From positions 1 to 64,000 of the forward strand of contig NZ_JACHNU010000007.1 of NCBI RefSeq assembly GCF_014199525.1: a DNA stretch of 64,000 nt, given 5' to 3'. A model generated the notes under the pieces. It worked only from the letters and a program-made list of their open reading frames with translations, was not told the DNA's origin and made no database searches. Shown in pieces: positions 1 through 64,000 of this stretch (its first letter is position 1; each line of letters opens with the position of its first letter). The stretch is from Conexibacter arvalis. GTDB taxonomy: Bacteria; Actinomycetota; Thermoleophilia; Solirubrobacterales; Solirubrobacteraceae. The position numbers and the translations under genes are program-made.

Positions 1-1
1 C

Positions 2-100
2 TGGACCTACAACCATCGCCGCCCACACGGCGCCCTCAGCCACAAGCCCCCGGCAGCCCGCCTCCGCGAGCTGAACAACCTGCTCAGCACTTACACCTAG
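2..100 (+). mobile_element. IS481-type transposase, C-terminal end (cut by window edge)
   Basis: An open frame runs in from the left edge and stops at TAG 98-100. Its 32 residues start W-T-Y-N-H-R-R-P-H-G-A-L and continue with a K-P-P-A-A-R stretch. The Y-N-x-x-R-P-H-x-A-L signature followed by a P-P motif is typical of the end of the DDE integrase core in IS481/IS3-type transposases, where the R-P-H segment lies just after the catalytic Glu. The catalytic residues lie outside the window, so activity cannot be judged. I could not identify an IS terminal inverted repeat downstream. Confidence 0.65.
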
Positions 101-451
101 CGATCTCGCGCGTCAGCAGTACCGTCGCGGTTCACGGCGGCTCCGGTCGGACCTTGCGAGTTTTCGAGTTGCGGCACGGAGCCTCCAATTCCCGGAAGGA
201 GGCATTGGGTGAGCACGACCTTCTTGATGGGTTCCACGTGCGACGAGTGCCGTCTCGAGGTCGCGGACGCTTCGATGCGAGCCGCCGCAACTGCGATCTC
301 GGATGAGAGAGCTCGACGATCCCAAGACGAAAGCTCTGCAAACAGCTGAGAGCCATCAAAATGGGCTCTTAGCCGTCAGAGCACCCACGACCGGGGTTTC
401 ATAGCCAGGGGAAGATCGACTTCAACGAATCCAGGACGACCCACCACGATC
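101..451. other. Intergenic stretch between transposase end and glycosyltransferase
   Basis: No convincing gene. Both strands hold only short open frames without ribosome-binding sites. A hairpin at 349-369 (AGAGCC-AT / AT-GGGCTCT, one-base bulge) lies in a locally AT-richer patch. The stretch probably carries the right end of the insertion sequence and the downstream flank of the minus-strand glycosyltransferase. Confidence 0.4.
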
Positions 452-469
452 GCCGTCTGCTCAGACGGC
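452..469 (-). terminator. Hairpin over the glycosyltransferase stop codon
   Basis: Perfect 8-bp inverted repeat GCCGTCTG / CAGACGGC with a 2-base loop. It overlaps the TGA of the minus-strand gene (461-463). There is no T-tract, so this is a compact actinobacterial-style hairpin that may end the transcript. Confidence 0.45.
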
Positions 470-1465
470 CAGTCGCTGACGCACCTCCTCGAAGAGGCTC
501 TCCCATTTCGAGACGTGGCGACCGATGCGTTGCGACGCGCCCCACTTGCCAGCGTGTTTCGCGAGCTTCTTGCGTCGACGGCTGTTCCCGACCGACGTCG
601 ACAGCGCTTCGAACCAGTCGCCGTCCGCAACCAGTTCGCCGCCTTGCTTCTCGCCGAGTCCCAGGTAGGGGCCGACAGGGGACGCGAGCCAGGGGACACC
701 GAGCACCGCGTACTCCTTCAGCTTCACGTTGGACCGACAGCGGTTGAAGGGGATGTCGGCGATCGGCGCGATACCCACGTCGAACTCGGCGACGTGTCGG
801 TCGAGATCCATGAAACGAATGTCGCGCACGTTGCGATATCGCGGATGGTCGATCTGCAGGCGCGCGCCGATCGTCACAACCTCGACGGCGGCGTGTGCGT
901 CGAGCAGTGCCGCACAGGTCTCGCTGATCTTCAGCAGCGAGACGTCGAGGTGGTGCTCGGCACCAGCGAGCCACCCCACAACGACTCTGCCTCCGTTCCA
1001 TCGGTTGGTCGGTCGCAGGTCATCACGAACGTAGTTCTCCAGAACGCGCACGTCAGAGGCACCGAGCTCGCGAAAGCGCTCCGCGAGCCCATGGCTTGGT
1101 GTGGTCACGACATCGACTGCCTGCAGTGTCTTGCTGAGGTCCCGCCGAAAGGTCGCACCTGCCATTCCTCTCATGGCGCTCGCGGCGATGTTGTTCTTCG
1201 GCACGGCCGTCTGATCGTCATCGTTGTCCCAGATGACGCCGACGCCACGCTGCTTCGCGTGGGCGATCGCATCGAGAATCCCGCGGTCGGAAGCGCGATG
1301 GATCAGCAAGACATCGCAGCCGAGGACCGGATCGAGACTCAGAGCGCCGCGTCTGTCGAAGGCCGGCACAGCCTCGTGGCCAAGACGCTGCAGCGCCTGC
1401 AGCGGGCCGAGCGCCCGATACCACGAATTTGGCGTTCGCAGATCGGCGAAGAACGCGATCCTCAT
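461..1465 (-). CDS. Glycosyltransferase, GT-B fold family (334 aa)
   Basis: Predicted cytoplasmic glycosyltransferase that transfers sugar from a nucleotide-sugar donor; the acceptor is unknown. The C-terminal half carries the GT1/GT4-type donor-site segment: F-D-V-G-I-A-P-I, then R-S-N-V-K-L-K-E-Y-A, then G-V-P-W-L-A-S. An acidic W-D-N-D-D-D motif lies in the N-terminal half. The start at 1465 (M-R-I-A-F-F-A-D) was chosen because it aligns with the paralogue at 2590 (M-R-I-A-V-L-C-D). The frame stays open for another 118 codons upstream, but that part looks non-genic. The paralogue lies on the opposite strand about 1.1 kb away and shares the W-D-N-D-D-D, L-E-N-Y and R-S-N-V-K-L-K-E-Y-A motifs. 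The pair probably arose by duplication with inversion. Substrates cannot be read from sequence. Confidence 0.8.
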   Translation of the reverse strand: MRIAFFADLRTPNSWYRALGPLQALQRLGHEAVPAFDRRGALSLDPVLGCDVLLIHRASDRGILDAIAHAKQRGVGVIWDNDDDQTAVPKNNIAASAMRGMAGATFRRDLSKTLQAVDVVTTPSHGLAERFRELGASDVRVLENYVRDDLRPTNRWNGGRVVVGWLAGAEHHLDVSLLKISETCAALLDAHAAVEVVTIGARLQIDHPRYRNVRDIRFMDLDRHVAEFDVGIAPIADIPFNRCRSNVKLKEYAVLGVPWLASPVGPYLGLGEKQGGELVADGDWFEALSTSVGNSRRRKKLAKHAGKWGASQRIGRHVSKWESLFEEVRQRLAV

Positions 1466-1880
1466 CCCGCAGCCCCCTTCTGTCGCGGCAACCCCCGATA
1501 TTCCGCCCTCGCGGAATCCAACAGCGCCTCGCAACTTCGCGACGGCATCGAAGCCACCATACCGATTGTCGACCGCCTCGGCACGATTCATCGCAAAAGC
1601 AACAGGTGCGCTGGGAGGATTGTCGGCTTCCGATGGTTCACGCAGCAGATTGCCGCATTTCCGGCCGCCGCCTGACCGCAATCTTGCTTGTGGTAATGCC
1701 GCTCTGGTATGTTGCGGCTGCTCGGCGTTGCGGCCGCAAGGGGGACTTGCTCCATGGTGCCGCGCACTGAGTTCTGGTCGCGGGCGAACGCAGCAGTCTG
1801 CATTCGCGTCTGCGTGCACCCATCACGAGAAAGGGGGGATGCCACCCGACCTTGCACAGCCGTGCGCGAGCACGGTGATG
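1466..1880. other. Intergenic stretch between divergent genes
   Basis: No supported gene. It separates the minus-strand glycosyltransferase from the secreted-protein gene at 1960. Base composition is more mixed than in the rest of the window. Short frames here overlap on both strands and lack ribosome-binding sites. The promoter of the minus-strand gene presumably lies here, but I could not pick out a clear -10/-35 pair. Confidence 0.4.
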
Positions 1881-1943
1881 GCGGTCGTAGTCACGACCGC
1901 GTATGAACGTATGTGATAATCCACTCGCCAGTATAACTGGCGA
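1881..1943 (+). promoter_or_regulatory. Extended -10 promoter between two inverted repeats
   Basis: An extended -10 box (TG-T-GATAAT, 1912-1920) is the best -10 match in this part of the window. A perfect 8-bp inverted repeat, GCGGTCGT-N4-ACGACCGC (1881-1900), covers the expected -35 position and is a candidate operator. A second one, TCGCCAGT-N3-ACTGGCGA (1925-1943), starts about where transcription should start and ends 16 bases before the start codon. It would be either a second operator or a hairpin at the 5' end of the mRNA. Confidence 0.6.
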
Positions 1944-1959
1944 AAACCGAGGAGAAACC

Positions 1960-2469
1960 ATGAAGAAGCTGCTTCTGAGCGCGGCTCTCGCCGTCACGGC
2001 GATGCTCGCGTTCACTTCGGTCGCGTCGGCGACCATCATCTCGCCGGATCCTGGCAGACCGGCGACTGCTAACGGCACGATCGAGTTCCAGGGCAACATA
2101 CTCACGGCGACGTGCAGCATGACGCTCAGCGGTACCGTCGCGACGACGACCACAGTCGACGTCGGTGGTGGCAGCGGTAACTGCAGCGCCGGTGCCCTGA
2201 CCCTTTCAGGGTTCAACTGGCTGAAGACGGTCAACCTAGATGGAACGTGGAGCCTCTCGACGATAAGAGCGACCGTTGCCGTTCCGGTGGTCGGCAACTG
2301 CTCGTACGCCGGGACGATCGGCGGAACGTGGGCGTCCGATGGCGTCAACACCATACTAACCGTGTTCGATGAGCTGAGCTCTGTCGAGAAGACCGGCGGT
2401 AGCCCCCTGTGCATCAACGACCCGGTGCTCGCCGGGACCATGACCCTACTAGGGGTTGTCACGGGCTGA
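1960..2469 (+). CDS. Small secreted protein of unknown function (169 aa)
   Basis: Start ATG 1960 follows GGAG at 1951-1954. Residues 1-23 form a clear Sec signal peptide: M-K-K-L, a hydrophobic core, and an A-S-A cleavage site. The mature part of about 145 residues is rich in Thr, Ser and Gly and predicted to be all-beta. It contains five cysteines (in T-A-T-C-S, G-N-C-S twice, and S-P-L-C, among others) that could form disulfides. I do not recognise a family. It sits between two glycosyltransferase paralogues and has its own strong promoter and terminator. That arrangement suggests an abundant surface or secreted protein, possibly glycosylated by its neighbours; this last point is inference from context only. 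Confidence 0.75.
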   Translation: MKKLLLSAALAVTAMLAFTSVASATIISPDPGRPATANGTIEFQGNILTATCSMTLSGTVATTTTVDVGGGSGNCSAGALTLSGFNWLKTVNLDGTWSLSTIRATVAVPVVGNCSYAGTIGGTWASDGVNTILTVFDELSSVEKTGGSPLCINDPVLAGTMTLLGVVTG

Positions 2470-2518
2470 GCATTGCTTGTGACCGTGCCGTGAAGCGCGG
2501 TCGCTTGCACATGTAGTT

Positions 2519-2548
2519 GACGGGGCCGGCCTGAGGGCCGGCCCCGTC
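2519..2548 (+). terminator. Strong hairpin terminator
   Basis: Perfect 12-bp stem GACGGGGCCGGC / GCCGGCCCCGTC with a 6-base loop, 50 bases after the secreted-protein stop. No long T-run follows. Confidence 0.75.
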
Positions 2549-2589
2549 TGGCTTGTACCGGAGTTTGAACTGCGTGAGGGGGCGTGAGA

Positions 2590-3642
2590 ATGCGAATCGC
2601 GGTGCTGTGTGATAGACGGATCGTGAATTCGCTGTATCGAGCGTCGATCCCGTTCGGCGCGCTGCAGGAGCGCGGACATGACGTACGGTGGGACGGGAAC
2701 AAGGGCGCGTCATTCGACGTTGAGATGCTCGCCGGATGTGATCTCGTCTTCGTGCATCGGCACTTCGACCGCGACATGCAGCGTCTCGCCGGCGCGTTGC
2801 GCGACCGAGGCGTTGCGCTGTGGTGGGACAACGACGACGACATACTTGCCGTCCCAAAAGGTGCGCCCGGCTATGAGTCTGTCGGAGGGTTGCGCGGGAA
2901 GCAGATCTTCGCGGGGATGGTGAAGATGATGCAGGCGGCCGATGTGGTCACGACACCGAGCGCCGTGCTCGCCGATAAGTACAGGGGCCATGGCGCTGCT
3001 GTCGTCACGGTGCTGGAGAACTACCTCCCGAACGGCGCTGTTGTTGGTCGCAGTCGGAGACGCCGAGAGGGTCCGGTCATCGGATGGATCGGCGGGCTGG
3101 AGCATCAAATCGACGTCGAGGCGCTCGGAATCGCATCGGCGCTCGATCGTGTTTGTGGCCGACACAGAGGGGCGCGAGTGGTCTCGGTCGGCGTCAAACT
3201 GTCGATGGACGCTCCGTACGAGCACATCCCCGGCGTGGCGTTCAGTCGCCTTTCCGAGGTGGCCGCGGGCTTCGACGTCGGTATCGCGCCTCTCGCGGAC
3301 ATTGCGCTCAATCGTTCGCGCTCGAACGTGAAACTGAAGGAGTACGCGGCGGCTGGTACGCCGTGGCTGGCATCCGCGATGGGCCCGTACGTCGGCATGG
3401 GTGAGCGTGAGGGCGGGCGGCTCGTCGCCGACGATGGATGGGCGGAGGCGGTGGAGCGGCTGTTGTCGTCGCGGTGGGAGCGCGGCCGGTTGGCACGTCG
3501 GGCGGCCAAGTGGGCGCACAGCCAGACGATCGGTGCGAATGTCGAGGCTTGGGAGCAAGTGGCGCGCGATGCGGTCGACCGTGCACGTGTCAGGCGGACA
3601 GCTGGTGCGCGGAGGCACGTTCGACCAGCTGCGGGTTCGTAG
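2590..3642 (+). CDS. Glycosyltransferase, paralogue of the gene at 461-1465 (350 aa)
   Basis: Same architecture as the upstream minus-strand glycosyltransferase: N-terminal M-R-I-A start, W-D-N-D-D-D acidic motif near residue 90, L-E-N-Y segment, F-D-V-G-I-A-P-L, then R-S-N-V-K-L-K-E-Y-A and G-T-P-W-L-A-S in the donor half. ATG 2590 is preferred over GTG 2584 because it aligns with the paralogue and has a G-rich Shine-Dalgarno at 2575-2582. The C-terminus has an extra Arg/Ala-rich tail of about 20 residues. Substrates are unknown. No terminator follows; the promoter for the next gene starts right after the stop. Confidence 0.8.
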   Translation: MRIAVLCDRRIVNSLYRASIPFGALQERGHDVRWDGNKGASFDVEMLAGCDLVFVHRHFDRDMQRLAGALRDRGVALWWDNDDDILAVPKGAPGYESVGGLRGKQIFAGMVKMMQAADVVTTPSAVLADKYRGHGAAVVTVLENYLPNGAVVGRSRRRREGPVIGWIGGLEHQIDVEALGIASALDRVCGRHRGARVVSVGVKLSMDAPYEHIPGVAFSRLSEVAAGFDVGIAPLADIALNRSRSNVKLKEYAAAGTPWLASAMGPYVGMGEREGGRLVADDGWAEAVERLLSSRWERGRLARRAAKWAHSQTIGANVEAWEQVARDAVDRARVRRTAGARRHVRPAAGS

Positions 3643-3671
3643 TTGCATCCGGCGCGTCTTAGCCCGATACT
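3643..3671 (+). promoter_or_regulatory. Promoter for the secreted-protein pair
   Basis: TTGCAT at 3643-3648 and GATACT at 3666-3671 with a 17-base spacer make a good primary-sigma promoter. Predicted transcription start is near 3678, leaving an 80-base leader before ATG 3761. Confidence 0.55.
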
Positions 3672-3740
3672 GGGAGACAGAAGCGTTTCTGCAAAGCGTT
3701 GTCGTAGGTCGCGCGCGACGCGTCGAGGAGAGGGAAGTTG

Positions 3741-3776
3741 ATGACTGTGGAGGAGCAGGCATGTCGTGTCGTGTGA
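3741..3776 (+). other. Possible 11-codon upstream ORF overlapping the next start
   Basis: ATG 3741 opens an 11-residue frame (M-T-V-E-E-Q-A-C-R-V-V) that ends at TGA 3774-3776, 16 bases inside the next gene. The Shine-Dalgarno of the downstream gene lies within it. It could couple translation, but it may be chance. Confidence 0.3.
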
Positions 3777-5959
3777 CTGAGCGCGGCACTCGGCGTCGAG
3801 GTCGCGTGCTCGCGAGCCTGGTGGCGGTTGGTGCGTCCGGGGTGGTGCTGTTCGCGCCCTTGCAAGCACAGGCCGCCCCGGAAGGCATGGCCTATGAGAT
3901 GGTCTCCCCGCCAGCCAAGTACAACGGCGGCGTCGTGTTCGGTCAGCGTGCGTCCGACGACGGCGATGCGATCGCGTTCATCATGAATGCTGCGACTGGT
4001 GGTGACGCGGCCGCCTACGCGCTCGCACCCTACGTCGCTCGTCGTGGGGCCACCGGCTGGGAGACGTTGCGTGGGGCGCCACACATCCGATCGGAGTTCC
4101 GCGGATCGGGAAACGTCCAGGCGCTGATGGTCGACTTCAACGACGACTTCTCGTCGATCGTGCTGCGCACGAACGATCGCATCGATCCCGCTGACATGGA
4201 AGCGCCCGCCAGCAGAAGCGCTGACTTCGGTTACGACTTCTATCGCTTCGGGCTCGGGACCGATACGGGCACGTGGCTCAGTCGGCCGATCCCATCCCTC
4301 GCAGCGGAGTATGCCGCCGGCGGCAACCTCAGCACCGCCTACGCTGGGCAGTCGCGCGACGGGGAGCACGTCTTCTTCCTGACGACGAGACGGTTGACCG
4401 CAGATGCTCCGAACAACACGTCGCCAAAGCTGTACGAGGCGTTCGACGGAGCGGTCCGACTCGTCTCCGTCAGACCGGACGGGACACCGCTCACGACCCA
4501 GGCGTTCCTCGGGACCAGCACGTCGACTCGCACCGAGAGCGACCGTGGCACGAGCGCGATCTCGGACGACGGCGCTCGCGTGTTCTGGTCCGGAGGGATA
4601 ATACCCCGAGCACTCTACGTGCGAGAGAACGGGAACACGACGATCCCGATCTCGGTCTCGCAGAGAACGGGCTCAGTCGGGACGCTGGCTGCCGGGGACT
4701 TTCTCGCGGCGTCGCGCGACGGGTCGATCGTGTACTTCTCCAGCTTTACGCAGCTCACGGACGATGCGACGGCCGGGGGAGGTGTGTACCGCTACGAGCT
4801 CGATAGTGGTGACCTGACCTTCCTGGCAAGAGGAGCGACGACGAATCCGGCGATGGCCTCCGACGACGGCTCTCGCCTGTACTTCCTCACGACTGCTACG
4901 CCGACGCCTGAAGGGCAAGCCGGTGCAAGCAATCTCTATCTCTGGGATGACGGTCAGCTCAGATTCGTCGCGGCGACCGGTACTTCGGCGCCGGTCAGCG
5001 ATCCTCGCCTGAACGTCTCGCGTGATGGACGGTTCGTCGTCTTCACGTCGCGTCGCCAGATCGACCTCCGGCACGCGGACGGCGTCAACCAGGTGTACCG
5101 CTATGACGCTCAAGCCGACGAGGTGAGCTGCGCCTCGTGCCGGCCTGACGGCGAGGTCACCGAGGGCGAAGCGCGAATGCGCCCCTCGACATCCAGATAC
5201 GCGATACTCGCCTCGCCGGCGCTCGTCGCTCCGCGCAACATGTCTGTGGACGGGCGCGTCTTCTTCGAGACGGACGAGCCACTCGTGACCGCCGACCGCA
5301 ACGGCTCGACGGACGTGTACTCGTTCGACGGGACGGACGTGACGCTCATCTCGAGCGGTACCGGGGATGGCAGCGACTACGTCGACAACAGCGAGGACGG
5401 CGACAGCGTCTTCTTCTCGACCGCAGAGTCGCTGTTGCCGCACGACCATGACGGCGGGTATCCGGATATCTACGTGGCTCGCACCGGTGGTGGCTTCCCG
5501 TTTGAGATCAACGAGCAGACGCCGTGTCGCGAGGATGCCTGCCAGGGCTCGCCGACAGCCCCGCCGCTGATCTCGATCCCTGGAAGCGCGCAGACCGCGC
5601 CGGACGAGTCGGGCGACGAACCGGCTCCGAGAAGCGTCACGTTTCGGTTGACGCGGCCCTCGGCGAAGCAGCGCCTTGCCTTCGCGAGACGTGGACGCAT
5701 CACGCTCCGAGTCGGCGTTAGTGCACGCGGTACGGTCACCGCCGTCGCACGCGCGAGAGTCGGAAAGAGAGTGCGCGGTGTCGGCAAGGGTTGGGCCGTC
5801 GCGTCGAGACGCGGCTCCGTCCGCCTGACGATCCCGCTCAACCGAGCAGTCCGCTCGAGGCTCGGGCGCAGAGGCGTCGCCGTGACCGTGGTCGTGCGCC
5901 ACTCCGCCGCTGACACCAGCAAGCGGATGAACCTGCGGCTGAGACGCGGTGCCCGATGA
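3761..5959 (+). CDS. Secreted PD40/TolB-like beta-propeller protein (732 aa)
   Basis: ATG 3761 has GGAGGAG just upstream. Residues 1-37 form an Arg-rich signal peptide ending A-Q-A-A. The long middle part repeats short modules of the kind S-x-D-G-x-x-V-x-F-x-S and S-D-D-G-S-R-L-Y-F, spaced 45-60 residues apart. This is the signature of TolB/PD40 WD40-like propeller blades. The last 110 residues form a separate basic beta-rich domain (V-T-F-R-L-T start, Arg-rich end) that looks like a wall- or surface-binding module. The stop overlaps the next start by 4 bases (ATGA), so the two secreted proteins are translationally coupled. The molecular role is unknown; propellers of this type usually bind proteins or glycans. 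Confidence 0.75.
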   Translation: MSCRVTERGTRRRGRVLASLVAVGASGVVLFAPLQAQAAPEGMAYEMVSPPAKYNGGVVFGQRASDDGDAIAFIMNAATGGDAAAYALAPYVARRGATGWETLRGAPHIRSEFRGSGNVQALMVDFNDDFSSIVLRTNDRIDPADMEAPASRSADFGYDFYRFGLGTDTGTWLSRPIPSLAAEYAAGGNLSTAYAGQSRDGEHVFFLTTRRLTADAPNNTSPKLYEAFDGAVRLVSVRPDGTPLTTQAFLGTSTSTRTESDRGTSAISDDGARVFWSGGIIPRALYVRENGNTTIPISVSQRTGSVGTLAAGDFLAASRDGSIVYFSSFTQLTDDATAGGGVYRYELDSGDLTFLARGATTNPAMASDDGSRLYFLTTATPTPEGQAGASNLYLWDDGQLRFVAATGTSAPVSDPRLNVSRDGRFVVFTSRRQIDLRHADGVNQVYRYDAQADEVSCASCRPDGEVTEGEARMRPSTSRYAILASPALVAPRNMSVDGRVFFETDEPLVTADRNGSTDVYSFDGTDVTLISSGTGDGSDYVDNSEDGDSVFFSTAESLLPHDHDGGYPDIYVARTGGGFPFEINEQTPCREDACQGSPTAPPLISIPGSAQTAPDESGDEPAPRSVTFRLTRPSAKQRLAFARRGRITLRVGVSARGTVTAVARARVGKRVRGVGKGWAVASRRGSVRLTIPLNRAVRSRLGRRGVAVTVVVRHSAADTSKRMNLRLRRGAR

Positions 5960-8793
5960 GAGCGAGAACCGAGAAGAGGACGACCGTGACCACGTCGAAC
6001 GCGCGCCGGATGCTCGCAGCACTGGCGCTCGCCACCATCGTCGCCGTCGTGTCGGCTGCGCCGGCGTCGGCGGAGTTCGGCTTCGAGTACTTCGAAACCG
6101 ACACCCATACGCCCGTGCCGGACCCGGACGGCCCTCCGGCACCACCGAGCAGACACGTCAACCAGGCCGGCGCCCACGCTGACTCGACCCTGCGGTTTCG
6201 GATGAGAACCAAGGTCGACGAGTACGGCAACACCATCCCGGATGGATCATTGAAGGACGTGGTCGTCGACCTCCCCGCTGGCTTCGCTGGCAACCCGCAG
6301 GCCGTGCCGCAGTGCCACCCGGCGGTCTTCAACAACCTCGCGGCAGGGAGCTGCCCGCCCAGCACACAGGTGGGGGTGGCGAAGACTGAGATCCCCGCCG
6401 GCAACCTCGGTGAGCCGAACGCCATCTACCAGAGCGCAATCTATAATCTGGTTCCTTCCGAGGGGGAGACCGCGGCGTTCGGCTTCTACGTCGTGTTCAC
6501 GCCGGTGAAGATCGTCGCTTCGGTTCGCACGGACGGCGACTACGGCCTGCGCACCACAGTCTCGAACATCAGCCAGGCTGCGACGGTCTTTGGGCAGGAG
6601 TTGACGTTGTGGGGGGTTCCTGCAGACCCGGTCCACGACTACCAGCGCGGCCGGAACACCGTCATAGAGAGCCGTCCTGCAGGCATTGCGCCCAGACCGT
6701 TTCTGACGCTCCCGGCGACGTGCCCCGGTCCGATGACCAACACGATGAGAGCGCGCCCGTGGGGTGGCGGCGACTGGGAGACGATCACCGAAGTCACGAC
6801 GAACCCCGACACGGGCCTGGAGGAAGGCCCGCAGCACTGCGAGAAGGTGCCGTTCGATGCCAGACTGACGATGCAGCCGAGTGATACGCGCGCCGGACAG
6901 CCAGCGCCGTACACGGCCAAGCTCAACGCCGCGTTCGATGACCACCCATCAGCGCTCGGTAACGCCCACATCAAGGATGTGCGGGTGACATTGCCGGAGG
7001 GGACCGCGATCTCACCGCCCAATGCTGACGGCCTCCAAGCGTGCTCGCCCGAGCAGCTCAAGCTCGGAAGCACCGATGACGCGACCTGCCCGCAGGCATC
7101 CAAGATCGGTGAAGTGCAGGTGGACACCCCGCTGCTGTCCGGCCCGCTCACGGGCGAGGTCTACCTTCGCAGTCCGACGAGAGAGCAGCTGTTCGCGATC
7201 GCCCTCGTCGTTCGCGGGCATGGATTGATCATCAAGCTGCCCGGCGAGATCTACCCCGACCACAGAACCGGACAGATCACCACCGAGTTCAGAAACAACC
7301 CGCAGCTGTCATTCGAGCGGATGACGCTCAGATTCAAGGGTGGGCCGCGGGCGCCGTTGACGAATCCGCAGACATGCGGCGTGCACACGACCACGACGAC
7401 GATCACGTCGTGGGCCGGGCACAGCCAGACGTCGACCGATTCGTTCACGATCGACAAGGGGCCTGATGGCGGTCCTTGCCGTCCGCTCGGCTTCTCGCCG
7501 AGCTTCCAGGCTGGCTCCGTCGACCCGACCGGCGGCGGCTCGTCGACCTTCTCGCTGACGTTCGGCCGCTCTGATGCCGACCAGGACCTGCGCGACATCA
7601 CCGTGCAGATGCCCGAGGGCGTGACCGGCAAACTGGCGCTCGCCGAGCAGTGCGCTGACGCCCTCGCGGCGGTCGGTGCCTGCGGCGAGGAGTCGAAGGT
7701 CGGCAGCGTGACGGTCGGTTCCGGCGCGGGCAGCAACCCGTTCTACCTGCCCGGTCGGGTCTACATGACCGGTCCGTACAAGGGCGCGCCGCTCGGACTC
7801 GCGATCGTCGTGCCGGCGGTCGCAGGACCGTTCGACCTCGGGACGGTCGTCGTTCGCGCTGCCGTGCACGTCGACCGCACCAGCGCGGCGCTGCGCGTCG
7901 TCGCCGATCCCATGCCGACGATCCTCGAGGGAGTGCCGCTGCGGGTCCGCACCGTCAACGTGCGGATGGACCGGCCCGGCTTCATGGTCAACCCGACCAG
8001 CTGCCGCGGCAAGACGGTCAGCGGCGTCATCAACTCGACGGCCGGCGCCAGCGCCGCAGTCAGCAGCCGCTACGCGGCCGCCAACTGCGCTCGCATGCCG
8101 CTCAAGCCGAAGATGGTGTTGAGAGTCGGTGCGAGAGGGCGGACGCGGGTCCGGATCACGACGCCGTTGACGGTGACGTTGACGCAGACGCCGGGTCAGT
8201 CGAACCTGCGGATCGCCGACGTCGACCTGCCGCGGTCGCTGGCCTCGCGGTTGGAGGTCGTCACCGAGCGGGTCGCCTGCACGCCGGAGCAGTACGCGGC
8301 GGAGAGATGCCCGGCGCATGTCGGCACGGCGACGGCGGTGACGCCGCTCCTGCGGGATCCGATGGAGGGCAAGATCTACCTCGTCAGAAAGCCCAACCAG
8401 TCGCTGCCGGACCTCACGGTGCGCCTCAAGGGCACCGGGGTGACGAGAGCGATCGAGATCGACCTCGTCGGAACGATCAACATCGAGCGCGACCTCTCGC
8501 TCCGCACGAGATTCCGCGAGGTCCCGGACGTGCCGATCTCGAAGTTCACGATGCGGCTGACCCCGGGCAGAAACGGCGCGATCGGCGTCGCGACCAACCT
8601 CTGCTCGCGAGAGGGCAAGCGGGACAGAGCGACGCTGCGCTTCCGCGGTCAGAACGGGAGATTCGTCATCCGCAAGCAGCGGCTGAAGATCAGCGGCTGC
8701 GCCGCGAGAAGAGCCGGCAGACCGGCGGCGAAGAAGAAGGCCGCGGCCAAGAAGAAGGCGGCCGCCAAGAAGCAGGCCAGCAAGAAGAAGTAG
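5956..8793 (+). CDS. Large secreted repeat protein with lysine-rich tail (945 aa)
   Basis: ATG 5956 overlaps the previous stop. A signal peptide follows (hydrophobic core at about residues 20-35, A-S-A-E cleavage site). The body contains at least four copies of a module with the pattern C-P-x-x-S-x-x-G-x-x-x-V-x-T-P-L-L-x-x-P-L-x-G-x-V-Y-L (copies near residues 135, 375, 580 and 780; the last ends M-E-G-K-I-Y-L). Each module is probably a beta-sandwich with paired cysteines. The C-terminus ends in a tail of repeated A-A-K-K-K units, like those of histone H1-type proteins. On a secreted protein such a tail could bind anionic wall polymers or DNA. I know no named function. Operon with the PD40 protein suggests a joint surface structure. 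Confidence 0.7.
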   Translation: MRARTEKRTTVTTSNARRMLAALALATIVAVVSAAPASAEFGFEYFETDTHTPVPDPDGPPAPPSRHVNQAGAHADSTLRFRMRTKVDEYGNTIPDGSLKDVVVDLPAGFAGNPQAVPQCHPAVFNNLAAGSCPPSTQVGVAKTEIPAGNLGEPNAIYQSAIYNLVPSEGETAAFGFYVVFTPVKIVASVRTDGDYGLRTTVSNISQAATVFGQELTLWGVPADPVHDYQRGRNTVIESRPAGIAPRPFLTLPATCPGPMTNTMRARPWGGGDWETITEVTTNPDTGLEEGPQHCEKVPFDARLTMQPSDTRAGQPAPYTAKLNAAFDDHPSALGNAHIKDVRVTLPEGTAISPPNADGLQACSPEQLKLGSTDDATCPQASKIGEVQVDTPLLSGPLTGEVYLRSPTREQLFAIALVVRGHGLIIKLPGEIYPDHRTGQITTEFRNNPQLSFERMTLRFKGGPRAPLTNPQTCGVHTTTTTITSWAGHSQTSTDSFTIDKGPDGGPCRPLGFSPSFQAGSVDPTGGGSSTFSLTFGRSDADQDLRDITVQMPEGVTGKLALAEQCADALAAVGACGEESKVGSVTVGSGAGSNPFYLPGRVYMTGPYKGAPLGLAIVVPAVAGPFDLGTVVVRAAVHVDRTSAALRVVADPMPTILEGVPLRVRTVNVRMDRPGFMVNPTSCRGKTVSGVINSTAGASAAVSSRYAAANCARMPLKPKMVLRVGARGRTRVRITTPLTVTLTQTPGQSNLRIADVDLPRSLASRLEVVTERVACTPEQYAAERCPAHVGTATAVTPLLRDPMEGKIYLVRKPNQSLPDLTVRLKGTGVTRAIEIDLVGTINIERDLSLRTRFREVPDVPISKFTMRLTPGRNGAIGVATNLCSREGKRDRATLRFRGQNGRFVIRKQRLKISGCAARRAGRPAAKKKAAAKKKAAAKKQASKKK

Positions 8794-8806
8794 CGCCGAA
8801 CGACGA

Positions 8807-8880
8807 CGGCCGGGAGCGATGCCGCTCCCGGCCGTGACGCGCGACGAGGGCGCGGGCGGCCGGGAGGCCGGCCGCGCCCT
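8807..8880. terminator. Double hairpin between convergent genes
   Basis: First hairpin: perfect 12-bp stem CGGCCGGGAGCG / CGCTCCCGGCCG with loop ATGC (8807-8834). Second: AGGGCGCGG.CGGCC / GGCCG.CCGCGCCCT (8847-8880), one mismatch. Together they would end transcription from both sides. Confidence 0.7.
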
Positions 8881-8889
8881 TCGCGTTTC

Positions 8890-9231
8890 TCAGTGGTCGG
8901 CGACGGTGCCGTCGGGATCGGAGAGCGGGAGGCCGCCCTCGACCCAGGCGACGATTCCGCCGCTCATGTTGCGCGCGTCCCAGCCGGAGGCGCGGAAGGC
9001 GTCGGTCGCCATCTGCGAGCGGCCGCCAAGGCGGCAGTAGAAGACGATCGGCCGGTCGCGGTCGAGCTGCTCGGCCGCTCCCATCAGCTCCTGCAGCGGG
9101 ACGTGCTTGGCGCCGGCGATCGCGCCGGCCTCGTGCTCGTGCGGCTCGCGGACGTCGATCAGCTGGATCTCGCCCTCGTCGGCGAGCAGCGCGTGGACCT
9201 CGGCGGGCGTGTGTTCCGTGGGCGTTGACAC
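8890..9231 (-). CDS. Single-domain rhodanese-like protein (113 aa)
   Basis: Predicted cytoplasmic sulfurtransferase. It shows the rhodanese fold landmarks: L-I-D-V-R-E-P-x-E near residue 25, G-A-x-x-V-P at about 40, and the active-site loop F-Y-C-R-L-G-G-R-S with the catalytic Cys at residue 66. The G-x-R-S ending fits small stand-alone rhodaneses that carry persulfide sulfur. I chose GTG 9231 because a TATCCT box lies 7 bases upstream, which fits a leaderless transcript. An in-frame ATG at 9285 would add 18 residues but leaves almost no room for the divergent promoter. Physiological sulfur acceptor unknown. Confidence 0.85.
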   Translation of the reverse strand: MSTPTEHTPAEVHALLADEGEIQLIDVREPHEHEAGAIAGAKHVPLQELMGAAEQLDRDRPIVFYCRLGGRSQMATDAFRASGWDARNMSGGIVAWVEGGLPLSDPDGTVADH

Positions 9232-9238
9232 GGTCGCA

Positions 9239-9302
9239 AGGATAGCCGCGGATCGCTGGCCTGCCCGCGCGAAGGCCCATGCCACGGCAGTAGGCTCGGG
9301 AC
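9239..9302. promoter_or_regulatory. Divergent leaderless promoters
   Basis: Minus strand: TATCCT (9244-9239), 7 bases before GTG 9231. Plus strand: TAGGCT (9291-9296), 6 bases before ATG 9303. Both transcripts would start at or beside the start codon. No Shine-Dalgarno is visible for either gene. Confidence 0.5.
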
Positions 9303-10616
9303 ATGTGGCGCAACTGGGCAGGAGACGAGAGCTGCCGGCCGACCGCGATCGAGCGGCCCGGCAGCGTGGCGGAGGTCGTCGTGGCGCTCGAACGGGCCGC
9401 GACCGCGGGGGAGCGGCTGCGGGTGGCCGGCTCGGGCCACTCCTTCAGCGACGTCGCGTGCAGCGACGGGCGGCTGATGACGCTCGAGCGGATGGGACGG
9501 GTGCTCGACGTCGACCGCGCCGGCGGGCGGGTCCGCGTCGAGGGCGGCATCACCCTCAACGCGCTCAACGCCGCGCTCGCCGAGCACGGCCTCGCGATGG
9601 AGAACCTCGGCGACGTCGACGCGCAGACGGTCGCCGGCGCGATCGCGACCGCCACCCACGGGACCGGCGCGCGGCTGCGCAACATCTCCGCGCAGGTCGA
9701 GTCGCTCGAGCTCGTCCTCGCCGACGGCAGCCAGCTGACGGTCGCCGCCTCCGACGCCGACGCCGATCCGTACCTCGCCGCGCGCGTCGCCGTCGGCTCG
9801 CTCGGCGTCGTCACCGCGGTCACGCTCCGCTGCGTCCCCGCCTTCACGCTCCACGGCGTCGACGCGCAGGCGCCGCTGGAGGAGACGCTCGACCGGCTCG
9901 AAGAGCACGGCGCCGCCAACGACCACTTCGAGTTCTACGTCTTCCCGCACACGCGCACGGCCCTCACGCGCACCAACAACCGCGTCGACGGCCCGGCGAG
10001 ACCGCGCTCGCGCAGCCGCGAATGGGTCGAGGACGTGCTCGTCACCAACCATCTCCTGCACGCCTTCTGCCTCGCCGGCCGCGCCGCGCCGCCGCTGATC
10101 CCGCGCATCAACCGCGTCGTCACGCGCCTCGCAGGCACCCACGAGGTGACCGACCGCAGCGACCGGATCTTCGCGACCAGACGGCTCGTGCGCTTCACCG
10201 AGATGGAATACGCCGTGCCGCGCGAGCACACCGCGACCGCCGTCCGCCGCGTGCTCGACCTGATCGACGAGCGCGGCTTCCGCATCCCCTTCCCGATCGA
10301 GGTCCGTCTCGTCGCCCAGGACGACGCCTTCCTCAGCCCCGTGCAGGGCCGACCGAGCGGCTACATAGCGGTCCACACCTTCAAGGGGATGGAATGGAGA
10401 CCGTACTTCCGCGCCGTCGAGCAGATCATGGACGAGCTCGACGGCCGGCCGCACTGGGGCAAGCGGCACTTCCAGACCGCCGCGACGCTGCGCCCGCGCT
10501 ACCCAGACTGGGACCGCTTCCAGGCAGTCCGCGCGCGCCTCGATCCCGACGGCCGCTTCGTGAATATGCATACCGACCGGGTGCTCGGACCGATCGCGGC
10601 GCCCGTGTCGGCGTGA
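9303..10616 (+). CDS. FAD-linked aldonolactone/alditol oxidase family protein (437 aa)
   Basis: VAO-family flavoenzyme. The N-terminal FAD domain carries V-A-G-S-G-H-S-F, whose His is the usual site of covalent FAD attachment, followed by the FAD-binding segment G-D-V-D-A-Q-T-V-A-G-A-I-A-T-A-T-H-G-T-G. The C-terminal ALO domain ends with H-W-G-K-R-H-F, the motif shared by L-gulono-, L-galactono- and D-arabinono-1,4-lactone oxidases and by Streptomyces alditol oxidase. It oxidises a sugar lactone or polyol; which one cannot be decided here. The 437-residue length is normal. The start is supported by the leaderless promoter. A fold-III PLP protein lies convergently downstream; pairs of these two families are common in actinobacteria. 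Confidence 0.85.
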   Translation: MWRNWAGDESCRPTAIERPGSVAEVVVALERAATAGERLRVAGSGHSFSDVACSDGRLMTLERMGRVLDVDRAGGRVRVEGGITLNALNAALAEHGLAMENLGDVDAQTVAGAIATATHGTGARLRNISAQVESLELVLADGSQLTVAASDADADPYLAARVAVGSLGVVTAVTLRCVPAFTLHGVDAQAPLEETLDRLEEHGAANDHFEFYVFPHTRTALTRTNNRVDGPARPRSRSREWVEDVLVTNHLLHAFCLAGRAAPPLIPRINRVVTRLAGTHEVTDRSDRIFATRRLVRFTEMEYAVPREHTATAVRRVLDLIDERGFRIPFPIEVRLVAQDDAFLSPVQGRPSGYIAVHTFKGMEWRPYFRAVEQIMDELDGRPHWGKRHFQTAATLRPRYPDWDRFQAVRARLDPDGRFVNMHTDRVLGPIAAPVSA

Positions 10617-10659
10617 TCATGTCGCGAACGTCGCCGCGGCGGACGATCTCACCCTGATG

Positions 10660-10684
10660 CCTCACCCTCTGGTCGAGGGTGAGG
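10660..10684 (+). terminator. Hairpin terminator
   Basis: Perfect 10-bp stem CCTCACCCTC / GAGGGTGAGG with a 5-base loop, 44 bases after the oxidase stop. It also faces the convergent gene ending at 10765. Confidence 0.7.
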
Positions 10685-10693
10685 TTACGCGCT

Positions 10694-10717
10694 TGACACC
10701 ATGTCGACGTGGTGTCA
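10694..10717. repeat. 24-bp near-perfect palindrome
   Basis: TGACACCA-T-GTCGAC-G-TGGTGTCA is symmetrical over 24 bases except for one pair of symmetric positions. It lies between convergent genes, just after a normal terminator. It could be a second terminator hairpin or a protein-binding site. Confidence 0.5.
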
Positions 10718-10764
10718 GGGGGACATAAAGCGCCGCGGGGGGCATAAGCGCCGCGCGCGGCGGC

Positions 10765-12048
10765 TCACAGGAAGCACTGGCCCTCGCCGCGATAGGTCGG
10801 GACCGATTCGACGACGCGGTCGCCTTCGATCAGGTGAAGCGTCTCGAACCGCTCGCACAGCTCACCTGCCTTCGCGTGGCGGAACCAGACGCGGTCGCCG
10901 ATCCGCAGGCCGTCGGCGGCGCGCCCTATCAGCGGCGTCTGGACCTCGCCGGCGCCCTCGCGGCCGTCGAGCCGCAGTCCGGTCGGCAGCACGGGGCGGG
11001 GGAGGCGACTGCGCTCCGCCGGTCCCGAGGCGACGTAGCCGCCGCCGAGCGCGGTCGCGACGTTGCGGCCGGGGCGGCGCACGACCGGCAGCGCGAACAG
11101 CGCCGCCGGCAGCGGCGTGAAGCGGGAGTAGGCGTCGAACAGGGTCGGGCCGTAGAGGCCCGAGCCGGCGGCCAGCTCGGTCACCGCAGGCTCGGCGGCG
11201 GTCAGCTCGAGGCTGCCGGTCCCGCCGCCGTTCACGAGCTCCAGCGGCGCGACCGCCTCGACCGCCGCGACGATCGCCGCCCGCCGCTCGGCCAGCTCGC
11301 GCGCCGACGCCCGTTGCATCGCCCGCAGCGCCAGGCCCATCGCGGGATTGCCCGGCGGCCGGTCGCCGACGCCGGCGATCTGCGCCTCGTAGGCCATCAG
11401 CCCGACGAGGCGGAAGCGCGGGCGGGCGACGATCGCGCGGGCGAACGCCGCCACCTGGGCCGGCGTATGCAGCGGCGAGCGCCTCACGCCGAGCCGGACG
11501 CGGCCGCCGAGCGGCCACCAGCCGGCGTCGGCCTCGATGCAGAGCCGGATCGGACGCGGCTCCGCCTCCTCGGCACGCCGCCCACGGCGGCGCACGCCGG
11601 GCGCGCCGCCCGCGGTGCTCGTGCCGCCGCGCGTCGGGCCTCCGTCGCCCGCGTCGGCGACCGCCCGCTCGATCAGGTCGAGCTGCGCGACGTCGTCGAC
11701 CATCAGCGCGATTCCGGCGTCGTCCTCGCGCGCAGCGAGCCGGCGCAGCGCCTCCCGGTCGGTCGTGGGGTATGCGACGACGAGATCGCGCAAGCCGTGG
11801 TCGGCGAGCCACAGCGCCTCGGACAGCGTGAAGGCGAGCGTGCCCTGGAAGCCGGGGTCGGAGGCGAGCGTCCGCTCCAGCAGCGCGCGGCAGCGGATCG
11901 ACTTGCTCGCCAGCCGGATCGGACGGCCGCCGGCGCGGCGCAGCAGGTCGCCGGCGTTGGCGTCGTAGGCCGCGAGGTCGACGGCGGCGAACGGCGCGTC
12001 GAGGTGCTCGGTCGCGCGGTTCAGGCGGTCGAGTCGGTCGCCGTCCAC
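10765..12048 (-). CDS. Alanine-racemase-fold (type III PLP) amino acid deaminase/aldolase-like protein (427 aa)
   Basis: The N-terminal part has the fold-III PLP barrel start: A-A-V-D-L-A-A-Y-D-A-N, then I-R-L-A-S-K-S-I-R, whose K is the expected PLP lysine. The G-Y/P-binding end is represented by the N-G-G-G-T-G-S segment near residue 260. The C-terminal beta domain resembles D-threonine aldolase / D-serine dehydratase-like proteins. These enzymes act on D-amino acids or hydroxy-amino acids; the substrate is not known here. An insertion of about 25 G/A/R-rich residues after residue 140 makes it longer than usual (about 390). GTG 12048 is supported by TACGGT 6 bases upstream. It is convergent with the sugar-lactone oxidase. 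Confidence 0.8.
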   Translation of the reverse strand: MDGDRLDRLNRATEHLDAPFAAVDLAAYDANAGDLLRRAGGRPIRLASKSIRCRALLERTLASDPGFQGTLAFTLSEALWLADHGLRDLVVAYPTTDREALRRLAAREDDAGIALMVDDVAQLDLIERAVADAGDGGPTRGGTSTAGGAPGVRRRGRRAEEAEPRPIRLCIEADAGWWPLGGRVRLGVRRSPLHTPAQVAAFARAIVARPRFRLVGLMAYEAQIAGVGDRPPGNPAMGLALRAMQRASARELAERRAAIVAAVEAVAPLELVNGGGTGSLELTAAEPAVTELAAGSGLYGPTLFDAYSRFTPLPAALFALPVVRRPGRNVATALGGGYVASGPAERSRLPRPVLPTGLRLDGREGAGEVQTPLIGRAADGLRIGDRVWFRHAKAGELCERFETLHLIEGDRVVESVPTYRGEGQCFL

Positions 12049-12083
12049 GCGCCAACCGTAGCGGGCACGCGCCGGCTTGGGTT

Positions 12084-12191
12084 CATAAAGCGTTTTTGCT
12101 GGACATAACCTGGCGCCCAGGCCTGCCGGCGCTCCATAAGGCGCCCCTACGCGCGCGATGCGTCCAGATCCAAGGGCTCGGCTCCATAACC
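12084..12191. other. Cluster of CATAA motifs
   Basis: CATAA occurs at 12084, 12104, 12135 and 12185, usually as CATAA(A/G/C)nCG. Two more copies (10724 and 10743) lie at the other end of the PLP gene. Elsewhere these bases are rare in this GC-rich sequence. No gene is present in this stretch. Confidence 0.35.
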
Positions 12192-12193
12192 GT

Positions 12194-12223
12194 TCGACAT
12201 CGCTCCGCGGGCCTTGCTAGCCT
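12194..12223 (+). promoter_or_regulatory. Promoter of the riboswitch-controlled hydrolase gene
   Basis: TCGACA (12194-12199) and TAGCCT (12218-12223) with an 18-base spacer. Predicted start near 12230, right where the riboswitch begins. Confidence 0.55.
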
Positions 12224-12231
12224 GCTCGCCG

Positions 12232-12400
12232 TCGTTCGAGAACCCAGCCGAATCTTCGACGTCGCAACCGTCGGAGAGCGGGGGAACCAAAGAGTCCGGC
12301 AGGACTCCGGGGCGAATCGTCGTAGTCCCCACGACGTAGCGCTGCTCTTTCTGCGCGAGCCCGACAGCTAACCCCGCAGGCGCCCGAAAGAGAAGGGGTT
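12232..12400 (+). promoter_or_regulatory. c-di-AMP riboswitch (ydaO/yuaA type)
   Basis: Hallmarks of the ydaO aptamer occur in the right order: CCGAATC (12248-12254), GCGGGGGAACCA (12279-12289), GGGGCGAATC (12309-12318), and GAGCCCGACAGCTAACC (12357-12373) followed by GCAGGC. In actinobacteria this class often precedes cell-wall hydrolases, as here. A possible expression switch is visible: AACCCC (12370-12375), part of the conserved 3' side, can pair with GGGGTT (12395-12400), which contains the ribosome-binding site of the next gene. Aptamer folding and Shine-Dalgarno access would then be alternatives. Known family biology: c-di-AMP binding usually turns expression off. Confidence 0.9.
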
Positions 12401-12405
12401 GCACC

Positions 12406-13443
12406 TTGTCGTCCAACGCTGGTCGGTCTGCCATACGCCTTTCCGCGGTCGTTTTCGCGGCTGTGGCGACCGTGCTGTTCATCTCCTCGACGGCGTTCGC
12501 CGCCGCGCTCGGGAGACGCACCCTCACGCAGGGCATGAGCGGCCAGGACGTCCGCGTCCTGCAGGACTTCCTCACGAGAGCTGGTTTCTCCACCCCGATC
12601 GCCGGCGAGTTCGGCCCGATCACGGTCAGAAACGTCAAGGCGTTCGAGAAGCGCCACAGACTTCGCGTCGACGGCGTCGTCGACTCCGCGTTCGTCGCGA
12701 AGATCCGCTCGATCGTCGAGCCCAACGGCTCCCGTCGCGGGACGCGCGCCGTCGTCGGCAGAGGCAGCCGCCACCTCGGCGACCGCGTCCTCCGTCGCGG
12801 CATGAAGGGCCAGGACGTCCGCGTCCTGCAGGACTACCTCAACCGCGCGGGCTTCGACACGTCGATCGACGGCGCGTTCGGCCCGGGCACGCTCCGCATG
12901 GTCAAGCGCTTCCAGCAGGCGCAGGAGCTGAAGGCCAACGGCGTCGTCGACGCCAAGACCGTCGCCGCGCTCCGTCGCATCGGGGACGCCGACAGCGCCG
13001 GCGGCGCGAACTTCGACATGACGACCGTCGAGGCGCCGGTCGGCAGAGCGAAGCTCCTCTCCAACGGCCTCGCGGTCGCTCCCGCCGACGCCCCGCAGGC
13101 CGTCAAGGACGTGATCGCGGCCGGCAACGAGATCGCCACCAAGCCGTACGTCTACGGCGGCGGCCACGGCAAGTGGATCGACCGCGGCTACGACTGCTCC
13201 GGCTCGGTCAGCTACGCGCTCTACAGAGCGGGCCTGCTGAAGAACTCGATGCCCTCGGGCGGCTTCATGAACTGGGAGCAGCCGGGCAAGGGCGACTGGA
13301 TCACCATCTACGCCCATGGCGGCCACATGTACATGGTCGTCGCCGGTCTCCGCTTCGACACGAGCGGTGCCAAGCCGTCGCGCTGGCAGACCGCCATGCG
13401 CTCCTCGTCGGGCTTCACCGTCCGTCACCCCGCCGGCTACTAG
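12406..13443 (+). CDS. Secreted NlpC/P60-like peptidoglycan hydrolase with two PG-binding domains (345 aa)
   Basis: TTG 12406 has AGAAGGGG 8 bases upstream, and the signal peptide begins there (cleavage near A-F-A-A, residue 35). Two PG_binding_1 repeats follow (about 36-95 and 123-190); each starts L-x-x-G-M-x-G-Q-D-V-R-V-L-Q and ends V-D-G/N-G-V-V-D. The C-terminal domain (from about 240) has D-C-S-G-S-V-S-Y-A-L with the catalytic Cys at residue 264 and a candidate His in A-H-G-G-H-M-Y. This is the NlpC/P60 cysteine peptidase arrangement, predicted to cut peptide stems of peptidoglycan outside the membrane. The c-di-AMP riboswitch directly upstream ties its expression to osmotic/cell-wall signalling. 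Confidence 0.88.
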   Translation: MSSNAGRSAIRLSAVVFAAVATVLFISSTAFAAALGRRTLTQGMSGQDVRVLQDFLTRAGFSTPIAGEFGPITVRNVKAFEKRHRLRVDGVVDSAFVAKIRSIVEPNGSRRGTRAVVGRGSRHLGDRVLRRGMKGQDVRVLQDYLNRAGFDTSIDGAFGPGTLRMVKRFQQAQELKANGVVDAKTVAALRRIGDADSAGGANFDMTTVEAPVGRAKLLSNGLAVAPADAPQAVKDVIAAGNEIATKPYVYGGGHGKWIDRGYDCSGSVSYALYRAGLLKNSMPSGGFMNWEQPGKGDWITIYAHGGHMYMVVAGLRFDTSGAKPSRWQTAMRSSSGFTVRHPAGY

Positions 13444-13469
13444 CCGCGCGGATCGCGCAAACGCTTCGC

Positions 13470-13509
13470 CCGAAGGGGCCGTGCCGGGAGACCGGCGCGG
13501 CCCCTTCGG
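13470..13509 (+). terminator. Strong hairpin terminator
   Basis: 12-bp stem CCGAAGGGGCCG / CGGCCCCTTCGG (13470-13481, 13498-13509), with an inner GCCGG/CCGGC stem extending it. Confidence 0.8.
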
Positions 13510-13607
13510 CGTTTCGGGGTCGTGTGCCGACAGCTTCCGACCAGGTGGTATGTGCCCATCCTCGCAATTGGCGTTCCCGGCGGCGTCGCGCGAGTACGAT
13601 CGGCCGC

Positions 13608-14762
13608 ATGTCCGCACTTGCCGATGCCTACGCCCTCACCGACGAACAGCGCGACTTCCGCGACACGATCCGCAAGGTGGCCCAGGAGCGCGTCGCTCCC
13701 CGCGCCGCGGAGATCGACGCGAAGGCCGAGTACCCCTGGGACCTGCGTGAGCTGTTCTCGGAGCTGAACCTCTTCGGGCTCCCGTTCGAGCCTGAGCACG
13801 GCGGCACCGGCACGGGCGTGCTGATGCTCAACATCGCCGTCGAGGAGATCGCGAAGGCGTGCGCCTCGACCGCGCTGATGCTGATGGTCCAGGAGCTCGG
13901 CACGCTCCCGATCAAGCTGTTCGGCAGCGAGGAGTTGAAGAACCGCTTCCTGCCGAAGTGCGCGACGGGCGAGTGGACGCCCGCCTTCGCCCTCTCCGAG
14001 CCGGAGGCCGGCTCCGACCCGGGCGGCATGATCACCAAGGCTGTCAGAGATGGCGACGAGTGGGTCATCACCGGCACGAAGAACTGGATCTCGAACCTCG
14101 GCGTCGCCGACTTCTACATCGTCTTCGCCGTCACCGACCCGACCGCCGGCCACTCCAAGGGCATCAGCGCCTTCGTCGTCGAGAGAACGCGCGAGGGCTT
14201 CTCGGTCGGCAACTACGAGCACAAGCTCGGCATCAAGGGCAGCCCGACCGGCCAGCCGATCTTCGACGAGGTCCGCGTCCCGGCCGAGAACCTCATCGGC
14301 GAGGTCAACAAGGGCATGCACGTCGCGCTCGGCACGCTCGACTACTCGCGCCTCGGCGTCGCCGCGCAGGCGCTCGGCATCGCCCAGGGGGCGACCGACT
14401 ACGCGGCCGCCTACGCGCGCGAGCGCAGACAGTTCGGCAAGCCGATCAACGCCTTCCAGGGCATCCAGTTCAAGCTCGCCGACATGGAGACGCAGACGGC
14501 CGCCGGCCGCGAGCTGCTCTACCAGGCGTGCGCGAAGGCCGACCGCGGCGACGCCGACCGCGGCAAGTACTCGGCGATGGCCAAGCTCTACAACGCCGAC
14601 AACGCGATGCGCGTCACCGTCGAGGCGGTGCAGATCCTTGGCGGCTACGGCTACGTCAGCGAGTACCCGGTCGAGCGGATGATGCGCGACGCGAAGATCA
14701 CGCAGATCTACGAGGGCACGAACGAGATCCAGCGCGTCGTGATCGCGCGCACGATGCGCTAG
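13608..14762 (+). CDS. Acyl-CoA dehydrogenase (384 aa)
   Basis: FAD enzyme that forms the trans-2,3 double bond of acyl-CoA in the first step of beta-oxidation, or of a branched-chain acyl-CoA pathway. It shows the family signatures A-F-A-L-S-E-P-E-A-G-S-D (residues about 125-136), W-I-T/V-I-T-G-x-K-N-W-I-S-N, R-x-Q-F-G-K-P-I, and the C-terminal Q-I-L-G-G-Y-G-Y ... I-Y-E-G-T-N-E-I-Q. The first Glu of Y-E-G-T-N-E (E369) is the usual catalytic base of short-chain members. Length is normal. ATG 13608 is chosen from TACGAT 7 bases upstream, with no Shine-Dalgarno. Thiolase and SDR genes lie within 4 kb, but each has its own promoter. Confidence 0.9.
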   Translation: MSALADAYALTDEQRDFRDTIRKVAQERVAPRAAEIDAKAEYPWDLRELFSELNLFGLPFEPEHGGTGTGVLMLNIAVEEIAKACASTALMLMVQELGTLPIKLFGSEELKNRFLPKCATGEWTPAFALSEPEAGSDPGGMITKAVRDGDEWVITGTKNWISNLGVADFYIVFAVTDPTAGHSKGISAFVVERTREGFSVGNYEHKLGIKGSPTGQPIFDEVRVPAENLIGEVNKGMHVALGTLDYSRLGVAAQALGIAQGATDYAAAYARERRQFGKPINAFQGIQFKLADMETQTAAGRELLYQACAKADRGDADRGKYSAMAKLYNADNAMRVTVEAVQILGGYGYVSEYPVERMMRDAKITQIYEGTNEIQRVVIARTMR

Positions 14763-14780
14763 ACCGCATTGCGCGGGCGG

Positions 14781-14807
14781 GTGGAGGCCGCCTGGGGTGG
14801 CCTCCAC
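14781..14807 (+). terminator. Hairpin terminator
   Basis: 9-bp stem GTGGAGGCC / GGCCTCCAC with a 9-base loop, 18 bases after the dehydrogenase stop. Confidence 0.65.
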
Positions 14808-14837
14808 TTGCCGGTGCGACTAACGTAGGGGCAGGCC

Positions 14838-15491
14838 ATGCCCGCTCCGACGCCTCAGCGCATCCTCCTCTCCGCCGCAGCCGCGCTGCTGCTCGGCATA
14901 GCGGTGATCACCGCCTTCAACGGCTTCTCGCCCGACTACCCGATGCGGCTGTTCCAAGGGATCGCCGTCGTCGTCGCCGCGGTGCTGGCGCTCGCGTTCG
15001 TCGCGTCGCTCGTCACCGGCTCGCTCGCCAACTGGCGCACGCCGGAGAGCGACGAGGAGTTCGAGGAGCTGGTCGAGCGCAGCGAGCGGCTCGCGCGCCA
15101 GGGCTCGTGGGGCGAGGGCGAGGAGGACTGGGAGGAGCTCGACGACGACGATGACGACGACCTGATCGATCCCTGGAACGAAGAGGACTTCAAGGCGATC
15201 GTCCGCTCCGCGATCGACGAGCTGCCGCTCGAGTTCCACCGCGCGCTCGAGCACGTCGCGATCGTCGTCTCCGACGGCGGCCGACGGCGCGGCGCCTACG
15301 GCCTCTACCACGGCGACACCGTCGCCCGCGACGGCTTCGCCGATCGCATCATCATCTACCGCGACACGCTCCTGCGCGACTTCGGGCACGACATCGACCT
15401 GCTGCGCGCGCAGGTGGTCCGCACCGTCCGCCACGAGCTCGCCCACCATCTCGGCTGGGACGAGGACGGCGTGCGCGGCCTCGGCCTCTGA
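14838..15491 (+). CDS. Membrane-anchored zincin-like metallopeptidase (217 aa)
   Basis: Residues about 9-30 and 40-62 form two transmembrane helices. A strongly acidic linker follows (E-E-L then a run of seven Asp near residue 103). The C-terminal domain matches the zincin_1/DUF1025 metallopeptidase family: H-E-L-A-H-H-L-G-W-D-E-D at residues 199-210 gives two zinc His, the catalytic Glu and a third acidic ligand. These proteins are usually 110-130 residues and soluble, so the membrane anchor and acidic linker are an addition. TAACGT at 14821-14826 is a likely -10 box and AGGGG at 14827-14831 the ribosome-binding site. Substrate unknown. Confidence 0.75.
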   Translation: MPAPTPQRILLSAAAALLLGIAVITAFNGFSPDYPMRLFQGIAVVVAAVLALAFVASLVTGSLANWRTPESDEEFEELVERSERLARQGSWGEGEEDWEELDDDDDDDLIDPWNEEDFKAIVRSAIDELPLEFHRALEHVAIVVSDGGRRRGAYGLYHGDTVARDGFADRIIIYRDTLLRDFGHDIDLLRAQVVRTVRHELAHHLGWDEDGVRGLGL

Positions 15492-15524
15492 GCCGGCGGC
15501 GCGCGGGCGCGCTACGCGAGCCCG

Positions 15525-15558
15525 AACCGGCGTCGGTTCCGGAAACGCCGGTTACCCT
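15525..15558 (+). promoter_or_regulatory. Hairpin and -10 box upstream of thiolase
   Basis: 9-bp stem AACCGGCGT / ACGCCGGTT (15525-15533, 15545-15553), either the terminator of the peptidase gene or an operator. TACCCT at 15553-15558 is a plausible -10 box for the thiolase, giving a leader of about 80 bases. Confidence 0.4.
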
Positions 15559-15569
15559 GGAGGCAGGCC

Positions 15570-15624
15570 CCCGTGGAGTGCGACCGCCGGGGATGACAAC
15601 GCCCGTGGAGTGAGACCGCCGGGC
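15570..15624 (+). repeat. 22-bp direct repeat in the thiolase leader
   Basis: CCCGTGGAGTG-C-GACCGCCGGG (15570-15591) recurs as CCCGTGGAGTG-A-GACCGCCGGG (15602-15623), one mismatch, 32 bases apart (three helical turns). The spacing suits a dimeric repressor such as a TetR-type fatty-acid regulator. The regulator itself is not in view. Confidence 0.55.
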
Positions 15625-15644
15625 ACCTCACGAAAGGAAGCACC

Positions 15645-16835
15645 ATGGCTGATGCCGTGATCGTCGACGCCGTGCGCACGCCGATCGGCCGCGCCGGCAA
15701 GGGATCGCTGCGCTCCGTGCGCGCCGACGACCTCGCCGCAATCCCGCTGCGAGCGCTGCGGGAGCGCAACCCGCAGCTCGACCCCGCCGACGTCTCCGAC
15801 GTGATGATGGGCGCCGCCAGCGGCGAGGGCGAGCAGAACTACAACATCGGCCGCAACGCGCTGCTGCTGGCCGGCTACCCGATCTCGGTGCCGGGCTGCA
15901 CGCTCAACCGCTTCTGCGCCTCGTCGCTGCAGACGCTGCGGATGGCCTTCCACGCGATCCGCGCGGGGGAGGGAGACGTCTACGTCGCCGCGGGCGTCGA
16001 GGCGGTCTCGCGCGCCGGCGGCTCGCCGATGCCCTTCCACCCCAAGCTCGACGGCTCGCCGGGCTCGCTGATGAACGTCTACATCCCGATGGGTCTGACG
16101 GCCGAGAACGTCGCCGAGCGCAAGGGGGTCTCGCGCGAGGAGCAGGACCGCTGGGCGCTGATCTCGCAGACGCGCGCGGTCGCCGCGCAGGCCGACGGCC
16201 ACTTCGACCGCGAGATCGTGCCGGTCGACGTCCCCGAGCACGTCGAGACGACGCCGGAGGGCGAGGAGGTGACGGTCGCCGAGACGACCGTGAGCAGAGA
16301 CGACGGCCCGCGTCCCGGCACGACGGCCGAGAAGCTGGCGGCGCTGAGACCGGTCTTCAGAGCCGACGGCACCGTCACCGCCGGCAACGCCTGCCCGCTC
16401 AACGACGGCGCCGCCGCGGTGCTGGTGACGAGCGCCGAGAAGGCCGCCGAGCTGGGCCTGAAGCCGCGCGCCCGCATCCTCGCCTCCGCGATCGGCGCGC
16501 TGGAGCCGGAGTACATGGGCCTCGGCCCGATCCCGGCGGTGCGCAACGTGCTGAAGCAGGCCGGCATGACGATCGACGACGTCGACGTCGTCGAGCTGAA
16601 CGAGGCGTTCGCCGCCCAGGTCGTCCCCTGTCAGCGGGAGTGGGGGATCGACGACGAGAAGCTCAACCCGTTCGGCGGCGCGATCGCGCTCGGCCACCCC
16701 TTCGGGATGACCGGCGCGCGCATCATGACGACGCTGCTGAACGACCTCGAGACGCTCGACAAGAGCATCGGGCTGGAGACGATGTGCGTCGCCGGCGGCA
16801 TGGGCCAGGCGATGATCGTCGAGCGGCTGAGTTAG
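15645..16835 (+). CDS. Acetyl-CoA C-acyltransferase (thiolase) (396 aa)
   Basis: Catalyses thiolytic cleavage of 3-ketoacyl-CoA (or the reverse condensation). The nucleophilic Cys is C91 in N-R-F-C-A-S-S-L-Q; G-G-A-I-A-L-G-H-P-F-G gives the active-site His and M-C-V-A-G-G-M-G-Q the second Cys; V-E-L-N-E-A-F-A gives the N-E-A-F motif. All four catalytic blocks are present and the length is typical. ATG 15645 follows AAAGGAAG. Together with the acyl-CoA dehydrogenase and the convergent SDR it makes a small fatty-acid degradation neighbourhood. Preferred chain length cannot be told. Confidence 0.92.
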   Translation: MADAVIVDAVRTPIGRAGKGSLRSVRADDLAAIPLRALRERNPQLDPADVSDVMMGAASGEGEQNYNIGRNALLLAGYPISVPGCTLNRFCASSLQTLRMAFHAIRAGEGDVYVAAGVEAVSRAGGSPMPFHPKLDGSPGSLMNVYIPMGLTAENVAERKGVSREEQDRWALISQTRAVAAQADGHFDREIVPVDVPEHVETTPEGEEVTVAETTVSRDDGPRPGTTAEKLAALRPVFRADGTVTAGNACPLNDGAAAVLVTSAEKAAELGLKPRARILASAIGALEPEYMGLGPIPAVRNVLKQAGMTIDDVDVVELNEAFAAQVVPCQREWGIDDEKLNPFGGAIALGHPFGMTGARIMTTLLNDLETLDKSIGLETMCVAGGMGQAMIVERLS

Positions 16836-16845
16836 CTCGATCGAT

Positions 16846-16880
16846 GGCGCTCTGTACAGGACCATCCTGTGCAGAGCGCC
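16846..16880. terminator. Bidirectional hairpin terminator
   Basis: 15-bp stem GGCGCTCTGTACAGG / CCTGTGCAGAGCGCC with a 5-base loop and a single mismatched (G-T) position. It lies between the convergent thiolase and SDR genes. Confidence 0.8.
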
Positions 16881-16889
16881 GGTGATCGC

Positions 16890-17660
16890 TCACTTCGGCG
16901 GCATCCGCAGCGCGCCGTCGAGCCGGATCACCTCGCCGTTGAGCATCGGATTCTCGGCGACGTGGACGGCCAGGGCGCCGAACTCGTCGGGATCGCCGAG
17001 CCGGGACGGGAAGGGGACCTGGCGGCCGAGCTCGGTCCGGGCCGGCTCCGGCAGCGCCGCCAGCAGCGGCGTGTCGAAGGTGCCGGGCGCGATCGTGCAG
17101 ACGCGGATCGCGTGCTGCGCCAGGTCACGCGCCGCCGGCAGCGTCAGCCCGACGACGCCGCCCTTCGAGGCCGCGTAGGCGATCTGGCCGATCTGCCCGT
17201 CGTAGGCGGCGATCGAGGCGGTGTTGAGGCAGATGCCCCGCTCGCCGCCGGCGTCGGGCTCGTTGCCCTTCATCGCGTCGGCCGACAGGCGCAGGACGTT
17301 GAACGTGCCGAGCAGGTTGACCGCGATCACGCGCTCGAAGGAGGCGAGGTCGTGCGGGCCGCGCTTGGAGGTGACGCGCCCGGCGTGGCCGATGCCGGCG
17401 CAGCAGACGCTGATCCGCAGGCCGCCGGGCAGCGCCGCCGCCTGCGCGACGGCCGCCGCGACCGCCTCGGAGTCGGTGACGTCGGCGCGCGCGAAGCGAG
17501 CGCGGCCGTCGCCCAGCTCGGCGGCGAGCGCCGCGCCCAGCTCCTCGTTCAGGTCCGCGATCACGACGTTCGCGCCGGCCGCGTGGAGCCGCCGGGCCGT
17601 CGCCGCCCCGAGGCCCGACGCGCCTCCGGCGACCAGTGCTGCGCTGCCTTCGATCTGCAT
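16890..17660 (-). CDS. SDR-family 3-hydroxyacyl-CoA dehydrogenase-like protein (256 aa)
   Basis: Classical short-chain dehydrogenase: [10 protein letters not shown] nucleotide-binding motif near residue 12, A-D-L-N preferring NAD (acidic residue at the end of beta-2), C-A-G-I-G, and the catalytic S ... Y-A-A-S-K. The [12 protein letters not shown]-terminus and the G-N-E/G-E-R-G-I insertion before the catalytic Ser resemble type 2 3-hydroxyacyl-CoA dehydrogenases (HSD17B10-like). With the adjacent thiolase this suggests the third step of beta-oxidation. TAGGGT lies 7 bases before ATG 17660, with no Shine-Dalgarno. Confidence 0.85.
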
Positions 17661-17698
17661 CCGCGGGACCCTAGCCGCCGCGCGCGGCGACGAACGCC

Positions 17699-17749
17699 GG
17701 CAGCGCGGGGAGGCAGCGCGGGTCCGTGAGCGCTGCCCGGCAGCGCGGG
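17699..17749 (-). terminator. Repeat-rich hairpin region after egtD
   Basis: GGCAGCGCGGG occurs three times (17699, 17712, 17739). GCGCTGCC-C-GGCAGCGC (17730-17746) can form a tight hairpin just downstream of the egtD stop. Confidence 0.45.
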
Positions 17750-17759
17750 CGCCCGCCGG

Positions 17760-18758
17760 TCAGGCCGGCGCCGCCAGCGACAGCGCGAACCGCTCGTCGC
17801 CGTCGGTGTGCCAGCCGGCGAGCCGCAGGCCGGCGGCGGCGAAGTCCTGCTCGACGCGCGTGCGCGTGAACTTGGCGCTGATCTCGGTGCGGATCTCCTC
17901 GCCGGCGGCGAGCTCGACGCGCAGGCCGAGCGCGCCGACCATCACCGAGCAGGGGCGCAGCGCCCGCAGCCGCATCTCGATCCACTCGTTGCGGCGGTCG
18001 AAGAAGGCGACGTGGGCGAAGCCGTCGAGCGGGAAGTCGGCCTCCAGCTCGCGGTTGACGACCCGCAGCACGTTGCGGTTGAACTCGGCCGTCACGCCGG
18101 CCGCGTCGTCGTAGGCGGCCTCGATCACCGCCGGCTCCTTGACGAGGTCGGTGCCGAGCAGCAGGTGGTCGCCCGGCCCGAGCAGCGCGGCGATCCGGCG
18201 CAGCAGCCGCCGCCGCGACCCGGGCGGGAAGTTGCCGATCGTGCCGCCGAGCAGCGCGACGATCCGCCGCTGCCCGCCGTCGGGGCCGGGGATCCGGTCG
18301 AGGTGGCGCTCGAAGTCGCCGACGACGCCGTGGACCCGCAGACCGGGGTACTCGGCGACGAGCTGCTCGGCGCTGGAGCGCACGACCGACTCGGCCACGT
18401 CGAAGGGGACGTAGCGGCGCAGCCTCGACGCGTCGCTCATCGCGTCGAGCAGCACGCGCGTCTTGGCCGCCGTCCCGGAGCCCAGCTCGACCAGCTCGGT
18501 CGCGCCGGTCGCGGCGACGATCGCCTCCGCGTCGCTCTCCAGGATCGACCGCTCGGCGCGGGTCGGGTAGTACTCGGGCAGCTCGCAGATCGCGTCGAAC
18601 AGCTCGCAGCCGCGCTCGTCGTAGAAGTGCTTCGGCGGCAGCTCCTTGAACGGCCGCGTCAGGCCGTCGAGCACGTCGTCCGCGAGCCCGCGCTCGTGCG
18701 CCTCGTCGAGGTGGCTGTCGATCATGACCGCGGCGTCGGCGGTGCTCGGCGGGGCCAT
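17760..18758 (-). CDS. egtD: L-histidine N-alpha-methyltransferase EgtD (332 aa)
   Basis: SAM-dependent enzyme that adds three methyl groups to histidine to give hercynine, the first step to ergothioneine. Family signatures: R-P-F-K-E-L-P-P-K-H-F-Y-D-E-R-G-C-E-L-F-D near residue 35, P-E-Y-Y-P-T-R-x-E, then the SAM motif E-L-G-S-G-T-A-A-K-T-R (about 92-102), G-G-T-I-G-N-F and the C-terminal T-R-x-x-V-E. Length fits mycobacterial EgtD (about 320). ATG 18758 begins directly after the egtB stop (TAG-ATG), so the two are translationally coupled. No egtA, egtC or egtE is present in the window. Confidence 0.93.
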   Translation of the reverse strand: MAPPSTADAAVMIDSHLDEAHERGLADDVLDGLTRPFKELPPKHFYDERGCELFDAICELPEYYPTRAERSILESDAEAIVAATGATELVELGSGTAAKTRVLLDAMSDASRLRRYVPFDVAESVVRSSAEQLVAEYPGLRVHGVVGDFERHLDRIPGPDGGQRRIVALLGGTIGNFPPGSRRRLLRRIAALLGPGDHLLLGTDLVKEPAVIEAAYDDAAGVTAEFNRNVLRVVNRELEADFPLDGFAHVAFFDRRNEWIEMRLRALRPCSVMVGALGLRVELAAGEEIRTEISAKFTRTRVEQDFAAAGLRLAGWHTDGDERFALSLAAPA

Positions 18759-20060
18759 CTACACGTCCTTTGCGATCCGGAAGCCGGCGAAGATCTGGCG
18801 GCGCTGCGGGTGGTCCCAGTTGCGGAAGGTCGGCGTCGCGACGCGCGCGCGGGTCGCCCACGAGCCGCCGCGCAGGACGCGGTAGCCGTCGTCGCCGAAG
18901 AAGACCTCGCTGTACTCGCGGTAGGGCTCGGCGACGAAGCCCGGGTAGCCGTCGAAGCGGCCGGCGGTCCATTCCCACGTGTCGCCGACCATGCCGAGGC
19001 AACCGCTGGGGGCGGGGGCGCCGGCGGCGCCGACGGGCACCGTCCCGAAGGTGCGCCAGTCGACGTTGCCGGTCGCGGCGGCGAGCGCCTCGTCGCCGGC
19101 GGCGGCGCCGATCTCCTGGTCCCAGGTCGCCGCCTTCTCCCACTCGAACTCGGTGGGGAGGCGAGCGCCGTGCGCGCGGGCGAAGGCGTCGGCCTCGAAC
19201 CAGGAGACGTGCACGACCGGCCGATCGGGATGGAGCGGCTCCAGCCGCCCCGCTCGCCACTCGCGGCCGTCGGCCGTCCAGCCGGCGGGGCGCTCGATGT
19301 CGTACTCCTCCTTCCACGCCCACGCCTCGCGCGACCACCACTCGCGGCGCTCGTAGCCGCCGCCCTCGACGAAGGTCAGGAAGGTCGCGTTCGTGATCGG
19401 CGTGCGGCCGATGCGGAAGGCCGGCAGCTCGCGCAGGTGGCGCGGCCGCTCGTTGTCGTAGGAGAAGCCGTCGGCGCGGTCGCGCCCGATCGCGCACGGA
19501 CCGGCCGCGATCTCGATCAGCTCGAGGCCGCCGGCGCCCGGCGCGGCGGCGCCGGCGCTCCGCTCCTCGCGCTCGGCGGCCCGCGGCGGCAGCGGCAGCC
19601 GCGCCAGCTCGATCGCCTGCAGCATCGTCTCGCCGTGCTGCTGCTCGTGGCGCAGGACCAGCTCGTGCAGCAGCCCGTCGCCGAGCCCGCGGCGGGCGAC
19701 CGCGGCGAGCGTCCGCTCGCGCACCGCCTCGAGGTAGGCGAGCGCCTCCCGGCGGCGCAGGAACGGCAGCGTCCCGCGATCGGCGCGCGGCGTCTCGAAG
19801 GCGTCGTAGACCTGCGCGAGGTCGGGGCGGAGCAGCGGCTCGCCGCCGAAGCGGTGGACGGCCCACAGGTCCTCGAACGCCGCGATGTGGCCGAGGTCCC
19901 AGACGAGCGGGCTCATCAGCGCCGAGTGGACCGACTCGACGGCCGCGTCGTCGAGGTGGGCGACGAGCGCGAGCGTCCGCTCTCGGGTCTCGGCGAGGAG
20001 GAAGAGCAGGTCGGTCGAGGGAGCTGCCGTCTGGCCCGGCATCGAGCCACAGTCTTTCAC
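18759..20060 (-). CDS. egtB: Hercynine sulfoxide synthase EgtB-like (433 aa)
   Basis: Non-haem iron enzyme that joins hercynine to cysteine or gamma-glutamylcysteine with O2. N-terminal DinB-like domain: L-G-H-I-A-A-F-E-D and H-E-Q-Q-H-G-E supply the three iron-binding His. C-terminal formylglycine-generating-enzyme fold: R-P-V-V-H-V-S-W-F-E-A, A-R-L-P-T-E-F-E-W-E-K-A, G-D-T-W-E-W-T, and the ending R-V-L-R-G-G-S-W ... F-A-G-F-R-I-A-K. Since egtA and egtC are not nearby, a cysteine-using (type II-like) reaction is possible; this is inference. Start uncertain: GTG 20060 or ATG 20042. Cotranscribed with egtD. Confidence 0.9.
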   Translation of the reverse strand: MKDCGSMPGQTAAPSTDLLFLLAETRERTLALVAHLDDAAVESVHSALMSPLVWDLGHIAAFEDLWAVHRFGGEPLLRPDLAQVYDAFETPRADRGTLPFLRRREALAYLEAVRERTLAAVARRGLGDGLLHELVLRHEQQHGETMLQAIELARLPLPPRAAEREERSAGAAAPGAGGLELIEIAAGPCAIGRDRADGFSYDNERPRHLRELPAFRIGRTPITNATFLTFVEGGGYERREWWSREAWAWKEEYDIERPAGWTADGREWRAGRLEPLHPDRPVVHVSWFEADAFARAHGARLPTEFEWEKAATWDQEIGAAAGDEALAAATGNVDWRTFGTVPVGAAGAPAPSGCLGMVGDTWEWTAGRFDGYPGFVAEPYREYSEVFFGDDGYRVLRGGSWATRARVATPTFRNWDHPQRRQIFAGFRIAKDV

Positions 20061-20093
20061 CGCATGCTCGAAACCGAAACCTGGAGCGTCGAA

Positions 20094-20132
20094 GCGCCCG
20101 GCCTCGGGCGCCCGGCGGCATCGATGCCGCCG
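20094..20132 (-). terminator. Tandem hairpins after pgl
   Basis: GCGCCCG-N4-CGGGCGC (20094-20111) and a perfect 20-base palindrome CGGCGGCATC-GATGCCGCCG (20113-20132). They separate pgl from egtB on the minus strand. Confidence 0.6.
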
Positions 20133-20133
20133 C

Positions 20134-20838
20134 CTACTGCGGCGCGGCGGTGTGGTCGACGATCAGCTCGACCTCGCTGCGATCGCCGTCGAGCAGGCTG
20201 GCGGGGATCCGCTCGCTCGGGCCGGCGAGCATCTGGCCGATCGCCCACGCCTTGCCGGCCCCCTCGGCGAGCACGATCACTCTCCGCGCCGCGCGCAGCA
20301 TCGGCAGCGTGAACGTGATGCGCTCGAACGGCGGCTTGGTGCCGTGGACGGCGAGACAGAGCTTCGACTGCTCCTCGAGCACGGGGTCGTTGGGGAAGAG
20401 CGACGCGGTGTGGCCGTCCTCGCCGAGCCCGAGCAGCGCGACGTCGAGCTGCGGCGGGTCGCCGTCGACGGTCGCGCGCAGCAGCGCCTCGTAGGCCGCC
20501 GCCGCCCCGGCCGGGTCGTCCTCGACACCCTCGACCGCGTGGACGATCGGATGCGGCCGCGCCGCGCTTGCGAGCAGAGTGTCGGCGACGAGGCGGTGGT
20601 TGCTCTCGGGGTCGTCGAGCGGGACGCAACGCTCGTCGCCGAACCACAGGTGGACGCCGCTCCAGTCGGTGACGAGCCGCGCGAGCATCCGGTAGGTGCG
20701 GCCGGGCGTGCGGCCGCCGGCGAGCGAGACGTGGGCGATGCCGCGCTCGGCGCGGGCCTCGGCGATCGCCGCCGCGATCCGCTCTGCGGTCGTGCGAGCT
20801 GCGGCGTCGGCGTCCCCGGCGACGGTCAGTTGGATCAT
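20134..20838 (-). CDS. pgl: 6-phosphogluconolactonase (234 aa)
   Basis: Hydrolyses 6-phosphoglucono-delta-lactone to 6-phosphogluconate in the pentose phosphate pathway. Visible DevB/Pgl signatures: S-L-A-G-G-R-T-P near residue 40, W-F-G-D-E-R-C-V-P with S-N-x-R just after, and L-L-G-L-G-E-D-G-H-T-A-S-L-F-P, which holds the catalytic His. Length is usual. The ribosome-binding site GAGGACAGG precedes ATG 20838, and TAGGCT (20877-20872) gives a short leader. Usually clustered with zwf, opcA and tal; none of these is present here, so it stands apart from the rest of the pathway. Confidence 0.92.
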   Translation of the reverse strand: MIQLTVAGDADAAARTTAERIAAAIAEARAERGIAHVSLAGGRTPGRTYRMLARLVTDWSGVHLWFGDERCVPLDDPESNHRLVADTLLASAARPHPIVHAVEGVEDDPAGAAAAYEALLRATVDGDPPQLDVALLGLGEDGHTASLFPNDPVLEEQSKLCLAVHGTKPPFERITFTLPMLRAARRVIVLAEGAGKAWAIGQMLAGPSERIPASLLDGDRSEVELIVDHTAAPQ

Positions 20839-20871
20839 GCGGCCTGTCCTCGATCAGTGGCGGTCTCCCTG

Positions 20872-20877
20872 AGCCTA
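20872..20877 (-). promoter_or_regulatory. -10 box for pgl
   Basis: TAGGCT on the minus strand. The leader is about 26 bases and contains a Shine-Dalgarno, unlike most promoters in this window. Confidence 0.45.
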
Positions 20878-20939
20878 GCCCGCCGGGCTGCTGCGCAAGC
20901 ATCCGGCGCACGACGGGGCGCGACGAGCCTCCGCGCCGC

Positions 20940-21689
20940 TCATCGCACCCGGTAGCGCAGGTAGAGCGAGCCGCGCCGCTCCAGCGCCCACAGCAGCTCG
21001 AGCGCGTCGGGGGGCGTGAGCGGCGCCCCGGTCGTCATCGGATCGGCGCTCCCGCCGCCGGCGAGCAGCGGAGCGACCGTCAGGAACAGCTCGTCGACGA
21101 GCCGCTCGTGCAGCAGTCCGCTCAGCAGCGCCGGGCCGCCCTCGCAGAGGACCGACCTGATCCCGCGGGCGCGGCGCAGGTCTCGCAGCGCGCCGGTCAG
21201 CAGCGGGCGATCGCCCTCCTCCAACCGCACGACCTCGACCCGCGCCGGCACGTCCGGGACGGCCATCTCGATCGTCGTGTAGACGATCACATGGGCCTCC
21301 GGGTCGTGGAACAGCGGGATCTCCAGCGGCAGTCTGCCGCTGCGCGTCACCGTCACCAGCGGCGGCACCGGCTCCAGCCCGATCCGCTCGCGGATCGCGC
21401 GCAGGTCGGCTCTGCGGATCGGGCGCGAGTACTCCTCCTGCGCGATCGTCCCGGTGCCGACGAGCAGCGCGTCGCCCTGCGTCCGCAGCCGGCGGAAGAG
21501 GTCGTGGTCGCCGTCGTCGCCGATCCCGCCCGAGCGGCCGTCGATCGCGATGCGGCCGTCCACCGTCGCGGCGAAGTTCGTCACGACGTACGGCCGGTCG
21601 GCGTGCGCGCGGGCGCCGAGGCCGAGGTCTCCGAGCAGCTCGGCGGTGTCGACGACGCCGGCGGAGGGGAAGAGACGGGTGAACTCCAT
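20940..21689 (-). CDS. RibD C-terminal-like pyrimidine/dihydrofolate reductase family protein (249 aa)
   Basis: Predicted NADPH-dependent reductase of the RibD_C fold. It has [15 protein letters not shown] near residue 35, [10 protein letters not shown], and [11 protein letters not shown] near residue 190. The E-G-G-P motif is the family hallmark. No deaminase domain is fused, so it is not a complete RibD. Stand-alone members are common in actinobacteria, with unclear substrates. TAGCGT lies 8 bases before ATG 21689. It is divergent from glpX. Confidence 0.8.
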
Positions 21690-21697
21690 CGCGCGCC

Positions 21698-21761
21698 ACG
21701 CTATCGCGCCGTGTGCGCGGCCGGCATACGGTCAGACATTTCCGGGGGACGGTGGTAGCGT
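21698..21761. promoter_or_regulatory. Divergent promoters for the reductase and glpX
   Basis: Minus: TAGCGT (21703-21698), 8 bases before ATG 21689. Plus: TAGCGT (21756-21761), predicted start near 21768, giving glpX a leader of about 40 bases without a clear Shine-Dalgarno. Confidence 0.45.
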
Positions 21762-21807
21762 CCGCCACTCCGGCGCCCTCACACCACCCGAACGCGCCAC
21801 TTCACAC

Positions 21808-22809
21808 ATGACTTCGACTCCCCCGCATGACCGTCCCGATCGCAACCTCGCGCTCGAGTTGGCGCGCGTCACCGAGGCCGCCGCGCTCGCCGCCGCGCGC
21901 CTCGTCGGACGCGGCGACAAGGAGGCGGCCGACCAGGCCGCCGTCGACGCGATGCGCTTCGTGCTCGACTCGGTGCCGATGAACGGCACGGTCGTGATCG
22001 GCGAGGGCGAGAAGGACGAGGCGCCGATGCTCTACAACGGCGAGCAGATCGGCGACGGCTCCCCGCCGGAGGTCGACATCGCCGTCGACCCGCTGGAAGG
22101 CACCCGCCTGTGCGCGCTCGGCATGCCGTCGGCGATCTCCGTGATCGCGCTCGCCGAGCGCGGCACGATGTTCGACCCGGGGCCGATCGTCTACATGGAG
22201 AAGATCGCCGGCGACGAGGAGCTCGCCGACCTGCTCGACCTCGATCGCCCGCTCGCCGAGACGCTGAGACTGGTCGCCCAGCGCAAGGGGATGGCGATCG
22301 GCGACGTGACCGTCGTGATGCTCGACCGCCCCCGCCACGAACAGGCGATGAAGGAGGTCCGCGAGGCCGGCGGCCGCATCAAGCTGATCACCGACGGCGA
22401 CGTCTCCGCGGCGCTGCTCGCCGTCAGCGAACGCTCCTCGGTCGACCTCCTCTACGGGATCGGCGGCACGCCCGAGGGCGTCATCACCGCCGCCGCGCTC
22501 AAGTGCATGGGCGGCGCGATCCTCGGCCGCCTGTGGCCGCGCGACGAGGAGGAGAGACAGGCGGCGATCGACGCCGGCTACGACCTCGCCAGAGTTCTCA
22601 CGACCGACGACCTCTGCTGGGGCAGAGACGTCTTCTTCTCCGCCACCGGCGTGACCGACGGCGACGTCCTCCAGGGCGTCCGCTACCGCGGCAGAGGGGC
22701 GACGACCGAGTCGCTCGTGATGCGCTCCCGCTCCGGCACCGTCCGCCGCGTCCACGCGACCCACGACCGCTCGAAGCTGCGCGCGATCACGGGCGAGCGG
22801 TACGGCTGA
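21808..22809 (+). CDS. glpX: Class II fructose-1,6-bisphosphatase GlpX (333 aa)
   Basis: Gluconeogenic phosphatase making fructose 6-phosphate. GlpX signatures: [13 protein letters not shown] near residue 60, V-D-P-L-E-G-T at about 92 (metal site), D-G-D-V-S-A-A, and [13 protein letters not shown]. Class II is the only FBPase type in many actinobacteria, so it is likely essential for growth on acids. ATG 21808 was taken as the start because the conserved N-terminus ([15 protein letters not shown]) begins right after. Length is normal. Confidence 0.93.
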
Positions 22810-22836
22810 GCCGAACCGGCCCGGCGGCCGATTCGG

Positions 22837-22889
22837 GCGGGAGCTCCACGGCGGCGCGCCGCAGCGCGCGCCGTCGGGGGAGCTCCCGC
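22837..22889. terminator. Long hairpin between convergent genes
   Basis: 11-bp outer stem GCGGGAGCTCC / GGAGCTCCCGC with a GC-rich inner stem. Its last base is the first base of the stop codon of the minus-strand gene. Confidence 0.75.
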
Positions 22890-23590
22890 TAGGTGGGGTC
22901 CGGCACGTCCTCGACGCGCTCCGGCGCGAAGCGGCCGACGCGCGACTCGGCGAGGTCGAGGCGGGCGAGCGAGCGCAGGAAGCCGTGCGTCACGAGCACG
23001 TGCACGAACGACTGCGTCCATCTGTACACGTGGCGGCTGATGCTGTGGGCGATCGCCGGGTAGAAGTTGGCGACCTCGACCTCGACGTGGAGGCGCTCCA
23101 TCCCCGGCTCGCGGCCGGCCGGACCGCAGCGTCTGACGTCGATCTGCAGGCGCCCGTCGCCATGGCGCCCGGCGCGGGCGACCAGCAGACCGTCGTCGAT
23201 CCGCCAGCGGACGATCCCGCGCTCGCCGTCCATCTCGTACTCGGGCGCCTGGAAGCGCAGCAGCCGCAGCGGCTGGCGCAGCAGCACGACCGTCCGCTGC
23301 GTCTCGCTGTAGTCGACGCGGATCAGCCCCAGCGTGACGCGCGAGAGGAAGCGCCAGTAGGTCGCCGCCAGCCGCTCCAGCTGCGCCGGCGTCCACAGCT
23401 GCTCGAGCACCTGCGCCGGCATCGTGAGGTCGGCCGCCTGGGTCGAGCGGACGGCGCCGCGCCGGTCGAGCGTCGTGTGGTCCTCCGCGCTGACGATCCG
23501 CGCCCGCGCCGGCCACGCGCGGCGGGCGCGGCGGCGGACCGCGACGGCGGCGGCGGTGAAGAGCGCGAGCATGGCGGCGAGGAGCGGCAC
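22889..23590 (-). CDS. Membrane-anchored conserved hypothetical protein (233 aa)
   Basis: No family recognised. GTG 23590 is preferred because AGGGAGA lies just upstream, although ATG 23620 is possible. Residues 1-18 (V-P-L-L-A-A-M-L-A-L-F) form one transmembrane helix followed by a very Arg-rich stretch, so the remaining 200 residues should lie in the cytoplasm. The soluble part is beta-rich with regularly placed charged pairs (R-W-R-I-D-D-G-L-L-V-A, V-E-V-E-V-A-N-F-Y-P-A) and could be a lipid- or ligand-binding cup. The gene starts 37 bases after the moeA stop on the same strand, so it may be in an operon with moeA. Confidence 0.6.
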   Translation of the reverse strand: MPLLAAMLALFTAAAVAVRRRARRAWPARARIVSAEDHTTLDRRGAVRSTQAADLTMPAQVLEQLWTPAQLERLAATYWRFLSRVTLGLIRVDYSETQRTVVLLRQPLRLLRFQAPEYEMDGERGIVRWRIDDGLLVARAGRHGDGRLQIDVRRCGPAGREPGMERLHVEVEVANFYPAIAHSISRHVYRWTQSFVHVLVTHGFLRSLARLDLAESRVGRFAPERVEDVPDPT

Positions 23591-23627
23591 GTCTCCCTGA
23601 TTGTGCCGCGCCGCGCGCATCGCCCGC

Positions 23628-24821
23628 TCAGATCCGCTCGACCGGGATCGACTCGCCGGCCGCGACCTCGCCGTCGCCGATCGCGACGAACGCCAGCCCG
23701 TCGGCGCCCAGGAGCGAGCGCGTGATGTGCGAGCCCTGCGGCCCGGTCGGCGTCGCGGTCGCGTGCGGCCGCCCGTCGGCGCCGGGGGCGGTCGCGAGCC
23801 GGACGCGGACGACCTGCTCGCGTCCGCGGCGCGGCAGCGCCGTCGTCAGCACGGCCTCCTCGCGCGGCGGCAGCGGCGCGCTCGCGCCCTGCAGCGCCCG
23901 CAGCGCCGGGCGGGCGAACAGCAGGAAGGTCACGTAGCTGGAGACCGGGTTGCCGGGCAGCCCGAGCACGAGCCGCTCGCCGCGCGTCCCGAACCAGGTC
24001 GGCTTGCCCGGCTGGAGCGAGACGCGCCAGAAGCGCTCCTCGACGCCGAGCGCCGTCAGCGCCGGCTTCACGTGGTCGTGCGGGCCGACGGAGACGCCGC
24101 CGGAGGCGATCACGAGGTCGGCGTCGTCGAGCGCGGCGGCGAACGCGGCCTCGGTCGCGTCGCGCTCGTCGGCGACCCGCTCGTCGGCGACCAGCTCGGC
24201 GCCTTCTCGCCGCGCCAGCGCGGCGAGCATGACCGCGTTGGAGTTGTGGATCTCGCCGGGACCGAGCGGCGCGCCCGGCTCGCGCAGCTCGTCGCCGGTG
24301 CAGAGGATCGCGACGCGCGGCCGGCGGGCGCAGACGACGGCGCCCGCGCCGGCGCCGACGGCGACCGCCAGCTCGGCGGCGCCGAGCCGCGTGCCGGCCT
24401 CCAGCACCCGCTCGCCGGCGCGCAGGTCCTCGCCGGCGGCGCGGACGTTCTGGCCGGCGGCGACGGCTGCCGTCAGCTCGACGCGGCCGTCGGACTCGGC
24501 CGTGTCCTCGACGCGGGCGACGGCGTCGGCGCCGGCCGGCACCGGGGCGCCGGTCGAGATCCGGATCGCCTCCCCGGGGCCGACGCTGACCGGCGAGGGG
24601 CGGCCGGCACGCGACTCGCCGACGATCGGCAGCGGGCCGCTGGACGCGTCGTGGCGGACGGCGAATCCGTCCATGGCCGAATTTCCGAACGGCGGTACGT
24701 CGGCGGCCGCGGCGAGCGGCTCGGCGAGCGTGCGATCGAGCGCGATCCCAAGCGGGATGGGCTCGGAGGGCAGCTGGACGACTGCCGCGAGGACCGCTTC
24801 GCGAGCGGCTGAGATCGGCAT
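23628..24821 (-). CDS. moeA: Molybdopterin molybdenumtransferase MoeA (397 aa)
   Basis: Inserts molybdate into adenylylated molybdopterin to complete the molybdenum cofactor. Signatures: P-x-F-x-x-S-A-M-D-G-F-A-V near residue 50, I-x-T-G-A-P-V-P, the MoCF-type domain I-L-C-T-G-D-E-L ... I-H-N-S-N, A-S-G-G-V-S-V-G-x-H-D-H-V, G-K-P, and L-P-G-N-P-V-S-S. The C-terminal MoeA_C domain ends I-P-V-E-R-I. ATG 24821 is preferred to GTG 24836 because GGAG sits at the right distance. No other moa/mob genes are in the window. Confidence 0.92.
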   Translation of the reverse strand: MPISAAREAVLAAVVQLPSEPIPLGIALDRTLAEPLAAAADVPPFGNSAMDGFAVRHDASSGPLPIVGESRAGRPSPVSVGPGEAIRISTGAPVPAGADAVARVEDTAESDGRVELTAAVAAGQNVRAAGEDLRAGERVLEAGTRLGAAELAVAVGAGAGAVVCARRPRVAILCTGDELREPGAPLGPGEIHNSNAVMLAALARREGAELVADERVADERDATEAAFAAALDDADLVIASGGVSVGPHDHVKPALTALGVEERFWRVSLQPGKPTWFGTRGERLVLGLPGNPVSSYVTFLLFARPALRALQGASAPLPPREEAVLTTALPRRGREQVVRVRLATAPGADGRPHATATPTGPQGSHITRSLLGADGLAFVAIGDGEVAAGESIPVERI

Positions 24822-24895
24822 GAGGGCTCCGGACACAGGTCCATTGTGTCCACTGGAGCTTGGCCTTGTCTGCCGACACTGGTATAGACCCTTGG

Positions 24896-26386
24896 ATGAC
24901 GGATTCGAGGACGCCTCGTCCTCACCGCCCCGACCCGATCGCGTGGGGGGCGGTCGAGACGCTCGCGGGGCGCGCTCAGACGATTGCCAAGGGATGGCTG
25001 CTGCTTCTGCTCGAGCGAGCGCCGCTCGACGCCGCCGGAGCGATCCCGGCGGCCGCGCTCGCGGCCGAGGGACCGGGCCTCAGCGCGGCGTTCGCGCGCG
25101 GCCTCGGCTCCGACGTCGAGCTCGCGCGCCTCGGCGAGGCCGGCGATCTCGCGGAGGGCGTCCGCCGGCTCCCGCTGCTGGCCGGCGCCCGCGACGCCAC
25201 CGAGACGGTCGCCGCCGTCGACGCGCTGCGCGCCTGCGTCTGGGAGGCCGCGCTCGACGGGCCGGTCGACCGCGCCGACCCGGCCGCCGTCGCGCAGCTC
25301 GCCGCCCGCCTCGCCGCCGTCACCGCCGCCGTCGCCGCGACCGCGCTCGCCGGCGCGCCGCGGGCCGTCGCCGCGTCGCCGGCGGAGCAGCCGTCGGCCG
25401 CCGAGCCGCCGTCCGCCGCCGAGCCGCCGCCCGCCGCCGCGCCGTCGCCGGTCGCGCCGGCCACGCCGCAGGGCACGTCTCATGCCGTGTCGGCGGAGCC
25501 GCCGCCGTTCGCCGATCCGCCGCCCGCCGCCGCGCCGTCGCCGGTCGCGCCGGCCACGCCGCAGGGCACGTCTCATGCCGCGTCGGCGGAGCCGCCGCCG
25601 TTCGCCGATCCGCCGTCCGCCGCCGCGCCGTCGCCGGTCGCGCCGGGGCAGACGGCGTCGTTCGCGCCGCCGCCGGCGCCCGCGACCGCCTCCAACGGCC
25701 ATCTCCCGAACGGACCCGCGTTCGCGGAGCCCGGCGCTGGCCAGCAGAGCGGGCCGACGCTCCACGACCTGCGTGGCGGCGACGGGGAGGAGGAGGCCGG
25801 CGCGCCGGCGGCCGGCGTCACCCACCTGCCGCCGCGGCCGGCGAGCGACCCGCGCGACGGGCCGGCCGGCGCGATGGACGACAGCGACCTGTGGATCGCG
25901 ACGCTGGAGCGCCACATCGACCGCTGCCAGCGCGAGGGCGGCGGCCTGGCGCTGCTGCGCGTCGAGCTGGTCGACGGCGACCGCGTCGCCGCGAGCGCGC
26001 CCGAGGGCGAGGCGCACGTCCCGTACGGCCGCCTCGCCCAGGCGATCCGCCGCGCGATCCGCCGTCAGGACCTCGTCGCCTCCGACCACCAGGGCCGCGC
26101 CTGGGTGATCGCGCCCGGAGTCGGCCGCGCCGGAGCGATCGCGCTCGCAGAGCGGATCGGGGCCGGCGTCGAGAACGGCGAGAGCTGGCAGGGAGCGCCG
26201 CTGGCGGCGACGATCGGCTTCGCCGTCTACGGCGAGGACGGCCAGGATGCCGCGACGCTGATCGACCGCGCCGAGGAGGCGATGCTGGCGGCGACCGCCG
26301 CGGGCGTCCGCATCGGCGAGGCCGTCCCGCAGCCCGACGGCAACCCGGACCGCCCGGGCGCCGGCGGCCCGCGCCTGCTGCGCTGA
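24896..26386 (+). CDS. Degenerate GGDEF-domain protein with long repeat linker (496 aa)
   Basis: Residues 1-160 form an Ala-rich helical N-terminal domain of unknown type. Residues about 165-320 are a Pro/Ala/Ser linker containing a 31-residue tandem repeat. Residues about 325-475 align with the GGDEF fold: R-L-A-Q-A-I-R-R-A-I-R-R-Q-D-L-V-A before the signature position, then W-V-I-A-P, and D-G-Q-D-A-A-T-L-I-D-R-A-E-E-A-M near the end. The G-G-D/E-E-F signature itself is replaced by H-Q-G-R-A-W, so diguanylate cyclase activity is very unlikely. It may bind nucleotides or act as a partner protein. TATAGA lies 7 bases before ATG 24896. TTG 24860 is an alternative start. Confidence 0.7.
   Translation: MTDSRTPRPHRPDPIAWGAVETLAGRAQTIAKGWLLLLLERAPLDAAGAIPAAALAAEGPGLSAAFARGLGSDVELARLGEAGDLAEGVRRLPLLAGARDATETVAAVDALRACVWEAALDGPVDRADPAAVAQLAARLAAVTAAVAATALAGAPRAVAASPAEQPSAAEPPSAAEPPPAAAPSPVAPATPQGTSHAVSAEPPPFADPPPAAAPSPVAPATPQGTSHAASAEPPPFADPPSAAAPSPVAPGQTASFAPPPAPATASNGHLPNGPAFAEPGAGQQSGPTLHDLRGGDGEEEAGAPAAGVTHLPPRPASDPRDGPAGAMDDSDLWIATLERHIDRCQREGGGLALLRVELVDGDRVAASAPEGEAHVPYGRLAQAIRRAIRRQDLVASDHQGRAWVIAPGVGRAGAIALAERIGAGVENGESWQGAPLAATIGFAVYGEDGQDAATLIDRAEEAMLAATAAGVRIGEAVPQPDGNPDRPGAGGPRLLR
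25420..25660 (+). repeat. 93-bp in-frame tandem repeat
   Basis: About 2.3 copies with a 93-base period (for example GCGCCGT at 25439, 25532 and 25625). They encode a 31-residue unit beginning P-S-P-V-A-P-A-T-P-Q-G-T-S-H-A and ending F-A-D-P-P. Copies are nearly identical at DNA level, so the duplication is recent. Confidence 0.85.
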
Positions 26387-26455
26387 GCGGCCGGCGGGGG
26401 TCCGCGCGTCGGCGGGTGCGCGGCGCGACGCGACGGCGCGGTGTCAGCGCGTCCG

Positions 26456-26680
26456 CGACCGGCGGGAAGTCAGCGCGCCCACGACTGGCGGAAGGCGGCG
26501 CGCCCGCGACCGGCGCGAAGAGAGCGCGCGCGACTGGCGGAAGGCGGCGCGCCAGCGACCGGCGCGAAGAGAGCGCGCGCGACTGGCGCGAAGAGAGCGC
26601 GCGCGACTGGCGCGAAGAGAGCGCGCCCGCGACCGGCGCGAAGGCGGCGCGCTGCGTGGCGCGAACGGCTGCGCGCGCCC
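26456..26680. repeat. 24-26 bp minisatellite between convergent genes
   Basis: Eight copies start at 26456, 26482, 26507, 26531, 26556, 26580, 26604 and 26630. Each begins CGAC(C/T)GGCG(C/G)GAAG and continues with either AGAGCGCGCG or GCGGCGCGCC. The stretch 26387-26700 holds no supported gene. One frame gives an R-A-T-G-A-K-R-A octapeptide repeat, but it has no ribosome-binding site. Confidence 0.85.
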
Positions 26681-26700
26681 GCAGCCGGGCGCGCTCGCTG

Positions 26701-27486
26701 CTAGCGGCGGATCGCCGGCGCGTCGTAGGGCGTCTTCAGGCGCGGCTTGCCGTTCAGCGGCAGCGCGCCGACGGTGATCAGGCCGCGCTCGACGTCGCCG
26801 AGCGCCTCGGCGGTCGCCTTCGTCAGGTCCCACGTGCGTCCCGTGATGAACGGGCCGCGGTCGATCACGGGGACGACGATCGTCGCGCCTCTGTAATAGA
26901 GCTGCACCTGCGTCCCGCATCTCAGCGTCTTGTGCGCGACGCCGAGCGTCGTCGTGGTGAGCGGGACGCCGCAGGCGGTCTTCCCCGGCTTCTTCGGCGA
27001 TGCCGGTCCGTACCAGCTGGCGACTCCGGGGCGGTAGACGGTGACGTCGACCTGCGGAGCCTCGTCGGCCGCACGGGCGGCGACGGTTCCGGCGACCGCG
27101 CGCAGCTGCTGGGCGCCGACGGCGCGCGGGCGCCAGGCGGCCTTGAAGGAGCCCTTCGCGGAGATCGTCGCGGTCGCGACCTGCTGCCAGCCCCGCTTCG
27201 CCGTCAGCTGCTGGATCGCGACCCGTCTGAGGCGGGCGGGGGCGCTGCCGCTGACGGTCGCGCGGCGGTTCAGCAGCACGGCCCCGTTCGAGGAGATCGT
27301 GATGCCGTTGGCGCTCGCGGTCGCGACCGGCAGCGGGGTCGTGAGCGCGGGCGCCTCCTCGGGCGCGGCGGGCGCGGCGTCGGCGGAGGCGCCGCCGTGC
27401 ATGGCGGCGTGCGCGCTCCCGGCGGGGAGCGCGACCGCGAGCATGGCGGCAGCGAGGAAGGCGACTGGGCGGCGGCGAACGATCAT
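26701..27486 (-). CDS. Secreted RlpA-like double-psi beta-barrel protein (261 aa)
   Basis: ATG 27486 opens a signal peptide (I-V-R-R-R-P, hydrophobic core, A-H-A-A site near residue 28). A low-complexity Ala/Pro stretch and a beta-rich Ig-like segment (about 60-145) come next. The C-terminal RlpA/3D barrel starts at G-V-A-S-W-Y-G-P (about residue 157), continues T-A-C-G-V-P-L-T, and ends V-P-V-I-D-R-G-P-F-I-T-G-R-T-W-D-L-T. The D-R-G-P-F motif with the downstream W-D-L-T is characteristic of RlpA-type lytic transglycosylases and resuscitation-type wall enzymes. A c-di-AMP riboswitch controls it, the second such case in the window. Confidence 0.85.
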   Translation of the reverse strand: MIVRRRPVAFLAAAMLAVALPAGSAHAAMHGGASADAAPAAPEEAPALTTPLPVATASANGITISSNGAVLLNRRATVSGSAPARLRRVAIQQLTAKRGWQQVATATISAKGSFKAAWRPRAVGAQQLRAVAGTVAARAADEAPQVDVTVYRPGVASWYGPASPKKPGKTACGVPLTTTTLGVAHKTLRCGTQVQLYYRGATIVVPVIDRGPFITGRTWDLTKATAEALGDVERGLITVGALPLNGKPRLKTPYDAPAIRR

Positions 27487-27497
27487 GGATGGGCGCC

Positions 27498-27645
27498 TGT
27501 GCCTACGAGGTGAGCTGTCGGGCTCGCAACGCCTGTCGGCGCCGCTACGGTCCGAGACTGCGACCGATTCGCCCCGGCGAGCCAGCGGCTCGCAGTGGGT
27601 CCCCCGTCGGTCCCGCGCTGGGCGCGGAGCCGTTCGGCGTGGCGG
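27498..27645 (-). promoter_or_regulatory. Second c-di-AMP riboswitch (ydaO/yuaA type)
   Basis: Read on the minus strand, the aptamer motifs occur in order: GACGGGGGACCCA (about 27608-27596), GGGGCGAATC (27575-27566), and GAGCCCGACAGCTCACC (27525-27509) followed by TCGTAGGC (27508-27501). It lies 12-160 bases upstream of the RlpA-like gene, and a TATACT box (27656-27651) sits just before it. The 3' end of the aptamer is so close to the start codon that control of translation is likely. Confidence 0.88.
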
Positions 27646-27650
27646 CGGGC

Positions 27651-27656
27651 AGTATA
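27651..27656 (-). promoter_or_regulatory. -10 box for the riboswitch-RlpA transcript
   Basis: TATACT on the minus strand. I do not see a good -35 at 16-18 bases. Confidence 0.5.
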
Positions 27657-27870
27657 CGAAACTCTGCCGGAGCAAAGAGGTTTTGGCACGCCGCTCATCG
27701 CTCCGGGAACAGGAGCGCTCAAGCGCCGTCGCGCCGAGCCGATCAGGATGGGTGAAGGGCGCGCAACTTGAAACGTTCGCGACCGTTCTGCGTAGTAGGT
27801 ACAGGACCTCGACGCGCGCGCATCGGACCCGGCATCCGGGCATGGCTGCATCCCCACAGGCGACGACGCG

Positions 27871-27899
27871 TTGACTTCAAAAAATGAAGTAGCTAGACT
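27871..27899 (+). promoter_or_regulatory. Sigma-factor gene promoter with HxlR-type operator
   Basis: TTGACT (27871-27876), 17 bases, TAGACT (27894-27899): the best promoter match in the window. The inverted repeat ACTTCA-N5-TGAAGT (27874-27890) fills the space between the two boxes and overlaps the -35, as a repressor site would. The same repeat with the same 5-base spacer precedes the HxlR-type regulator gene at 29285-29301. Confidence 0.8.
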
Positions 27900-27906
27900 C
27901 CCGTCC

Positions 27907-28023
27907 ATGTTTGGATGGCAGTGGTGCGCGCTTCGGAGGGCGCTTCTGCCGGATGACCGCGCCGAGGGCGGGATGTCGGGGTGGCGCACGCGACGAGAAA
28001 CGGAACCAGATGTCTGTAGCTGA
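27907..28023 (+). other. 38-codon upstream ORF in the sigma-factor leader
   Basis: ATG 27907 lies 7 bases after the -10 box, so it would be translated as a leaderless message. The frame encodes [12 protein letters not shown] and so on, with three Trp and two Cys in 38 residues, and stops at TGA 28021-28023, 11 bases beyond the sigma start at 28010. The sigma start has only a weak ribosome-binding site (GGAA), so translational coupling or attenuation is plausible. Confidence 0.45.
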
Positions 28024-29113
28024 ACTTCAGGAACTCGAAGAGATCAAGGGTCTCGTCACCCGCGGTACGCAGCTTGGCGTCCTGACGTACGCCGAGATCG
28101 CGACCGCGGTCAGCGAGCTCGACCTCGACGAGTCCGACGTCGAGGACCTCCACGGCTTCCTCGAGAGAGCCGAGATCGAGCTGGTCGAGGAGATCGATCC
28201 GGCGACGGCCGCCAACAACCAGGTCGAGCGGGCGCCCGACAGACGGCGCGGCCGCCGTGCGAGAACGGCGCTCGACCTGAAGCCGGACATGACGACCGAC
28301 TCCCTTCAGCTGTTCCTGAAGGACATCGGCAAGGTGCGGCTCCTGACCGCCCAGGAGGAGGTCGACCTCGCCAAGCGGATTGAGCGCGGCGACCTCGACG
28401 CGAAGCAGAAGATGGTCGAGTCGAACCTCCGCCTCGTCGTCTCGATCGCGAAGAACTACCGCAACCAGGGCCTGCCCTTCCTCGACCTGATCCAGGAGGG
28501 CACGCTCGGCCTCGTCCGCGCCGCGGAGAAGTTCGACTACCGCAAGGGCTTCAAGTTCTCGACCTACGCGACCTGGTGGATCCGCCAGGCGATCGCCCGC
28601 GCGCTCGCCGACAAGGCGCGCACGATCCGCATCCCCGTCCATGTCGTCGAGAAGCTGAACAAGATCGGCCGCGCCGAGCGCAAGCTCGTCACCGAGCTCG
28701 GTCGCGAGCCCACCGCCGAGGAGATCGCCGAGGTCACCGGGATCGATCCGGAGGAGGTCGACTCGATCAAGCGCTCCGCGCAGGCGCCGGTCTCGCTCGA
28801 GAAGCCGGTCGGCGACGAGGAGGAGTCGGAGTTCGGCCAGTTCATCGCCGACGAGAGGGCAGAATCCCCGTACGAGCGGGCCGCCGAGATCCTCACCAAG
28901 GAGGCGCTGCGGGAGGCGCTCGAGAACCTCTCCTACCGCGAGCGCCGCGTGCTGGAGCTGCGCTACGGCCTCGGCGGCGAGCATCCGCGCACGCTCGACG
29001 AGGTCGGTCGCACCTTCAACGTCACGCGCGAGCGGATCCGCCAGATCGAGAACCAGTCGCTGAAGAAGCTGCAGTCGCTGGCGGAGGCGCAGAAGCTCCG
29101 CGACGTCGCCTAG
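28010..29113 (+). CDS. Primary (RpoD/SigA-type) RNA polymerase sigma factor (367 aa)
   Basis: A short region-1.1-like head ([16 protein letters not shown]) precedes region 1.2 ([11 protein letters not shown] at about 101). Region 2 has [23 protein letters not shown] and [13 protein letters not shown]. Regions 3 and 4 follow, ending [17 protein letters not shown], the -35 recognition helix of primary sigma factors. The full set of group 1 features suggests the housekeeping factor, though a group 2 paralogue cannot be excluded from one window. ATG 28010 was chosen from the conserved N-terminus; in-frame starts upstream (TTG 27911, ATG 27953) give unlike sequence. Regulation: see the operator and upstream ORF entries. 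Confidence 0.93.
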
Positions 29114-29140
29114 TCCCGCCGCTCCGACGTCACCGTTTCT

Positions 29141-29170
29141 CGAAGGGCCCCGGTTCGCCGGGGCCCTTCG
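29141..29170 (+). terminator. Strong hairpin terminator with TTCG loop
   Basis: Perfect 13-bp stem CGAAGGGCCCCGG / CCGGGGCCCTTCG closed by the very stable TTCG tetraloop. Confidence 0.88.
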
Positions 29171-29284
29171 CCGTTCTCGGGCGTCCGCGCCGCCTCGCGT
29201 CCGCGTTTGCCTCTCCCGGTCGGCAGACTGAGGGGAGCTCTCCGGTTCTTCGCGCGCCGGGGCGCACAGGCACGCCGTCCCGGT

Positions 29285-29314
29285 ACTTCAGTTCGTGAAG
29301 TCTTGCGCTACCAT
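29285..29314 (+). promoter_or_regulatory. Operator and promoter of the HxlR-type regulator
   Basis: ACTTCA-N5-TGAAGT (29285-29301) covers the expected -35 position of a TACCAT -10 box (29309-29314). ATG 29321 follows 6 bases later, so the message is probably leaderless. The site matches the one in the sigma-factor promoter and predicts autoregulation. Confidence 0.75.
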
Positions 29315-29320
29315 CGATAC

Positions 29321-29704
29321 ATGTCGTACGACGACAGCTGCCCCGTCTGCCGCACCGCGGAGATCGTGTGCGGCAAGTGGACGCTCCTCATCATCCGTGA
29401 CCTGGCCGAGGGCCGCTCGCGCTTCTGCGAGCTGGAGCGCTCGCTGAAGGGCATCAGTCCGCGCACGCTGTCGCTGCGTCTGCGCGCGCTGGAGGAGGAG
29501 GGGATCGTCGAGCGCCAGACCTTCCCCGAGGTCCCGCCGCGGGTCGAGTACGCGCTGACCGAGAAGGGGCTCGCGCTCGTGCCGCTGATCGAGGACATGC
29601 GCTCCTACGGCCGCCGCTGGCTCGGCGCCGACGGCGAGTGCACCCCGGCGAGCGGGGAGGCCGAGCTGGTCGTGCCTGCGCCGCCCGCCGCCGCCGCCGC
29701 GTAG
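29321..29704 (+). CDS. HxlR/DUF24-family winged-helix regulator, likely thiol sensor (127 aa)
   Basis: Winged-helix DNA-binding protein of the HxlR family: I-V-C-G-K-W-T-L-L-I-I-R-D-L near residue 15, R-F-C-E-L-E-R-S-L-K-G-I-S-P-R-T-L-S-L-R-L-R-A-L as the recognition helix region, and V-E-Y-A-L-T-E-K-G-L-A-L in the wing. Known members (YodB, HypR, QorR) sense quinones, aldehydes or hypochlorite through an N-terminal Cys. Here Cys7, Cys10 and Cys17 lie in the sensing region (S-C-P-V-C plus V-C-G-K). The protein ends in a Pro/Ala tail. Its own promoter and the upstream sigma-factor promoter carry the same inverted repeat, so both are predicted targets. Confidence 0.88.
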   Translation: MSYDDSCPVCRTAEIVCGKWTLLIIRDLAEGRSRFCELERSLKGISPRTLSLRLRALEEEGIVERQTFPEVPPRVEYALTEKGLALVPLIEDMRSYGRRWLGADGECTPASGEAELVVPAPPAAAAA

Positions 29705-29816
29705 CCGGCCTGCCGCGCGCCCGCCTGGCGTCCGTGTCGCCGCTTGCGCGCGCCTGCTTCCTGCAAGCCCGCATGCGGCGGCAGGAGTCACCGCCGCGGC
29801 CGGCGAACGCCTCCGC

Positions 29817-31061
29817 ATGCGCAACCGCACGCTCCATCAGCTGCTCCGGGCGTTCACCGAGGACGCCGGCCTCCAGCTGGCCGCTGAGACCGCGCGCGGT
29901 GCCGAGATCCCGTTCGAGGTCGTCGAGGAGCCCGGCGCCCGCTCAGCGCTCTACTGCTACCGGCCGCTGACAGGCAACTTCATCCGCTCGCGCATGGGGA
30001 TCCTCGACAGGCTCCCGTCCTACCTGCCGGCGGCCCGCACGATCGGCGCTATCGCGGGGCTCGACGGCTACCTGCGCAAGCGCGGCGAGCCGCGGATCCC
30101 GCCGGACGAGCGCGAGCGGGCCGACGCCGCCCTGCGCTCCTTCCTCTCCGCCGTCTACGCCGACACGAGCGAGTTCGGCTTCCAGGCCGATCGCTTCGAC
30201 GCCGCCTACGCTGAGCTCGAGGCCGCGCTCTACGAGGGGCGCCAGGTCGCGCTCGTCGTCGCGCCGGTGCTCGGGCTGGCGCTCGAGTCCGACGACGTGC
30301 CGCTCGGCGAGGGGCTGTCGCTGGCGCGCGGGGAGAGCGTCCCGGACGTGCCCCCGGAAGCCGTCTGGTCGACGCCCGGCGAGGTCGAGCACGGCAGCGT
30401 GCTGGCGGTGCTGACGCTCGAGGGCGAGCGGCTCGCCGGCCCGCCGCTGACGACGGCGCGGACCCGCTTCCGCCGCCTGCTCAGCGCACTGCGGCTGTTC
30501 GACGAGGGCGTCTACGCGCTCGGGCCGGTCGCGTGGGCGCGGCTCGACGCCGGGCCGTGGCAGGTGGTGCCGCTCGGCGCCAGCGGCCGGGCCCGCGGAC
30601 GCCGTACGCTCGTGCTCGAGCAGGAGGACGAGCTGCGCGCCTTCTGCAACCTGATCGCGCGACGCACGCCGCGCGCGGGCGAGGTCGCGTGGGCGCTGAG
30701 CCGCTTCGAGATGGCGCGGGAGCGGGTCGTCCCGTTCGAGTCGCTGACCGACGACCTGCTCGCCCTCCGCGCGCTGCTCGAGCCCGAGGGCCCGGACAGC
30801 GGCCGGCTGGCGCAGCGGCTGTCGGTGATCTGCGCCCAGCCGGAGGAGCGCGCCGCGCTCGCCGAGCGCATCGCGCGGGCGGTGACGCTGGAGCGGGCGG
30901 TGATAGCGGGGCTGGCGCAGCCCGGCGAGAACGTCGACCGCCTCGTCGAGGAGATATCGGGCCACCTGCGCGCGCTCCTGCGCGACATCCTCTGCGGCCA
31001 CCTCGACAGCGACGTCCGATCGCTCGCCGACGAGCTGCTCGCCGAAGCGGCCGCGGCGTAG
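29817..31061 (+). CDS. Hypothetical protein with HEPN-like C-terminal region (414 aa)
   Basis: No confident family. The N-terminal 60 residues are conserved-looking (M-R-N-R-T-L-H-Q-L-L-R-A-F-T-E-D-A-G). The middle part is beta/alpha mixed. The last 100 residues (R-L-S-V-I-C-A-Q-P-E-E-R-A-A-L, then L-E-R-A-V-I-A-G, then a long helix ending L-R-D-I-L-C-G-H) resemble Apea-like HEPN domains, in which the order is R-x-A-x-L-L, E-E-R, Y-x-x-R-S-x-I-V-H-G. The R-x-x-x-x-H ribonuclease motif appears lost (E-R-A-V-I-A-G). ATG 29817 lacks a clear ribosome-binding site, so the start is uncertain. The neighbour is an AbiEi-DUF559 nuclease gene, which hints at a defence setting. Confidence 0.5.
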   Translation: MRNRTLHQLLRAFTEDAGLQLAAETARGAEIPFEVVEEPGARSALYCYRPLTGNFIRSRMGILDRLPSYLPAARTIGAIAGLDGYLRKRGEPRIPPDERERADAALRSFLSAVYADTSEFGFQADRFDAAYAELEAALYEGRQVALVVAPVLGLALESDDVPLGEGLSLARGESVPDVPPEAVWSTPGEVEHGSVLAVLTLEGERLAGPPLTTARTRFRRLLSALRLFDEGVYALGPVAWARLDAGPWQVVPLGASGRARGRRTLVLEQEDELRAFCNLIARRTPRAGEVAWALSRFEMARERVVPFESLTDDLLALRALLEPEGPDSGRLAQRLSVICAQPEERAALAERIARAVTLERAVIAGLAQPGENVDRLVEEISGHLRALLRDILCGHLDSDVRSLADELLAEAAAA

Positions 31062-31131
31062 CCGCCGCCGCGCAGAGACGGCGCGCCCCGCGCCCCACAC
31101 GCCACATCTTCCTTGCCACGCTGGCCGGGTG

Positions 31132-31204
31132 CCCGATCCGCGCCACGAGCTGCGTCAATCTGCCTACCGCAGCGGTAGGCAGATTGACGCAGCTCCCGAT
31201 CGGG
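31132..31204. repeat. 49-bp perfect palindrome inside a larger hairpin
   Basis: Two 24-base arms (31147-31170 and 31172-31195; first arm starts GAGCTGCGTCAATC and ends TACCGC) are exact reverse complements around a single A. Outside them CCCGATC (31132-31138) and GATCGGG (31198-31204) pair again. It ends 2 bases before the start codon of the next gene. Within 31062-31206 nothing else is seen. Confidence 0.95.
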
Positions 31205-31206
31205 TG

Positions 31207-32238
31207 ATGGCGCGGTGTGCAGATCGCCAGCACGGTGTGGTGAGCCGCGCGCAGCTGCTCGACATGGGGATGACGGCGCGCGTGGTCGACCGGCGGGTGA
31301 GAGCAGGGTTGCTCGTGAGACTCCACCGCGGTGTCTACGCCGTCGGGCACCGTCGGCTGACGCGGGAGGGGGAGTGGCTGGCGGCGGTGCTCGCCGCCGG
31401 GCCCGGGGCGGCGCTCAGCCACCGCAGTGCGGCCGCGCTCCACGGGCTTCTGCCTGAACGGGGGAGACGGGTCGACGTCACGACCGCGGCACGACGACGG
31501 ACGACCAACTGGGTCGAGGTCCACACCGTGCGGCAGCTGGGGGCCGAGGACGTGATCGGACGGGCGGGAATACCGGTGACGACGATCGCGCGGACGCTGG
31601 TCGACCTCGCCGGGCTGGTCGCGCGCGACGACCTCGAGCGGGCCGTCAACGAGGCCGACGTGCTGAGAGCGCTCGATGTCGAGGGGGTGCTCGCGTGCGC
31701 GGCGCGGGTGCGCGGGCGGCGGGACGGGGGACATGCGGCGCTGGAGGCGGTGTTGGCACGACACCACGGCCCGGTGGTGCTGCGCTCCGGGCTGGAGCGG
31801 CGTTTCCGGGCGCTGCTGCAGGCGCACGGCCTGCCGGCGGCCGAGCACAACGTGCGTGTCGGACGGTGGGAGGTCGACGCGCTGTGGCGGGCCGAGCGGC
31901 TGGCGGTCGAGCTCGACAGCGCGAGATTCCACGACACCGCCGCCGCGCGGGCGCGCGACGTGCGGAAGAGCGCCGAGCTGGAGGCGGCCGGCTGGACCGT
32001 GCGCCGCTACCGCAAGCGACACCTCGTCGGCGCGCGTGGGAACGCGACCGCCGCCGAACTGCGCGGGCTGCTGGGGAGGGCGGCCGCTGATGGGGCGGGG
32101 CCGGAGGGCGGCGTGGCGGCGGCCGCCGGTGGGGCGGGGCCGGTGGGGGCGGCGCGCGCTGGTGGGGCGGGCGATGTGGGCGCAGCGGCGGACGGCGGTC
32201 AGCCGGAGGGCGTGGGGTCGGCGGGGCGGACGCGGTAG
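31207..32238 (+). CDS. AbiEi-type N-terminal domain fused to DUF559 PD-(D/E)XK nuclease (343 aa)
   Basis: Residues 1-60 match the AbiEi antitoxin-type winged helix (Q-H-G-V-V-S-R-A-Q-L-L-D-M-G then L-H-R-G-V-Y-A-V-G-H). Residues about 75-160 continue as the AbiEi-like middle domain (A-L-S-H-R-S-A-A-A-L-H, then R-T-L-V-D-L-A). The C-terminal part is DUF559: G-R-W-E-V-D-A-L-W and L-A-V-E-L-D-S give the D and E-x-D elements of a PD-(D/E)XK nuclease, with F-H-D-T and R-D-x-x-K following. The last 50 residues are Gly/Ala low complexity. Such fusions are frequent in actinobacteria and their role is unsettled. ATG 31207 was chosen because the longer frame would translate the palindrome. It overlaps the convergent cyclase gene by 40 bases. 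Confidence 0.78.
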   Translation: MARCADRQHGVVSRAQLLDMGMTARVVDRRVRAGLLVRLHRGVYAVGHRRLTREGEWLAAVLAAGPGAALSHRSAAALHGLLPERGRRVDVTTAARRRTTNWVEVHTVRQLGAEDVIGRAGIPVTTIARTLVDLAGLVARDDLERAVNEADVLRALDVEGVLACAARVRGRRDGGHAALEAVLARHHGPVVLRSGLERRFRALLQAHGLPAAEHNVRVGRWEVDALWRAERLAVELDSARFHDTAAARARDVRKSAELEAAGWTVRRYRKRHLVGARGNATAAELRGLLGRAAADGAGPEGGVAAAAGGAGPVGAARAGGAGDVGAAADGGQPEGVGSAGRTR

Positions 32239-33326
32239 AGGGGGACGGGGTGGTCGACGCCGCGGAGGCGGCGGTTGGGGAGCGACGACCAGCGCCAGTG
32301 GGCGTCGTCGCCGATCGCCTCGCGGGTCGCGCCGGCGGCGACGACGCTGCCGGGGCGGGCGATGCCGGTGATGCGGCTGGCGATGTTGACCGGGCTGCCG
32401 TACCAGTCGCCGGCGCGCCCGAGCACGGGGCCGGTCGCGACGCCGGCGCGCAGGCGCGGGAACTCGTCGCCCTCCTCCTCGGCGGCGGCGACCAGCTCCA
32501 GCGAGGTCTCCAACAGCGCGTCGGGGTCGGGCGAGACGAGCATCGCCGCGTCGCCGATCGTCTTCACCAGCCGCACCGGCGGACGGGCGGCGGTCGCCTC
32601 GCCGGCGAGCTCGCCCAGCCGCCGCGCGATCGCACCCAGCTCCTCCGCCGGCACCCGCTCGCCGAGCTTCGTGAAGCCGACGAGGTCGGCGAAGGCGATC
32701 GACATCGGCACCGCGCCGAGCACGCCGCCGCGCGCCAGCTCCGCACGCCCGACGACGTCGGTCCGGAGCTGGTCGCGCAGGTGCATGTTCAGCACCTGCT
32801 GCATCACGACGCCGAGCTGCGGGCCGAGCGTCGCGCTCGCGGCGGCGTAGCGGTCGCTCAGCTCCTGCTCGCCGATCCCGGGCTGGAGGAAGGCGTCGCG
32901 CACGAGCGTCCGCAACGTCGCGGCGACCCGCGCGAGCCCCTCGCCGAGCACGCGCGCCACCTCGAGGATCCCCTCCTCCGAGAGGCCGGCGGCGTGGAAC
33001 AGCTTCAGCCGCGCGGCCGCCTCGACGTCGCTGTCGGTCAGCACGCGGTCGTCGGGATCGGGGCGCGGCAGGCCGAGCTCCTGACGCATCTTCAGCACCA
33101 GCTCCAGCGGCAGGCCGACCCGCTCGGCGACCTCGCGCGCCGTGTACTGCTCGGTGCCGAGCATCCGCTCGACCTGCAGCAGCACGAGGCGGTCCTCGGC
33201 CGCCGCCCGCTTCAGCTCCTCCAGCGGGATCCCGTCGGCGAGCAGCCGCTCCAGCAGCACGATCCGATCGGCGCGCGCCTGCGCGTCCTCGATCCCCTCA
33301 AGCAGCCCCTCCGCGGCGAAGTCCAT
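32199..33326 (-). CDS. Class III adenylate cyclase, Rv1264-like (375 aa)
   Basis: The N-terminal half is an all-helical regulatory domain of the pH-sensing kind found in mycobacterial Rv1264 (A-R-E-V-A-E-R-V-G-L-P ... D-V-E-A-A-A-R-L). The catalytic domain from about residue 200 has I-A-F-A-D-L-V-G-F-T (first metal Asp), V-K-T-I-G-D-A-A-M (substrate Lys and second metal Asp), and G-S-P-V-N-I-A-S-R-I (transition-state Asn and Arg). The catalytic set looks complete, so cAMP production is predicted, perhaps activated by acid as in Rv1264 (inference). TAGGCT lies 8 bases before ATG 33326. It is soluble, with no membrane helix. Confidence 0.88.
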   Translation of the reverse strand: MDFAAEGLLEGIEDAQARADRIVLLERLLADGIPLEELKRAAAEDRLVLLQVERMLGTEQYTAREVAERVGLPLELVLKMRQELGLPRPDPDDRVLTDSDVEAAARLKLFHAAGLSEEGILEVARVLGEGLARVAATLRTLVRDAFLQPGIGEQELSDRYAAASATLGPQLGVVMQQVLNMHLRDQLRTDVVGRAELARGGVLGAVPMSIAFADLVGFTKLGERVPAEELGAIARRLGELAGEATAARPPVRLVKTIGDAAMLVSPDPDALLETSLELVAAAEEEGDEFPRLRAGVATGPVLGRAGDWYGSPVNIASRITGIARPGSVVAAGATREAIGDDAHWRWSSLPNRRLRGVDHPVPLYRVRPADPTPSG

Positions 33327-33394
33327 CGCCGCGGAGCCTACCGGCGGCGCGAAGAGGGAAGGGGCGGCCGACGAGGGTGGCGGGCGGTGCGGGC

Positions 33395-33545
33395 GCGGGC
33401 GGTGGGCGAGCGAGCGGGGGGGCCGGCGCAGCGGGCGGGCGGCGGCGGACGGTGGGCGAGTGAGCCCGGGCGGGCGGGCGGCGTCGGCGCGGACGGTGGG
33501 CGGGCGAGCGGAGGCGAGCCGCGCAGCGGGCGGGCGGCGAGCGGT
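33395..33545. repeat. G-rich degenerate repeats
   Basis: Units resembling GGACGGTGGGCGAG recur near 33400, 33448 and 33491, and GCGCAGCGGGCGGGCGGCG occurs at 33426 and 33521. Several G-runs sit close together on the plus strand and could form G-quadruplexes. No gene is seen in 33327-33564. Confidence 0.55.
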
Positions 33546-33564
33546 GACGTGGGCCGGCGGCCGC

Positions 33565-34677
33565 TCAGGCGAACAGGAAGCCGCCGACGCGCAGCAGGCC
33601 GGCGGCGTCGTGGACGTCGTCGTCGAGGTGGGGGACGAGCACGAGCGGCACCTCCGGTCCGAGCCGCTCCTGCAGGTGGGCGACGTTCTCGCGGTCGCGC
33701 AGCGCGAGCGCGTGCTCGTCGGCGAAGCAGGCGGCGACGCTGCGGGCGACGCCGCCCGGCAGACCGGTCTCGGCGACGATCCGCGCCGCGAGCCCGTCGA
33801 GCGGCTCGTCGCCGAGCTGGTCGGCGTGGACGCGGTTGACGATCGCGCCGCCGAAGCCCATCCGCGCGGCCTTCAGCTTGCGGTGGAAGTAGATCGCCTC
33901 GTCGATCGGCTCGCGCTCGGGCGACGTGACGAGCAGGAAGCGGGTCGCCGGGTCGTGCAGCAGCGCCTCGACCTGCGCGGCGCGCGCTCTGAACCCCTCC
34001 AGCAGGCCGCCGAGCAGGCGGAAGAAGTTCGACAGGTCGGTCAGCAGGTCGACGCCGGTGATCCGCTTCAGGACGCTCATCGCCATCCCCGCCGGCCGGC
34101 CGAGCAGCCGCATCCCGACGTTGCCGGGCCGCAGCAGCGCCTGCAGCGCGCGGCCCTCGAAGAACTGCGTCAGGCGGTCGGGCGCGTCGAGGAAGTCGAG
34201 CGCGTTGCGCGACGGCGGCGTGTCGAGCACCAGCAGGTCGAAGCGTCCGCTCTCGGCGAGGTCGTGCAGCTTCGCGATCGCGGTGAACTCCTGGGAGCCG
34301 GCCACAGCGCCCGACAGCTCACGGTAGATGCGGTTGGAGAGGATCTCCTCGCGCGTGCGCTCGTCGGGCGCGAGCCGCTCGATCAGGTCGTCGAAGGTGC
34401 GCTTGGCGTCGAGCTGGAGCGCCCACAGCTCGCCGGCGAGCGGCGCACCGGCGGTCGCGAACGCGGCCGGGTCGACGCGCACCGGCTCGTTGCCCAGCGC
34501 GTCGAGGCCGAGCGCGTCGGCGAGGCGCTGGGCGGGGTCGATCGTGACGACGCAGACGGTCAGCCCGCGCGCCGCCATCCCGGCCGCGATCGCCGCCGAG
34601 GTCGTCGTCTTGCCGACGCCGCCCGAACCGCCGCAGACGCAGACCCGCGTCCCCTCCAGCCACCGCTCGACGCCCAT
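33565..34677 (-). CDS. ArsA/Get3-like ATPase, second of a pair (370 aa)
   Basis: P-loop ATPase of the ArsA/GET3 class: G-G-S-G-G-V-G-K-T-T-T-S-A-A (deviant Walker A with a signature Lys position), V-T-I-D-P-A-Q-R-L-A-D-A-L-G switch I, and L-L-V-L-D-T-P-P-S-R-N-A-L-D-F-L switch II. The arsenite-binding cysteines of true ArsA are not evident, so oxyanion export is unlikely. The pair resembles mycobacterial Rv3679-Rv3680, Get3-like proteins reported to protect against toxic metabolites. ATG 34677 shares one base with the upstream stop (TGATG), so a heteromeric complex with that gene is likely. Confidence 0.82.
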   Translation of the reverse strand: MGVERWLEGTRVCVCGGSGGVGKTTTSAAIAAGMAARGLTVCVVTIDPAQRLADALGLDALGNEPVRVDPAAFATAGAPLAGELWALQLDAKRTFDDLIERLAPDERTREEILSNRIYRELSGAVAGSQEFTAIAKLHDLAESGRFDLLVLDTPPSRNALDFLDAPDRLTQFFEGRALQALLRPGNVGMRLLGRPAGMAMSVLKRITGVDLLTDLSNFFRLLGGLLEGFRARAAQVEALLHDPATRFLLVTSPEREPIDEAIYFHRKLKAARMGFGGAIVNRVHADQLGDEPLDGLAARIVAETGLPGGVARSVAACFADEHALALRDRENVAHLQERLGPEVPLVLVPHLDDDVHDAAGLLRVGGFLFA

Positions 34678-35618
34678 CAGAGCGCCGCCTCGAGCCGGTC
34701 GGCGAGCAGCTCCAGCCCGTCGCGGTCGACGGTCGGGGCGAACAGGTACGGCAGCGTCAGCGGCTCGGCGCCGAGCCCGGCGGTCAGCCGCTCCACCTGC
34801 TCGCGCTGGGCGCCGGCGCGGACGTGCTCGGAGTGGGCCGCCTGCAGCGCCGCGGCGACCGCCGGCGAGGTGCCGGGGCCGGCGAGCGCGAGCGCGTCGG
34901 CGACTCTGCGCGCCTGGCGCGGGCCGAGCCGGTCGGGCACGAGCGCGTTGACGACCGCGAGCGCCAGCTCGATCCCCAGCTCGTCGCGCAGCCGCCGCCG
35001 CAGCCCGAGCGTCTCGTTGACCGGCATCTCCTCGGCCAGCGCGACGGCGACGACGGCCGTCTGCGCCGGGTCGGTGAAGCTCTCGTCGAGCGCGCGGCCC
35101 TGGCCGGCGATCGGCCCGACCCTCGCGATCTCGGCGAAGGTCCGCGGCGTGCGCAGCGCCGCGATCCCGTGGCCGGTCGCGTGCGCGTCGACGACGACGA
35201 GGTCGTACGGCTCGGTGCCGGCGGCGCGCCGCTCCGGCTGCGCCAGCTCCCATGCCTTGCCGAGCGTCAGCAGCTCGCGCATGCCGGGGGTGGCCGAGAG
35301 GAAGGCGTGGAAGGTGCGCGAGCCCGACAGCACCCCGCCGAGCGCGCCGGCCTTCAGGTGGAGGTAGTCGTCGAGCGCGTGCTGCGCGTCGATCGAGATC
35401 GTGAAGAGGTTCTCCGCGAGCCGCAGCTCGTGCGCGTGGCCTGCGCCGTCGGTGCGGCCGAAGGCGGCCGCGACCCGGTCCTGGCCGCTCAGCTCGGCGA
35501 CGATCGTGCGCAGTCCGCGGCGCGCGGCGGCGATCCCGAGCGCGGCCGCGACGGTCGACTTGCCGACGCCGCCCTTGCCGGTAACGAACAGCATGCGCTT
35601 GTCGGAGAGGCCCGCCAC
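34677..35618 (-). CDS. ArsA/Get3-like ATPase, first of a pair (313 aa)
   Basis: N-terminal F-V-T-G-K-G-G-V-G-K-S-T-V-A-A-A-L is a standard deviant Walker A. E-L-S-G-Q-D follows as the switch I region, and Y-D-L-V-V-V-D-A-H-A-T-G-H-G holds the switch II Asp. It is shorter than its partner and lacks a clear membrane or metal site. It matches the Rv3679-like half of the mycobacterial pair. GTG 35618 is preceded by TAGGCT 8 bases upstream, indicating a leaderless operon of two genes. It is divergent from parA. Confidence 0.82.
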   Translation of the reverse strand: MAGLSDKRMLFVTGKGGVGKSTVAAALGIAAARRGLRTIVAELSGQDRVAAAFGRTDGAGHAHELRLAENLFTISIDAQHALDDYLHLKAGALGGVLSGSRTFHAFLSATPGMRELLTLGKAWELAQPERRAAGTEPYDLVVVDAHATGHGIAALRTPRTFAEIARVGPIAGQGRALDESFTDPAQTAVVAVALAEEMPVNETLGLRRRLRDELGIELALAVVNALVPDRLGPRQARRVADALALAGPGTSPAVAAALQAAHSEHVRAGAQREQVERLTAGLGAEPLTLPYLFAPTVDRDGLELLADRLEAAL

Positions 35619-35735
35619 GCGCCGTCAGCCTACCCGCGCGCCCGGTCTGCCGGCGGTGCGCCGGCGCGAGGAGGAATCGCCGCCGGGGCTGCGAATAGAG
35701 GCGCGTATGGGTTTTCGGACGCATCGGAGTCATCA

Positions 35736-36503
35736 GTGAACGGCCAGGCCAAGGTCATCGCCTTCGCCAACCAGAAGGGCGGCGTCGCGAAGACCACCAC
35801 GACGCTCAACCTCGCCGTGGCCTTCGCCGAGGAGGGCCACCGCGTGCTCTGCTGCGACATGGATCCGCAGGGCAACCTGACGATGTCGCAGGGGATCGAC
35901 CCGGACACCGTCGAGACCTCGATGTACCACGTGCTGGTCCATCACGTCTCGATCCGAGAGGTGATCCGCCGCCGCGAGATCGACGTCGCCTGCGCGTCGA
36001 TCGACCTCGCAGGCGCGGAGATCGCGATGTCGACCCAGATCGGCCGCGAGCGCTCCCTGGAGAAGGCGTTCCGCCCGATCAAGGACGACTACGACTTCAT
36101 CTTCATCGACACCCCGCCGAGCCTCGGGCTGCTCACGATCAACGCCCTGACGGCGGCGGACAAGGTGATCGTCCCCGTGCAATGCGAGTATCTGTCGATG
36201 CGCGGGCTCCTCCAGCTCCAGAACACGCTCACGATGATCCGCGAGAACCTGAACCCGAACGTCGACATCGAAGGCATCCTGCCGACGCTCGTCGACACGC
36301 GGACGCTGCATGCCAAGGAGGCGATCGAGCTGCTCGAGGAGAGCTTCGGAGAGCGCGTGTTCGCGTCGCGCATCCGCAAGACGGTGAGGTTCGCGGAGGC
36401 GCCTGTGCAGGGCATGTCCGTGCTGAAGTACGACCCTGACGGCATGGCAGCCCACGCCTACCGGCAGCTCGCGAAGGAGGTTCTCCACAATGGCCAGCGG
36501 TAG
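35736..36503 (+). CDS. parA: ParA/Soj-family ATPase (255 aa)
   Basis: Walker-type ATPase: I-A-F-A-N-Q-K-G-G-V-A-K-T-T-T-T-L-N-L-A (the two Lys of ParA/MinD proteins), C-D-M-D-P-Q-G-N-L-T, and F-I-D-T-P-P-S-L-G-L-L-T. Ends like chromosomal Soj proteins (A-Y-R-Q-L-A-K-E-V). GTG 35736 has GGAG 6 bases upstream. No parB follows. Instead the stop overlaps an ftsZ gene by 14 bases, so this ParA is more likely to act in placing the division ring, as MinD or MipZ do, than in chromosome partition. That role is inference from context. Confidence 0.85.
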   Translation: MNGQAKVIAFANQKGGVAKTTTTLNLAVAFAEEGHRVLCCDMDPQGNLTMSQGIDPDTVETSMYHVLVHHVSIREVIRRREIDVACASIDLAGAEIAMSTQIGRERSLEKAFRPIKDDYDFIFIDTPPSLGLLTINALTAADKVIVPVQCEYLSMRGLLQLQNTLTMIRENLNPNVDIEGILPTLVDTRTLHAKEAIELLEESFGERVFASRIRKTVRFAEAPVQGMSVLKYDPDGMAAHAYRQLAKEVLHNGQR

Positions 36504-38112
36504 ACGCGCGAGCATGAGGGAGGGGCCGCTCGCGGCGCTCTTCCGCAGAACCGAGGAGGAGGGGCTCGACGGGCGCGGCGCGTCCGCCGACGGCGCCTCC
36601 GCCCCGCAGGCTCCGGCCGCTCCCGCCGCGTCGCAGGCGCAGGCGGCGACGCCGGCGCAGCCCGCGCAGCAGCCGCTGCCGCAGGTCGACCGCGCCCCGG
36701 CGCCGGCGACGCCGGCCGCCCGCGAGGCCGACGACCGCCCGCACCCGTCGCTGCGCCGCGACCTCCCGCCCGCTCCCGTCGAGCAGCCGCCGGCGATCCC
36801 GTCGCCGCAGGAGCGGCTGCGCCAGGCATTCTCGGCCGACATCCCGGAGAACATGATGGAGCCGCCGGCCCCCGTCTCTGCCCCGCGCGACGTCTACGAC
36901 ACGCGCATCGACGACCCCGGCCTGCCCTCGGCCGCCTACGGCACGGGCCGCCAGCACGGCCCCGTCCTGCGCGTCGTCGGCGTCGGCGGCGGCGGCGTCA
37001 ACGCCGTCAACCGGATGGTCGAGGCCGAGGTCCACGGCGTCGAGTTCATCGCCGTCAACACCGACGTGCAGTCGCTGCAGCAGTCGGCGGCCCACCTGAC
37101 CCTCCACATCGGCGCGAACGTCACGCGCGGCCTGGGCTCCGGCTCGGACCCGTCGATCGGCCACAGAGCGGCGATGGAGGAGTACGACAAGATCAAGTCG
37201 CTGCTGAAGGGCTCCGACATGATCTTCATCACCGCCGGCGAGGGCGGCGGCACCGGCACCGGCGCGGCGCCGGTCGTCGCGCGGATCGCCCGCGAGGTCG
37301 GCGCGCTGACCGTCGGCATCGTCACGAAGCCGTTCGGCTTCGAGGGCTCCCGCCGCAAGGCCCAGGCCGACGAGGGCATCGAGGCGCTCGCGACCGAGGT
37401 CGACACGCTGATCGTCGTCCCCAACAACCGGCTGCTGTCGGTGCTGGAGCGCGGCACCTCGATGGTCGACGCCTTCCGCGTCGCCGACGACGTGCTGCGC
37501 CAGGGCGTGCAGGGGATCTCCGACCTCGTCACGCTGCCGGGCCTGATCAACCTCGACTTCGCCGACGTGCGCACGATCATGGCCGACGCCGGCAGCGCGC
37601 TGCTCGGGATCGGCATGGGCGCCGGCGAGCGGCGCGCGATCGACGCCGCCGAGCAGGCCGTCGCCTCGCCGCTGCTGGAGACGAGCATGGACGGCGCCCG
37701 CTCGATCCTGCTGTCGATCACCGGCGGGCACGACCTCTCGCTGTGGGAGGTCAACGAGGCGGCGAAGGCGGTCTCCGAGGCGGCCCACCCGGACGCGAAC
37801 ATCATCTTCGGCGCGACGGTCGACGAGAAGCTCGACGACCAGGTGTGGGTGACGGTCGTCGCGACCGGCTACGGCGATCCGCGCCCGCCGCGGCTGACGC
37901 GCGAGGAGCTGCTCGGCGCCGACATCGGCCGCCCGCGTGACGAGCGCCCGGCCCACCGCGAGCCGCGCCCGGCGCCGACGCAGTACGCCGAGCCGGCCGG
38001 CGAGGTGCGCGTCGCGCGTACGAGCGAGCCGCGCCCCGAGCCGGTCCGTGCGCAGCGGCGCGAGCGGGCCGCCGGCGAGATCGACGTGCCCGAGTTCATC
38101 CCGGTGCGCTGA
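36490..38112 (+). CDS. ftsZ: FtsZ with a long N-terminal extension (540 aa)
   Basis: GTPase that forms the division ring. The canonical core starts only at about residue 158 (V-L-R-V-V-G-V-G-G-G-G-V-N-A-V-N-R-M). The tubulin signature G-G-G-T-G-T-G and the T7 loop N-L-D-F-A-D-V are intact, so GTP hydrolysis should work. The C-terminus ends E-I-D-V-P-E-F-I-P-V-R, the usual SepF/FtsA-binding tail. The first 157 residues are new: a basic motif near the start (S-M-R-E-G-P-L-A-A-L-F-R-R), then a Pro/Ala/Gln-rich linker, then Q-E-R-L-R-Q-A-F. Normal FtsZ has about 10 residues before the core. ATG 36490 lies inside the end of parA. No dcw-cluster genes are adjacent. Confidence 0.92.
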   Translation: MASGRRASMREGPLAALFRRTEEEGLDGRGASADGASAPQAPAAPAASQAQAATPAQPAQQPLPQVDRAPAPATPAAREADDRPHPSLRRDLPPAPVEQPPAIPSPQERLRQAFSADIPENMMEPPAPVSAPRDVYDTRIDDPGLPSAAYGTGRQHGPVLRVVGVGGGGVNAVNRMVEAEVHGVEFIAVNTDVQSLQQSAAHLTLHIGANVTRGLGSGSDPSIGHRAAMEEYDKIKSLLKGSDMIFITAGEGGGTGTGAAPVVARIAREVGALTVGIVTKPFGFEGSRRKAQADEGIEALATEVDTLIVVPNNRLLSVLERGTSMVDAFRVADDVLRQGVQGISDLVTLPGLINLDFADVRTIMADAGSALLGIGMGAGERRAIDAAEQAVASPLLETSMDGARSILLSITGGHDLSLWEVNEAAKAVSEAAHPDANIIFGATVDEKLDDQVWVTVVATGYGDPRPPRLTREELLGADIGRPRDERPAHREPRPAPTQYAEPAGEVRVARTSEPRPEPVRAQRRERAAGEIDVPEFIPVR

Positions 38113-38160
38113 GGCCGGAGGCCGGAGCCGGCGCGCTCCGGCCCGCGACAGCTCATGACC

Positions 38161-38192
38161 GGCGGGGCCGGCGCGCACGCGCCGGCCCCGCC
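38161..38192 (+). terminator. Strong hairpin terminator
   Basis: Perfect 14-bp stem GGCGGGGCCGGCGC / GCGCCGGCCCCGCC with a 4-base loop after ftsZ. Confidence 0.8.
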
Positions 38193-38255
38193 GTCGTTCG
38201 CGCCCGGCCGACGGCTTCCGCCACGCGCGCCCGCCGCACGTGGGATGCTGGCGCC

Positions 38256-39791
38256 GTGACCGCAGTTCCGAGCAGAGGGCGCGGCGTCGTCGCGGCCGGC
38301 CACCCCGTCTCGGCCGAGGCGGGGGCGGAGGCGCTGCGCGCGGGCGGCAACGCGGTCGACGCCGCGCTCGCGGCGATGGTGACCTCGTTCGCCGCCGAGC
38401 CGTTGCTGACCGGTCTCGGCGCCGGCGGCTACATGCTCGTCGTCCCCGGCGAGGGGCCGACGTGGCCCGGCGAGGAGCGCGACCCGGTGCTGCTCGACTT
38501 CTTCGTCGAGGTCCCCGGCCGCGGCGCCGACCACGACGGCCGCGGCGAGCTGGTGCCGGTCTCGGTCTCCTTCGGCGACGCCGTCCAGGTCTTCAACGCC
38601 GGCGCGGCGTCGGTCGGCACCTACGGGATGCCGCGCGGCGTCTGCGACGCGGCGGAGCGGTTCGGGCGGATCCCGCTGGCGGAGCTGGTCGCCCCGGCGG
38701 CCGCGCTCGCCCGCGCCGGCGTCCCGCTCAATCCCGAGCAGGCGTACGTCGTCGAGATCCTCGACGGGATATGCCGGCTGACGCCCGGCGTCGCGGCGAT
38801 CTTCGCGCCCGACGGGCGGCTGCTCGGCGAGGGCGAGGCGATCCGGCAGCCGGAGCTGGCGGCGACGCTGGAGCTGCTCGCCGGCGAGGGCGCGCGGCCG
38901 TTCTACGAGGGCGAGATCGCGGCCGCCGCGACGGCCGTGCTCGCCGAGCAGGGCGGCCTGCTGACGGCCGCCGACCTCGCCGCCTACGAGACCGTCGCGC
39001 GGCCGCCGGTGCGCGCCGCCTACCGCGGCCGCGAGGTCCTCTCCAACCCGCCGCCGTCGGCCGGCGGGACGCTGATCGCCTACGCGCTGGCGCTGCTGGA
39101 GCGGGAACGCGACGCGGCGGGAGACGGCGGCGGGCCGACGGCGCGTCAGCTGGTGGAGGCGATGCGCGCCTCCCAGGCGGAGCGCACGCCCGACTTCCTC
39201 GACGGCCTCGCGCGCGAGGGCTTCCTCGACGAGTTCCTCGCCGCGCGGCTGGGCTCGACGACCCACGTCTCGGTGCTCGACGGCGCCGGCGGCGCCTGCA
39301 GCGTCACCTGCTCCAACGGCGAGGGCGCCGGCATCGTCGTGCCGGGCACCGGGATCCACCTCAACAACATGCTCGGCGAGCAGGACCTCAACCCGCTCGG
39401 CTTCCACCGCTTCGCGCCCGGCCGCCGCCTGCCGAGCATGATGGCGCCGACGGTCGTGCTGCGCGACGGCCGGCCCGAGCTGGTGCTCGGCAGCGCCGGC
39501 TCCAACCGCATCCGCTCGGCGATCCTGCAGACGATCGTCGCCGTCGTCGACCACGGCCTCACCGCCGACGCCGCGGTGCGGGCGCCGCGGATCCACTTCG
39601 AGGACGGGATCGTCTACGCCGAGCCGGGCGCCGACACCGACGAGCTGGAGCAGGACGGCCACGCGATCGCCCGCTTCAGAGCGCGCAACCTCTTCTTCGG
39701 CGGCGTCCAGGCCGTCGAGCGCGATCCGGCGACCGGAGCGCTGTCGGGCGGCGGCGACCCGCGGCGGGGCGGAGCGGCGGTGGTCGCGTGA
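38256..39791 (+). CDS. Gamma-glutamyltransferase family protein (511 aa)
   Basis: Ntn-hydrolase that cleaves itself before a catalytic Thr. L-G-S-T-T-H-V-S-V-L-D places that Thr at residue 335; the large subunit would be 1-334 and the small one 335-511. Also present: G-G-N-A-V-D-A-A-L-A (about 30), G-L-G-A-G-G-Y-M at 50, N-N-M-L-G-E, and P-S-M-M-A-P-T-V-V near 410. No signal peptide is visible, so it should be cytoplasmic, unlike enteric enzymes. It could act on glutathione-like or other gamma-glutamyl compounds; acylase-type activity is also possible. GTG 38256 follows a GATGCT box by 6 bases. Confidence 0.85.
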   Translation: MTAVPSRGRGVVAAGHPVSAEAGAEALRAGGNAVDAALAAMVTSFAAEPLLTGLGAGGYMLVVPGEGPTWPGEERDPVLLDFFVEVPGRGADHDGRGELVPVSVSFGDAVQVFNAGAASVGTYGMPRGVCDAAERFGRIPLAELVAPAAALARAGVPLNPEQAYVVEILDGICRLTPGVAAIFAPDGRLLGEGEAIRQPELAATLELLAGEGARPFYEGEIAAAATAVLAEQGGLLTAADLAAYETVARPPVRAAYRGREVLSNPPPSAGGTLIAYALALLERERDAAGDGGGPTARQLVEAMRASQAERTPDFLDGLAREGFLDEFLAARLGSTTHVSVLDGAGGACSVTCSNGEGAGIVVPGTGIHLNNMLGEQDLNPLGFHRFAPGRRLPSMMAPTVVLRDGRPELVLGSAGSNRIRSAILQTIVAVVDHGLTADAAVRAPRIHFEDGIVYAEPGADTDELEQDGHAIARFRARNLFFGGVQAVERDPATGALSGGGDPRRGGAAVVA

Positions 39792-40315
39792 TGCTCGGCT
39801 GGCGCCTCGCATCCCGTTCGAGAACGCGCCAGCGGCTCGTGCTCGGGGCGGAAAGCGGAAGGCCTCAGAACTCGCCAGGGGCTCGTGCTCGACGGCGCTC
39901 GCTGCGCCGGCGGCTCGTTCTCGGGGCCGCGGCCGCGGTCGCGCTCACCGCGGCCGGCTGCGGCGGCGCCTACTCGGACCTGCTGGCGATCGAGCGGACC
40001 GGCTCGCTGCCGGACGCGCGGGTCTCGTTCGTCATCAACGACGGCGGCACGATCCGCTGCGACGGAGGGGAGGAGGAGCAGCTGCCGTCGAAGCTGCTGC
40101 TGGAGGCGCGCGACATCGTCGACGCGCTGAGAGCCGAGTTCGAGGCGAGAACGGTCTATCCGCGCTCGTCGTCGGCGCTGCTGCGCTTCAGAGCGGAGAC
40201 GGCCGACGGCGAGATGGCCTTCAGCGACGTCGACGGGCCCCGCGACCCCGACGTCGCGCGGCTCGTGCTGCTAGTGCGCAGAACGGCGCAGCAGATGTGC
40301 GGGACCGCGCGCTGA
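39791..40315 (+). CDS. Putative small lipoprotein (174 aa)
   Basis: ATG 39791 shares a base with the previous stop (TGATG). The first 40 residues are Arg-rich and repetitive. A lipoprotein-type signal follows (L-V-L-G-A-A-A-A-V-A-L-T-A-A-G-C, Cys about 57). The distance to the Cys is too long for a normal signal peptide, so the real start may lie further in, although I see no better ribosome-binding site. The DNA of the Arg-rich part contains three copies of a GGCTCGT-x-CTCG segment (near 39834, 39883 and 39911), a sign of local duplication. The mature part (about 115 residues) is of unknown function. Confidence 0.55.
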   Translation: MLGWRLASRSRTRQRLVLGAESGRPQNSPGARARRRSLRRRLVLGAAAAVALTAAGCGGAYSDLLAIERTGSLPDARVSFVINDGGTIRCDGGEEEQLPSKLLLEARDIVDALRAEFEARTVYPRSSSALLRFRAETADGEMAFSDVDGPRDPDVARLVLLVRRTAQQMCGTAR

Positions 40316-40319
40316 GCGC

Positions 40320-40601
40320 TCAGTCCTGGCCGGCCTCCTTGGCGGCCTCCGCCGTCCCGCTCCAGTCGCCGGCGGCCTCCTCCGCGGCGTCGTCGGGCGG
40401 AGAGTCCTCGCGCGGGCGGGCGCCGGGCACGCTCGGATCCTCGCGCAGCGCCTCCCACTCCTTGCGCGTCGCCTCGATGTCGCGCTCGACGCGGTCGCTC
40501 TCGCGCTGCATCGCGGCGACCTCGTCGTCGCGGATCCGCTCGAGGTGGTGGATCCCCGCCTCGTCGTCGGGGGCTCGGTCGGTCGCTCTGCTGCGGTCCA
40601 T
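40320..40601 (-). CDS. Small acidic coiled-coil protein, unknown function (93 aa)
   Basis: Starts at ATG 40601 with a TAGCCA box 10 bases upstream. Residues about 18-55 (H-H-L-E-R-I-R-D-D-E-V-A-A-M-Q-R-E-S-D) form one amphipathic helix with heptad spacing, likely a coiled coil; the rest is acidic and disordered. No domain is recognised. It ends 4 bases from the convergent lipoprotein stop. Codon use matches the neighbours, which supports a real gene. Confidence 0.6.
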   Translation of the reverse strand: MDRSRATDRAPDDEAGIHHLERIRDDEVAAMQRESDRVERDIEATRKEWEALREDPSVPGARPREDSPPDDAAEEAAGDWSGTAEAAKEAGQD

Positions 40602-40684
40602 GCGACCTGGCTACCCGCCGTCGCCCCGGCGCAAGCGGTTGGCGTCGGCGCCGCCCGCCCTGCGCGGCGCGCCGCCGGGCGCCC

Positions 40685-42142
40685 TCAGGCCGGAGGCCGC
40701 CGCCGGCCGCGTGCGGGAAGCGAGAAGCCGGCGAGCCGCTTGGCGGTTCGCCCGAGCAGGTCGGCGCGGGTGCCGCGCTCCTCGCGGCTCTCGGCCCGCT
40801 GGACGGCGTCGCGGACGGCGAGCGCGCCGGCGAACCGCAGCGGATCGGGGGGCAGCAGCCCGGGCGGTCCGCCGACGAGCGCGCAGCGGGTGTAGGGGTC
40901 GTCGCGCCGCAGCGCCCGGCGCGCCAGGATCCGGCCGATCAGGGCGCTCGGTCCGACGCCGTTGCCGGAGTAGCCGATGCCGTAGTGGATGTTCTCGTGG
41001 TCGCCGAGCGCCCCGACGAACGGCAGATGGCCGGGGGCGCGGTCGACCGGGCCGCCCCAGGCGTGGGTGAGCGGGACGTCGGCGAGCTGCGGGAACCAGC
41101 GGCGGAAGTCGGCGGCGACGACGTCGGCCGTCGCCTGGTCGGTGAAGTGCTTGGGGATGACGCGATTGGCGGCGCTGATCGCGCCGCCGCCGCGGCCGAA
41201 GACGATCCGGCCCTCGGGCGTCACCTGCGCGTAGTGGACGAACATCCGCGCGTCGCCGAACAGCATCCCGTCGCGCCACGGCCACGGCGCCACCCGCTCC
41301 GGGATCGGCTCGGTCGCGACCATCTGCGTGCCGACGACGAAGACGGCGCGGCGCAGCTCGCGCACGCGTGCCGCCCAGACGTTGGTCGCCAGCACGACCT
41401 GGTCGGCCTCGACCCGGCCGCTGGCCGTCACGACGGCCGCAACCGGACCGCGCTCGAGCCGCAGCATCGGCGAGCCCTCGTGGATCGTCACACCCGCTCT
41501 GAGCGCGGCGGCGCGCAGCCCGCGCGCCAGCAGCGCCGGCTGGACGGCGGCGCTGTCGTGCAGCAGCAGGCCGCCGCGGGCGATCGCCGAGCCGGTCAAC
41601 CGCTCGACCTCGGCGCCGTCGACGGCGGTCGCGACCTCGCCGCGACCGAGCCGGCGGCATGCCGCCAGCGGGCCGGCGACGACGGCGTCCTGCGACGGCG
41701 CGTTGGAGGTCCACAGCGAGCCCTGCGGGCGGAAGCGGCAGTCGAAGCCGTGCTCCTCGGCGGTCTCGCCGATGCGCGCGACCGCGGCGCTCGACTGGTC
41801 GGCGAGCCAGCGGCCCTGCTCGTCGCCGAAGCGTTCGACGAGGCGGTCGAGCTCGTCGTACCAGCTGGTCGCCCAGCCGCCGTTGCGCCCGCTCGCGCCG
41901 AAGCCGCATGCCTGCCCCTCGACGACGACGACGCGCAGGTCGGGCGCATCGGCGCGCAGCTCCAGCGCCGTCCAGAGGCCGGTGTAGCCGCCGCCGACGA
42001 TGCAGACGTCGGCGCGCACGGTGCCGGCCAGCGGCGGGCAGGCCGGCCCGTCGTCGGAGGCCATCGCCTCCTCGAGCCAGAGGACCGGACCGGAGCGGGG
42101 GGCGGCCGTCGCGGCGCGCCCGGTGCGGCGGGAAAAGGGCAT
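40685..42142 (-). CDS. FAD-dependent amine/amino acid oxidoreductase, PuuB-like (485 aa)
   Basis: DAO-family flavoenzyme: V-R-A-D-V-C-I-V-G-G-G-Y-T-G-L-W-T-A-L-E-L is the dinucleotide-binding site near residue 42. G-R-N-G-G-W follows, which is common in gamma-glutamylputrescine oxidase (PuuB) and related proteins. The C-terminal G-I-G-Y-S-G-N-G-V-G-P binds FAD again. It probably oxidises a secondary or primary amine to an imine/aldehyde with H2O2 release. The gene is divergent from the PucR regulator and near an aldehyde dehydrogenase and a PotABCD-type importer, which supports amine catabolism. The first 25 residues may not be translated. Confidence 0.78.
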   Translation of the reverse strand: MPFSRRTGRAATAAPRSGPVLWLEEAMASDDGPACPPLAGTVRADVCIVGGGYTGLWTALELRADAPDLRVVVVEGQACGFGASGRNGGWATSWYDELDRLVERFGDEQGRWLADQSSAAVARIGETAEEHGFDCRFRPQGSLWTSNAPSQDAVVAGPLAACRRLGRGEVATAVDGAEVERLTGSAIARGGLLLHDSAAVQPALLARGLRAAALRAGVTIHEGSPMLRLERGPVAAVVTASGRVEADQVVLATNVWAARVRELRRAVFVVGTQMVATEPIPERVAPWPWRDGMLFGDARMFVHYAQVTPEGRIVFGRGGGAISAANRVIPKHFTDQATADVVAADFRRWFPQLADVPLTHAWGGPVDRAPGHLPFVGALGDHENIHYGIGYSGNGVGPSALIGRILARRALRRDDPYTRCALVGGPPGLLPPDPLRFAGALAVRDAVQRAESREERGTRADLLGRTAKRLAGFSLPARGRRRPPA

Positions 42143-42175
42143 GAGGCGACATGGTGGCGGCTCCCGGCCGGAGGG

Positions 42176-42218
42176 GAGCCTGCGAAACGTCGCAAGCTCG
42201 CGTCCAGCTTTTGACGTT
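42176..42218. promoter_or_regulatory. Candidate PucR operator between divergent genes
   Basis: GAGC-C-TGCGA-AACG-TCGCA-A-GCTC (42176-42199) is an imperfect 10-bp inverted repeat. TTGACGTT follows at 42211-42218. Both contain an AACGTC/GACGTT core that recurs before hyuA (44072-44084). Confidence 0.45.
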
Positions 42219-42359
42219 CACGACGCTGACCGCACCCGCGCGCCGCTGCGATAGTGACGCCGCGGCCGGAGGAGAGAGATCGGCCGAGTCCAAGTCGAAG
42301 TGCGAGGTGCAGGCAGCAGTGGATCGCCCGCGTCGACGCCTGAGCCGATTCGGCGGGCG

Positions 42360-44036
42360 ATGATGATCGTGTCCGACAGAGCCGAGGCCGACACGACCGC
42401 AGCGGCCGACGGCGGCGCGACCGGCGCGCTGTCGGTCGCGGCGGCGCTGAGACTGGAGGCGCTCGCCGTCGGCGCGCCCGAGCTGCTAGCCGGCGCCGCC
42501 GGGCTGGACCGGCCGATCCGCCGCGCCCATGCCGGCGAGGTCCCGAACCTCGCCTCCTTCCTGCGCGGCGGCGAGCTGCTGCTGACGACCGGGATGGGCC
42601 TGAGGGACGACGCCGCGATGCGGCGGTTCGTCGCCGAGCTGGCCGATCGCGGCGTCGCGGCGGTCGTGCTCGAGCTCGGCAGCGCCTTCGAGAGCGCGCC
42701 GAGAGCGCTGGTCGACGCCGCCGCCGAGCACGACCTGCCGCTGATCGCGCTCCATCGCGAGGTCCCCTTCGTCGAGGTCGTCGAGGCGGTCGACCACGAG
42801 CTGATCGACCGGCAGCTGCTGCACGTCGCGCGCGCCGAGGCGATCCACAGCCAGCTGACCGGGCTGATGCTCGACGGCGCCGGGATCCCCGAGGTGCTCG
42901 GCGCGCTGGCCGCGATCGTCGCCAACCCGGTCGTGCTCGAGCGCGAGGACGGCGAGCTGCTCTTCCACGCCGTCCACCGCCGCGACTCGGCCGAGGCGCT
43001 CGCCGCCTGGGACGCCGTCCGGCGCGAGCTGCCCGGCGCGCCGCCGTCGATCGCGGTGCCGCTGCCGAGCGGCCGCGACGCGCAGCGCGGACGGCTGGTG
43101 ACCGTCGCCGTCGACTCGCCGCTGGCCGAGGTCTCCGAGCTGGCGCTGCAACGCGCCGGCGGGCTGGTCGCGCTGATGAGCCGGCAGCTGCGCCAGGAGG
43201 AGATGCTCGTCGCGCGCGAGCGCGGCAACCTGCTGCAGGGGCTGCTCGAGCAGGAGCTGGGCGAGGCCGAGATCGCGCGCCAGGTCGACGCGATGGGGTT
43301 CCCGCGCCGCGTCCCCTACCTGCTCCCGTGCGTGCTGGCGGGAAGGGGACCTGCCTGGTTCGTCCCGCAGGGCTCGCGCGCGACCGTCTGGACGATGGTC
43401 TGGCGGGAGGTCCGCCAGGAGCTGGAGTCGCAGCTGATCCCGGTGCTCGGCGGCCTGATGGCCGGCGACCGCCAGATCGCGCTCGTCGTCGGCCTCTCCA
43501 CCGCCAAGCAGCGCGAGGCCCGCGCCGACGCCCTCACCGCCCTCTTCGCGGCGGCGCTCGAGCGCCAGTTCGGCAGCCGCGAGGCCGGTCTCCTCTACGT
43601 CGGCGACACCGCGCCGTCGTGGACCGGCGTGATCAGCTCGCTCGGCGAGGTCGTGCAGGCGGCGGCGTCGCCCCGCCCGGAGATCAAGGGCTGGTACGAC
43701 GCGACCCGCCCCGACCTCCAGCGGCTGCTGTGGTCGCTGCGCGAGGCCGCCGACCTGCGCGCCTTCGTCGACCGCCGCCTCGCCACGCTGATCGAGTACG
43801 ACCGGCGTCGCAACGCGCAGCTGCTGCCGACGCTCGAGGTCTACCTCGCCTTCGGCGGGCGCAAGGCCGACGCGGCCCGCGCCCTCCATCTGGAGCGGCA
43901 GTCGCTCTACCACCGGATCAGCCGCATCGAGACGCTGCTGGAGGAGTCGCTCGACGACGAGGACACGCGGCTCGGGCTCCATCTCGCGCTCCGAGCGCGG
44001 CGCATGATGCGCAGGCCGGAGGCGCCGCCGCGCTGA
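42360..44036 (+). CDS. PucR-family transcriptional regulator (558 aa)
   Basis: The N-terminal PucR domain has R-A-H-A-G-E-V-P-N-L-A-S-F-L-R-G-G-E-L-L-L-T-T-G near residue 55 (purine-catabolism-regulator type). A GAF-like middle part follows. The C-terminal HTH_30 region contains R-N-A-Q-L-L-P-T-L-E-V-Y-L-A-F-G-G-R-K-A-D-A-A-R-A-L-H-L-E-R-Q-S-L-Y-H-R-I, the family's DNA-binding end. Known PucR proteins activate catabolic operons for purines, proline or amines. Here it most likely controls the hyuA operon and perhaps the divergent oxidase. ATG 42360 and 42363 are both possible; neither has a good ribosome-binding site. Confidence 0.88.
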   Translation: MMIVSDRAEADTTAAADGGATGALSVAAALRLEALAVGAPELLAGAAGLDRPIRRAHAGEVPNLASFLRGGELLLTTGMGLRDDAAMRRFVAELADRGVAAVVLELGSAFESAPRALVDAAAEHDLPLIALHREVPFVEVVEAVDHELIDRQLLHVARAEAIHSQLTGLMLDGAGIPEVLGALAAIVANPVVLEREDGELLFHAVHRRDSAEALAAWDAVRRELPGAPPSIAVPLPSGRDAQRGRLVTVAVDSPLAEVSELALQRAGGLVALMSRQLRQEEMLVARERGNLLQGLLEQELGEAEIARQVDAMGFPRRVPYLLPCVLAGRGPAWFVPQGSRATVWTMVWREVRQELESQLIPVLGGLMAGDRQIALVVGLSTAKQREARADALTALFAAALERQFGSREAGLLYVGDTAPSWTGVISSLGEVVQAAASPRPEIKGWYDATRPDLQRLLWSLREAADLRAFVDRRLATLIEYDRRRNAQLLPTLEVYLAFGGRKADAARALHLERQSLYHRISRIETLLEESLDDEDTRLGLHLALRARRMMRRPEAPPR

Positions 44037-44071
44037 GCGTCGCCGTCGGCCGGCGAGCCCCCTCCGACCCC

Positions 44072-44084
44072 TTGACGTTTCGTC
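44072..44084 (+). promoter_or_regulatory. TTGACGTTTCGTC element before hyuA
   Basis: It shares the GACGTTTCG / CGAAACGTC core with the site before pucR. TTGACG could be the -35 of the hyu operon; I see no good -10 at the right distance. A second TTTGACG lies 30 bases on. Confidence 0.4.
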
Positions 44085-44172
44085 GGGATGCCCGCGATTC
44101 GTTTGACGCGCGGAGGCTGGGAAGGGCGAACCGGCGGCACGACACTCGACGTGTCCACAAGACGAGGAACAC

Positions 44173-46233
44173 ATGACCGCTCTTCGCCGCATCGGAGTCG
44201 ACACGGGAGGCACCTTCACGGACTGCGTCCTGATCGACTATGAGACCAACGACATCGTCGTCGCCAAAGTGCCGTCGCGCCCCAGAGCGCCGCACGAGGC
44301 GATCATGCACGGCATCGGCGAGCTGGCCGTCCCCGCCGACGCCGGCGACGGCGCCGCCCACCGCGTCGAGTCCGTCACGCATGGCACGACGATCGCGACC
44401 AACGCCGTCATCACCGGCGACTTCGCCCGGATCGGCTTCATCACCACCGAGGGCTTCCGCGACGTGCTGGAGATCGGCACGCAGATGCGGCCGAAGCTCT
44501 ACGACCTCCACCAGAGCCCGCGCGCCCCGATGGTCGCGCGGCGGCTGCGGGCCGAGGTCTCCGAGCGGATCTCCGCGACCGGCGAGGTGATCGCGCCGCT
44601 CGACCGCGACGAGGTCGAGGCGGTCGCGCGGCGGCTGCTCGACGAGCAGGTCGAGGCGATCGCGATCGGCTGCATGTTCTCCTTCGCCAACGCCGAGCAC
44701 GAGGAGCGGATCCAGGAGATCGTCGAGGCGATCGCCCCCGGCCTCTACGTCGGGCGCTCCTCGCGCATCAGCCAGGAGCCGCGCGAGTACCCGCGCTTCG
44801 CGACCGCGGCCGTCAACGCCGCGCTGGCGCCGCGGATCGACGCCTACATCCGCGGCCTCGAGGAGCGGCTCGCCGAGCACGCGCCCGGGACGCGCCTCTA
44901 CGTGATGCAGAGCAACGGCGGCATCGGGACGGCCGAGCGGTCGGTCGGCGAGCACGTCCACCGGCTGATCCTGTCGGGCCCGGCGGCCGGCGTGATGGGC
45001 GGCGCCCGCGCCGCCGCCGAGTGCGGCTTCGACGACTGCATCACCTTCGACGTCGGCGGGACCAGCGCCGACGTCGGGGTCGTCACCGGCGGCCGGCCCC
45101 GCACCGGGATCGAGATGGAGCTGCCGAACGGCGTCCCGTGCAAGCTGCCGCACATCGAGGTCGAGGCGATCGGCGCCGGCGGCGGCAGCATCGCCTGGGT
45201 CGACCTCGGCGGCGCGCTCAACGTCGGGCCGCAGAGCGCCGGCGCCGACCCCGGGCCGGCCTGCTACGGCCGCTCGGGGACGGAGCCGACCGTCACCGAC
45301 GCCCACCTGCTGCTCGGGCGGCTCTCGCCGCGCGGCCTCGTCGACGGCGGGCTCGAGCTCGACGTCGAGCGGGCGCGCGAGGCGCTGGCGGCGCTGGCCG
45401 GCAAGCTCGGGATCGACACCGACGCGGCGGCGCTCGGCGTGCTGGCGCTGCTCGAGCAGAACATGGCCGGCGCGATCCGCCGCGCCGCCGCCCGCCACGG
45501 CGACGACCTGCGCGACTTCGTGCTGGTCGCCGGCGGCGGCGCCGGGCCGCTCCACGCCGTCAGCGTGATGCGCTCGCTGGGGATGGCCGGCGCGGTGATC
45601 CCGCCCCATCCCGGCCTGCTGAGCGCGCTCGGGCTGCTCGCCGCCCATCTCCGCCACGACCGCGTCACGCCGCTGCTCGGCCTGACCGGCACGCTCTCCG
45701 ACGACGCGATCGAGGACGCCTTCGCCGCGCTGGAGGGGGAGGCGGCGCTGGCGCTCGCCGAGGACGGCGTCGCGGCCGAGGACCGCCGCTTCGAGCGCCT
45801 CCTCGACCTGCGCTACCTCGGCCAGGAGTACACGCTGCGCGTCCCGACCGCGGCCGGCGAGTCGCAGGCGGAGGTGGTCGCCCGCTTCCACGAGCTGCAC
45901 GAGCGGACCTTCGGCCACGCGGCGCCCAAGGAGCAGACCGAGCTGGTCGCGGCGCGGCTGGTGGCGATCGGCGTGCGCGCCGCGCCGCTGATCGAGCAGG
46001 CGCTGCCGCGCGAGCCGGGCGCGCCGTACGACCGCCGCCGCGTCACCTTCGACGCCGCGAGCGGTCCGGTCGAGGCGGCGATCTACCAGCGGGAGCGGCT
46101 CGCCGCCGAGCAGCGGGTCGACGGCCCGGCCGTGATCGAGCAGCTCGACTCGACCACGCTGATCCCCGTCGGCTGCCACGCCGTCGTCCACCCGTCGGGC
46201 AGCCTCGTCGTCACGGTCTCGGAGGAGAGATGA
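44173..46233 (+). CDS. hyuA: Hydantoinase/oxoprolinase subunit A (686 aa)
   Basis: ATP-dependent ring-opening amidohydrolase subunit of the HyuA/acetophenone-carboxylase family. The N-terminus has R-I-G-V-D-T-G-G-T-F-T-D-C-V, the ASKHA-type phosphate-binding loop; T-H-G-T-T-I-A-T-N-A is typical; F-D-V-G-G-T-S-A-D-V-G-V (about 295) is the second loop. G-A-G-G-G-S-I-A-W near 335 and the C-terminal G-Q-E-Y-T-L-R are also present. Members act on hydantoins, 5-oxoproline, N-methylhydantoin or aromatic ketones; the choice cannot be read here. GAGGAA precedes ATG 44173. It is translated with hyuB (ATGA overlap). Confidence 0.88.
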   Translation: MTALRRIGVDTGGTFTDCVLIDYETNDIVVAKVPSRPRAPHEAIMHGIGELAVPADAGDGAAHRVESVTHGTTIATNAVITGDFARIGFITTEGFRDVLEIGTQMRPKLYDLHQSPRAPMVARRLRAEVSERISATGEVIAPLDRDEVEAVARRLLDEQVEAIAIGCMFSFANAEHEERIQEIVEAIAPGLYVGRSSRISQEPREYPRFATAAVNAALAPRIDAYIRGLEERLAEHAPGTRLYVMQSNGGIGTAERSVGEHVHRLILSGPAAGVMGGARAAAECGFDDCITFDVGGTSADVGVVTGGRPRTGIEMELPNGVPCKLPHIEVEAIGAGGGSIAWVDLGGALNVGPQSAGADPGPACYGRSGTEPTVTDAHLLLGRLSPRGLVDGGLELDVERAREALAALAGKLGIDTDAAALGVLALLEQNMAGAIRRAAARHGDDLRDFVLVAGGGAGPLHAVSVMRSLGMAGAVIPPHPGLLSALGLLAAHLRHDRVTPLLGLTGTLSDDAIEDAFAALEGEAALALAEDGVAAEDRRFERLLDLRYLGQEYTLRVPTAAGESQAEVVARFHELHERTFGHAAPKEQTELVAARLVAIGVRAAPLIEQALPREPGAPYDRRRVTFDAASGPVEAAIYQRERLAAEQRVDGPAVIEQLDSTTLIPVGCHAVVHPSGSLVVTVSEER

Positions 46234-47981
46234 CCATGGATCCGGTCACCGTCGCGGTCATCGCCAGCTCGCTGCAGGCGACCGCGCAGGAGATGTCGGA
46301 GGCGCTCCGGCGCAGCTCCCACTCGCCGATCATCCGCGAGATGCTCGACTACTCGTGCGCCGTCTTCACGGCGGACGGGGAGACCGTCGCCCAGGACGAC
46401 CTGATCCCGGCCTTCCTCGGCACGATGGCCTCGACGCTGCCGCACGTGATCGCCGCGATCGGCGACGCGCCGCTGCGCGACGGCGACGCGTACATGACGA
46501 ACGACCCCTACCGGGGCGGCACCCACACCCCCGACATCCAGGTGTTCGTGCCGGTGCTCCACGACGGCAGGCTGGTCGCGTGGTGCGGCAACATCGCCCA
46601 CCACAGCGACGTCGGCGGCACCAACCCCGGCTCGGAGGGGTACGCCAACAGCTCGATCTTCGAGGAGGGGCTGCGGATCCCGCCGATCCGCTTCAGCGAC
46701 GACGGCACGCTCAACGACGCCGTCCTGACGCTGATCGGCAACAACATCCGCGACCCCGCCTCGACCGCCGGCGACCTGCGCGCCCAGCTGGCGGCCGCGA
46801 AGCTCGGCCAGCGCCGCCTCGGGGAGGCGATCGCGCGCTACGGGACCGGGAAGCTGACGGCGGCGATGGACGCGGTGCTCGACCAGTCCGAGCGGCGGAT
46901 CCGCGCGGCGATCGCCGCCCGCAGAGACGGCGTCGCGACCGCCGAGGGCTGGCTCGACGACGACGGCCTCGGCTCGGACCCGGTGCGGATCGCCGTCGCC
47001 GTCGAGGTCCGCGGCGACCGCGTCGCCGTCGACCTGACCGGCACCGACCCGCAGATGCGCGGCGGCCTCAACGTCTCCGCGACGGCCGCCCGCGCCTCGA
47101 TCATCTTCGCGGTCAAGGCGATCTTCGACCCCGACGGGCCGCAGAACGGCGGCGCGATGCGGGCCGTCGACATCGTGCTGCCGGAGGGGTCGATGGTCAA
47201 CCCGCGCTTCCCGGCGGCGGTCAGCCTCCGCCATCTCGGCGTGCAGCGGCTCGCCGACACGCTCGTGCGCGCCTTCGGCGACCTCTACCCCGAGCACGCG
47301 ACCGCCGGCGCCTTCGTCGGCTTCTCCAGCCTCGCGGCGGCCTGCCGCCATCCGCGCGCCGGCAACGAGGTCGTGATCCAGGACGACCTCGGCGGCGGGA
47401 TGGGCGGCCACGCCGGCGGCGACGGGCTCGACGCCGTCGACGTCTACCTCGGCAACGTGCAGATGCTGCCGGCGGAGATCTGCGAGCTGCAGTACCCGGT
47501 GCGGATCGTGCGGACCGAGCTGGTCCCCGACTCGGGCGGGCCGGGGCAGTTCCGCGGCGGGCTGGCGCTGCGCCGCGTCTACGAGTTCCTCGACGAGGCC
47601 GACGGCGTCTTCTACAGCGAGCAGACCCGCGACCAGTTCGCGCCGTTCGGCGTCAACGGCGGCCGCGCCGGCACCGCGGCCCGGCTCGAGGTCGAGCGGG
47701 CCGACGGCAGCCGCGAGGAGCTGACCAAGCGGCGGCTGACGATGCTGCCGGGCGACCGGCTCGTCACGACGACCGGCGGGGGAGGGGGCTACGGCGATCC
47801 GGCGCGACGGGAGCGCGCCGCCGTCGTGCGGGATCTGGAGGAGGGGAAGGTGAGTCTGCGGGTCGCGCTCGACGTGTACCAGCTGGACGCCGCCGCGATC
47901 GCGGCCCGGGGTTCGGACGGTCACGTCGGCGTACCCGTCGGGTCACTGGACGGCACAGCGTTCACGAGCATCAGGAGGTAG
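46230..47981 (+). CDS. hyuB: Hydantoinase/oxoprolinase subunit B (583 aa)
   Basis: Partner of HyuA. Family landmarks: A-x-E-M-S-E-A-L-R-R-S-S-H-S-P-I-I-R-E near residue 20, D-Y-S-C-A-V-F, H-x-x-A-x-I then N-D-P-Y-R-G-G-T-H-T-P-D (about 90), C-G-N-I-A-H-H-S-D-V-G-G (about 117), and G-G-M-G-G near 390. The C-terminal G-G-G-G-G-Y-G-D-P closes the family domain. GGAGGAGAG lies directly before ATG 46230; ATG 46236 is an alternative. The stop lies 4 bases before the transporter gene, so one operon is likely. Confidence 0.88.
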   Translation: MTMDPVTVAVIASSLQATAQEMSEALRRSSHSPIIREMLDYSCAVFTADGETVAQDDLIPAFLGTMASTLPHVIAAIGDAPLRDGDAYMTNDPYRGGTHTPDIQVFVPVLHDGRLVAWCGNIAHHSDVGGTNPGSEGYANSSIFEEGLRIPPIRFSDDGTLNDAVLTLIGNNIRDPASTAGDLRAQLAAAKLGQRRLGEAIARYGTGKLTAAMDAVLDQSERRIRAAIAARRDGVATAEGWLDDDGLGSDPVRIAVAVEVRGDRVAVDLTGTDPQMRGGLNVSATAARASIIFAVKAIFDPDGPQNGGAMRAVDIVLPEGSMVNPRFPAAVSLRHLGVQRLADTLVRAFGDLYPEHATAGAFVGFSSLAAACRHPRAGNEVVIQDDLGGGMGGHAGGDGLDAVDVYLGNVQMLPAEICELQYPVRIVRTELVPDSGGPGQFRGGLALRRVYEFLDEADGVFYSEQTRDQFAPFGVNGGRAGTAARLEVERADGSREELTKRRLTMLPGDRLVTTTGGGGGYGDPARRERAAVVRDLEEGKVSLRVALDVYQLDAAAIAARGSDGHVGVPVGSLDGTAFTSIRR

Positions 47982-47985
47982 TCCC

Positions 47986-49176
47986 GTGGCCCGGTTCAGC
48001 GATAGCACCAGCCTCGCCCAAGGCGTCACCCGCGCCGTCTTCCTGCGGCGGGCGGCCGCGGCAGGCGCGGCCGTCTCGCTCGCCCCGCTGCTCGCCGCCT
48101 GCGGCAGCAGCGGCGGCGGCGCGGGCACCACCGCCTCGAGCGCCGGCGTCGCGCTCGACGAGCTCGGACAGGTGGAGGGCACCCTGCGGCTGATGACCTA
48201 CGCCGGCTACGAGGGCGGCGACCCGATCAAGCCGTGGCTGCGCAGAAGCGGCGTCGACCTGAAGACGACGTTCATCAACAACCAGGACGACGTCACGACG
48301 AGATTGCGCACGCCGGCCGGCAGACGGACCGACGCCGCGCAGCTCGGGCTCGCGCAGCTCGACCAGTACCGCGAGCTCGGGCTCGCCTACCCGCTCCAGC
48401 CCGAGTGGTTCTCCAACCTCGACGCGATGATCCCGTTCTTCAAGGACCTCGTCGCCGACGACGACGGGACGCTGACGACGATGCCGTTCGTCTGGGGCGG
48501 GCTCGGCTGCAACTACCTGCCGAGCAAGACCGGCGAGCTGACCAGCTGGAGAGAGCTGACCGAGCCGCGCTTCAAGAACCGCATCGCGATGATCGACGAC
48601 CCGGTCTCGACCGTCCAGACCGGCGCGCTGGCCGTCGGCATCAGAGATCCGAGCAGGATGACCGTCGACCAGCTCGCCGAGGTGAAGGAGTTCCTGCTGG
48701 CGGTGAAGGCCAACGCGCGCACGGTCGCGGCCGGCTACGGCGACATCGCCGACCTGCTCGCCGCCGGCGACGTGTGGGCCTCCTTCCAGGGCTGGAACGC
48801 CGTCGAGAGCTTCGCGGGGGCGAAGGGGGCCGTCGTCAAGACCGCCTACCCGCAGGAGGGGACGGTCGGCTTCGTCGACTCCTTCTTCGTCCAGGTCGGC
48901 GCCGAGAGCAAGGGCACGGCGGTCGCCTTCATCGACCAGATGATCTCCAAGGAGATGCAGGCCTACTGCGGCAACGACCTCGCCTCCGGGATCGTGCGGC
49001 TCGACGCGGCGCCGCTGGTCAGAGGGCCGGCGGCGAGAGCGTTCGACTACGACCGGCTCGACGAGCTGTTCAGAACGAAGCTCGTCTTCGCCCTCGACGC
49101 GCCGCTGAGAGGGGACGGCGACGTCGCGACGCACGAGGACTGGGTCGCGACGTGGGAGGACGTGAAGGCGGCGTGA
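47986..49176 (+). CDS. ABC transporter substrate-binding lipoprotein, PotD-like (396 aa)
   Basis: Extracellular solute-binding protein for the permeases that follow. The N-terminus has F-L-R-R-A-A-A-A-G-A-A-V-S-L-A-P-L-L-A-A-C, a lipobox with Cys at about 39; the twin Arg makes Tat export possible. The mature part follows the PotD/extracellular family 1 pattern (L-R-L-M-T-Y-A-G-Y-E near 68, M-P-F-V-W-G-G near 166). AGGAGG precedes GTG 47986. Members bind spermidine, putrescine or other small cationic/amine compounds. Specificity is unknown, but the operon suggests an N-containing compound. Confidence 0.87.
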   Translation: MARFSDSTSLAQGVTRAVFLRRAAAAGAAVSLAPLLAACGSSGGGAGTTASSAGVALDELGQVEGTLRLMTYAGYEGGDPIKPWLRRSGVDLKTTFINNQDDVTTRLRTPAGRRTDAAQLGLAQLDQYRELGLAYPLQPEWFSNLDAMIPFFKDLVADDDGTLTTMPFVWGGLGCNYLPSKTGELTSWRELTEPRFKNRIAMIDDPVSTVQTGALAVGIRDPSRMTVDQLAEVKEFLLAVKANARTVAAGYGDIADLLAAGDVWASFQGWNAVESFAGAKGAVVKTAYPQEGTVGFVDSFFVQVGAESKGTAVAFIDQMISKEMQAYCGNDLASGIVRLDAAPLVRGPAARAFDYDRLDELFRTKLVFALDAPLRGDGDVATHEDWVATWEDVKAA

Positions 49177-50048
49177 CCCGCACGATGCGCGCCCGTCTCC
49201 TCGGGGCGACGCTGCTGGCGCCGCTCGGCGCCGTCTTCGCCCTGCTGCTCGTCGTCCCGCTGGGGATCGGGCTGTGGTACTCGTTCCGCGTCGGCTCGAT
49301 CTTCGGGATCGAGACGACGCTGACGCTCGACAACTACCGCCAGGTGTTGGAGCGCGACGCCTTCTGGACGGCGCTGCGGACCTCGGTCGTCTACGGCGCC
49401 GGGACGGCGATCGCCTCGCTCCTCGTCGGCTTCGCGATCGCCCGCTACGTCCGCTTCGAGCGGCCGCGGCTGGCCGGCTTCATCGTCGGCGCGGTGATGC
49501 TGTCGGTGCTCGGCGGCTACCTCGTGCGCATCTACGCCTGGCGGACGCTGCTCTCCGACAACGGCGTCTTCAACTCGGCGCTGGAGCAGGTCGGGGCGAT
49601 CGACGGGCCGCTGAGACTGCTGTTCTCGCCCGGTGCCGTCATCCTCACCCTCGGCAGCATCTACGCGCCGTACGCGACGCTGCTGATCCTCGCCGGCCTG
49701 GAGAACGTCCGGGACGACGAGCTCGACGCGGCGCGCGACCTCGGCGCCGGGACGGTGCGGACCTACCGGCTGGTCGTGCTGCCGCTGATCGGCCGCTCGC
49801 TGCTGCTCGCCTTCTCGCTCGTCTTCCTGCTGGCGGCGGCCGACTACGTGATCCCGCCGCTGGTCGGCGGGCCGGGGACGCAGATGGTCGGCGCGCTGGT
49901 CGCCAACCAGTTCCTCGCGACCGGCGACACGCCGATGGGCGCCGCCTTCGGCTTCATGACGCTGCTGCTGCTCGCCTTCGTCGTCACGCTGGTGTGGGCG
50001 GCGATGCGCGTCCTGCGGCTGCTCCCGCGCGAAGGAGGCCGGCGATGA
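49173..50048 (+). CDS. ABC transporter permease, PotB-like (291 aa)
   Basis: Six predicted membrane helices (first at about residues 8-33). The cytoplasmic EAA loop reads D-E-L-D-A-A-R-D-L-G-A-G-T-V-R-T-Y-R near residue 190, where it contacts the ATPase. GTG 49173 overlaps the previous stop (GTGA) and the end overlaps the next start (ATGA). First of two permeases of a spermidine/putrescine-type importer. Confidence 0.87.
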   Translation: MTRTMRARLLGATLLAPLGAVFALLLVVPLGIGLWYSFRVGSIFGIETTLTLDNYRQVLERDAFWTALRTSVVYGAGTAIASLLVGFAIARYVRFERPRLAGFIVGAVMLSVLGGYLVRIYAWRTLLSDNGVFNSALEQVGAIDGPLRLLFSPGAVILTLGSIYAPYATLLILAGLENVRDDELDAARDLGAGTVRTYRLVVLPLIGRSLLLAFSLVFLLAAADYVIPPLVGGPGTQMVGALVANQFLATGDTPMGAAFGFMTLLLLAFVVTLVWAAMRVLRLLPREGGRR

Positions 50049-50893
50049 GGCGCGCGTCGACGTGGCTGCAGCGCGGCGTGATCGTCGCCGCGCTCGCCTT
50101 CCTCCTGCTGCCGGTGGCGATCGTCGTGCTGTTCGCCTTCCAGGACGCCAACCGCACCGGCCTGCCGTTCGAGGGGCCGTCGCTGAGATGGTTCGACCTC
50201 GTCGTCAACGACGCCACCTTCCGCGACGCGCTGTGGGCGACGCTGCGGGTCGCGGCCGGCTCGGCGCTGACGGCGACCGCGATCGCGCTGCTCGGCGCCT
50301 TCGCGACCGCGCGCGGCCTGATCCGGCGCGCCGGACTGGTCGGCGCGGTCGGGCTCGCCCCGATCGCCGTGCCGCCGGTCTTCATCGGCTTCTCGCTGCT
50401 GCTGACCTTCGGCGAGATCGGCGCGACGCCGTCGCTGCTGACCGTCTACCTCGCCCACGTGCTGCTGACCGTGCCGCTGGCGTGGGCGGTGCTGCAGGCC
50501 CGCTTCAGCCGCTTCGACTTCTCCGTCGAGGAGGCGGCGCGGGACCTCGGCGCCGGCGTCTGGAAGACGCTGTGGAAGGTGACGCTGCCGCTGACCTGGC
50601 GCGCGATCGCCGGGGCGGTGCTGATCGCCTTCGCCTTCTCCGTCGACGAGTTCGTCGTGACGCTGTTCGTCGTCGGCGACGACAACACGCTGCCCGTGCT
50701 GGTGTGGAGCCGGCTGCGCCGCAGCATCGACCCGTCGATCAACGCGATCGCGACCCTGCTGCTGCTGGTGATGCTGCTGAGCGCGCTGCTCGGCGCGCTG
50801 CTGCTGCGCACGAGACGGCGCGGACCCGCCGCGCCGGAGCGGCCCGGCGCCGACCCCGACCCGACCCAAGCCGAGGAGTACGCCCATGCCTGA
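50045..50893 (+). CDS. ABC transporter permease, PotC-like (282 aa)
   Basis: Second permease. It has six helices and an EAA loop (S-V-E-E-A-A-R-D-L-G-A-G-V-W-K-T-L-W-K-V-T-L-P) at about residues 160-182. The F-S-V-D-E-F-V-V-T segment near 202 is a PotC hallmark. ATG 50045 overlaps the previous stop by 4 bases, and the Arg/Pro-rich tail overlaps the ATPase gene by 8 bases. Strict coupling suggests fixed subunit ratios. Confidence 0.87.
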   Translation: MRRASTWLQRGVIVAALAFLLLPVAIVVLFAFQDANRTGLPFEGPSLRWFDLVVNDATFRDALWATLRVAAGSALTATAIALLGAFATARGLIRRAGLVGAVGLAPIAVPPVFIGFSLLLTFGEIGATPSLLTVYLAHVLLTVPLAWAVLQARFSRFDFSVEEAARDLGAGVWKTLWKVTLPLTWRAIAGAVLIAFAFSVDEFVVTLFVVGDDNTLPVLVWSRLRRSIDPSINAIATLLLLVMLLSALLGALLLRTRRRGPAAPERPGADPDPTQAEEYAHA

Positions 50894-51941
50894 TGCGTCC
50901 AGCCCGCCGCTCGTCCGCGTCAGCGGCGTGCGCAAGGCGTTCGGGGGAGCGACCGTGCTCGACGGCGTCGACCTCGACGTCGAGCGCGGCGAGTTCCTCT
51001 CGTTCCTGGGGCCGAGCGGCTGCGGCAAGACGACGCTGCTGCGGATCGTCAGCGGGCTCGAGCAGCCTGACGCCGGCCGCGTCCACCTCGACGGCGCCGA
51101 CATCACCGACCTGCCGCCGAACAAGCGGCCGCTGAACATGGTCTTCCAGCGCTACGCACTCTTCCCGCACCTGACGGTGAACGAGAACGTCGGCTTCGGG
51201 CTGGCGCTGCGCAAGCGCGGCAAGGCCGAGATCGCGCGGCGGGTCGCCGAGATGCTCGACCTCGTCCAGCTCGGCCACCTTGGCGACCGCTACCCCGACC
51301 AGATCAGCGGCGGCCAGGCGCAGCGCGTCGCGCTCGCCCGCGCGCTCGCCAACGATCCCGAGGTGCTGCTGCTCGACGAGCCGCTGGCGGCGCTCGACCG
51401 CGCCGTCCGCGGCGACCTCCAGGAGCAGCTGAAGCGGATCCAGCGCGAGGTCGGCACGACCTTCGTCTACGTCACGCACGACCAGGAGGAGGCGATGGCG
51501 ATGTCCTCCCGGATCGCGCTGATGCACGGCGGTCGCATCCGCCAGCTGGCGACGCCGGCCGAGCTCTACCGGCGGCCGGCCGACAGCTTCGCGGCCGGCT
51601 TCGTCGGCGACGCCAACGTGCTCGACTGCTCGGTCGCGGCCGGCCGGCTGGTCTGGCAGGGCGTCGAGCTGGGCGACTGTCCGGCCCGCACCGGCAGCGC
51701 GCCCGAGCTGCGCGTGATGGTCCGCCCGGAGGAGGTGAGGCTGACCGCGCGCGACGGCGCCGCCGCGATCCGCGGCCGGCTGGTCGCCAGCACCTACCAC
51801 GGCTTCTACTGGATGCACCGCGTGGCGGTCGGGGAGCAGACGCTCGCGGCGCGCGAGATCGCCTCGACCCCGGTCGCCGCGCTCGGGGAGACCGTCTCGG
51901 TCTCCGTCGACCTCGCCGGCGCGGTCCCGCTCGAAGACTGA
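50886..51941 (+). CDS. ABC transporter ATPase, PotA-like (351 aa)
   Basis: ATPase of the importer. Walker A is G-P-S-G-C-G-K-T-T; the Q-loop is V-F-Q-R-Y-A-L-F-P-H; the signature is I-S-G-G-Q-A-Q-R (normally L-S-G-G-Q); Walker B is L-L-L-D-E-P-L-A-A-L-D; the switch His is in V-T-H-D-Q-E-E-A. The C-terminal TOBE-type domain (V-M-V-R-P-E-E-V near 278) fits PotA-like ATPases. It ends 39 bases before the M24 gene, with no terminator between them. Confidence 0.9.
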   Translation: MPDASSPPLVRVSGVRKAFGGATVLDGVDLDVERGEFLSFLGPSGCGKTTLLRIVSGLEQPDAGRVHLDGADITDLPPNKRPLNMVFQRYALFPHLTVNENVGFGLALRKRGKAEIARRVAEMLDLVQLGHLGDRYPDQISGGQAQRVALARALANDPEVLLLDEPLAALDRAVRGDLQEQLKRIQREVGTTFVYVTHDQEEAMAMSSRIALMHGGRIRQLATPAELYRRPADSFAAGFVGDANVLDCSVAAGRLVWQGVELGDCPARTGSAPELRVMVRPEEVRLTARDGAAAIRGRLVASTYHGFYWMHRVAVGEQTLAAREIASTPVAALGETVSVSVDLAGAVPLED

Positions 51942-51980
51942 AGCGGCCGTCCGCGACAACACGCAGCAGGAAAGGAACCC

Positions 51981-53213
51981 ATGACGACCGTCGACAGTCC
52001 CGAGATCCCGCTCTACGAGACGCTGAAGCGCCAGGGCGTGAGACGCGAGCTGGCCTTCCCGGAGGAGGAGTACCGCCGCCGGATCGCCGCCGTCCAGGCG
52101 TCGATGGCCGAGCGCGGCCTCGACGTGCTCGTGCTCCACAACAACGCGAGCACCAACTACGTCACCGGCTACGACTCGCACATGCCGCCGTCGTACGCCG
52201 TCACGGTGATCCCGGCCAGCGGCGATCCGGTCTTCAACTGCGCGGAGCTGGAGTCGCCGGTCGCGCTCTACCACGGCATCGTCGACGACATCCGCATCTT
52301 CGACTGGACGCGGGCCGAGAACACGGCCAGCGACCTCGCCGGCGTGCTGAGCGACCTCGGCTTCGCGCGCGGCCGGATCGGGATCGAGCTCTCCAACGAC
52401 GAGAACTTCGCCAACGGCGCCTACGACGCCGGCTCCTACCTGAGGCTGCGGGCGCTGCTGCCGGAGGCGGAGATCGTCGACGCGACCCGCGTCGTGCTCG
52501 AGCTGCGGCTGATCAAGAGCGAGGCCGAGCTGGAGTACATGCGGATCGCCGGCACCTACACGTGGGCGGCGCTGCAGGCGTCGATCGCGGCGACCCGCGA
52601 GGGCGTCAACGAGAACGAGATCGCGGCCGCCGCCTACCAGGGCGCGGTCACGGCCGGCAGCGAGCTGATGTCGATCGACCCGATGCTGATCACCGGCTGG
52701 CGGACCGGCCTGATGCCGCACCTGCCCTACCGCCGGCACGTCGTCGAGCGGGGCGACCTCGTCTACATGGAGTACAGCGGCACCCATTGGCGCTACAACG
52801 CGCCGTCGATGCGCACGACGGTGATCGGCGAGCCGACCGCCCGCCAGCAGCAGCTCGCCGAGGTCAGCATCGAGGTGCTCGAGACGCTGATCGCCGGGGC
52901 GCGGCCGGGCCGCACCGGCCACGACGTCGCGATGGCGGCCAAGGCGCTGTGGCACAAGGTCCCCGGGGTCCACTTCCACGGCGGCTACGGCTACGCGATG
53001 GGGATGGCCGTCCAGCCGACCTGGTGCGAGCAGTCGGTCTACCTCGCCGAGGGCGACGAGAGAGTGCTGCGCCCCGGGCAGACCTTCCACCTGCCGATCA
53101 ACCCCTGCTACCCGGGCGAGATGGGGGTCGGCTTCTCCGAGAGCATCGTCATCACCGAGACCGGCGCCGAGCTGCTGACCCCGGGGCTCGACCGCCATCT
53201 GGTCGTCCGTTGA
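51981..53213 (+). CDS. Creatinase/ectoine hydrolase-like M24 family protein (410 aa)
   Basis: Pita-bread fold of the M24/creatinase family: creatinase_N domain in the first 165 residues, then the catalytic half from about 180 (L-R-L-I-K-S-E-A-E-L-E-Y-M). The five metal ligands of M24 peptidases are mostly gone: the D-x-G/D segment reads G-D-L-V-Y-M-E-Y-S-G then Y-N-A-P-S-M-R-T, the His region reads G-Y-G-Y-A-M-G, and of the two Glu only F-S-E-S-I-V-I-T remains. This fits metal-free C-N hydrolases such as creatinase and, more closely by the G-Y-x-M-G-M-A-x-x-P-x-W-x-E pattern, ectoine hydrolase DoeA. It is therefore not a normal aminopeptidase. AGGAAAGGAA precedes ATG 51981. Confidence 0.78.
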   Translation: MTTVDSPEIPLYETLKRQGVRRELAFPEEEYRRRIAAVQASMAERGLDVLVLHNNASTNYVTGYDSHMPPSYAVTVIPASGDPVFNCAELESPVALYHGIVDDIRIFDWTRAENTASDLAGVLSDLGFARGRIGIELSNDENFANGAYDAGSYLRLRALLPEAEIVDATRVVLELRLIKSEAELEYMRIAGTYTWAALQASIAATREGVNENEIAAAAYQGAVTAGSELMSIDPMLITGWRTGLMPHLPYRRHVVERGDLVYMEYSGTHWRYNAPSMRTTVIGEPTARQQQLAEVSIEVLETLIAGARPGRTGHDVAMAAKALWHKVPGVHFHGGYGYAMGMAVQPTWCEQSVYLAEGDERVLRPGQTFHLPINPCYPGEMGVGFSESIVITETGAELLTPGLDRHLVVR

Positions 53214-53218
53214 GCGCC

Positions 53219-54664
53219 GTGACCGCGTCGGCCCGCGACTGGCCGCTGTTCGTCGCCGGCGCCTGGGAGGAGGCCGGCCCGCGCGAGCGGATCGAGGTCG
53301 AGAACCCGGCGACCGGCGAGACGGTCGCGACCGTGCCGGTCGCGACCGCCGCCGACCTCGACCGCGCGCTGGCGGCGGCCGAGGCGGCCCGCTCGACGTG
53401 GGCGCGCACCGACGCCTGGACGCGCAGCGCGCTCGTCCGGGCGGCCGGCGCGGCGCTCGCGCGGCGGGCCGAGGAGGTCGCCGCGACGATCGTGCGCGAG
53501 CAGGGCAAGCCGCTGGCGGAGGCGCGGGCCGAGGTCGGCTACGCGGTCGAGACCTTCGACTGGTACGCCGACGAGGCCCGCCGCCTCTACGGCCGCACCG
53601 TGCCCGGCCACCGCGGCGACGCGCGGTTGACCGTGCTGCGCGAGCCGGTCGGCCCGGTCGCGGCCTTCACGCCGTGGAACTTCCCCGCCGTGACGCCGGC
53701 CCGCAAGGTCGCCGCGGCGCTGGCCGCCGGCTGCCCGGTGATCCTCAAGCCCTCCGAGGAGACGCCCGGCGCCGCCTTCCACCTCGCCGAGGCCTGCGAG
53801 GAGGCGGGGCTGCCGCTCGGCCTCCTGAGCGTCGTCTGCGGGGTGCCGGCCGAGATCAGCGGCCGCCTACTCGCCTCCCCGACGATCCGCAAGGTCTCGC
53901 TGACCGGCTCGGTGCCGGTCGGCAGGACGCTGATGGCCCAGTGCGCCGAGCACCTGCAGGTGCCGACGCTCGAGCTGGGCGGCCACGCCGCCGTGCTGGT
54001 CTTCGCCGACGCCGATCTCGACGCCGCCGTCGAGCGCTGCGTCACGGCGAAGTTCCGCAACGCCGGCCAGGTCTGCCTCGCGCCGAGCCGCTTCTACGTC
54101 GAGCGGGCGATCGCCGAGCCGTTCGCCCGCCGCTTCGCCGAGCGGGCCGCGGCGCTGACGGTCGGCGACGGCTTCGATCCCGCGACCGAGGTCGGCCCGC
54201 TCGCCAGCGCCCGCCGGCTCGAGGCGACCGAGCGGTTGGTCGCCGACGCCGTCGGCCGCGGCGCCGAGCTGCTCTGCGGCGGCCGCCGCCCGCCGGGCCG
54301 CGAGCGCGGCTGGTTCTACGAGCCGACGGTGCTGACCGGGGTCGACCCGGCGAGCGCGCTGATGGTCGAGGAGCCGTTCGCGCCGATCGCGCCGCTGCTG
54401 GGCTTCGACGGACTGGAGGAGGGGCTGCGGCTGGCCAACGCGACGCCGTACGGCCTCGCCCACTACGCCTTCACGCGCGACCTGCGCACCGCGCAGCTGG
54501 CGCTCGAAGGGCTGGAGGCCGGTGTCGTCGGGATCAACACCTGCCTGACGAGCACCGTCGAGGCGCCGCTCAGCGGCGTCAAGCAATCGGGGATCGGCGC
54601 CGAGAACGGCGTCGAGGGAATCGAGGCGTACACCGTGGTCAAGTACGGGCAGGTGCAGCTGTGA
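53219..54664 (+). CDS. NAD(P)-dependent aldehyde dehydrogenase (481 aa)
   Basis: Oxidises an aldehyde to an acid. Conserved blocks: F-T-P-W-N-F-P (about 148), I-L-K-P-S-E-E-T-P (about 174), S-L-T-G-S-V-P-V-G (about 226), L-E-L-G-G-H-A-A (catalytic Glu), N-A-G-Q-V-C-L-A (catalytic Cys near residue 284), and E-E-P-F-A-P at the end of the active site. Looks like the succinate-semialdehyde/aminobutyraldehyde group. GTG 53219 and the overlapping TTG 53210 are both possible starts; neither has a Shine-Dalgarno. It likely removes the aldehyde made upstream in the pathway. Confidence 0.9.
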   Translation: MTASARDWPLFVAGAWEEAGPRERIEVENPATGETVATVPVATAADLDRALAAAEAARSTWARTDAWTRSALVRAAGAALARRAEEVAATIVREQGKPLAEARAEVGYAVETFDWYADEARRLYGRTVPGHRGDARLTVLREPVGPVAAFTPWNFPAVTPARKVAAALAAGCPVILKPSEETPGAAFHLAEACEEAGLPLGLLSVVCGVPAEISGRLLASPTIRKVSLTGSVPVGRTLMAQCAEHLQVPTLELGGHAAVLVFADADLDAAVERCVTAKFRNAGQVCLAPSRFYVERAIAEPFARRFAERAAALTVGDGFDPATEVGPLASARRLEATERLVADAVGRGAELLCGGRRPPGRERGWFYEPTVLTGVDPASALMVEEPFAPIAPLLGFDGLEEGLRLANATPYGLAHYAFTRDLRTAQLALEGLEAGVVGINTCLTSTVEAPLSGVKQSGIGAENGVEGIEAYTVVKYGQVQL

Positions 54665-55719
54665 GCGCCCATCGCGTCGCCGTGATCGCAGGAGACGGCG
54701 TCGGGCCGGAGGTGGTCGCGCAGGCGCGCCGCGCCGTCGAGGCGACCGGCGTCGAGATCGCATGGACCGAGCTGCCGTGGGGCTCGGACCACTACCACCG
54801 CACCGGGCGGATGATGCCGGCCGATGCGCTGGCGACGCTGCGCGGCCACGACGCGATCCTGCTCGGCGCGGTCGGCGACCCGTCGGTCCCCGACCACATC
54901 TCGCTGTGGGAGCTGCTGCTGGCGCTGCGCCAGGGGCTCGACCTGTGGGCCAACGTGCGCCCGGCGCAGCTGCTGCCGGGCGTGCCGGGGCCGCTCGCCG
55001 GCCGCGCGCCGGGCGAGGTCGACATGCTGTTCGTGCGCGAGAACACCGAGGGCGAGTACGCCGGCGTCGGCGGGCGCGTCCACGCCGGGCTGGCCGGCGA
55101 GACCGGGATCGAGGTCAGCGTCTTCACCCGCCCGGCCGTCGAGCGCGTCGTCCGCTTCGCCTTCGAGCGGGCGGAGGAGCGGCGCGGCCGCCTCACCAGC
55201 GCGACCAAGTCGAACGCCTCGCGGTACGGCTACGTGCTGTGGGACGAGGTCGTCGCGGAGGTCGCCGCCGACCATCCCGGGGTCGAGGTCGACTCGGTGC
55301 TCGTCGACGCCCTCGCCGCGCGGATGGTGCGCGATCCCGGCAGCCTCGACGTCGTCGTCGCCTCCAACCTCTTCGGCGACGTGCTGACCGACCTCGCCGC
55401 CGCGCTGCAGGGCGGGATGGGGGTCGCGGCGAGCGCCAGCCTCGCGCCCGGCTCCGACGCGCCGCCGCTGTTCGAGCCGGTCCACGGCTCGGCGCCCGAC
55501 ATCGCCGGCCGCGGCGTCGCCAACCCGATCGGATGCCTCTGGAGCGCCCAGCTGATGCTCGAGCAGCTCGGCGAGCCGGAGGCGGCCGCGGCGCTGAGGG
55601 CGGCGATCGCCGCGGTCTGCCGGCAGGGCCCGCGCACCCGCGACCTCGGCGGCACGGCGTCGACGGCCGAGGTCGGCGACGCGGTCGTCCGCGCCGTCGA
55701 GGCGGCGCCGGTCAGGTGA
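54661..55719 (+). CDS. Tartrate/D-malate dehydrogenase-like beta-decarboxylating dehydrogenase (352 aa)
   Basis: Isocitrate/isopropylmalate dehydrogenase family: G-D-G-V-G-P-E-V-V at the start, R-E-N-T-E-G-E-Y-A-G near residue 122, S-A-T-K-S-N-A, and D-V-V-V-A-S-N-L-F-G-D-V-L-T-D. The P-D-H-I-S-L-W segment followed by L-W-A-N-V-R-P is characteristic of tartrate dehydrogenase / D-malate dehydrogenase (TtuC/DmlA), not of LeuB. It should oxidise a 2-hydroxy acid with loss of CO2. GTG 54661 overlaps the previous stop (GTGA). Last gene of the operon; it ends 8 bases into the convergent LON gene. Confidence 0.88.
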   Translation: MSAHRVAVIAGDGVGPEVVAQARRAVEATGVEIAWTELPWGSDHYHRTGRMMPADALATLRGHDAILLGAVGDPSVPDHISLWELLLALRQGLDLWANVRPAQLLPGVPGPLAGRAPGEVDMLFVRENTEGEYAGVGGRVHAGLAGETGIEVSVFTRPAVERVVRFAFERAEERRGRLTSATKSNASRYGYVLWDEVVAEVAADHPGVEVDSVLVDALAARMVRDPGSLDVVVASNLFGDVLTDLAAALQGGMGVAASASLAPGSDAPPLFEPVHGSAPDIAGRGVANPIGCLWSAQLMLEQLGEPEAAAALRAAIAAVCRQGPRTRDLGGTASTAEVGDAVVRAVEAAPVR

Positions 55720-56338
55720 AGCGGACCTTGCCGTTCGATCTCGCCCGCGCCTGCGCGCGCGAGACCAGCTCGAGCCGCTTGCTGGCGGCGCGGAACAGCC
55801 GCGTCACGAGCCGCAGGCGGGCGTTCTCGGAGCGCAGGTCGAGCAGGCCCTGCTTGGCGTCGTGGCCGAAGTCGACGGTCGCCGCCATCGCGTAGGCGCC
55901 CATCTCGCCCAGCTCGCCGGCGTCGGGCCGTCTCTCGGTCGCCTGCTCGACGAGCAGCGCGTAGGTCTCGCGCGCCGTCTCGAGCGCCTGCGCGTCGGCC
56001 GCCTCGTCGCGGTCCTCGAGGAACTCGACCGTGCCGGCCGGCCACGGCAGCCGCTCCTCGCGCTCGACGATCCGGAACGGCCGCGTCCCTCTCGCCAGCA
56101 GGTTGAGGCGGCCGTCCTCCATCCGCTCCAGCACCTCGGTGACCTCGCAGGCGCAGCCGACCGGCCGCAGCCCGTCGTCGGAGAGCCAGACGATCCCGAA
56201 CTCGCCGCCCGACCGCAGGCAGCGCTCGATCATCGCCTTGTAGCGCTCCTCGAAGATGTGCAGCGGGACGATCTCGCCGGGGAGCGCGACGATGCCGAGC
56301 GGGAAGAGCGGGAACTCGCGGACGAGGCGGGTCGGCAT
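55712..56338 (-). CDS. LON substrate-binding domain protein (208 aa)
   Basis: Stand-alone Lon N-terminal (LON_substr_bdg) domain: F-P-L-F-P-L-G-I-V-A-L-P-G-E-I-V-P-L-H-I-F-E-E-R-Y near residue 9, F-G-I-V-W, and G-C-A-C-E-V-T-E-V then D-G-R-L-N-L-L-A-R-G. There is no ATPase or protease domain, so it may bind substrates for another protease. TAGACT lies 7 bases before ATG 56338, giving a leaderless transcript. The stop overlaps the dehydrogenase stop region by 8 bases, with the genes convergent. Confidence 0.88.
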   Translation of the reverse strand: MPTRLVREFPLFPLGIVALPGEIVPLHIFEERYKAMIERCLRSGGEFGIVWLSDDGLRPVGCACEVTEVLERMEDGRLNLLARGTRPFRIVEREERLPWPAGTVEFLEDRDEAADAQALETARETYALLVEQATERRPDAGELGEMGAYAMAATVDFGHDAKQGLLDLRSENARLRLVTRLFRAASKRLELVSRAQARARSNGKVRFT

Positions 56339-56417
56339 CAGCAGGAGTCTAGTCCCGCGCCGCGCGCGGTCGCGGGCGGTCGAGCGCGCGCGGCGGGCAG
56401 GGCGCGCCCCGGCGCGC

Positions 56418-58349
56418 TCAGCTGTCCCCGCTCGCCGCCACCTCATCGCGCGCCAGCGCGGCGAGCAGCAGCTCGCGGGCGACCGGCGCGGCCGTCCCGC
56501 CGCCGGTGCCGGCGCGCGTCAGCACGACCGTGACGACGGCGCGCGGGCGCTCCCCGTCGCCGGCGGGCGCGTAGCCGGTGAACCAGGCGTCGGTGTCGGT
56601 CGGGTCGTCCTCCTCCACGCACGGCTCGGCGCCCGGCTCGGGCTCGACCGGGCAGCGCTGCGTGACGCCCAGCTCGGCCGTGCCGGTCTTGCCGGCGACC
56701 TCGGTCCCGTCGATCGCCGCCGCGGTCCCGGTCCCGTCGCGCACGACGGCGCGCATCGCCGCCTGCACGTCGGCGGCGACCGCCGCGCTCGTCGCCCGCT
56801 GCGGCGGTCTCGCGCCCCTTCTGCGCGCCTGCGCGGCGGCGACCGCGTCGACGGTCAGGCGCGGGCGCCGGCCGTCGCGCGCGATCGCCGCGGTGACCAC
56901 CGCGATCTGGAGCGCGGAGGCCGACACCTTGCCCTGGCCGATCGCCGTCGACCCGAGCGCGAGCGCGTCCTCGTCGCCGCTCACGGTCCCGACCGTCGAG
57001 GTCGCGGCGCCGGGCAGGTCGGGTGCTCTGCCGAAGCCGAAGCGGGCGGCCGTCGCGGCGAGGCGGGCCATCCCCAGCTGCGCCCCGAACGGCGCGAAGA
57101 CCGAGTTGCAGGAGTGGGCGAAGGTCTCGTACAGCGTCCCGCCGCACAGCTCGCGATCGGCGTTCTGCAGCGGCGCGCCGTCGAGCAGCGCCTGCTGCTC
57201 GTGGGGGTAGACCGCGCGCTCGCTCGTGATGCCGGCCTCCAGCGCGGCGACGAGCGTGACGATCTTGAAGGTCGAGCCGGGCGGGCCGAGGCCGGAGAAC
57301 GGGGTCCCGGCCCAGCCGAGCACGGCCCCGTCGCGCGGGTCGACGGCGACCGCGCCGCCGGGCCGGTCGGCCATCGCGGCGATCGCGGCGCGCACGACGC
57401 CGGGGTCGATCGTCGTGCGGACCGGCGGCGCCGGTCTCGGCGCCTGCGCCGCCAGCAGCCGGCCGCCGGCGGTCAGGCGCCCGCCCGGCGTGCCGCGCAG
57501 GCGGTCGTCGAGCGCGCGCTCGAGGCCGTTGACGCCGACCTGGGCACCGGGCGGCACGCCCTCGGCGCGCAGCGCCGCGGAGCGCTCGGCGTCGATCGCG
57601 CCGCCGGCGTCGGAGTCGGCGGCAGCGACCGCCGCGACCATCCCGACCGTCTCGGCCGCGACCTCGGCGACCGCCGCGTCCGGCGCCCGCTCGGGCCCGG
57701 CGGCGAGCACCGCGCCGTCGGCCGCCAGCAGCGACGCGCGCGGCGGCAGCTCGGTTCTCGCCGCGAGCCGCTCCCCGGGGCGCAGGCCGGGGAAGGCGAG
57801 GTGAGGGCTCCAGACGACGCCGTCGTCGCCGACCTCGATCGCCGTCTTCGCGCGCACCGTCCCGAACGCGCGCGTCGGGACGCGCAGCGTCGCCTCCGCG
57901 CCGTCGTCGGTCTCGCTGACGGCGAGCGCGTGGACCGGCCCGTCCGCCGTCGCCGTCGCGCCGGCGCGGGCGAGCGCGGCGCGCAGGTCGGCGACCGAGA
58001 CCGCTCTGCTCGATCTCGGGTCGAGCAGGCGGTGCATCGCGCGCGCGTCGCCGCGCTCCCACGCCGCGACCCAGGCGCGGGCGCTCTTCAACCGCTCCGA
58101 CTCGCCGCCGCAGCTGAACAGCAGGACGACGAGCGTGACGAGCGCGAGCAGCACGGCCGCGAGCGCGGCGCGCCGGCGCAGATGGACGGCGCTGGCGCGC
58201 TGGCGGCCGCCGCGGTCGGTGCCACGCGCGGGAGACGCGCTCGGCGGGCGCCCGCCGGCCGCGCGCGGACGCGCAGGCTCCTCCGCGTGCGATCGCGGCT
58301 CTCGGTCGGTGCGCCGGCGTCCCCCGCCGCGCTGCGGTGCGTCTCCCAT
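56418..58349 (-). CDS. Class B-type penicillin-binding protein (643 aa)
   Basis: Peptidoglycan transpeptidase with one transmembrane helix (about 57-78), after an Arg/Pro-rich cytoplasmic head of 55 residues. An NTF2-like/MecA_N domain follows (A-R-A-W-V-A-A-W-E-R-G-D), then the PBP dimer domain, then the transpeptidase: S359-T-F-K (S-x-x-K), S413-C-N (S-x-N), and K554-T-G. All three catalytic motifs are intact. The MecA_N-plus-transpeptidase order matches the PBP2a/PbpA-like group of actinobacteria. ATG 58349 has GGAG at 5-8 bases. The frame is open further upstream but without support. Confidence 0.88.
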   Translation of the reverse strand: MGDAPQRGGGRRRTDREPRSHAEEPARPRAAGGRPPSASPARGTDRGGRQRASAVHLRRRAALAAVLLALVTLVVLLFSCGGESERLKSARAWVAAWERGDARAMHRLLDPRSSRAVSVADLRAALARAGATATADGPVHALAVSETDDGAEATLRVPTRAFGTVRAKTAIEVGDDGVVWSPHLAFPGLRPGERLAARTELPPRASLLAADGAVLAAGPERAPDAAVAEVAAETVGMVAAVAAADSDAGGAIDAERSAALRAEGVPPGAQVGVNGLERALDDRLRGTPGGRLTAGGRLLAAQAPRPAPPVRTTIDPGVVRAAIAAMADRPGGAVAVDPRDGAVLGWAGTPFSGLGPPGSTFKIVTLVAALEAGITSERAVYPHEQQALLDGAPLQNADRELCGGTLYETFAHSCNSVFAPFGAQLGMARLAATAARFGFGRAPDLPGAATSTVGTVSGDEDALALGSTAIGQGKVSASALQIAVVTAAIARDGRRPRLTVDAVAAAQARRRGARPPQRATSAAVAADVQAAMRAVVRDGTGTAAAIDGTEVAGKTGTAELGVTQRCPVEPEPGAEPCVEEDDPTDTDAWFTGYAPAGDGERPRAVVTVVLTRAGTGGGTAAPVARELLLAALARDEVAASGDS

Positions 58350-58523
58350 GCCACTCCGTCGCGACTGCGGTCGCCGTTCCCCCGGGCCGATCGGTCCATC
58401 CGTGAACCGCGCCCGGCATGCGGGAACGTAGCAGCAGCGACGCATCCTGTGGTTGCGACCGCTCGCTTCGTGGCTCGTCGCGACCCGGCTCGCCGCCGGC
58501 GCCGGTGCAGCGGCGCTCGAGCG

Positions 58524-59927
58524 CTACCGCGCCGCGGCGGCCAGCTCCTCCGCGTAGACGGCGCCGAGCTGCGGGACGAGCCGCGCGATCGCCGCCTCGC
58601 TCAGACCGCCGTAGCCGAGCACGACGCCCGGCGGGCCCGGGGCGACGCGGAACCACGACAGGCCGTGGAGGCGCATGCCGCTGCGTTCGGCGCGCGCCAG
58701 CAGCGACCGCTCGTCGACCTCCTTGGGCAGCAGCGCGACGGTGTGGAGGCCGGCCGCGACGCCGCCGATCCGCCACGTCGGCAGATGCTCGGCGAGCGCG
58801 GCGACGAGCGCGTCGCGACGGGCGCGGTAGCGCGGGCGCATGCGGCGCAGGTGGCGGTCGAGCTCGCCGCGCTCGACGAAGTCGGCGAGCGCCAGCTGGT
58901 CGAACACCGGCGTGCCGAGGTCGTCGAGCGCCTTCTCGGCGCGGACGCCGTCGAGCAGCTCCGCCGGCACCGCCAGCCATCCGAGCCGCAGCCCCGGCGC
59001 GAGCACCTTGCTGGCGCAGCCGGCGTAGGCGACCAGCTCGGGCGCGAGCCCCTGCAGCGCGCCGACCGGCCCGCGGTCGTAGCGGTACTCGGCGTCGTAG
59101 TCGTCCTCGATCACGATCGCCCGCTCGCGGCGGGCCCACTCGAGCAGCTCGGCCCGCCGCCGCGGTCCGAGCACGCCGCCGAGCGGCGACTGGTGGGCCG
59201 GCGTGACGAGCGCGGCGTCGGCCGAGAGGCCGTCGAGCAGCTCGGTTCGCAGCCCCTCCGCGTCGACGGCGACCGGCACCGGCTCCAGTCCGCAGTGGGC
59301 GAGCACGCCGCGGTGGACCATGAAGCCGGGATCCTCGACGACGACCCGCCGCGCGCCGCGCCGCGCCAGCGCGCGCGCCACCAGCGCGACCCCCTGCGTC
59401 AGACCGGTCGTGACGACGAGCCGCTCCGGCGGCGCGCCGACGCCGCGGGCGCGGCCGAGGTAGCGCGCCAGCGTCGCTCGCAGCTCCGGCGCGCCGACCG
59501 GGTCGACATAGCCGTAGGCGGCGTCGGGCGCGTCGCGCGCGACCGTCCGCAGCGACCGGATCCAGGCGGCGCGCGGGAAGCCGGCGAGGTCGGGCATGCC
59601 GGGGTGGAAGTCCTCGGGCGCGCTGCGCGGGACGCGCGACGGCGGCACCGGCGGCTCGGGCCGGGCGGCGACCGCCGCGACGATCGTGCCGGCGCCGCGG
59701 CGTGTCGTCAGGTAGCCCTCGGCCGTCAGCTGCGCGTACGCCTCGACGACGACTCCGCGCGAGACGCTCAGCTGCCGCGCGAGCTCGCGCGTCGCCGGCA
59801 GCCGCGTCCCGGGCGCCAGCTGGCCGCCGCGGATGCCGTCGCGCAGCTGCTCCTCGAGCTGCACGTGGAGCGGAAGCGGTCCGCGGCCGTCGTCGCCGGC
59901 GCGGTCGAGCGTCAGCAGCAGCTCCAC
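58524..59927 (-). CDS. MocR-family regulator (GntR domain plus aminotransferase domain) (467 aa)
   Basis: Residues 1-80 form a GntR winged helix (L-P-L-H-V-Q-L-E-E-Q-L-R-D-G-I ... L-P-A-T-R-E-L-A-R-Q-L-S-V-S-R-G-V-V-V-E-A-Y). The remainder is a fold-I aminotransferase-like domain with Y-G-Y-V-D-P-V-G near 140, E-D-D-Y-D-A-E-Y-R-Y near 275, and the PLP Lys in C-A-S-K-V-L-A-P-G-L-R-L-G-W. Such PLP-dependent regulators include PdxR (vitamin B6) and GabR. The target is not clear; no pdx genes are near. GTG start. It is divergent from the secreted protein at 60112. Confidence 0.88.
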   Translation of the reverse strand: MELLLTLDRAGDDGRGPLPLHVQLEEQLRDGIRGGQLAPGTRLPATRELARQLSVSRGVVVEAYAQLTAEGYLTTRRGAGTIVAAVAARPEPPVPPSRVPRSAPEDFHPGMPDLAGFPRAAWIRSLRTVARDAPDAAYGYVDPVGAPELRATLARYLGRARGVGAPPERLVVTTGLTQGVALVARALARRGARRVVVEDPGFMVHRGVLAHCGLEPVPVAVDAEGLRTELLDGLSADAALVTPAHQSPLGGVLGPRRRAELLEWARRERAIVIEDDYDAEYRYDRGPVGALQGLAPELVAYAGCASKVLAPGLRLGWLAVPAELLDGVRAEKALDDLGTPVFDQLALADFVERGELDRHLRRMRPRYRARRDALVAALAEHLPTWRIGGVAAGLHTVALLPKEVDERSLLARAERSGMRLHGLSWFRVAPGPPGVVLGYGGLSEAAIARLVPQLGAVYAEELAAAAR

Positions 59928-60111
59928 GCGGCCCCGTTCGCCTGGTCCCCTCGGCGGCGTGCGGATTGACCCTGTCGAGTGGTCCGCATCCGCCGTACCG
60001 TAGCGCGGCCGAGGGGGCGCTGCGGTGGCGATCGGGCGACGACCGCTGGCGCGCGGCCGCTCGCAGCGCTACCGTCAGGCGCTGACAGAGATCGCTCGAC
60101 AGGGGAGACGG

Positions 60112-60984
60112 ATGACGGTGACGCATGGGAGCGCCCGCCGGATGCGGACAGCGCTCGTGACGGCGGCGGTGCTCGCCGTGGCCGCGCTCGCGGCGGCCGC
60201 CGCGCCGGCGGGGGCGTTGACGCCCCCGCTGCCGCCGACGCTGACGCTCGCTTCGGAGGGCGCAAGCGCGATCGAACTGTGGCGCGCGCCGGAATGCAGG
60301 GACTACGTCCTTCCGCCACCTCCTCCCGAGCGCGGGCCGGTCGCCGTGGCGGCCACGTGCATCCTCCCCGAGTCGGAGGTGCCGACGGCGGTCGTCGCGA
60401 CGCCGGGCACCGTCACGCTGCGCTCGAACCGCGTGCTCAGGTCGTTCCTGAGCGGATACCGACACGAGGTCCCGGGTGCGACCGCGCCGACCGCGACGCG
60501 CGTCGACGAGACGACGTGGGCCGTCGCGCTTCCGCAGCTTCCGACGGACACGTTGCTCTGGGTCGCGACCACGGACGCGGCCGGGGAGAGCGACACCTTC
60601 TACCTGCGGCTGCGGCAGCCGGCGGTCGTCGACCCGCCGGTGGTCGAGCCGCCGGTGGTCGAGCCGCCTGACGCGACGCCCAGCGCAGCGACGGTCACCA
60701 TCGCGCGCTCCGGTCGCAGAGGCCGCGTGGCGACGGTCGTCGTGCGCGCGAGCGCGCCGGGCCGGCTGTCGACCTACCTGACGGTGAAGGGCAGACGGCG
60801 CAGCCGCGTCGTCAGAACGACCGTGTCGAAGGCCGGCACGGTGCGCGTGCGGATCCCGCTCGGGCGGATCTCGGTGAGAGCGCTCGCCGGCGCCGGCGGC
60901 GCCACCGCCGTGCTGAGACCGTCCGATGGCGGCAAGGCCGCCCGCGGCGTGGTGCGCTGGAGCGGCTCGTTCGGCAGACGCTGA
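60112..60984 (+). CDS. Secreted protein of unknown function (290 aa)
   Basis: ATG 60112 follows AGGGGAG. The signal peptide ends near A-G-A (about residue 35). The mature protein has a 120-residue N-terminal part with two Cys, then a Pro-rich linker repeating V-V-x-P-P (P-P-V-V-E-P-P-V-V-E-P-P), then a basic C-terminal beta domain (A-T-V-T-I-A-R-S-G-R-R-G-R). That last domain resembles the C-terminal module of the PD40 protein at 3761 in composition and Arg content, so both may share a wall-binding end. No catalytic motif is seen. TACCGT (60070-60075) is a likely -10 box. Confidence 0.65.
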   Translation: MTVTHGSARRMRTALVTAAVLAVAALAAAAAPAGALTPPLPPTLTLASEGASAIELWRAPECRDYVLPPPPPERGPVAVAATCILPESEVPTAVVATPGTVTLRSNRVLRSFLSGYRHEVPGATAPTATRVDETTWAVALPQLPTDTLLWVATTDAAGESDTFYLRLRQPAVVDPPVVEPPVVEPPDATPSAATVTIARSGRRGRVATVVVRASAPGRLSTYLTVKGRRRSRVVRTTVSKAGTVRVRIPLGRISVRALAGAGGATAVLRPSDGGKAARGVVRWSGSFGRR

Positions 60985-60986
60985 GC

Positions 60987-61023
60987 GCGGGAAGGGCGCC
61001 GGCCAGGGGGCCGGTGCTCCCGC
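60987..61023. terminator. Hairpin between convergent genes
   Basis: GCGGGA...GCGCCGGCC / GGCCGGTGC-TCCCGC; 9-bp inner stem with one G-T pair plus a 6-bp outer stem. Confidence 0.6.
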
Positions 61024-61956
61024 TCAGGCGCCCGGCTTGTGGGCCGCGATCAGCAGGTTGTAGAAGATCGCGGCCGGCAGGCGACCTTCGAGCAGCTTGT
61101 CGTCGAGCTTCTGGAAGGCGAGGTAGCCGCGGTAGGCATACTGCCGCCAGCGCCACGGCACGTCCTCGGGCTCGGCGGTCGCCTCCAGCACGCGGTTGGT
61201 CCAGCCGAACCAGTTGGCCGTCAGCTCCTCGCCGCGGACGTTCACGTCGGCGAAGCCGGCCCTGCGGGCGACGTCGGCGAGGTCGCCGGGCGCGAAGGCG
61301 TGGATGTCGACGAACTGCTCGAGCGCGTGGTCCTCGTGGTGGCCCTGCGAGCCGCCGTGGCCGTTGCCGGCGGCGCCGGCCGGGCGGGCTCTCATCAGCC
61401 ACCGCCACGCCGGGGCGGCGAAGCCTGCGCCGCGCTTGGGGATCTGCGCGAGACGGTCGCCGTAGCGCGACGGCTCGCCGGCGAAGACGACCGTCCCGCC
61501 GGGGCGCAGCACGCGGAAGAACTCGCCGAAGGCGCGCTCGAGGTCGGGCAGGTGGTGGAGGACGGCGTGGCCCATCACGAGGTCGAAGGAGGCGTCCTCG
61601 AACGGGAGGTCCTCGGCGCCGGTGACGGCGGTCTCGACGTCGAGCCCCAGCCGCTGCGCGTTGCCGCGCAGCGTCTCCACCATCCCCGGCGAGATGTCGG
61701 TGCAGGTCGCCCGCTCGATCACGCCCGCCTGCAGCATGCAGAGCGAGAAGTAGCCGGTTCCGGAGCCGATCTCCAGCGCGTCGCCGAAGCCCTCGTCGAG
61801 GCGCCGGCCGAGCACCTTGCGCAGCTTCATCAGCACCTGCTGCTGGCCCGGCTCGCCGAAGTCGATGCCCCACTTGGCGTCGTAGCTGTCGGCGGCGACG
61901 TCGTGGTACTTCTCGTTGACGAGGCGGATGTCCTCGGCGGTGCTTGGAGCCTCCAT
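61024..61956 (-). CDS. Class I SAM-dependent methyltransferase (310 aa)
   Basis: The Rossmann-fold methyltransferase motif I is A-L-E-I-G-S-G-T-G-Y-F-S near residue 52. The post-I acidic residue is in C-T-D-I-S-P-G-M-V; motif II is F-D-L-V-M-G-H-A-V-L-H-H-L-P; motif III is L-R-P-G-G-T-V-V-F. It is likely cytoplasmic. The substrate is not predictable; A-W-R-W-L-M-R-A-R then a Gly/His-rich loop is peculiar. TAGACT (61972-61967) is the -10 box. It is divergent from a second methyltransferase with overlapping promoters. Confidence 0.82.
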   Translation of the reverse strand: MEAPSTAEDIRLVNEKYHDVAADSYDAKWGIDFGEPGQQQVLMKLRKVLGRRLDEGFGDALEIGSGTGYFSLCMLQAGVIERATCTDISPGMVETLRGNAQRLGLDVETAVTGAEDLPFEDASFDLVMGHAVLHHLPDLERAFGEFFRVLRPGGTVVFAGEPSRYGDRLAQIPKRGAGFAAPAWRWLMRARPAGAAGNGHGGSQGHHEDHALEQFVDIHAFAPGDLADVARRAGFADVNVRGEELTANWFGWTNRVLEATAEPEDVPWRWRQYAYRGYLAFQKLDDKLLEGRLPAAIFYNLLIAAHKPGA

Positions 61957-61966
61957 AGGCCGCGGG

Positions 61967-61976
61967 AGTCTACGCT
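61967..61976. promoter_or_regulatory. Overlapping divergent -10 boxes
   Basis: AGTCTACGCT: read leftward it gives TAGACT (61972-61967), read rightward TACGCT (61971-61976). Each lies 10 bases from its own ATG (61956 and 61987). RNA polymerase cannot open both at once, so the two methyltransferase genes should compete. Confidence 0.6.
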
Positions 61977-61986
61977 GTCGATCCTC

Positions 61987-62760
61987 ATGGAGACCGCATA
62001 CGTTCAGTCGAACCAGCCCAAGGGCGTCCCGCCGCTGGAGCTGACCGGCGAGCGCACCCTGCCCGACGTGCCGGAGGAGAACTACTGGTACCGCCGGCAC
62101 CTCGTCGTCTACGAGTGGATCGCGGCGCGCACGATCGGGCAGCGGGTGGTCGACATGGCCTGCGGCGAGGGCTACGGCAGCGAGGTGCTGTCACGCGGCG
62201 CCCGCTCGGTCGTCGGCGTCGACGCCAACCCGGAGGCGCACGAGCACGCGCGGCTGCGCTACAGACGGCCGAACCTCCGCTTCGAGCGCGATCTCGTCGA
62301 GCGCTTCTCCGAGCCGTGCGACGCGGTCGTCTTCCTGCAGACGATCGAGCACGTGCAGAACCCGGGCGAGATCCTCGAGCACTTCAAGTCGATGCTGTCG
62401 CCGGGCGGCGTCGCCTACGTCTCCACCCCGAACCTGCTGACGCTCGCGCCCGCGGGCGCCGAGAAGTCCGAGAACCCGTGGCACGTGAAGGAGTACCGCG
62501 TCGAGGAGTTCCGCGCGCTGTGCGCGGCGCACTTCCCGCAGGTCGAGCTGCACGGCCTCTTCCACGCCCGCAAGCTGGCCGTCCACGAGTTCGCGATCAG
62601 ACGGCTCGGCTGGGACGCGATCCACAGACGGCTCGGCTTCACGAGAGCGTTCTACGACCGCTTCACACCGGCGATCTCGGCGCGCGACTTCGCGCTGCGC
62701 GAGGGCGACGACGCGCTGCTGGCGCGCGCGCTCGACTTCGTCGCCGTCTGCCGCGCGTAG
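61987..62760 (+). CDS. SAM-dependent methyltransferase, Rv3030-like (257 aa)
   Basis: Motif I is V-V-D-M-A-C-G-E-G-Y-G-S near residue 56, followed by V-V-G-V-D-A-N and F-L-Q-T-I-E-H-V. The N-terminal L-T-G-E-R-T-L-P-D ... E-N-Y-W-Y-R-R-H segment matches the Rv3030 type, which is linked with methylglucose lipopolysaccharide genes. The gene directly downstream is a GH57 branching enzyme (Rv3031-like), the same order as in mycobacteria. The role in glucan methylation or acylation is inferred from that context. Confidence 0.82.
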   Translation: METAYVQSNQPKGVPPLELTGERTLPDVPEENYWYRRHLVVYEWIAARTIGQRVVDMACGEGYGSEVLSRGARSVVGVDANPEAHEHARLRYRRPNLRFERDLVERFSEPCDAVVFLQTIEHVQNPGEILEHFKSMLSPGGVAYVSTPNLLTLAPAGAEKSENPWHVKEYRVEEFRALCAAHFPQVELHGLFHARKLAVHEFAIRRLGWDAIHRRLGFTRAFYDRFTPAISARDFALREGDDALLARALDFVAVCRA

Positions 62761-62769
62761 GGTTCGGGC

Positions 62770-64000
62770 ATGACCGGGGCCGACCGCGGCGAGCTGGCGC
62801 TCGTCCTCCACACGCACATGCCCTACGTCGAGGGCTACGGGACGTGGCCGTTCGGCGAGGAGTGGCTGTGGGAGGCGATCGCGACCTGCTACCTGCCGCT
62901 GCTCGACGCGCTCGACGCCCACGGCGGCGGCAACGTGACGGTGTCGCTGACGCCGGTGCTCGCCGACCAGCTCGCCGCGCCCGGCGTCGCCGACCGCTTC
63001 GCCGCCTTCCTGCGCGACGTGCGGCGCGAGACCCACCGGCTCGACGTCGAGGGCTGCCGAGCGGGCGGCAAGGAGGCGTGGGCGCGCGAGCTGGAGCGGG
63101 CGGCCGGCGACTACGAGCGCGCGCTGGCGCGGACCGCGGCGCTCGGGGGAGACCTGCTGTCGGCGTTCGCGCCGCACGCTGCCTGGACCTCGTCGGCGAC
63201 CCACGCCGTCCTGCCGCTGCTGGCGACCGACGCCGGCGTGCGCCTCCAGCTCGACACCGGCATCGCATCGCACCGCGCCCGCTTCGACGGGACGGTCGTC
63301 CCGACGTCCGGCGCCGGGCGCGCCGGCGCGGCCGCGTCCGGCGCCGCCGCGCACGCCGGCGCCTCCGCGGTCGGCACCGCCCCGGCGACGGCACGGCCCG
63401 GCGCCGCCCCCGCCCGCGAATGGCGCGGCGGCTTCTGGCTGCCCGAGTGCGCCCACGCGCCGTGGCTCGACCCGCTGCTGCAGGAGGCCGGCGTCCACGC
63501 GACCTGCGTCGACCTGACCGACGTGCTCGGCCGCGGCGCCGCCGCCCAGCTGACGCCGCTCCAGAGCGCCGACGGCCCGCTGCTCGTGCCGATCGACCGC
63601 GCGACGATCGAGCTGGTCTGGAGCGACGCCGGCTACCCGGCGCACGGCCTGTACCGCGACTACCACGCCTTCACGGTCCATCACCACCGCGTCTGGAACA
63701 ACGCCGGCGGGACCTACGATCCGGCCGCCGCGCGGGCGCAGGTGCGCGTCGACGCCGCGGACTTCGTCGCCCGCACGATCGCCCGCCTCGACGCCGGCGC
63801 CGCGGAGCTGGGCCGCCCGGCGCTGGCGGTCTGCGCGATCGACACCGAGCTGCTCGGCCACTGGTGGTACGAGGGCGTCGACTGGCTCGTCGCGGTGCTG
63901 GAGGAGGCCGAGCGCCAGGGCCTCGCGATCGCCCACCTCGACGACGCGCTGGAGCGCCATCCGCCGATCCCGGTCACCGACGCGCTCGCAGCCGCCCCGG
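62770..64000 (+). CDS. GH57 alpha-glucan branching enzyme, N-terminal part (cut by window edge)
   Basis: Family 57 glycoside hydrolase: L-A-L-V-L-H-T-H-M-P-Y-V-E-G at the start is the first GH57 motif, W-L-P-E-C-A-H contains the nucleophile Glu (E226), and I-D-T-E-L-L-G-H-W-W-Y-E-G holds the acid/base Asp (D358). It moves alpha-1,4 glucan segments to alpha-1,6 positions. An Ala/Gly insertion of about 40 residues (about 180-218) just before the nucleophile is unusual. ATG 62770 is 6 bases after TAGGGT, which overlaps the stop of the previous gene; a leaderless internal start is possible. The C-terminal domain lies outside the window. Confidence 0.9.
   Translation, partial: MTGADRGELALVLHTHMPYVEGYGTWPFGEEWLWEAIATCYLPLLDALDAHGGGNVTVSLTPVLADQLAAPGVADRFAAFLRDVRRETHRLDVEGCRAGGKEAWARELERAAGDYERALARTAALGGDLLSAFAPHAAWTSSATHAVLPLLATDAGVRLQLDTGIASHRARFDGTVVPTSGAGRAGAAASGAAAHAGASAVGTAPATARPGAAPAREWRGGFWLPECAHAPWLDPLLQEAGVHATCVDLTDVLGRGAAAQLTPLQSADGPLLVPIDRATIELVWSDAGYPAHGLYRDYHAFTVHHHRVWNNAGGTYDPAAARAQVRVDAADFVARTIARLDAGAAELGRPALAVCAIDTELLGHWWYEGVDWLVAVLEEAERQGLAIAHLDDALERHPPIPVTDALAAAP

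Follow-up and report, generated by a model that had tools for sequence, protein, structure and literature searches.

A perfect palindrome heading an AbiEi-DUF559 nuclease gene belongs to a dispersed, probably mobile repeat family and is probably a cognate site of the nuclease

We analyzed a stretch of DNA of 64,000 nucleotides (hereafter, the window) in which an AbiEi-DUF559 nuclease gene encoding 369 aa occupies 31129..32238 of the plus strand, with its probable start at GTG 31129. An AbiEi-like DNA-binding region, opening with an AbiEi_4 wHTH, spans residues 27-197 (31207..31719, plus strand) and was matched by Pfam PF13338 (E = 6e-11) and by two PADLOC AbiEi models, the better one covering residues 27-183 (E = 9e-29) and the second residues 27-197 (E = 3e-26). 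Judged from these profiles, it is a winged-helix region of the antitoxin type. A PD-(D/E)XK nuclease domain (REase_MTES_1575/DUF559) was assigned to residues 227-300 (31807..32028, plus strand) from profile matches and conserved residues. Specifically, E223, D250, E261, and D263 are conserved in 54 to 56 of 56 homologues (window protein included), and H268, too, is conserved across the AbiEi-DUF559 family. An earlier sequence-only reading had called the gene an AbiEi-DUF559 nuclease, a description backed by the AbiEi_4, MTES_1575, DUF559, and PADLOC AbiEi profiles.

The window protein has no sequence relative among solved structures, and a single-sequence structure prediction (mean pLDDT of 41) was left out of the analysis. 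Viral contigs contained a single weak relative of the gene, and plasmids, where it is rare, a single distant one. No AbiEii nucleotidyltransferase adjoins the window gene, whose neighbors are a cyclase and a gene without a profile match in Pfam, NCBIfam, or PADLOC. The upstream ORF at 29817-31061 (414 aa), earlier called HEPN-like, had no match in any of these three collections.

At the 5' end of the nuclease gene lies a perfect palindrome of 49 bp (31147..31195, unstranded), the gene-linked copy of a family that we refer to as the window family. As the sequence-only reading had described, it consists of two 24-nt arms (31147-31170 and 31172-31195) that are 100% complementary and are separated by a single A. 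The additional 7-bp flank pairing is also present, with CCCGATC at 31132..31138 as its left half and GATCGGG at 31198..31204 as its right half (both unstranded), and is private to the window copy, neither half having a counterpart at the other copies. Folded as RNA, the 49-mer reaches -45.8 kcal/mol (z = -11.9), which 0 of 200 shuffles equaled, and the palindrome has the highest palindrome score in the 64-kb window. The lower GC content noted for the palindrome relative to its surroundings was borne out across gene-linked palindromes, which average 59% GC compared with ~74% in flanking loci.

The reading's placement of the palindrome just ahead of the start codon probably needs correction. From GTG 31129, the reading frame runs open across the palindrome, which in frame reads ELRQSAYRSGRQIDAA, and in sister genes the phase of the dyad center relative to the reading frame is fixed (identical in 26 of 26 genes examined). 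On these two grounds, the window palindrome most probably lies within the coding sequence, at its 5' end. The fixed phase also favors GTG 31129 as the start of the window gene, where the central codon is AGC. An ATG codon occupies the dyad center in 10 of the 26 genes, which together with the constant phase fits a palindrome laid over the translation start, at least half of it translated.

Most AbiEi-DUF559 genes of the genus likewise have a hairpin at their heads, each a different one. Among 31 such genes, the folding z of the 5' hairpin had a median of -5.0, compared with -0.7 for a control of random stretches (P = 5e-16), and in 21 of the 31 it fell under the control's 1st percentile. Clear gene-head palindromes measured 33-55 bp and ended 25-47 nt upstream of a conserved QHG codon. 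The genome that contains the window has eight AbiEi-DUF559 genes; the window palindrome occurs only at the window gene, and the sister genes carry other palindromes at the same 5' position. The link of the palindrome to AbiEi-DUF559 genes, which the sequence-only reading had proposed to check, stands for position and type of structure and fails for sequence, each gene having a private palindrome. Furthermore, more similar proteins tended to have more similar palindromes (Mantel r = 0.26, P = 2e-4). Across the phylum, about 5 of the 28 best homologues sampled had such palindromes at the gene.

Palindromes flank the gene on both sides at five loci, L103 and L118 (both in the own genome), L095, L206, and L207, whereas the window gene has a 5' copy only and no downstream copy. 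In the family of L118, the outer stem is conserved while the inner stem varies yet remains paired, with nine compensatory pairs, a number that 0 of 500 shuffles reached. Template switching between the arms could be an alternative source of this inner-stem pattern. Covariation in the window family gave a weak signal only.

The sequence-only reading had proposed a search of genomes with the 24-base arm. When we allowed up to three mismatches, the arm recovered nine palindromes in the genome to which the window belongs; a tenth, degraded one emerged with a pattern that was shorter and degenerate. The arm matches were paired; lone matches all had three mismatches and occurred at about the control level. 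No arm pair with up to two mismatches was found in 60 relatives (6 of the same genus and 54 others), and neither the exact palindrome nor its exact core pattern turned up in viral contigs or among 84,980 species genomes, a set that may not include the genome of the window or those very close to it. Many copies at unrelated sites, which the reading took as the mark of a mobile repeat and as a refutation, are what the ten scattered copies represent. Since repeat and nuclease are linked, however, the mobile-repeat and nuclease-associated readings are compatible.

Beyond the 49 bp, the sequence is mostly unrelated between copies, and flanking columns across the ten copies are unconserved; GCGCCAC precedes four of them. 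With a simple codon-position gene call, six copies were placed in intergenic DNA, each with a stop codon within about 40 bp, and four inside genes, including the window gene. The three other host genes, named by reading the sequence with no database search, are DhaM/PTS-like, ATP-NAD-kinase-like, and a CobU/CobT-like fusion. All four genic copies share one frame, yielding the peptide ELR[QR]SAYRSGRQID or DLRRSAYRSGRQID. In the kinase-like protein, relatives in G004 and G017 are gapped at the copy, and the linker in G005 is unrelated; in the cobalamin (CobU/CobT-like) protein, the copy sits in a variable linker. We found no target-site duplication common to the ten copies, no T-run downstream of the palindrome at any of them, and no GTAG-type tetranucleotide at the hairpin foot among them.

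Other palindrome families were dispersed in the same manner. The whole-genome copy search covered the window family, and the other families were searched in two partial genomes and one distant genome. For the own genome, we examined the window together with 1.2 Mb of contig C1 (1.26 Mb in all); here, the palindromes of five of the eight own genes had further copies (E of 1e-7 to 1e-17), compared with 0 of 19 foreign gene palindromes at 1e-5; the remaining three genes had no dispersed copy within the 1.26 Mb examined. In genome G003 (0.8 Mb), four of six own palindromes were dispersed and 0 of 21 foreign ones. Pooled, dispersal was seen for 9 of 14 own-genome genes and 0 of 40 foreign gene-genome pairs (Fisher's P = 3.8e-7; relatedness among the genes means that the pairs are not fully independent). 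One such copy lies in the window itself at 16838..16888 (unstranded), flanked by a thiolase gene and an SDR gene that converge on it. Its arms are 83% complementary, and it is cognate to the AbiEi-DUF559 gene at C1:973121. For these other families, a simple gene call placed 21 of 24 copies between genes, in all gene orientations, and three inside ORFs. Dispersed copies of several families retain an ATG-like loop, which suggests that they originated from gene heads.

Several further palindromes were seen during these searches. Two palindromes within 250 bp of each other at G000:C1:846059-846307 consist of long runs of G and of C and are possibly an assembly artifact. No cognate gene was identified for the palindrome at G000:C1:1068938-1068992 (TGTTCCGGAAATCGCC...GGCCGATTCCTGGAACA), which maybe belongs to a family whose gene was lost. 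At L080:1838-1882 (G011, another genus), a palindrome of 45 nt, CGCTTGGCGCCTTATCCGCACATAGTGCGGATAAAGCGCCAAGCG, is close to a cobalamin-gene junction, and a perfect 30-bp palindrome, GCATCAACGAAGTGATCACTTCGTTGATGC, lies at L028:304-333 (G047, another family of the order).

A distant actinobacterium, G076, whose genome is a single contig of 2.5 Mb and which belongs to a different family of the phylum, has its sole AbiEi-DUF559 gene between near-identical 50-bp palindromes, with related palindromes at at least 12 further sites. The copy at C1:1779331 is missing as a block from the aligned, 84%-identical site in G346, a sister species of the same genus, and other sites are common to both; this difference could reflect deletion instead of insertion. 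In G346 and G348, palindromes are present and the AbiEi-DUF559 gene was not detected; these assemblies are 72% and 79% complete, so that the gene may have been lost or may be missing from the assembly. The G076 family showed no mid-stem compensatory changes above shuffles.

From these observations, we consider it probable that the palindrome has two roles: it would be the recognition site cognate to the nuclease gene at whose head it stands, and also a small, dispersed, probably mobile element. Two proposals of the sequence-only reading survive in modified form. The "end of a small mobile element" becomes a dispersed repeat in its own right, and the "nuclease target or marker" becomes a gene family carrying cognate palindromes that are its predicted targets. 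The evidence suggests small mobile DNA of a kind not described before, which is read by its own nuclease. We infer that the AbiEi part binds the palindrome, that the nuclease cuts there, and that the enzyme drives the spread. In this model, each AbiEi-DUF559 gene of this lineage would encode an AbiEi-type winged-helix region joined to a PD-(D/E)XK (Vsr-like) nuclease and would carry a private palindrome of 33-55 bp at the translation start, with some genes having a second copy behind them. The AbiEi part would read the palindrome as an inverted-repeat duplex or an extruded hairpin, the nuclease part would cut at it, and repair or strand transfer would copy it to new sites, producing a REP/RAYT-like population of non-autonomous palindromes bound to one gene. 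Several observations count against this model: palindromes in G346 and G348 with no gene detected, no target-site duplication seen, such palindromes at about 5 of 28 sampled homologues, three own genes with no dispersed copy in the stretch examined, a window gene with no downstream copy, a polymorphic site that could be a deletion, and no mid-stem compensation above shuffles in the G076 family.

HUH TnpA-REP proteins are the one enzyme class for which dispersed palindromes with a dedicated gene have been described, and the mechanism by which such palindromes spread is still unsolved (PMC8266576). As in those REP/RAYT systems (REPtrons), palindromes of 20-50 nt are scattered in the genome (PMC8266576), here as the ten copies and the other families. 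The chromosomal cognate gene is flanked by its palindromes there (PMC8266576); here, this is so at the loci with palindromes on both sides, and the window gene has the 5' one only. In both systems, one gene corresponds to many palindromes, gene and palindrome diversify together (PMC8266576), and the gene is rare on plasmids. In contrast to REPtrons, the enzyme here is AbiEi plus a PD-(D/E)XK nuclease and not an HUH Y1 transposase, a GTAG-type foot tag is absent, families have about ten copies and not hundreds, and copies also lie in frame within genes. With neither an HUH transposase in the three genomes searched nor a foot tag, the system is REPtron-like in its working yet is not a REPtron. 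A RAYT as mobilizer was rejected: HUH Y1 transposase (PF01797) had no match in G000, G003, or G076, and control genomes were positive.

The main rival is autoregulation, through an operator or a regulatory hairpin such as the sequence-only reading had offered. The AbiEi of Streptococcus agalactiae binds its own promoter at two inverted repeats, each of 23 bp and separated by 3 bp, and of two AbiEi proteins, neither bound the repeats of the other (PMC7319586). An AbiEi winged-helix protein with an inverted repeat of ~49 bp near its own start is common to the AbiE type IV toxin-antitoxin system (PMC7319586) and, as predicted by profile, to our locus; the geometry is 23+3+23 there (PMC7319586) and 24+1+24 at the predicted site here, both spanning 49 bp. 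The two differ in that our protein is fused to a nuclease and lacks an adjoining AbiEii nucleotidyltransferase, and in that our palindrome sits at the coding start and is scattered over the genome. By analogy, the AbiEi part would repress its own gene at the palindrome, and the scattered copies would be the further sites of a regulon, with nothing moving. Such an operator would be in keeping with the AbiEi models over residues 27-197, with a palindrome extending over the translation start in the genes that have ATG at the dyad center, and with a private palindrome for each gene, which matches the lack of cross-binding between the two AbiEi proteins (PMC7319586). However, a regulon does not predict in-frame copies within unrelated coding sequences, copies gained or lost as whole blocks, or copies between convergent genes and at gene 3' ends as well. 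Inner stems that vary but stay paired, as at L118, are unneeded for sequence-specific duplex binding, and the fused nuclease is left unexplained. As the whole explanation, an operator and its regulon are unlikely, and autoregulation via the same site may coexist with mobility.

Less probable still is an independent repeat, of the MITE or Rickettsia-palindromic-element type, that is spread by another enzyme and that AbiEi-DUF559 genes merely acquire or keep at their heads. This alternative fails to predict the cognate pairing by gene and by genome, the constant phase and position at the gene head, and a palindrome similarity that follows protein similarity, and Y1 transposase is absent from the three genomes searched. 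MITEs differ further by target-site duplication, of which no shared case was seen at the ten copies here. Palindromic repeats in frame in unrelated protein genes are nonetheless the hallmark of the Rickettsia elements (PMC10969869), matched here by three ORFs plus the window gene, and the relatives of G076 that have palindromes and no detected gene fit a repeat of that kind. The Rickettsia elements are about 150 bp (PMC10969869) compared with 49 bp here, where the host is of a high-GC actinobacterial type and the repeat is tied to a specific nuclease gene. Altogether, we regard an independent repeat as improbable.

Ordinary hairpins, that is, transcription terminators or translational attenuators alike by convergence, are very improbable: the six intergenic window-family copies do lie near stop codons, and L198 (phylum level) resembles a typical terminator with a T-run, but 49 near-identical bases recur at unrelated sites without a T-run, and some copies sit within coding sequences or separate divergent genes. 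For the same reasons, a Rho-independent terminator was disfavored for the ten copies, and the sequence-only reading's terminator for the upstream gene is unlikely.

Vsr-like endonucleases such as Caulobacter VsrA are also PD-(D/E)XK nucleases with DUF559 (PMC12907096), whereas those considered here are fused to AbiEi and paired with palindromes; in the literature searched, we found no paper linking DUF559 to palindromes. More tentatively, and with slightly less than even confidence, we propose a new class of mobile DNA in which an AbiEi-guided PD-(D/E)XK nuclease spreads palindromes by a mechanism unrelated to HUH transposases and in which the palindrome doubles as the switch of the gene over its start, so that one site would serve both spread and self-control. 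If true, a second, unrelated enzyme would be tied to its own palindromes, and such systems would have arisen more than once. It would also suggest a function for AbiEi-DUF559 genes, which are common in actinobacteria yet unexplained and whose small gene-palindrome pairs would be suited to direct tests of binding and cleavage.
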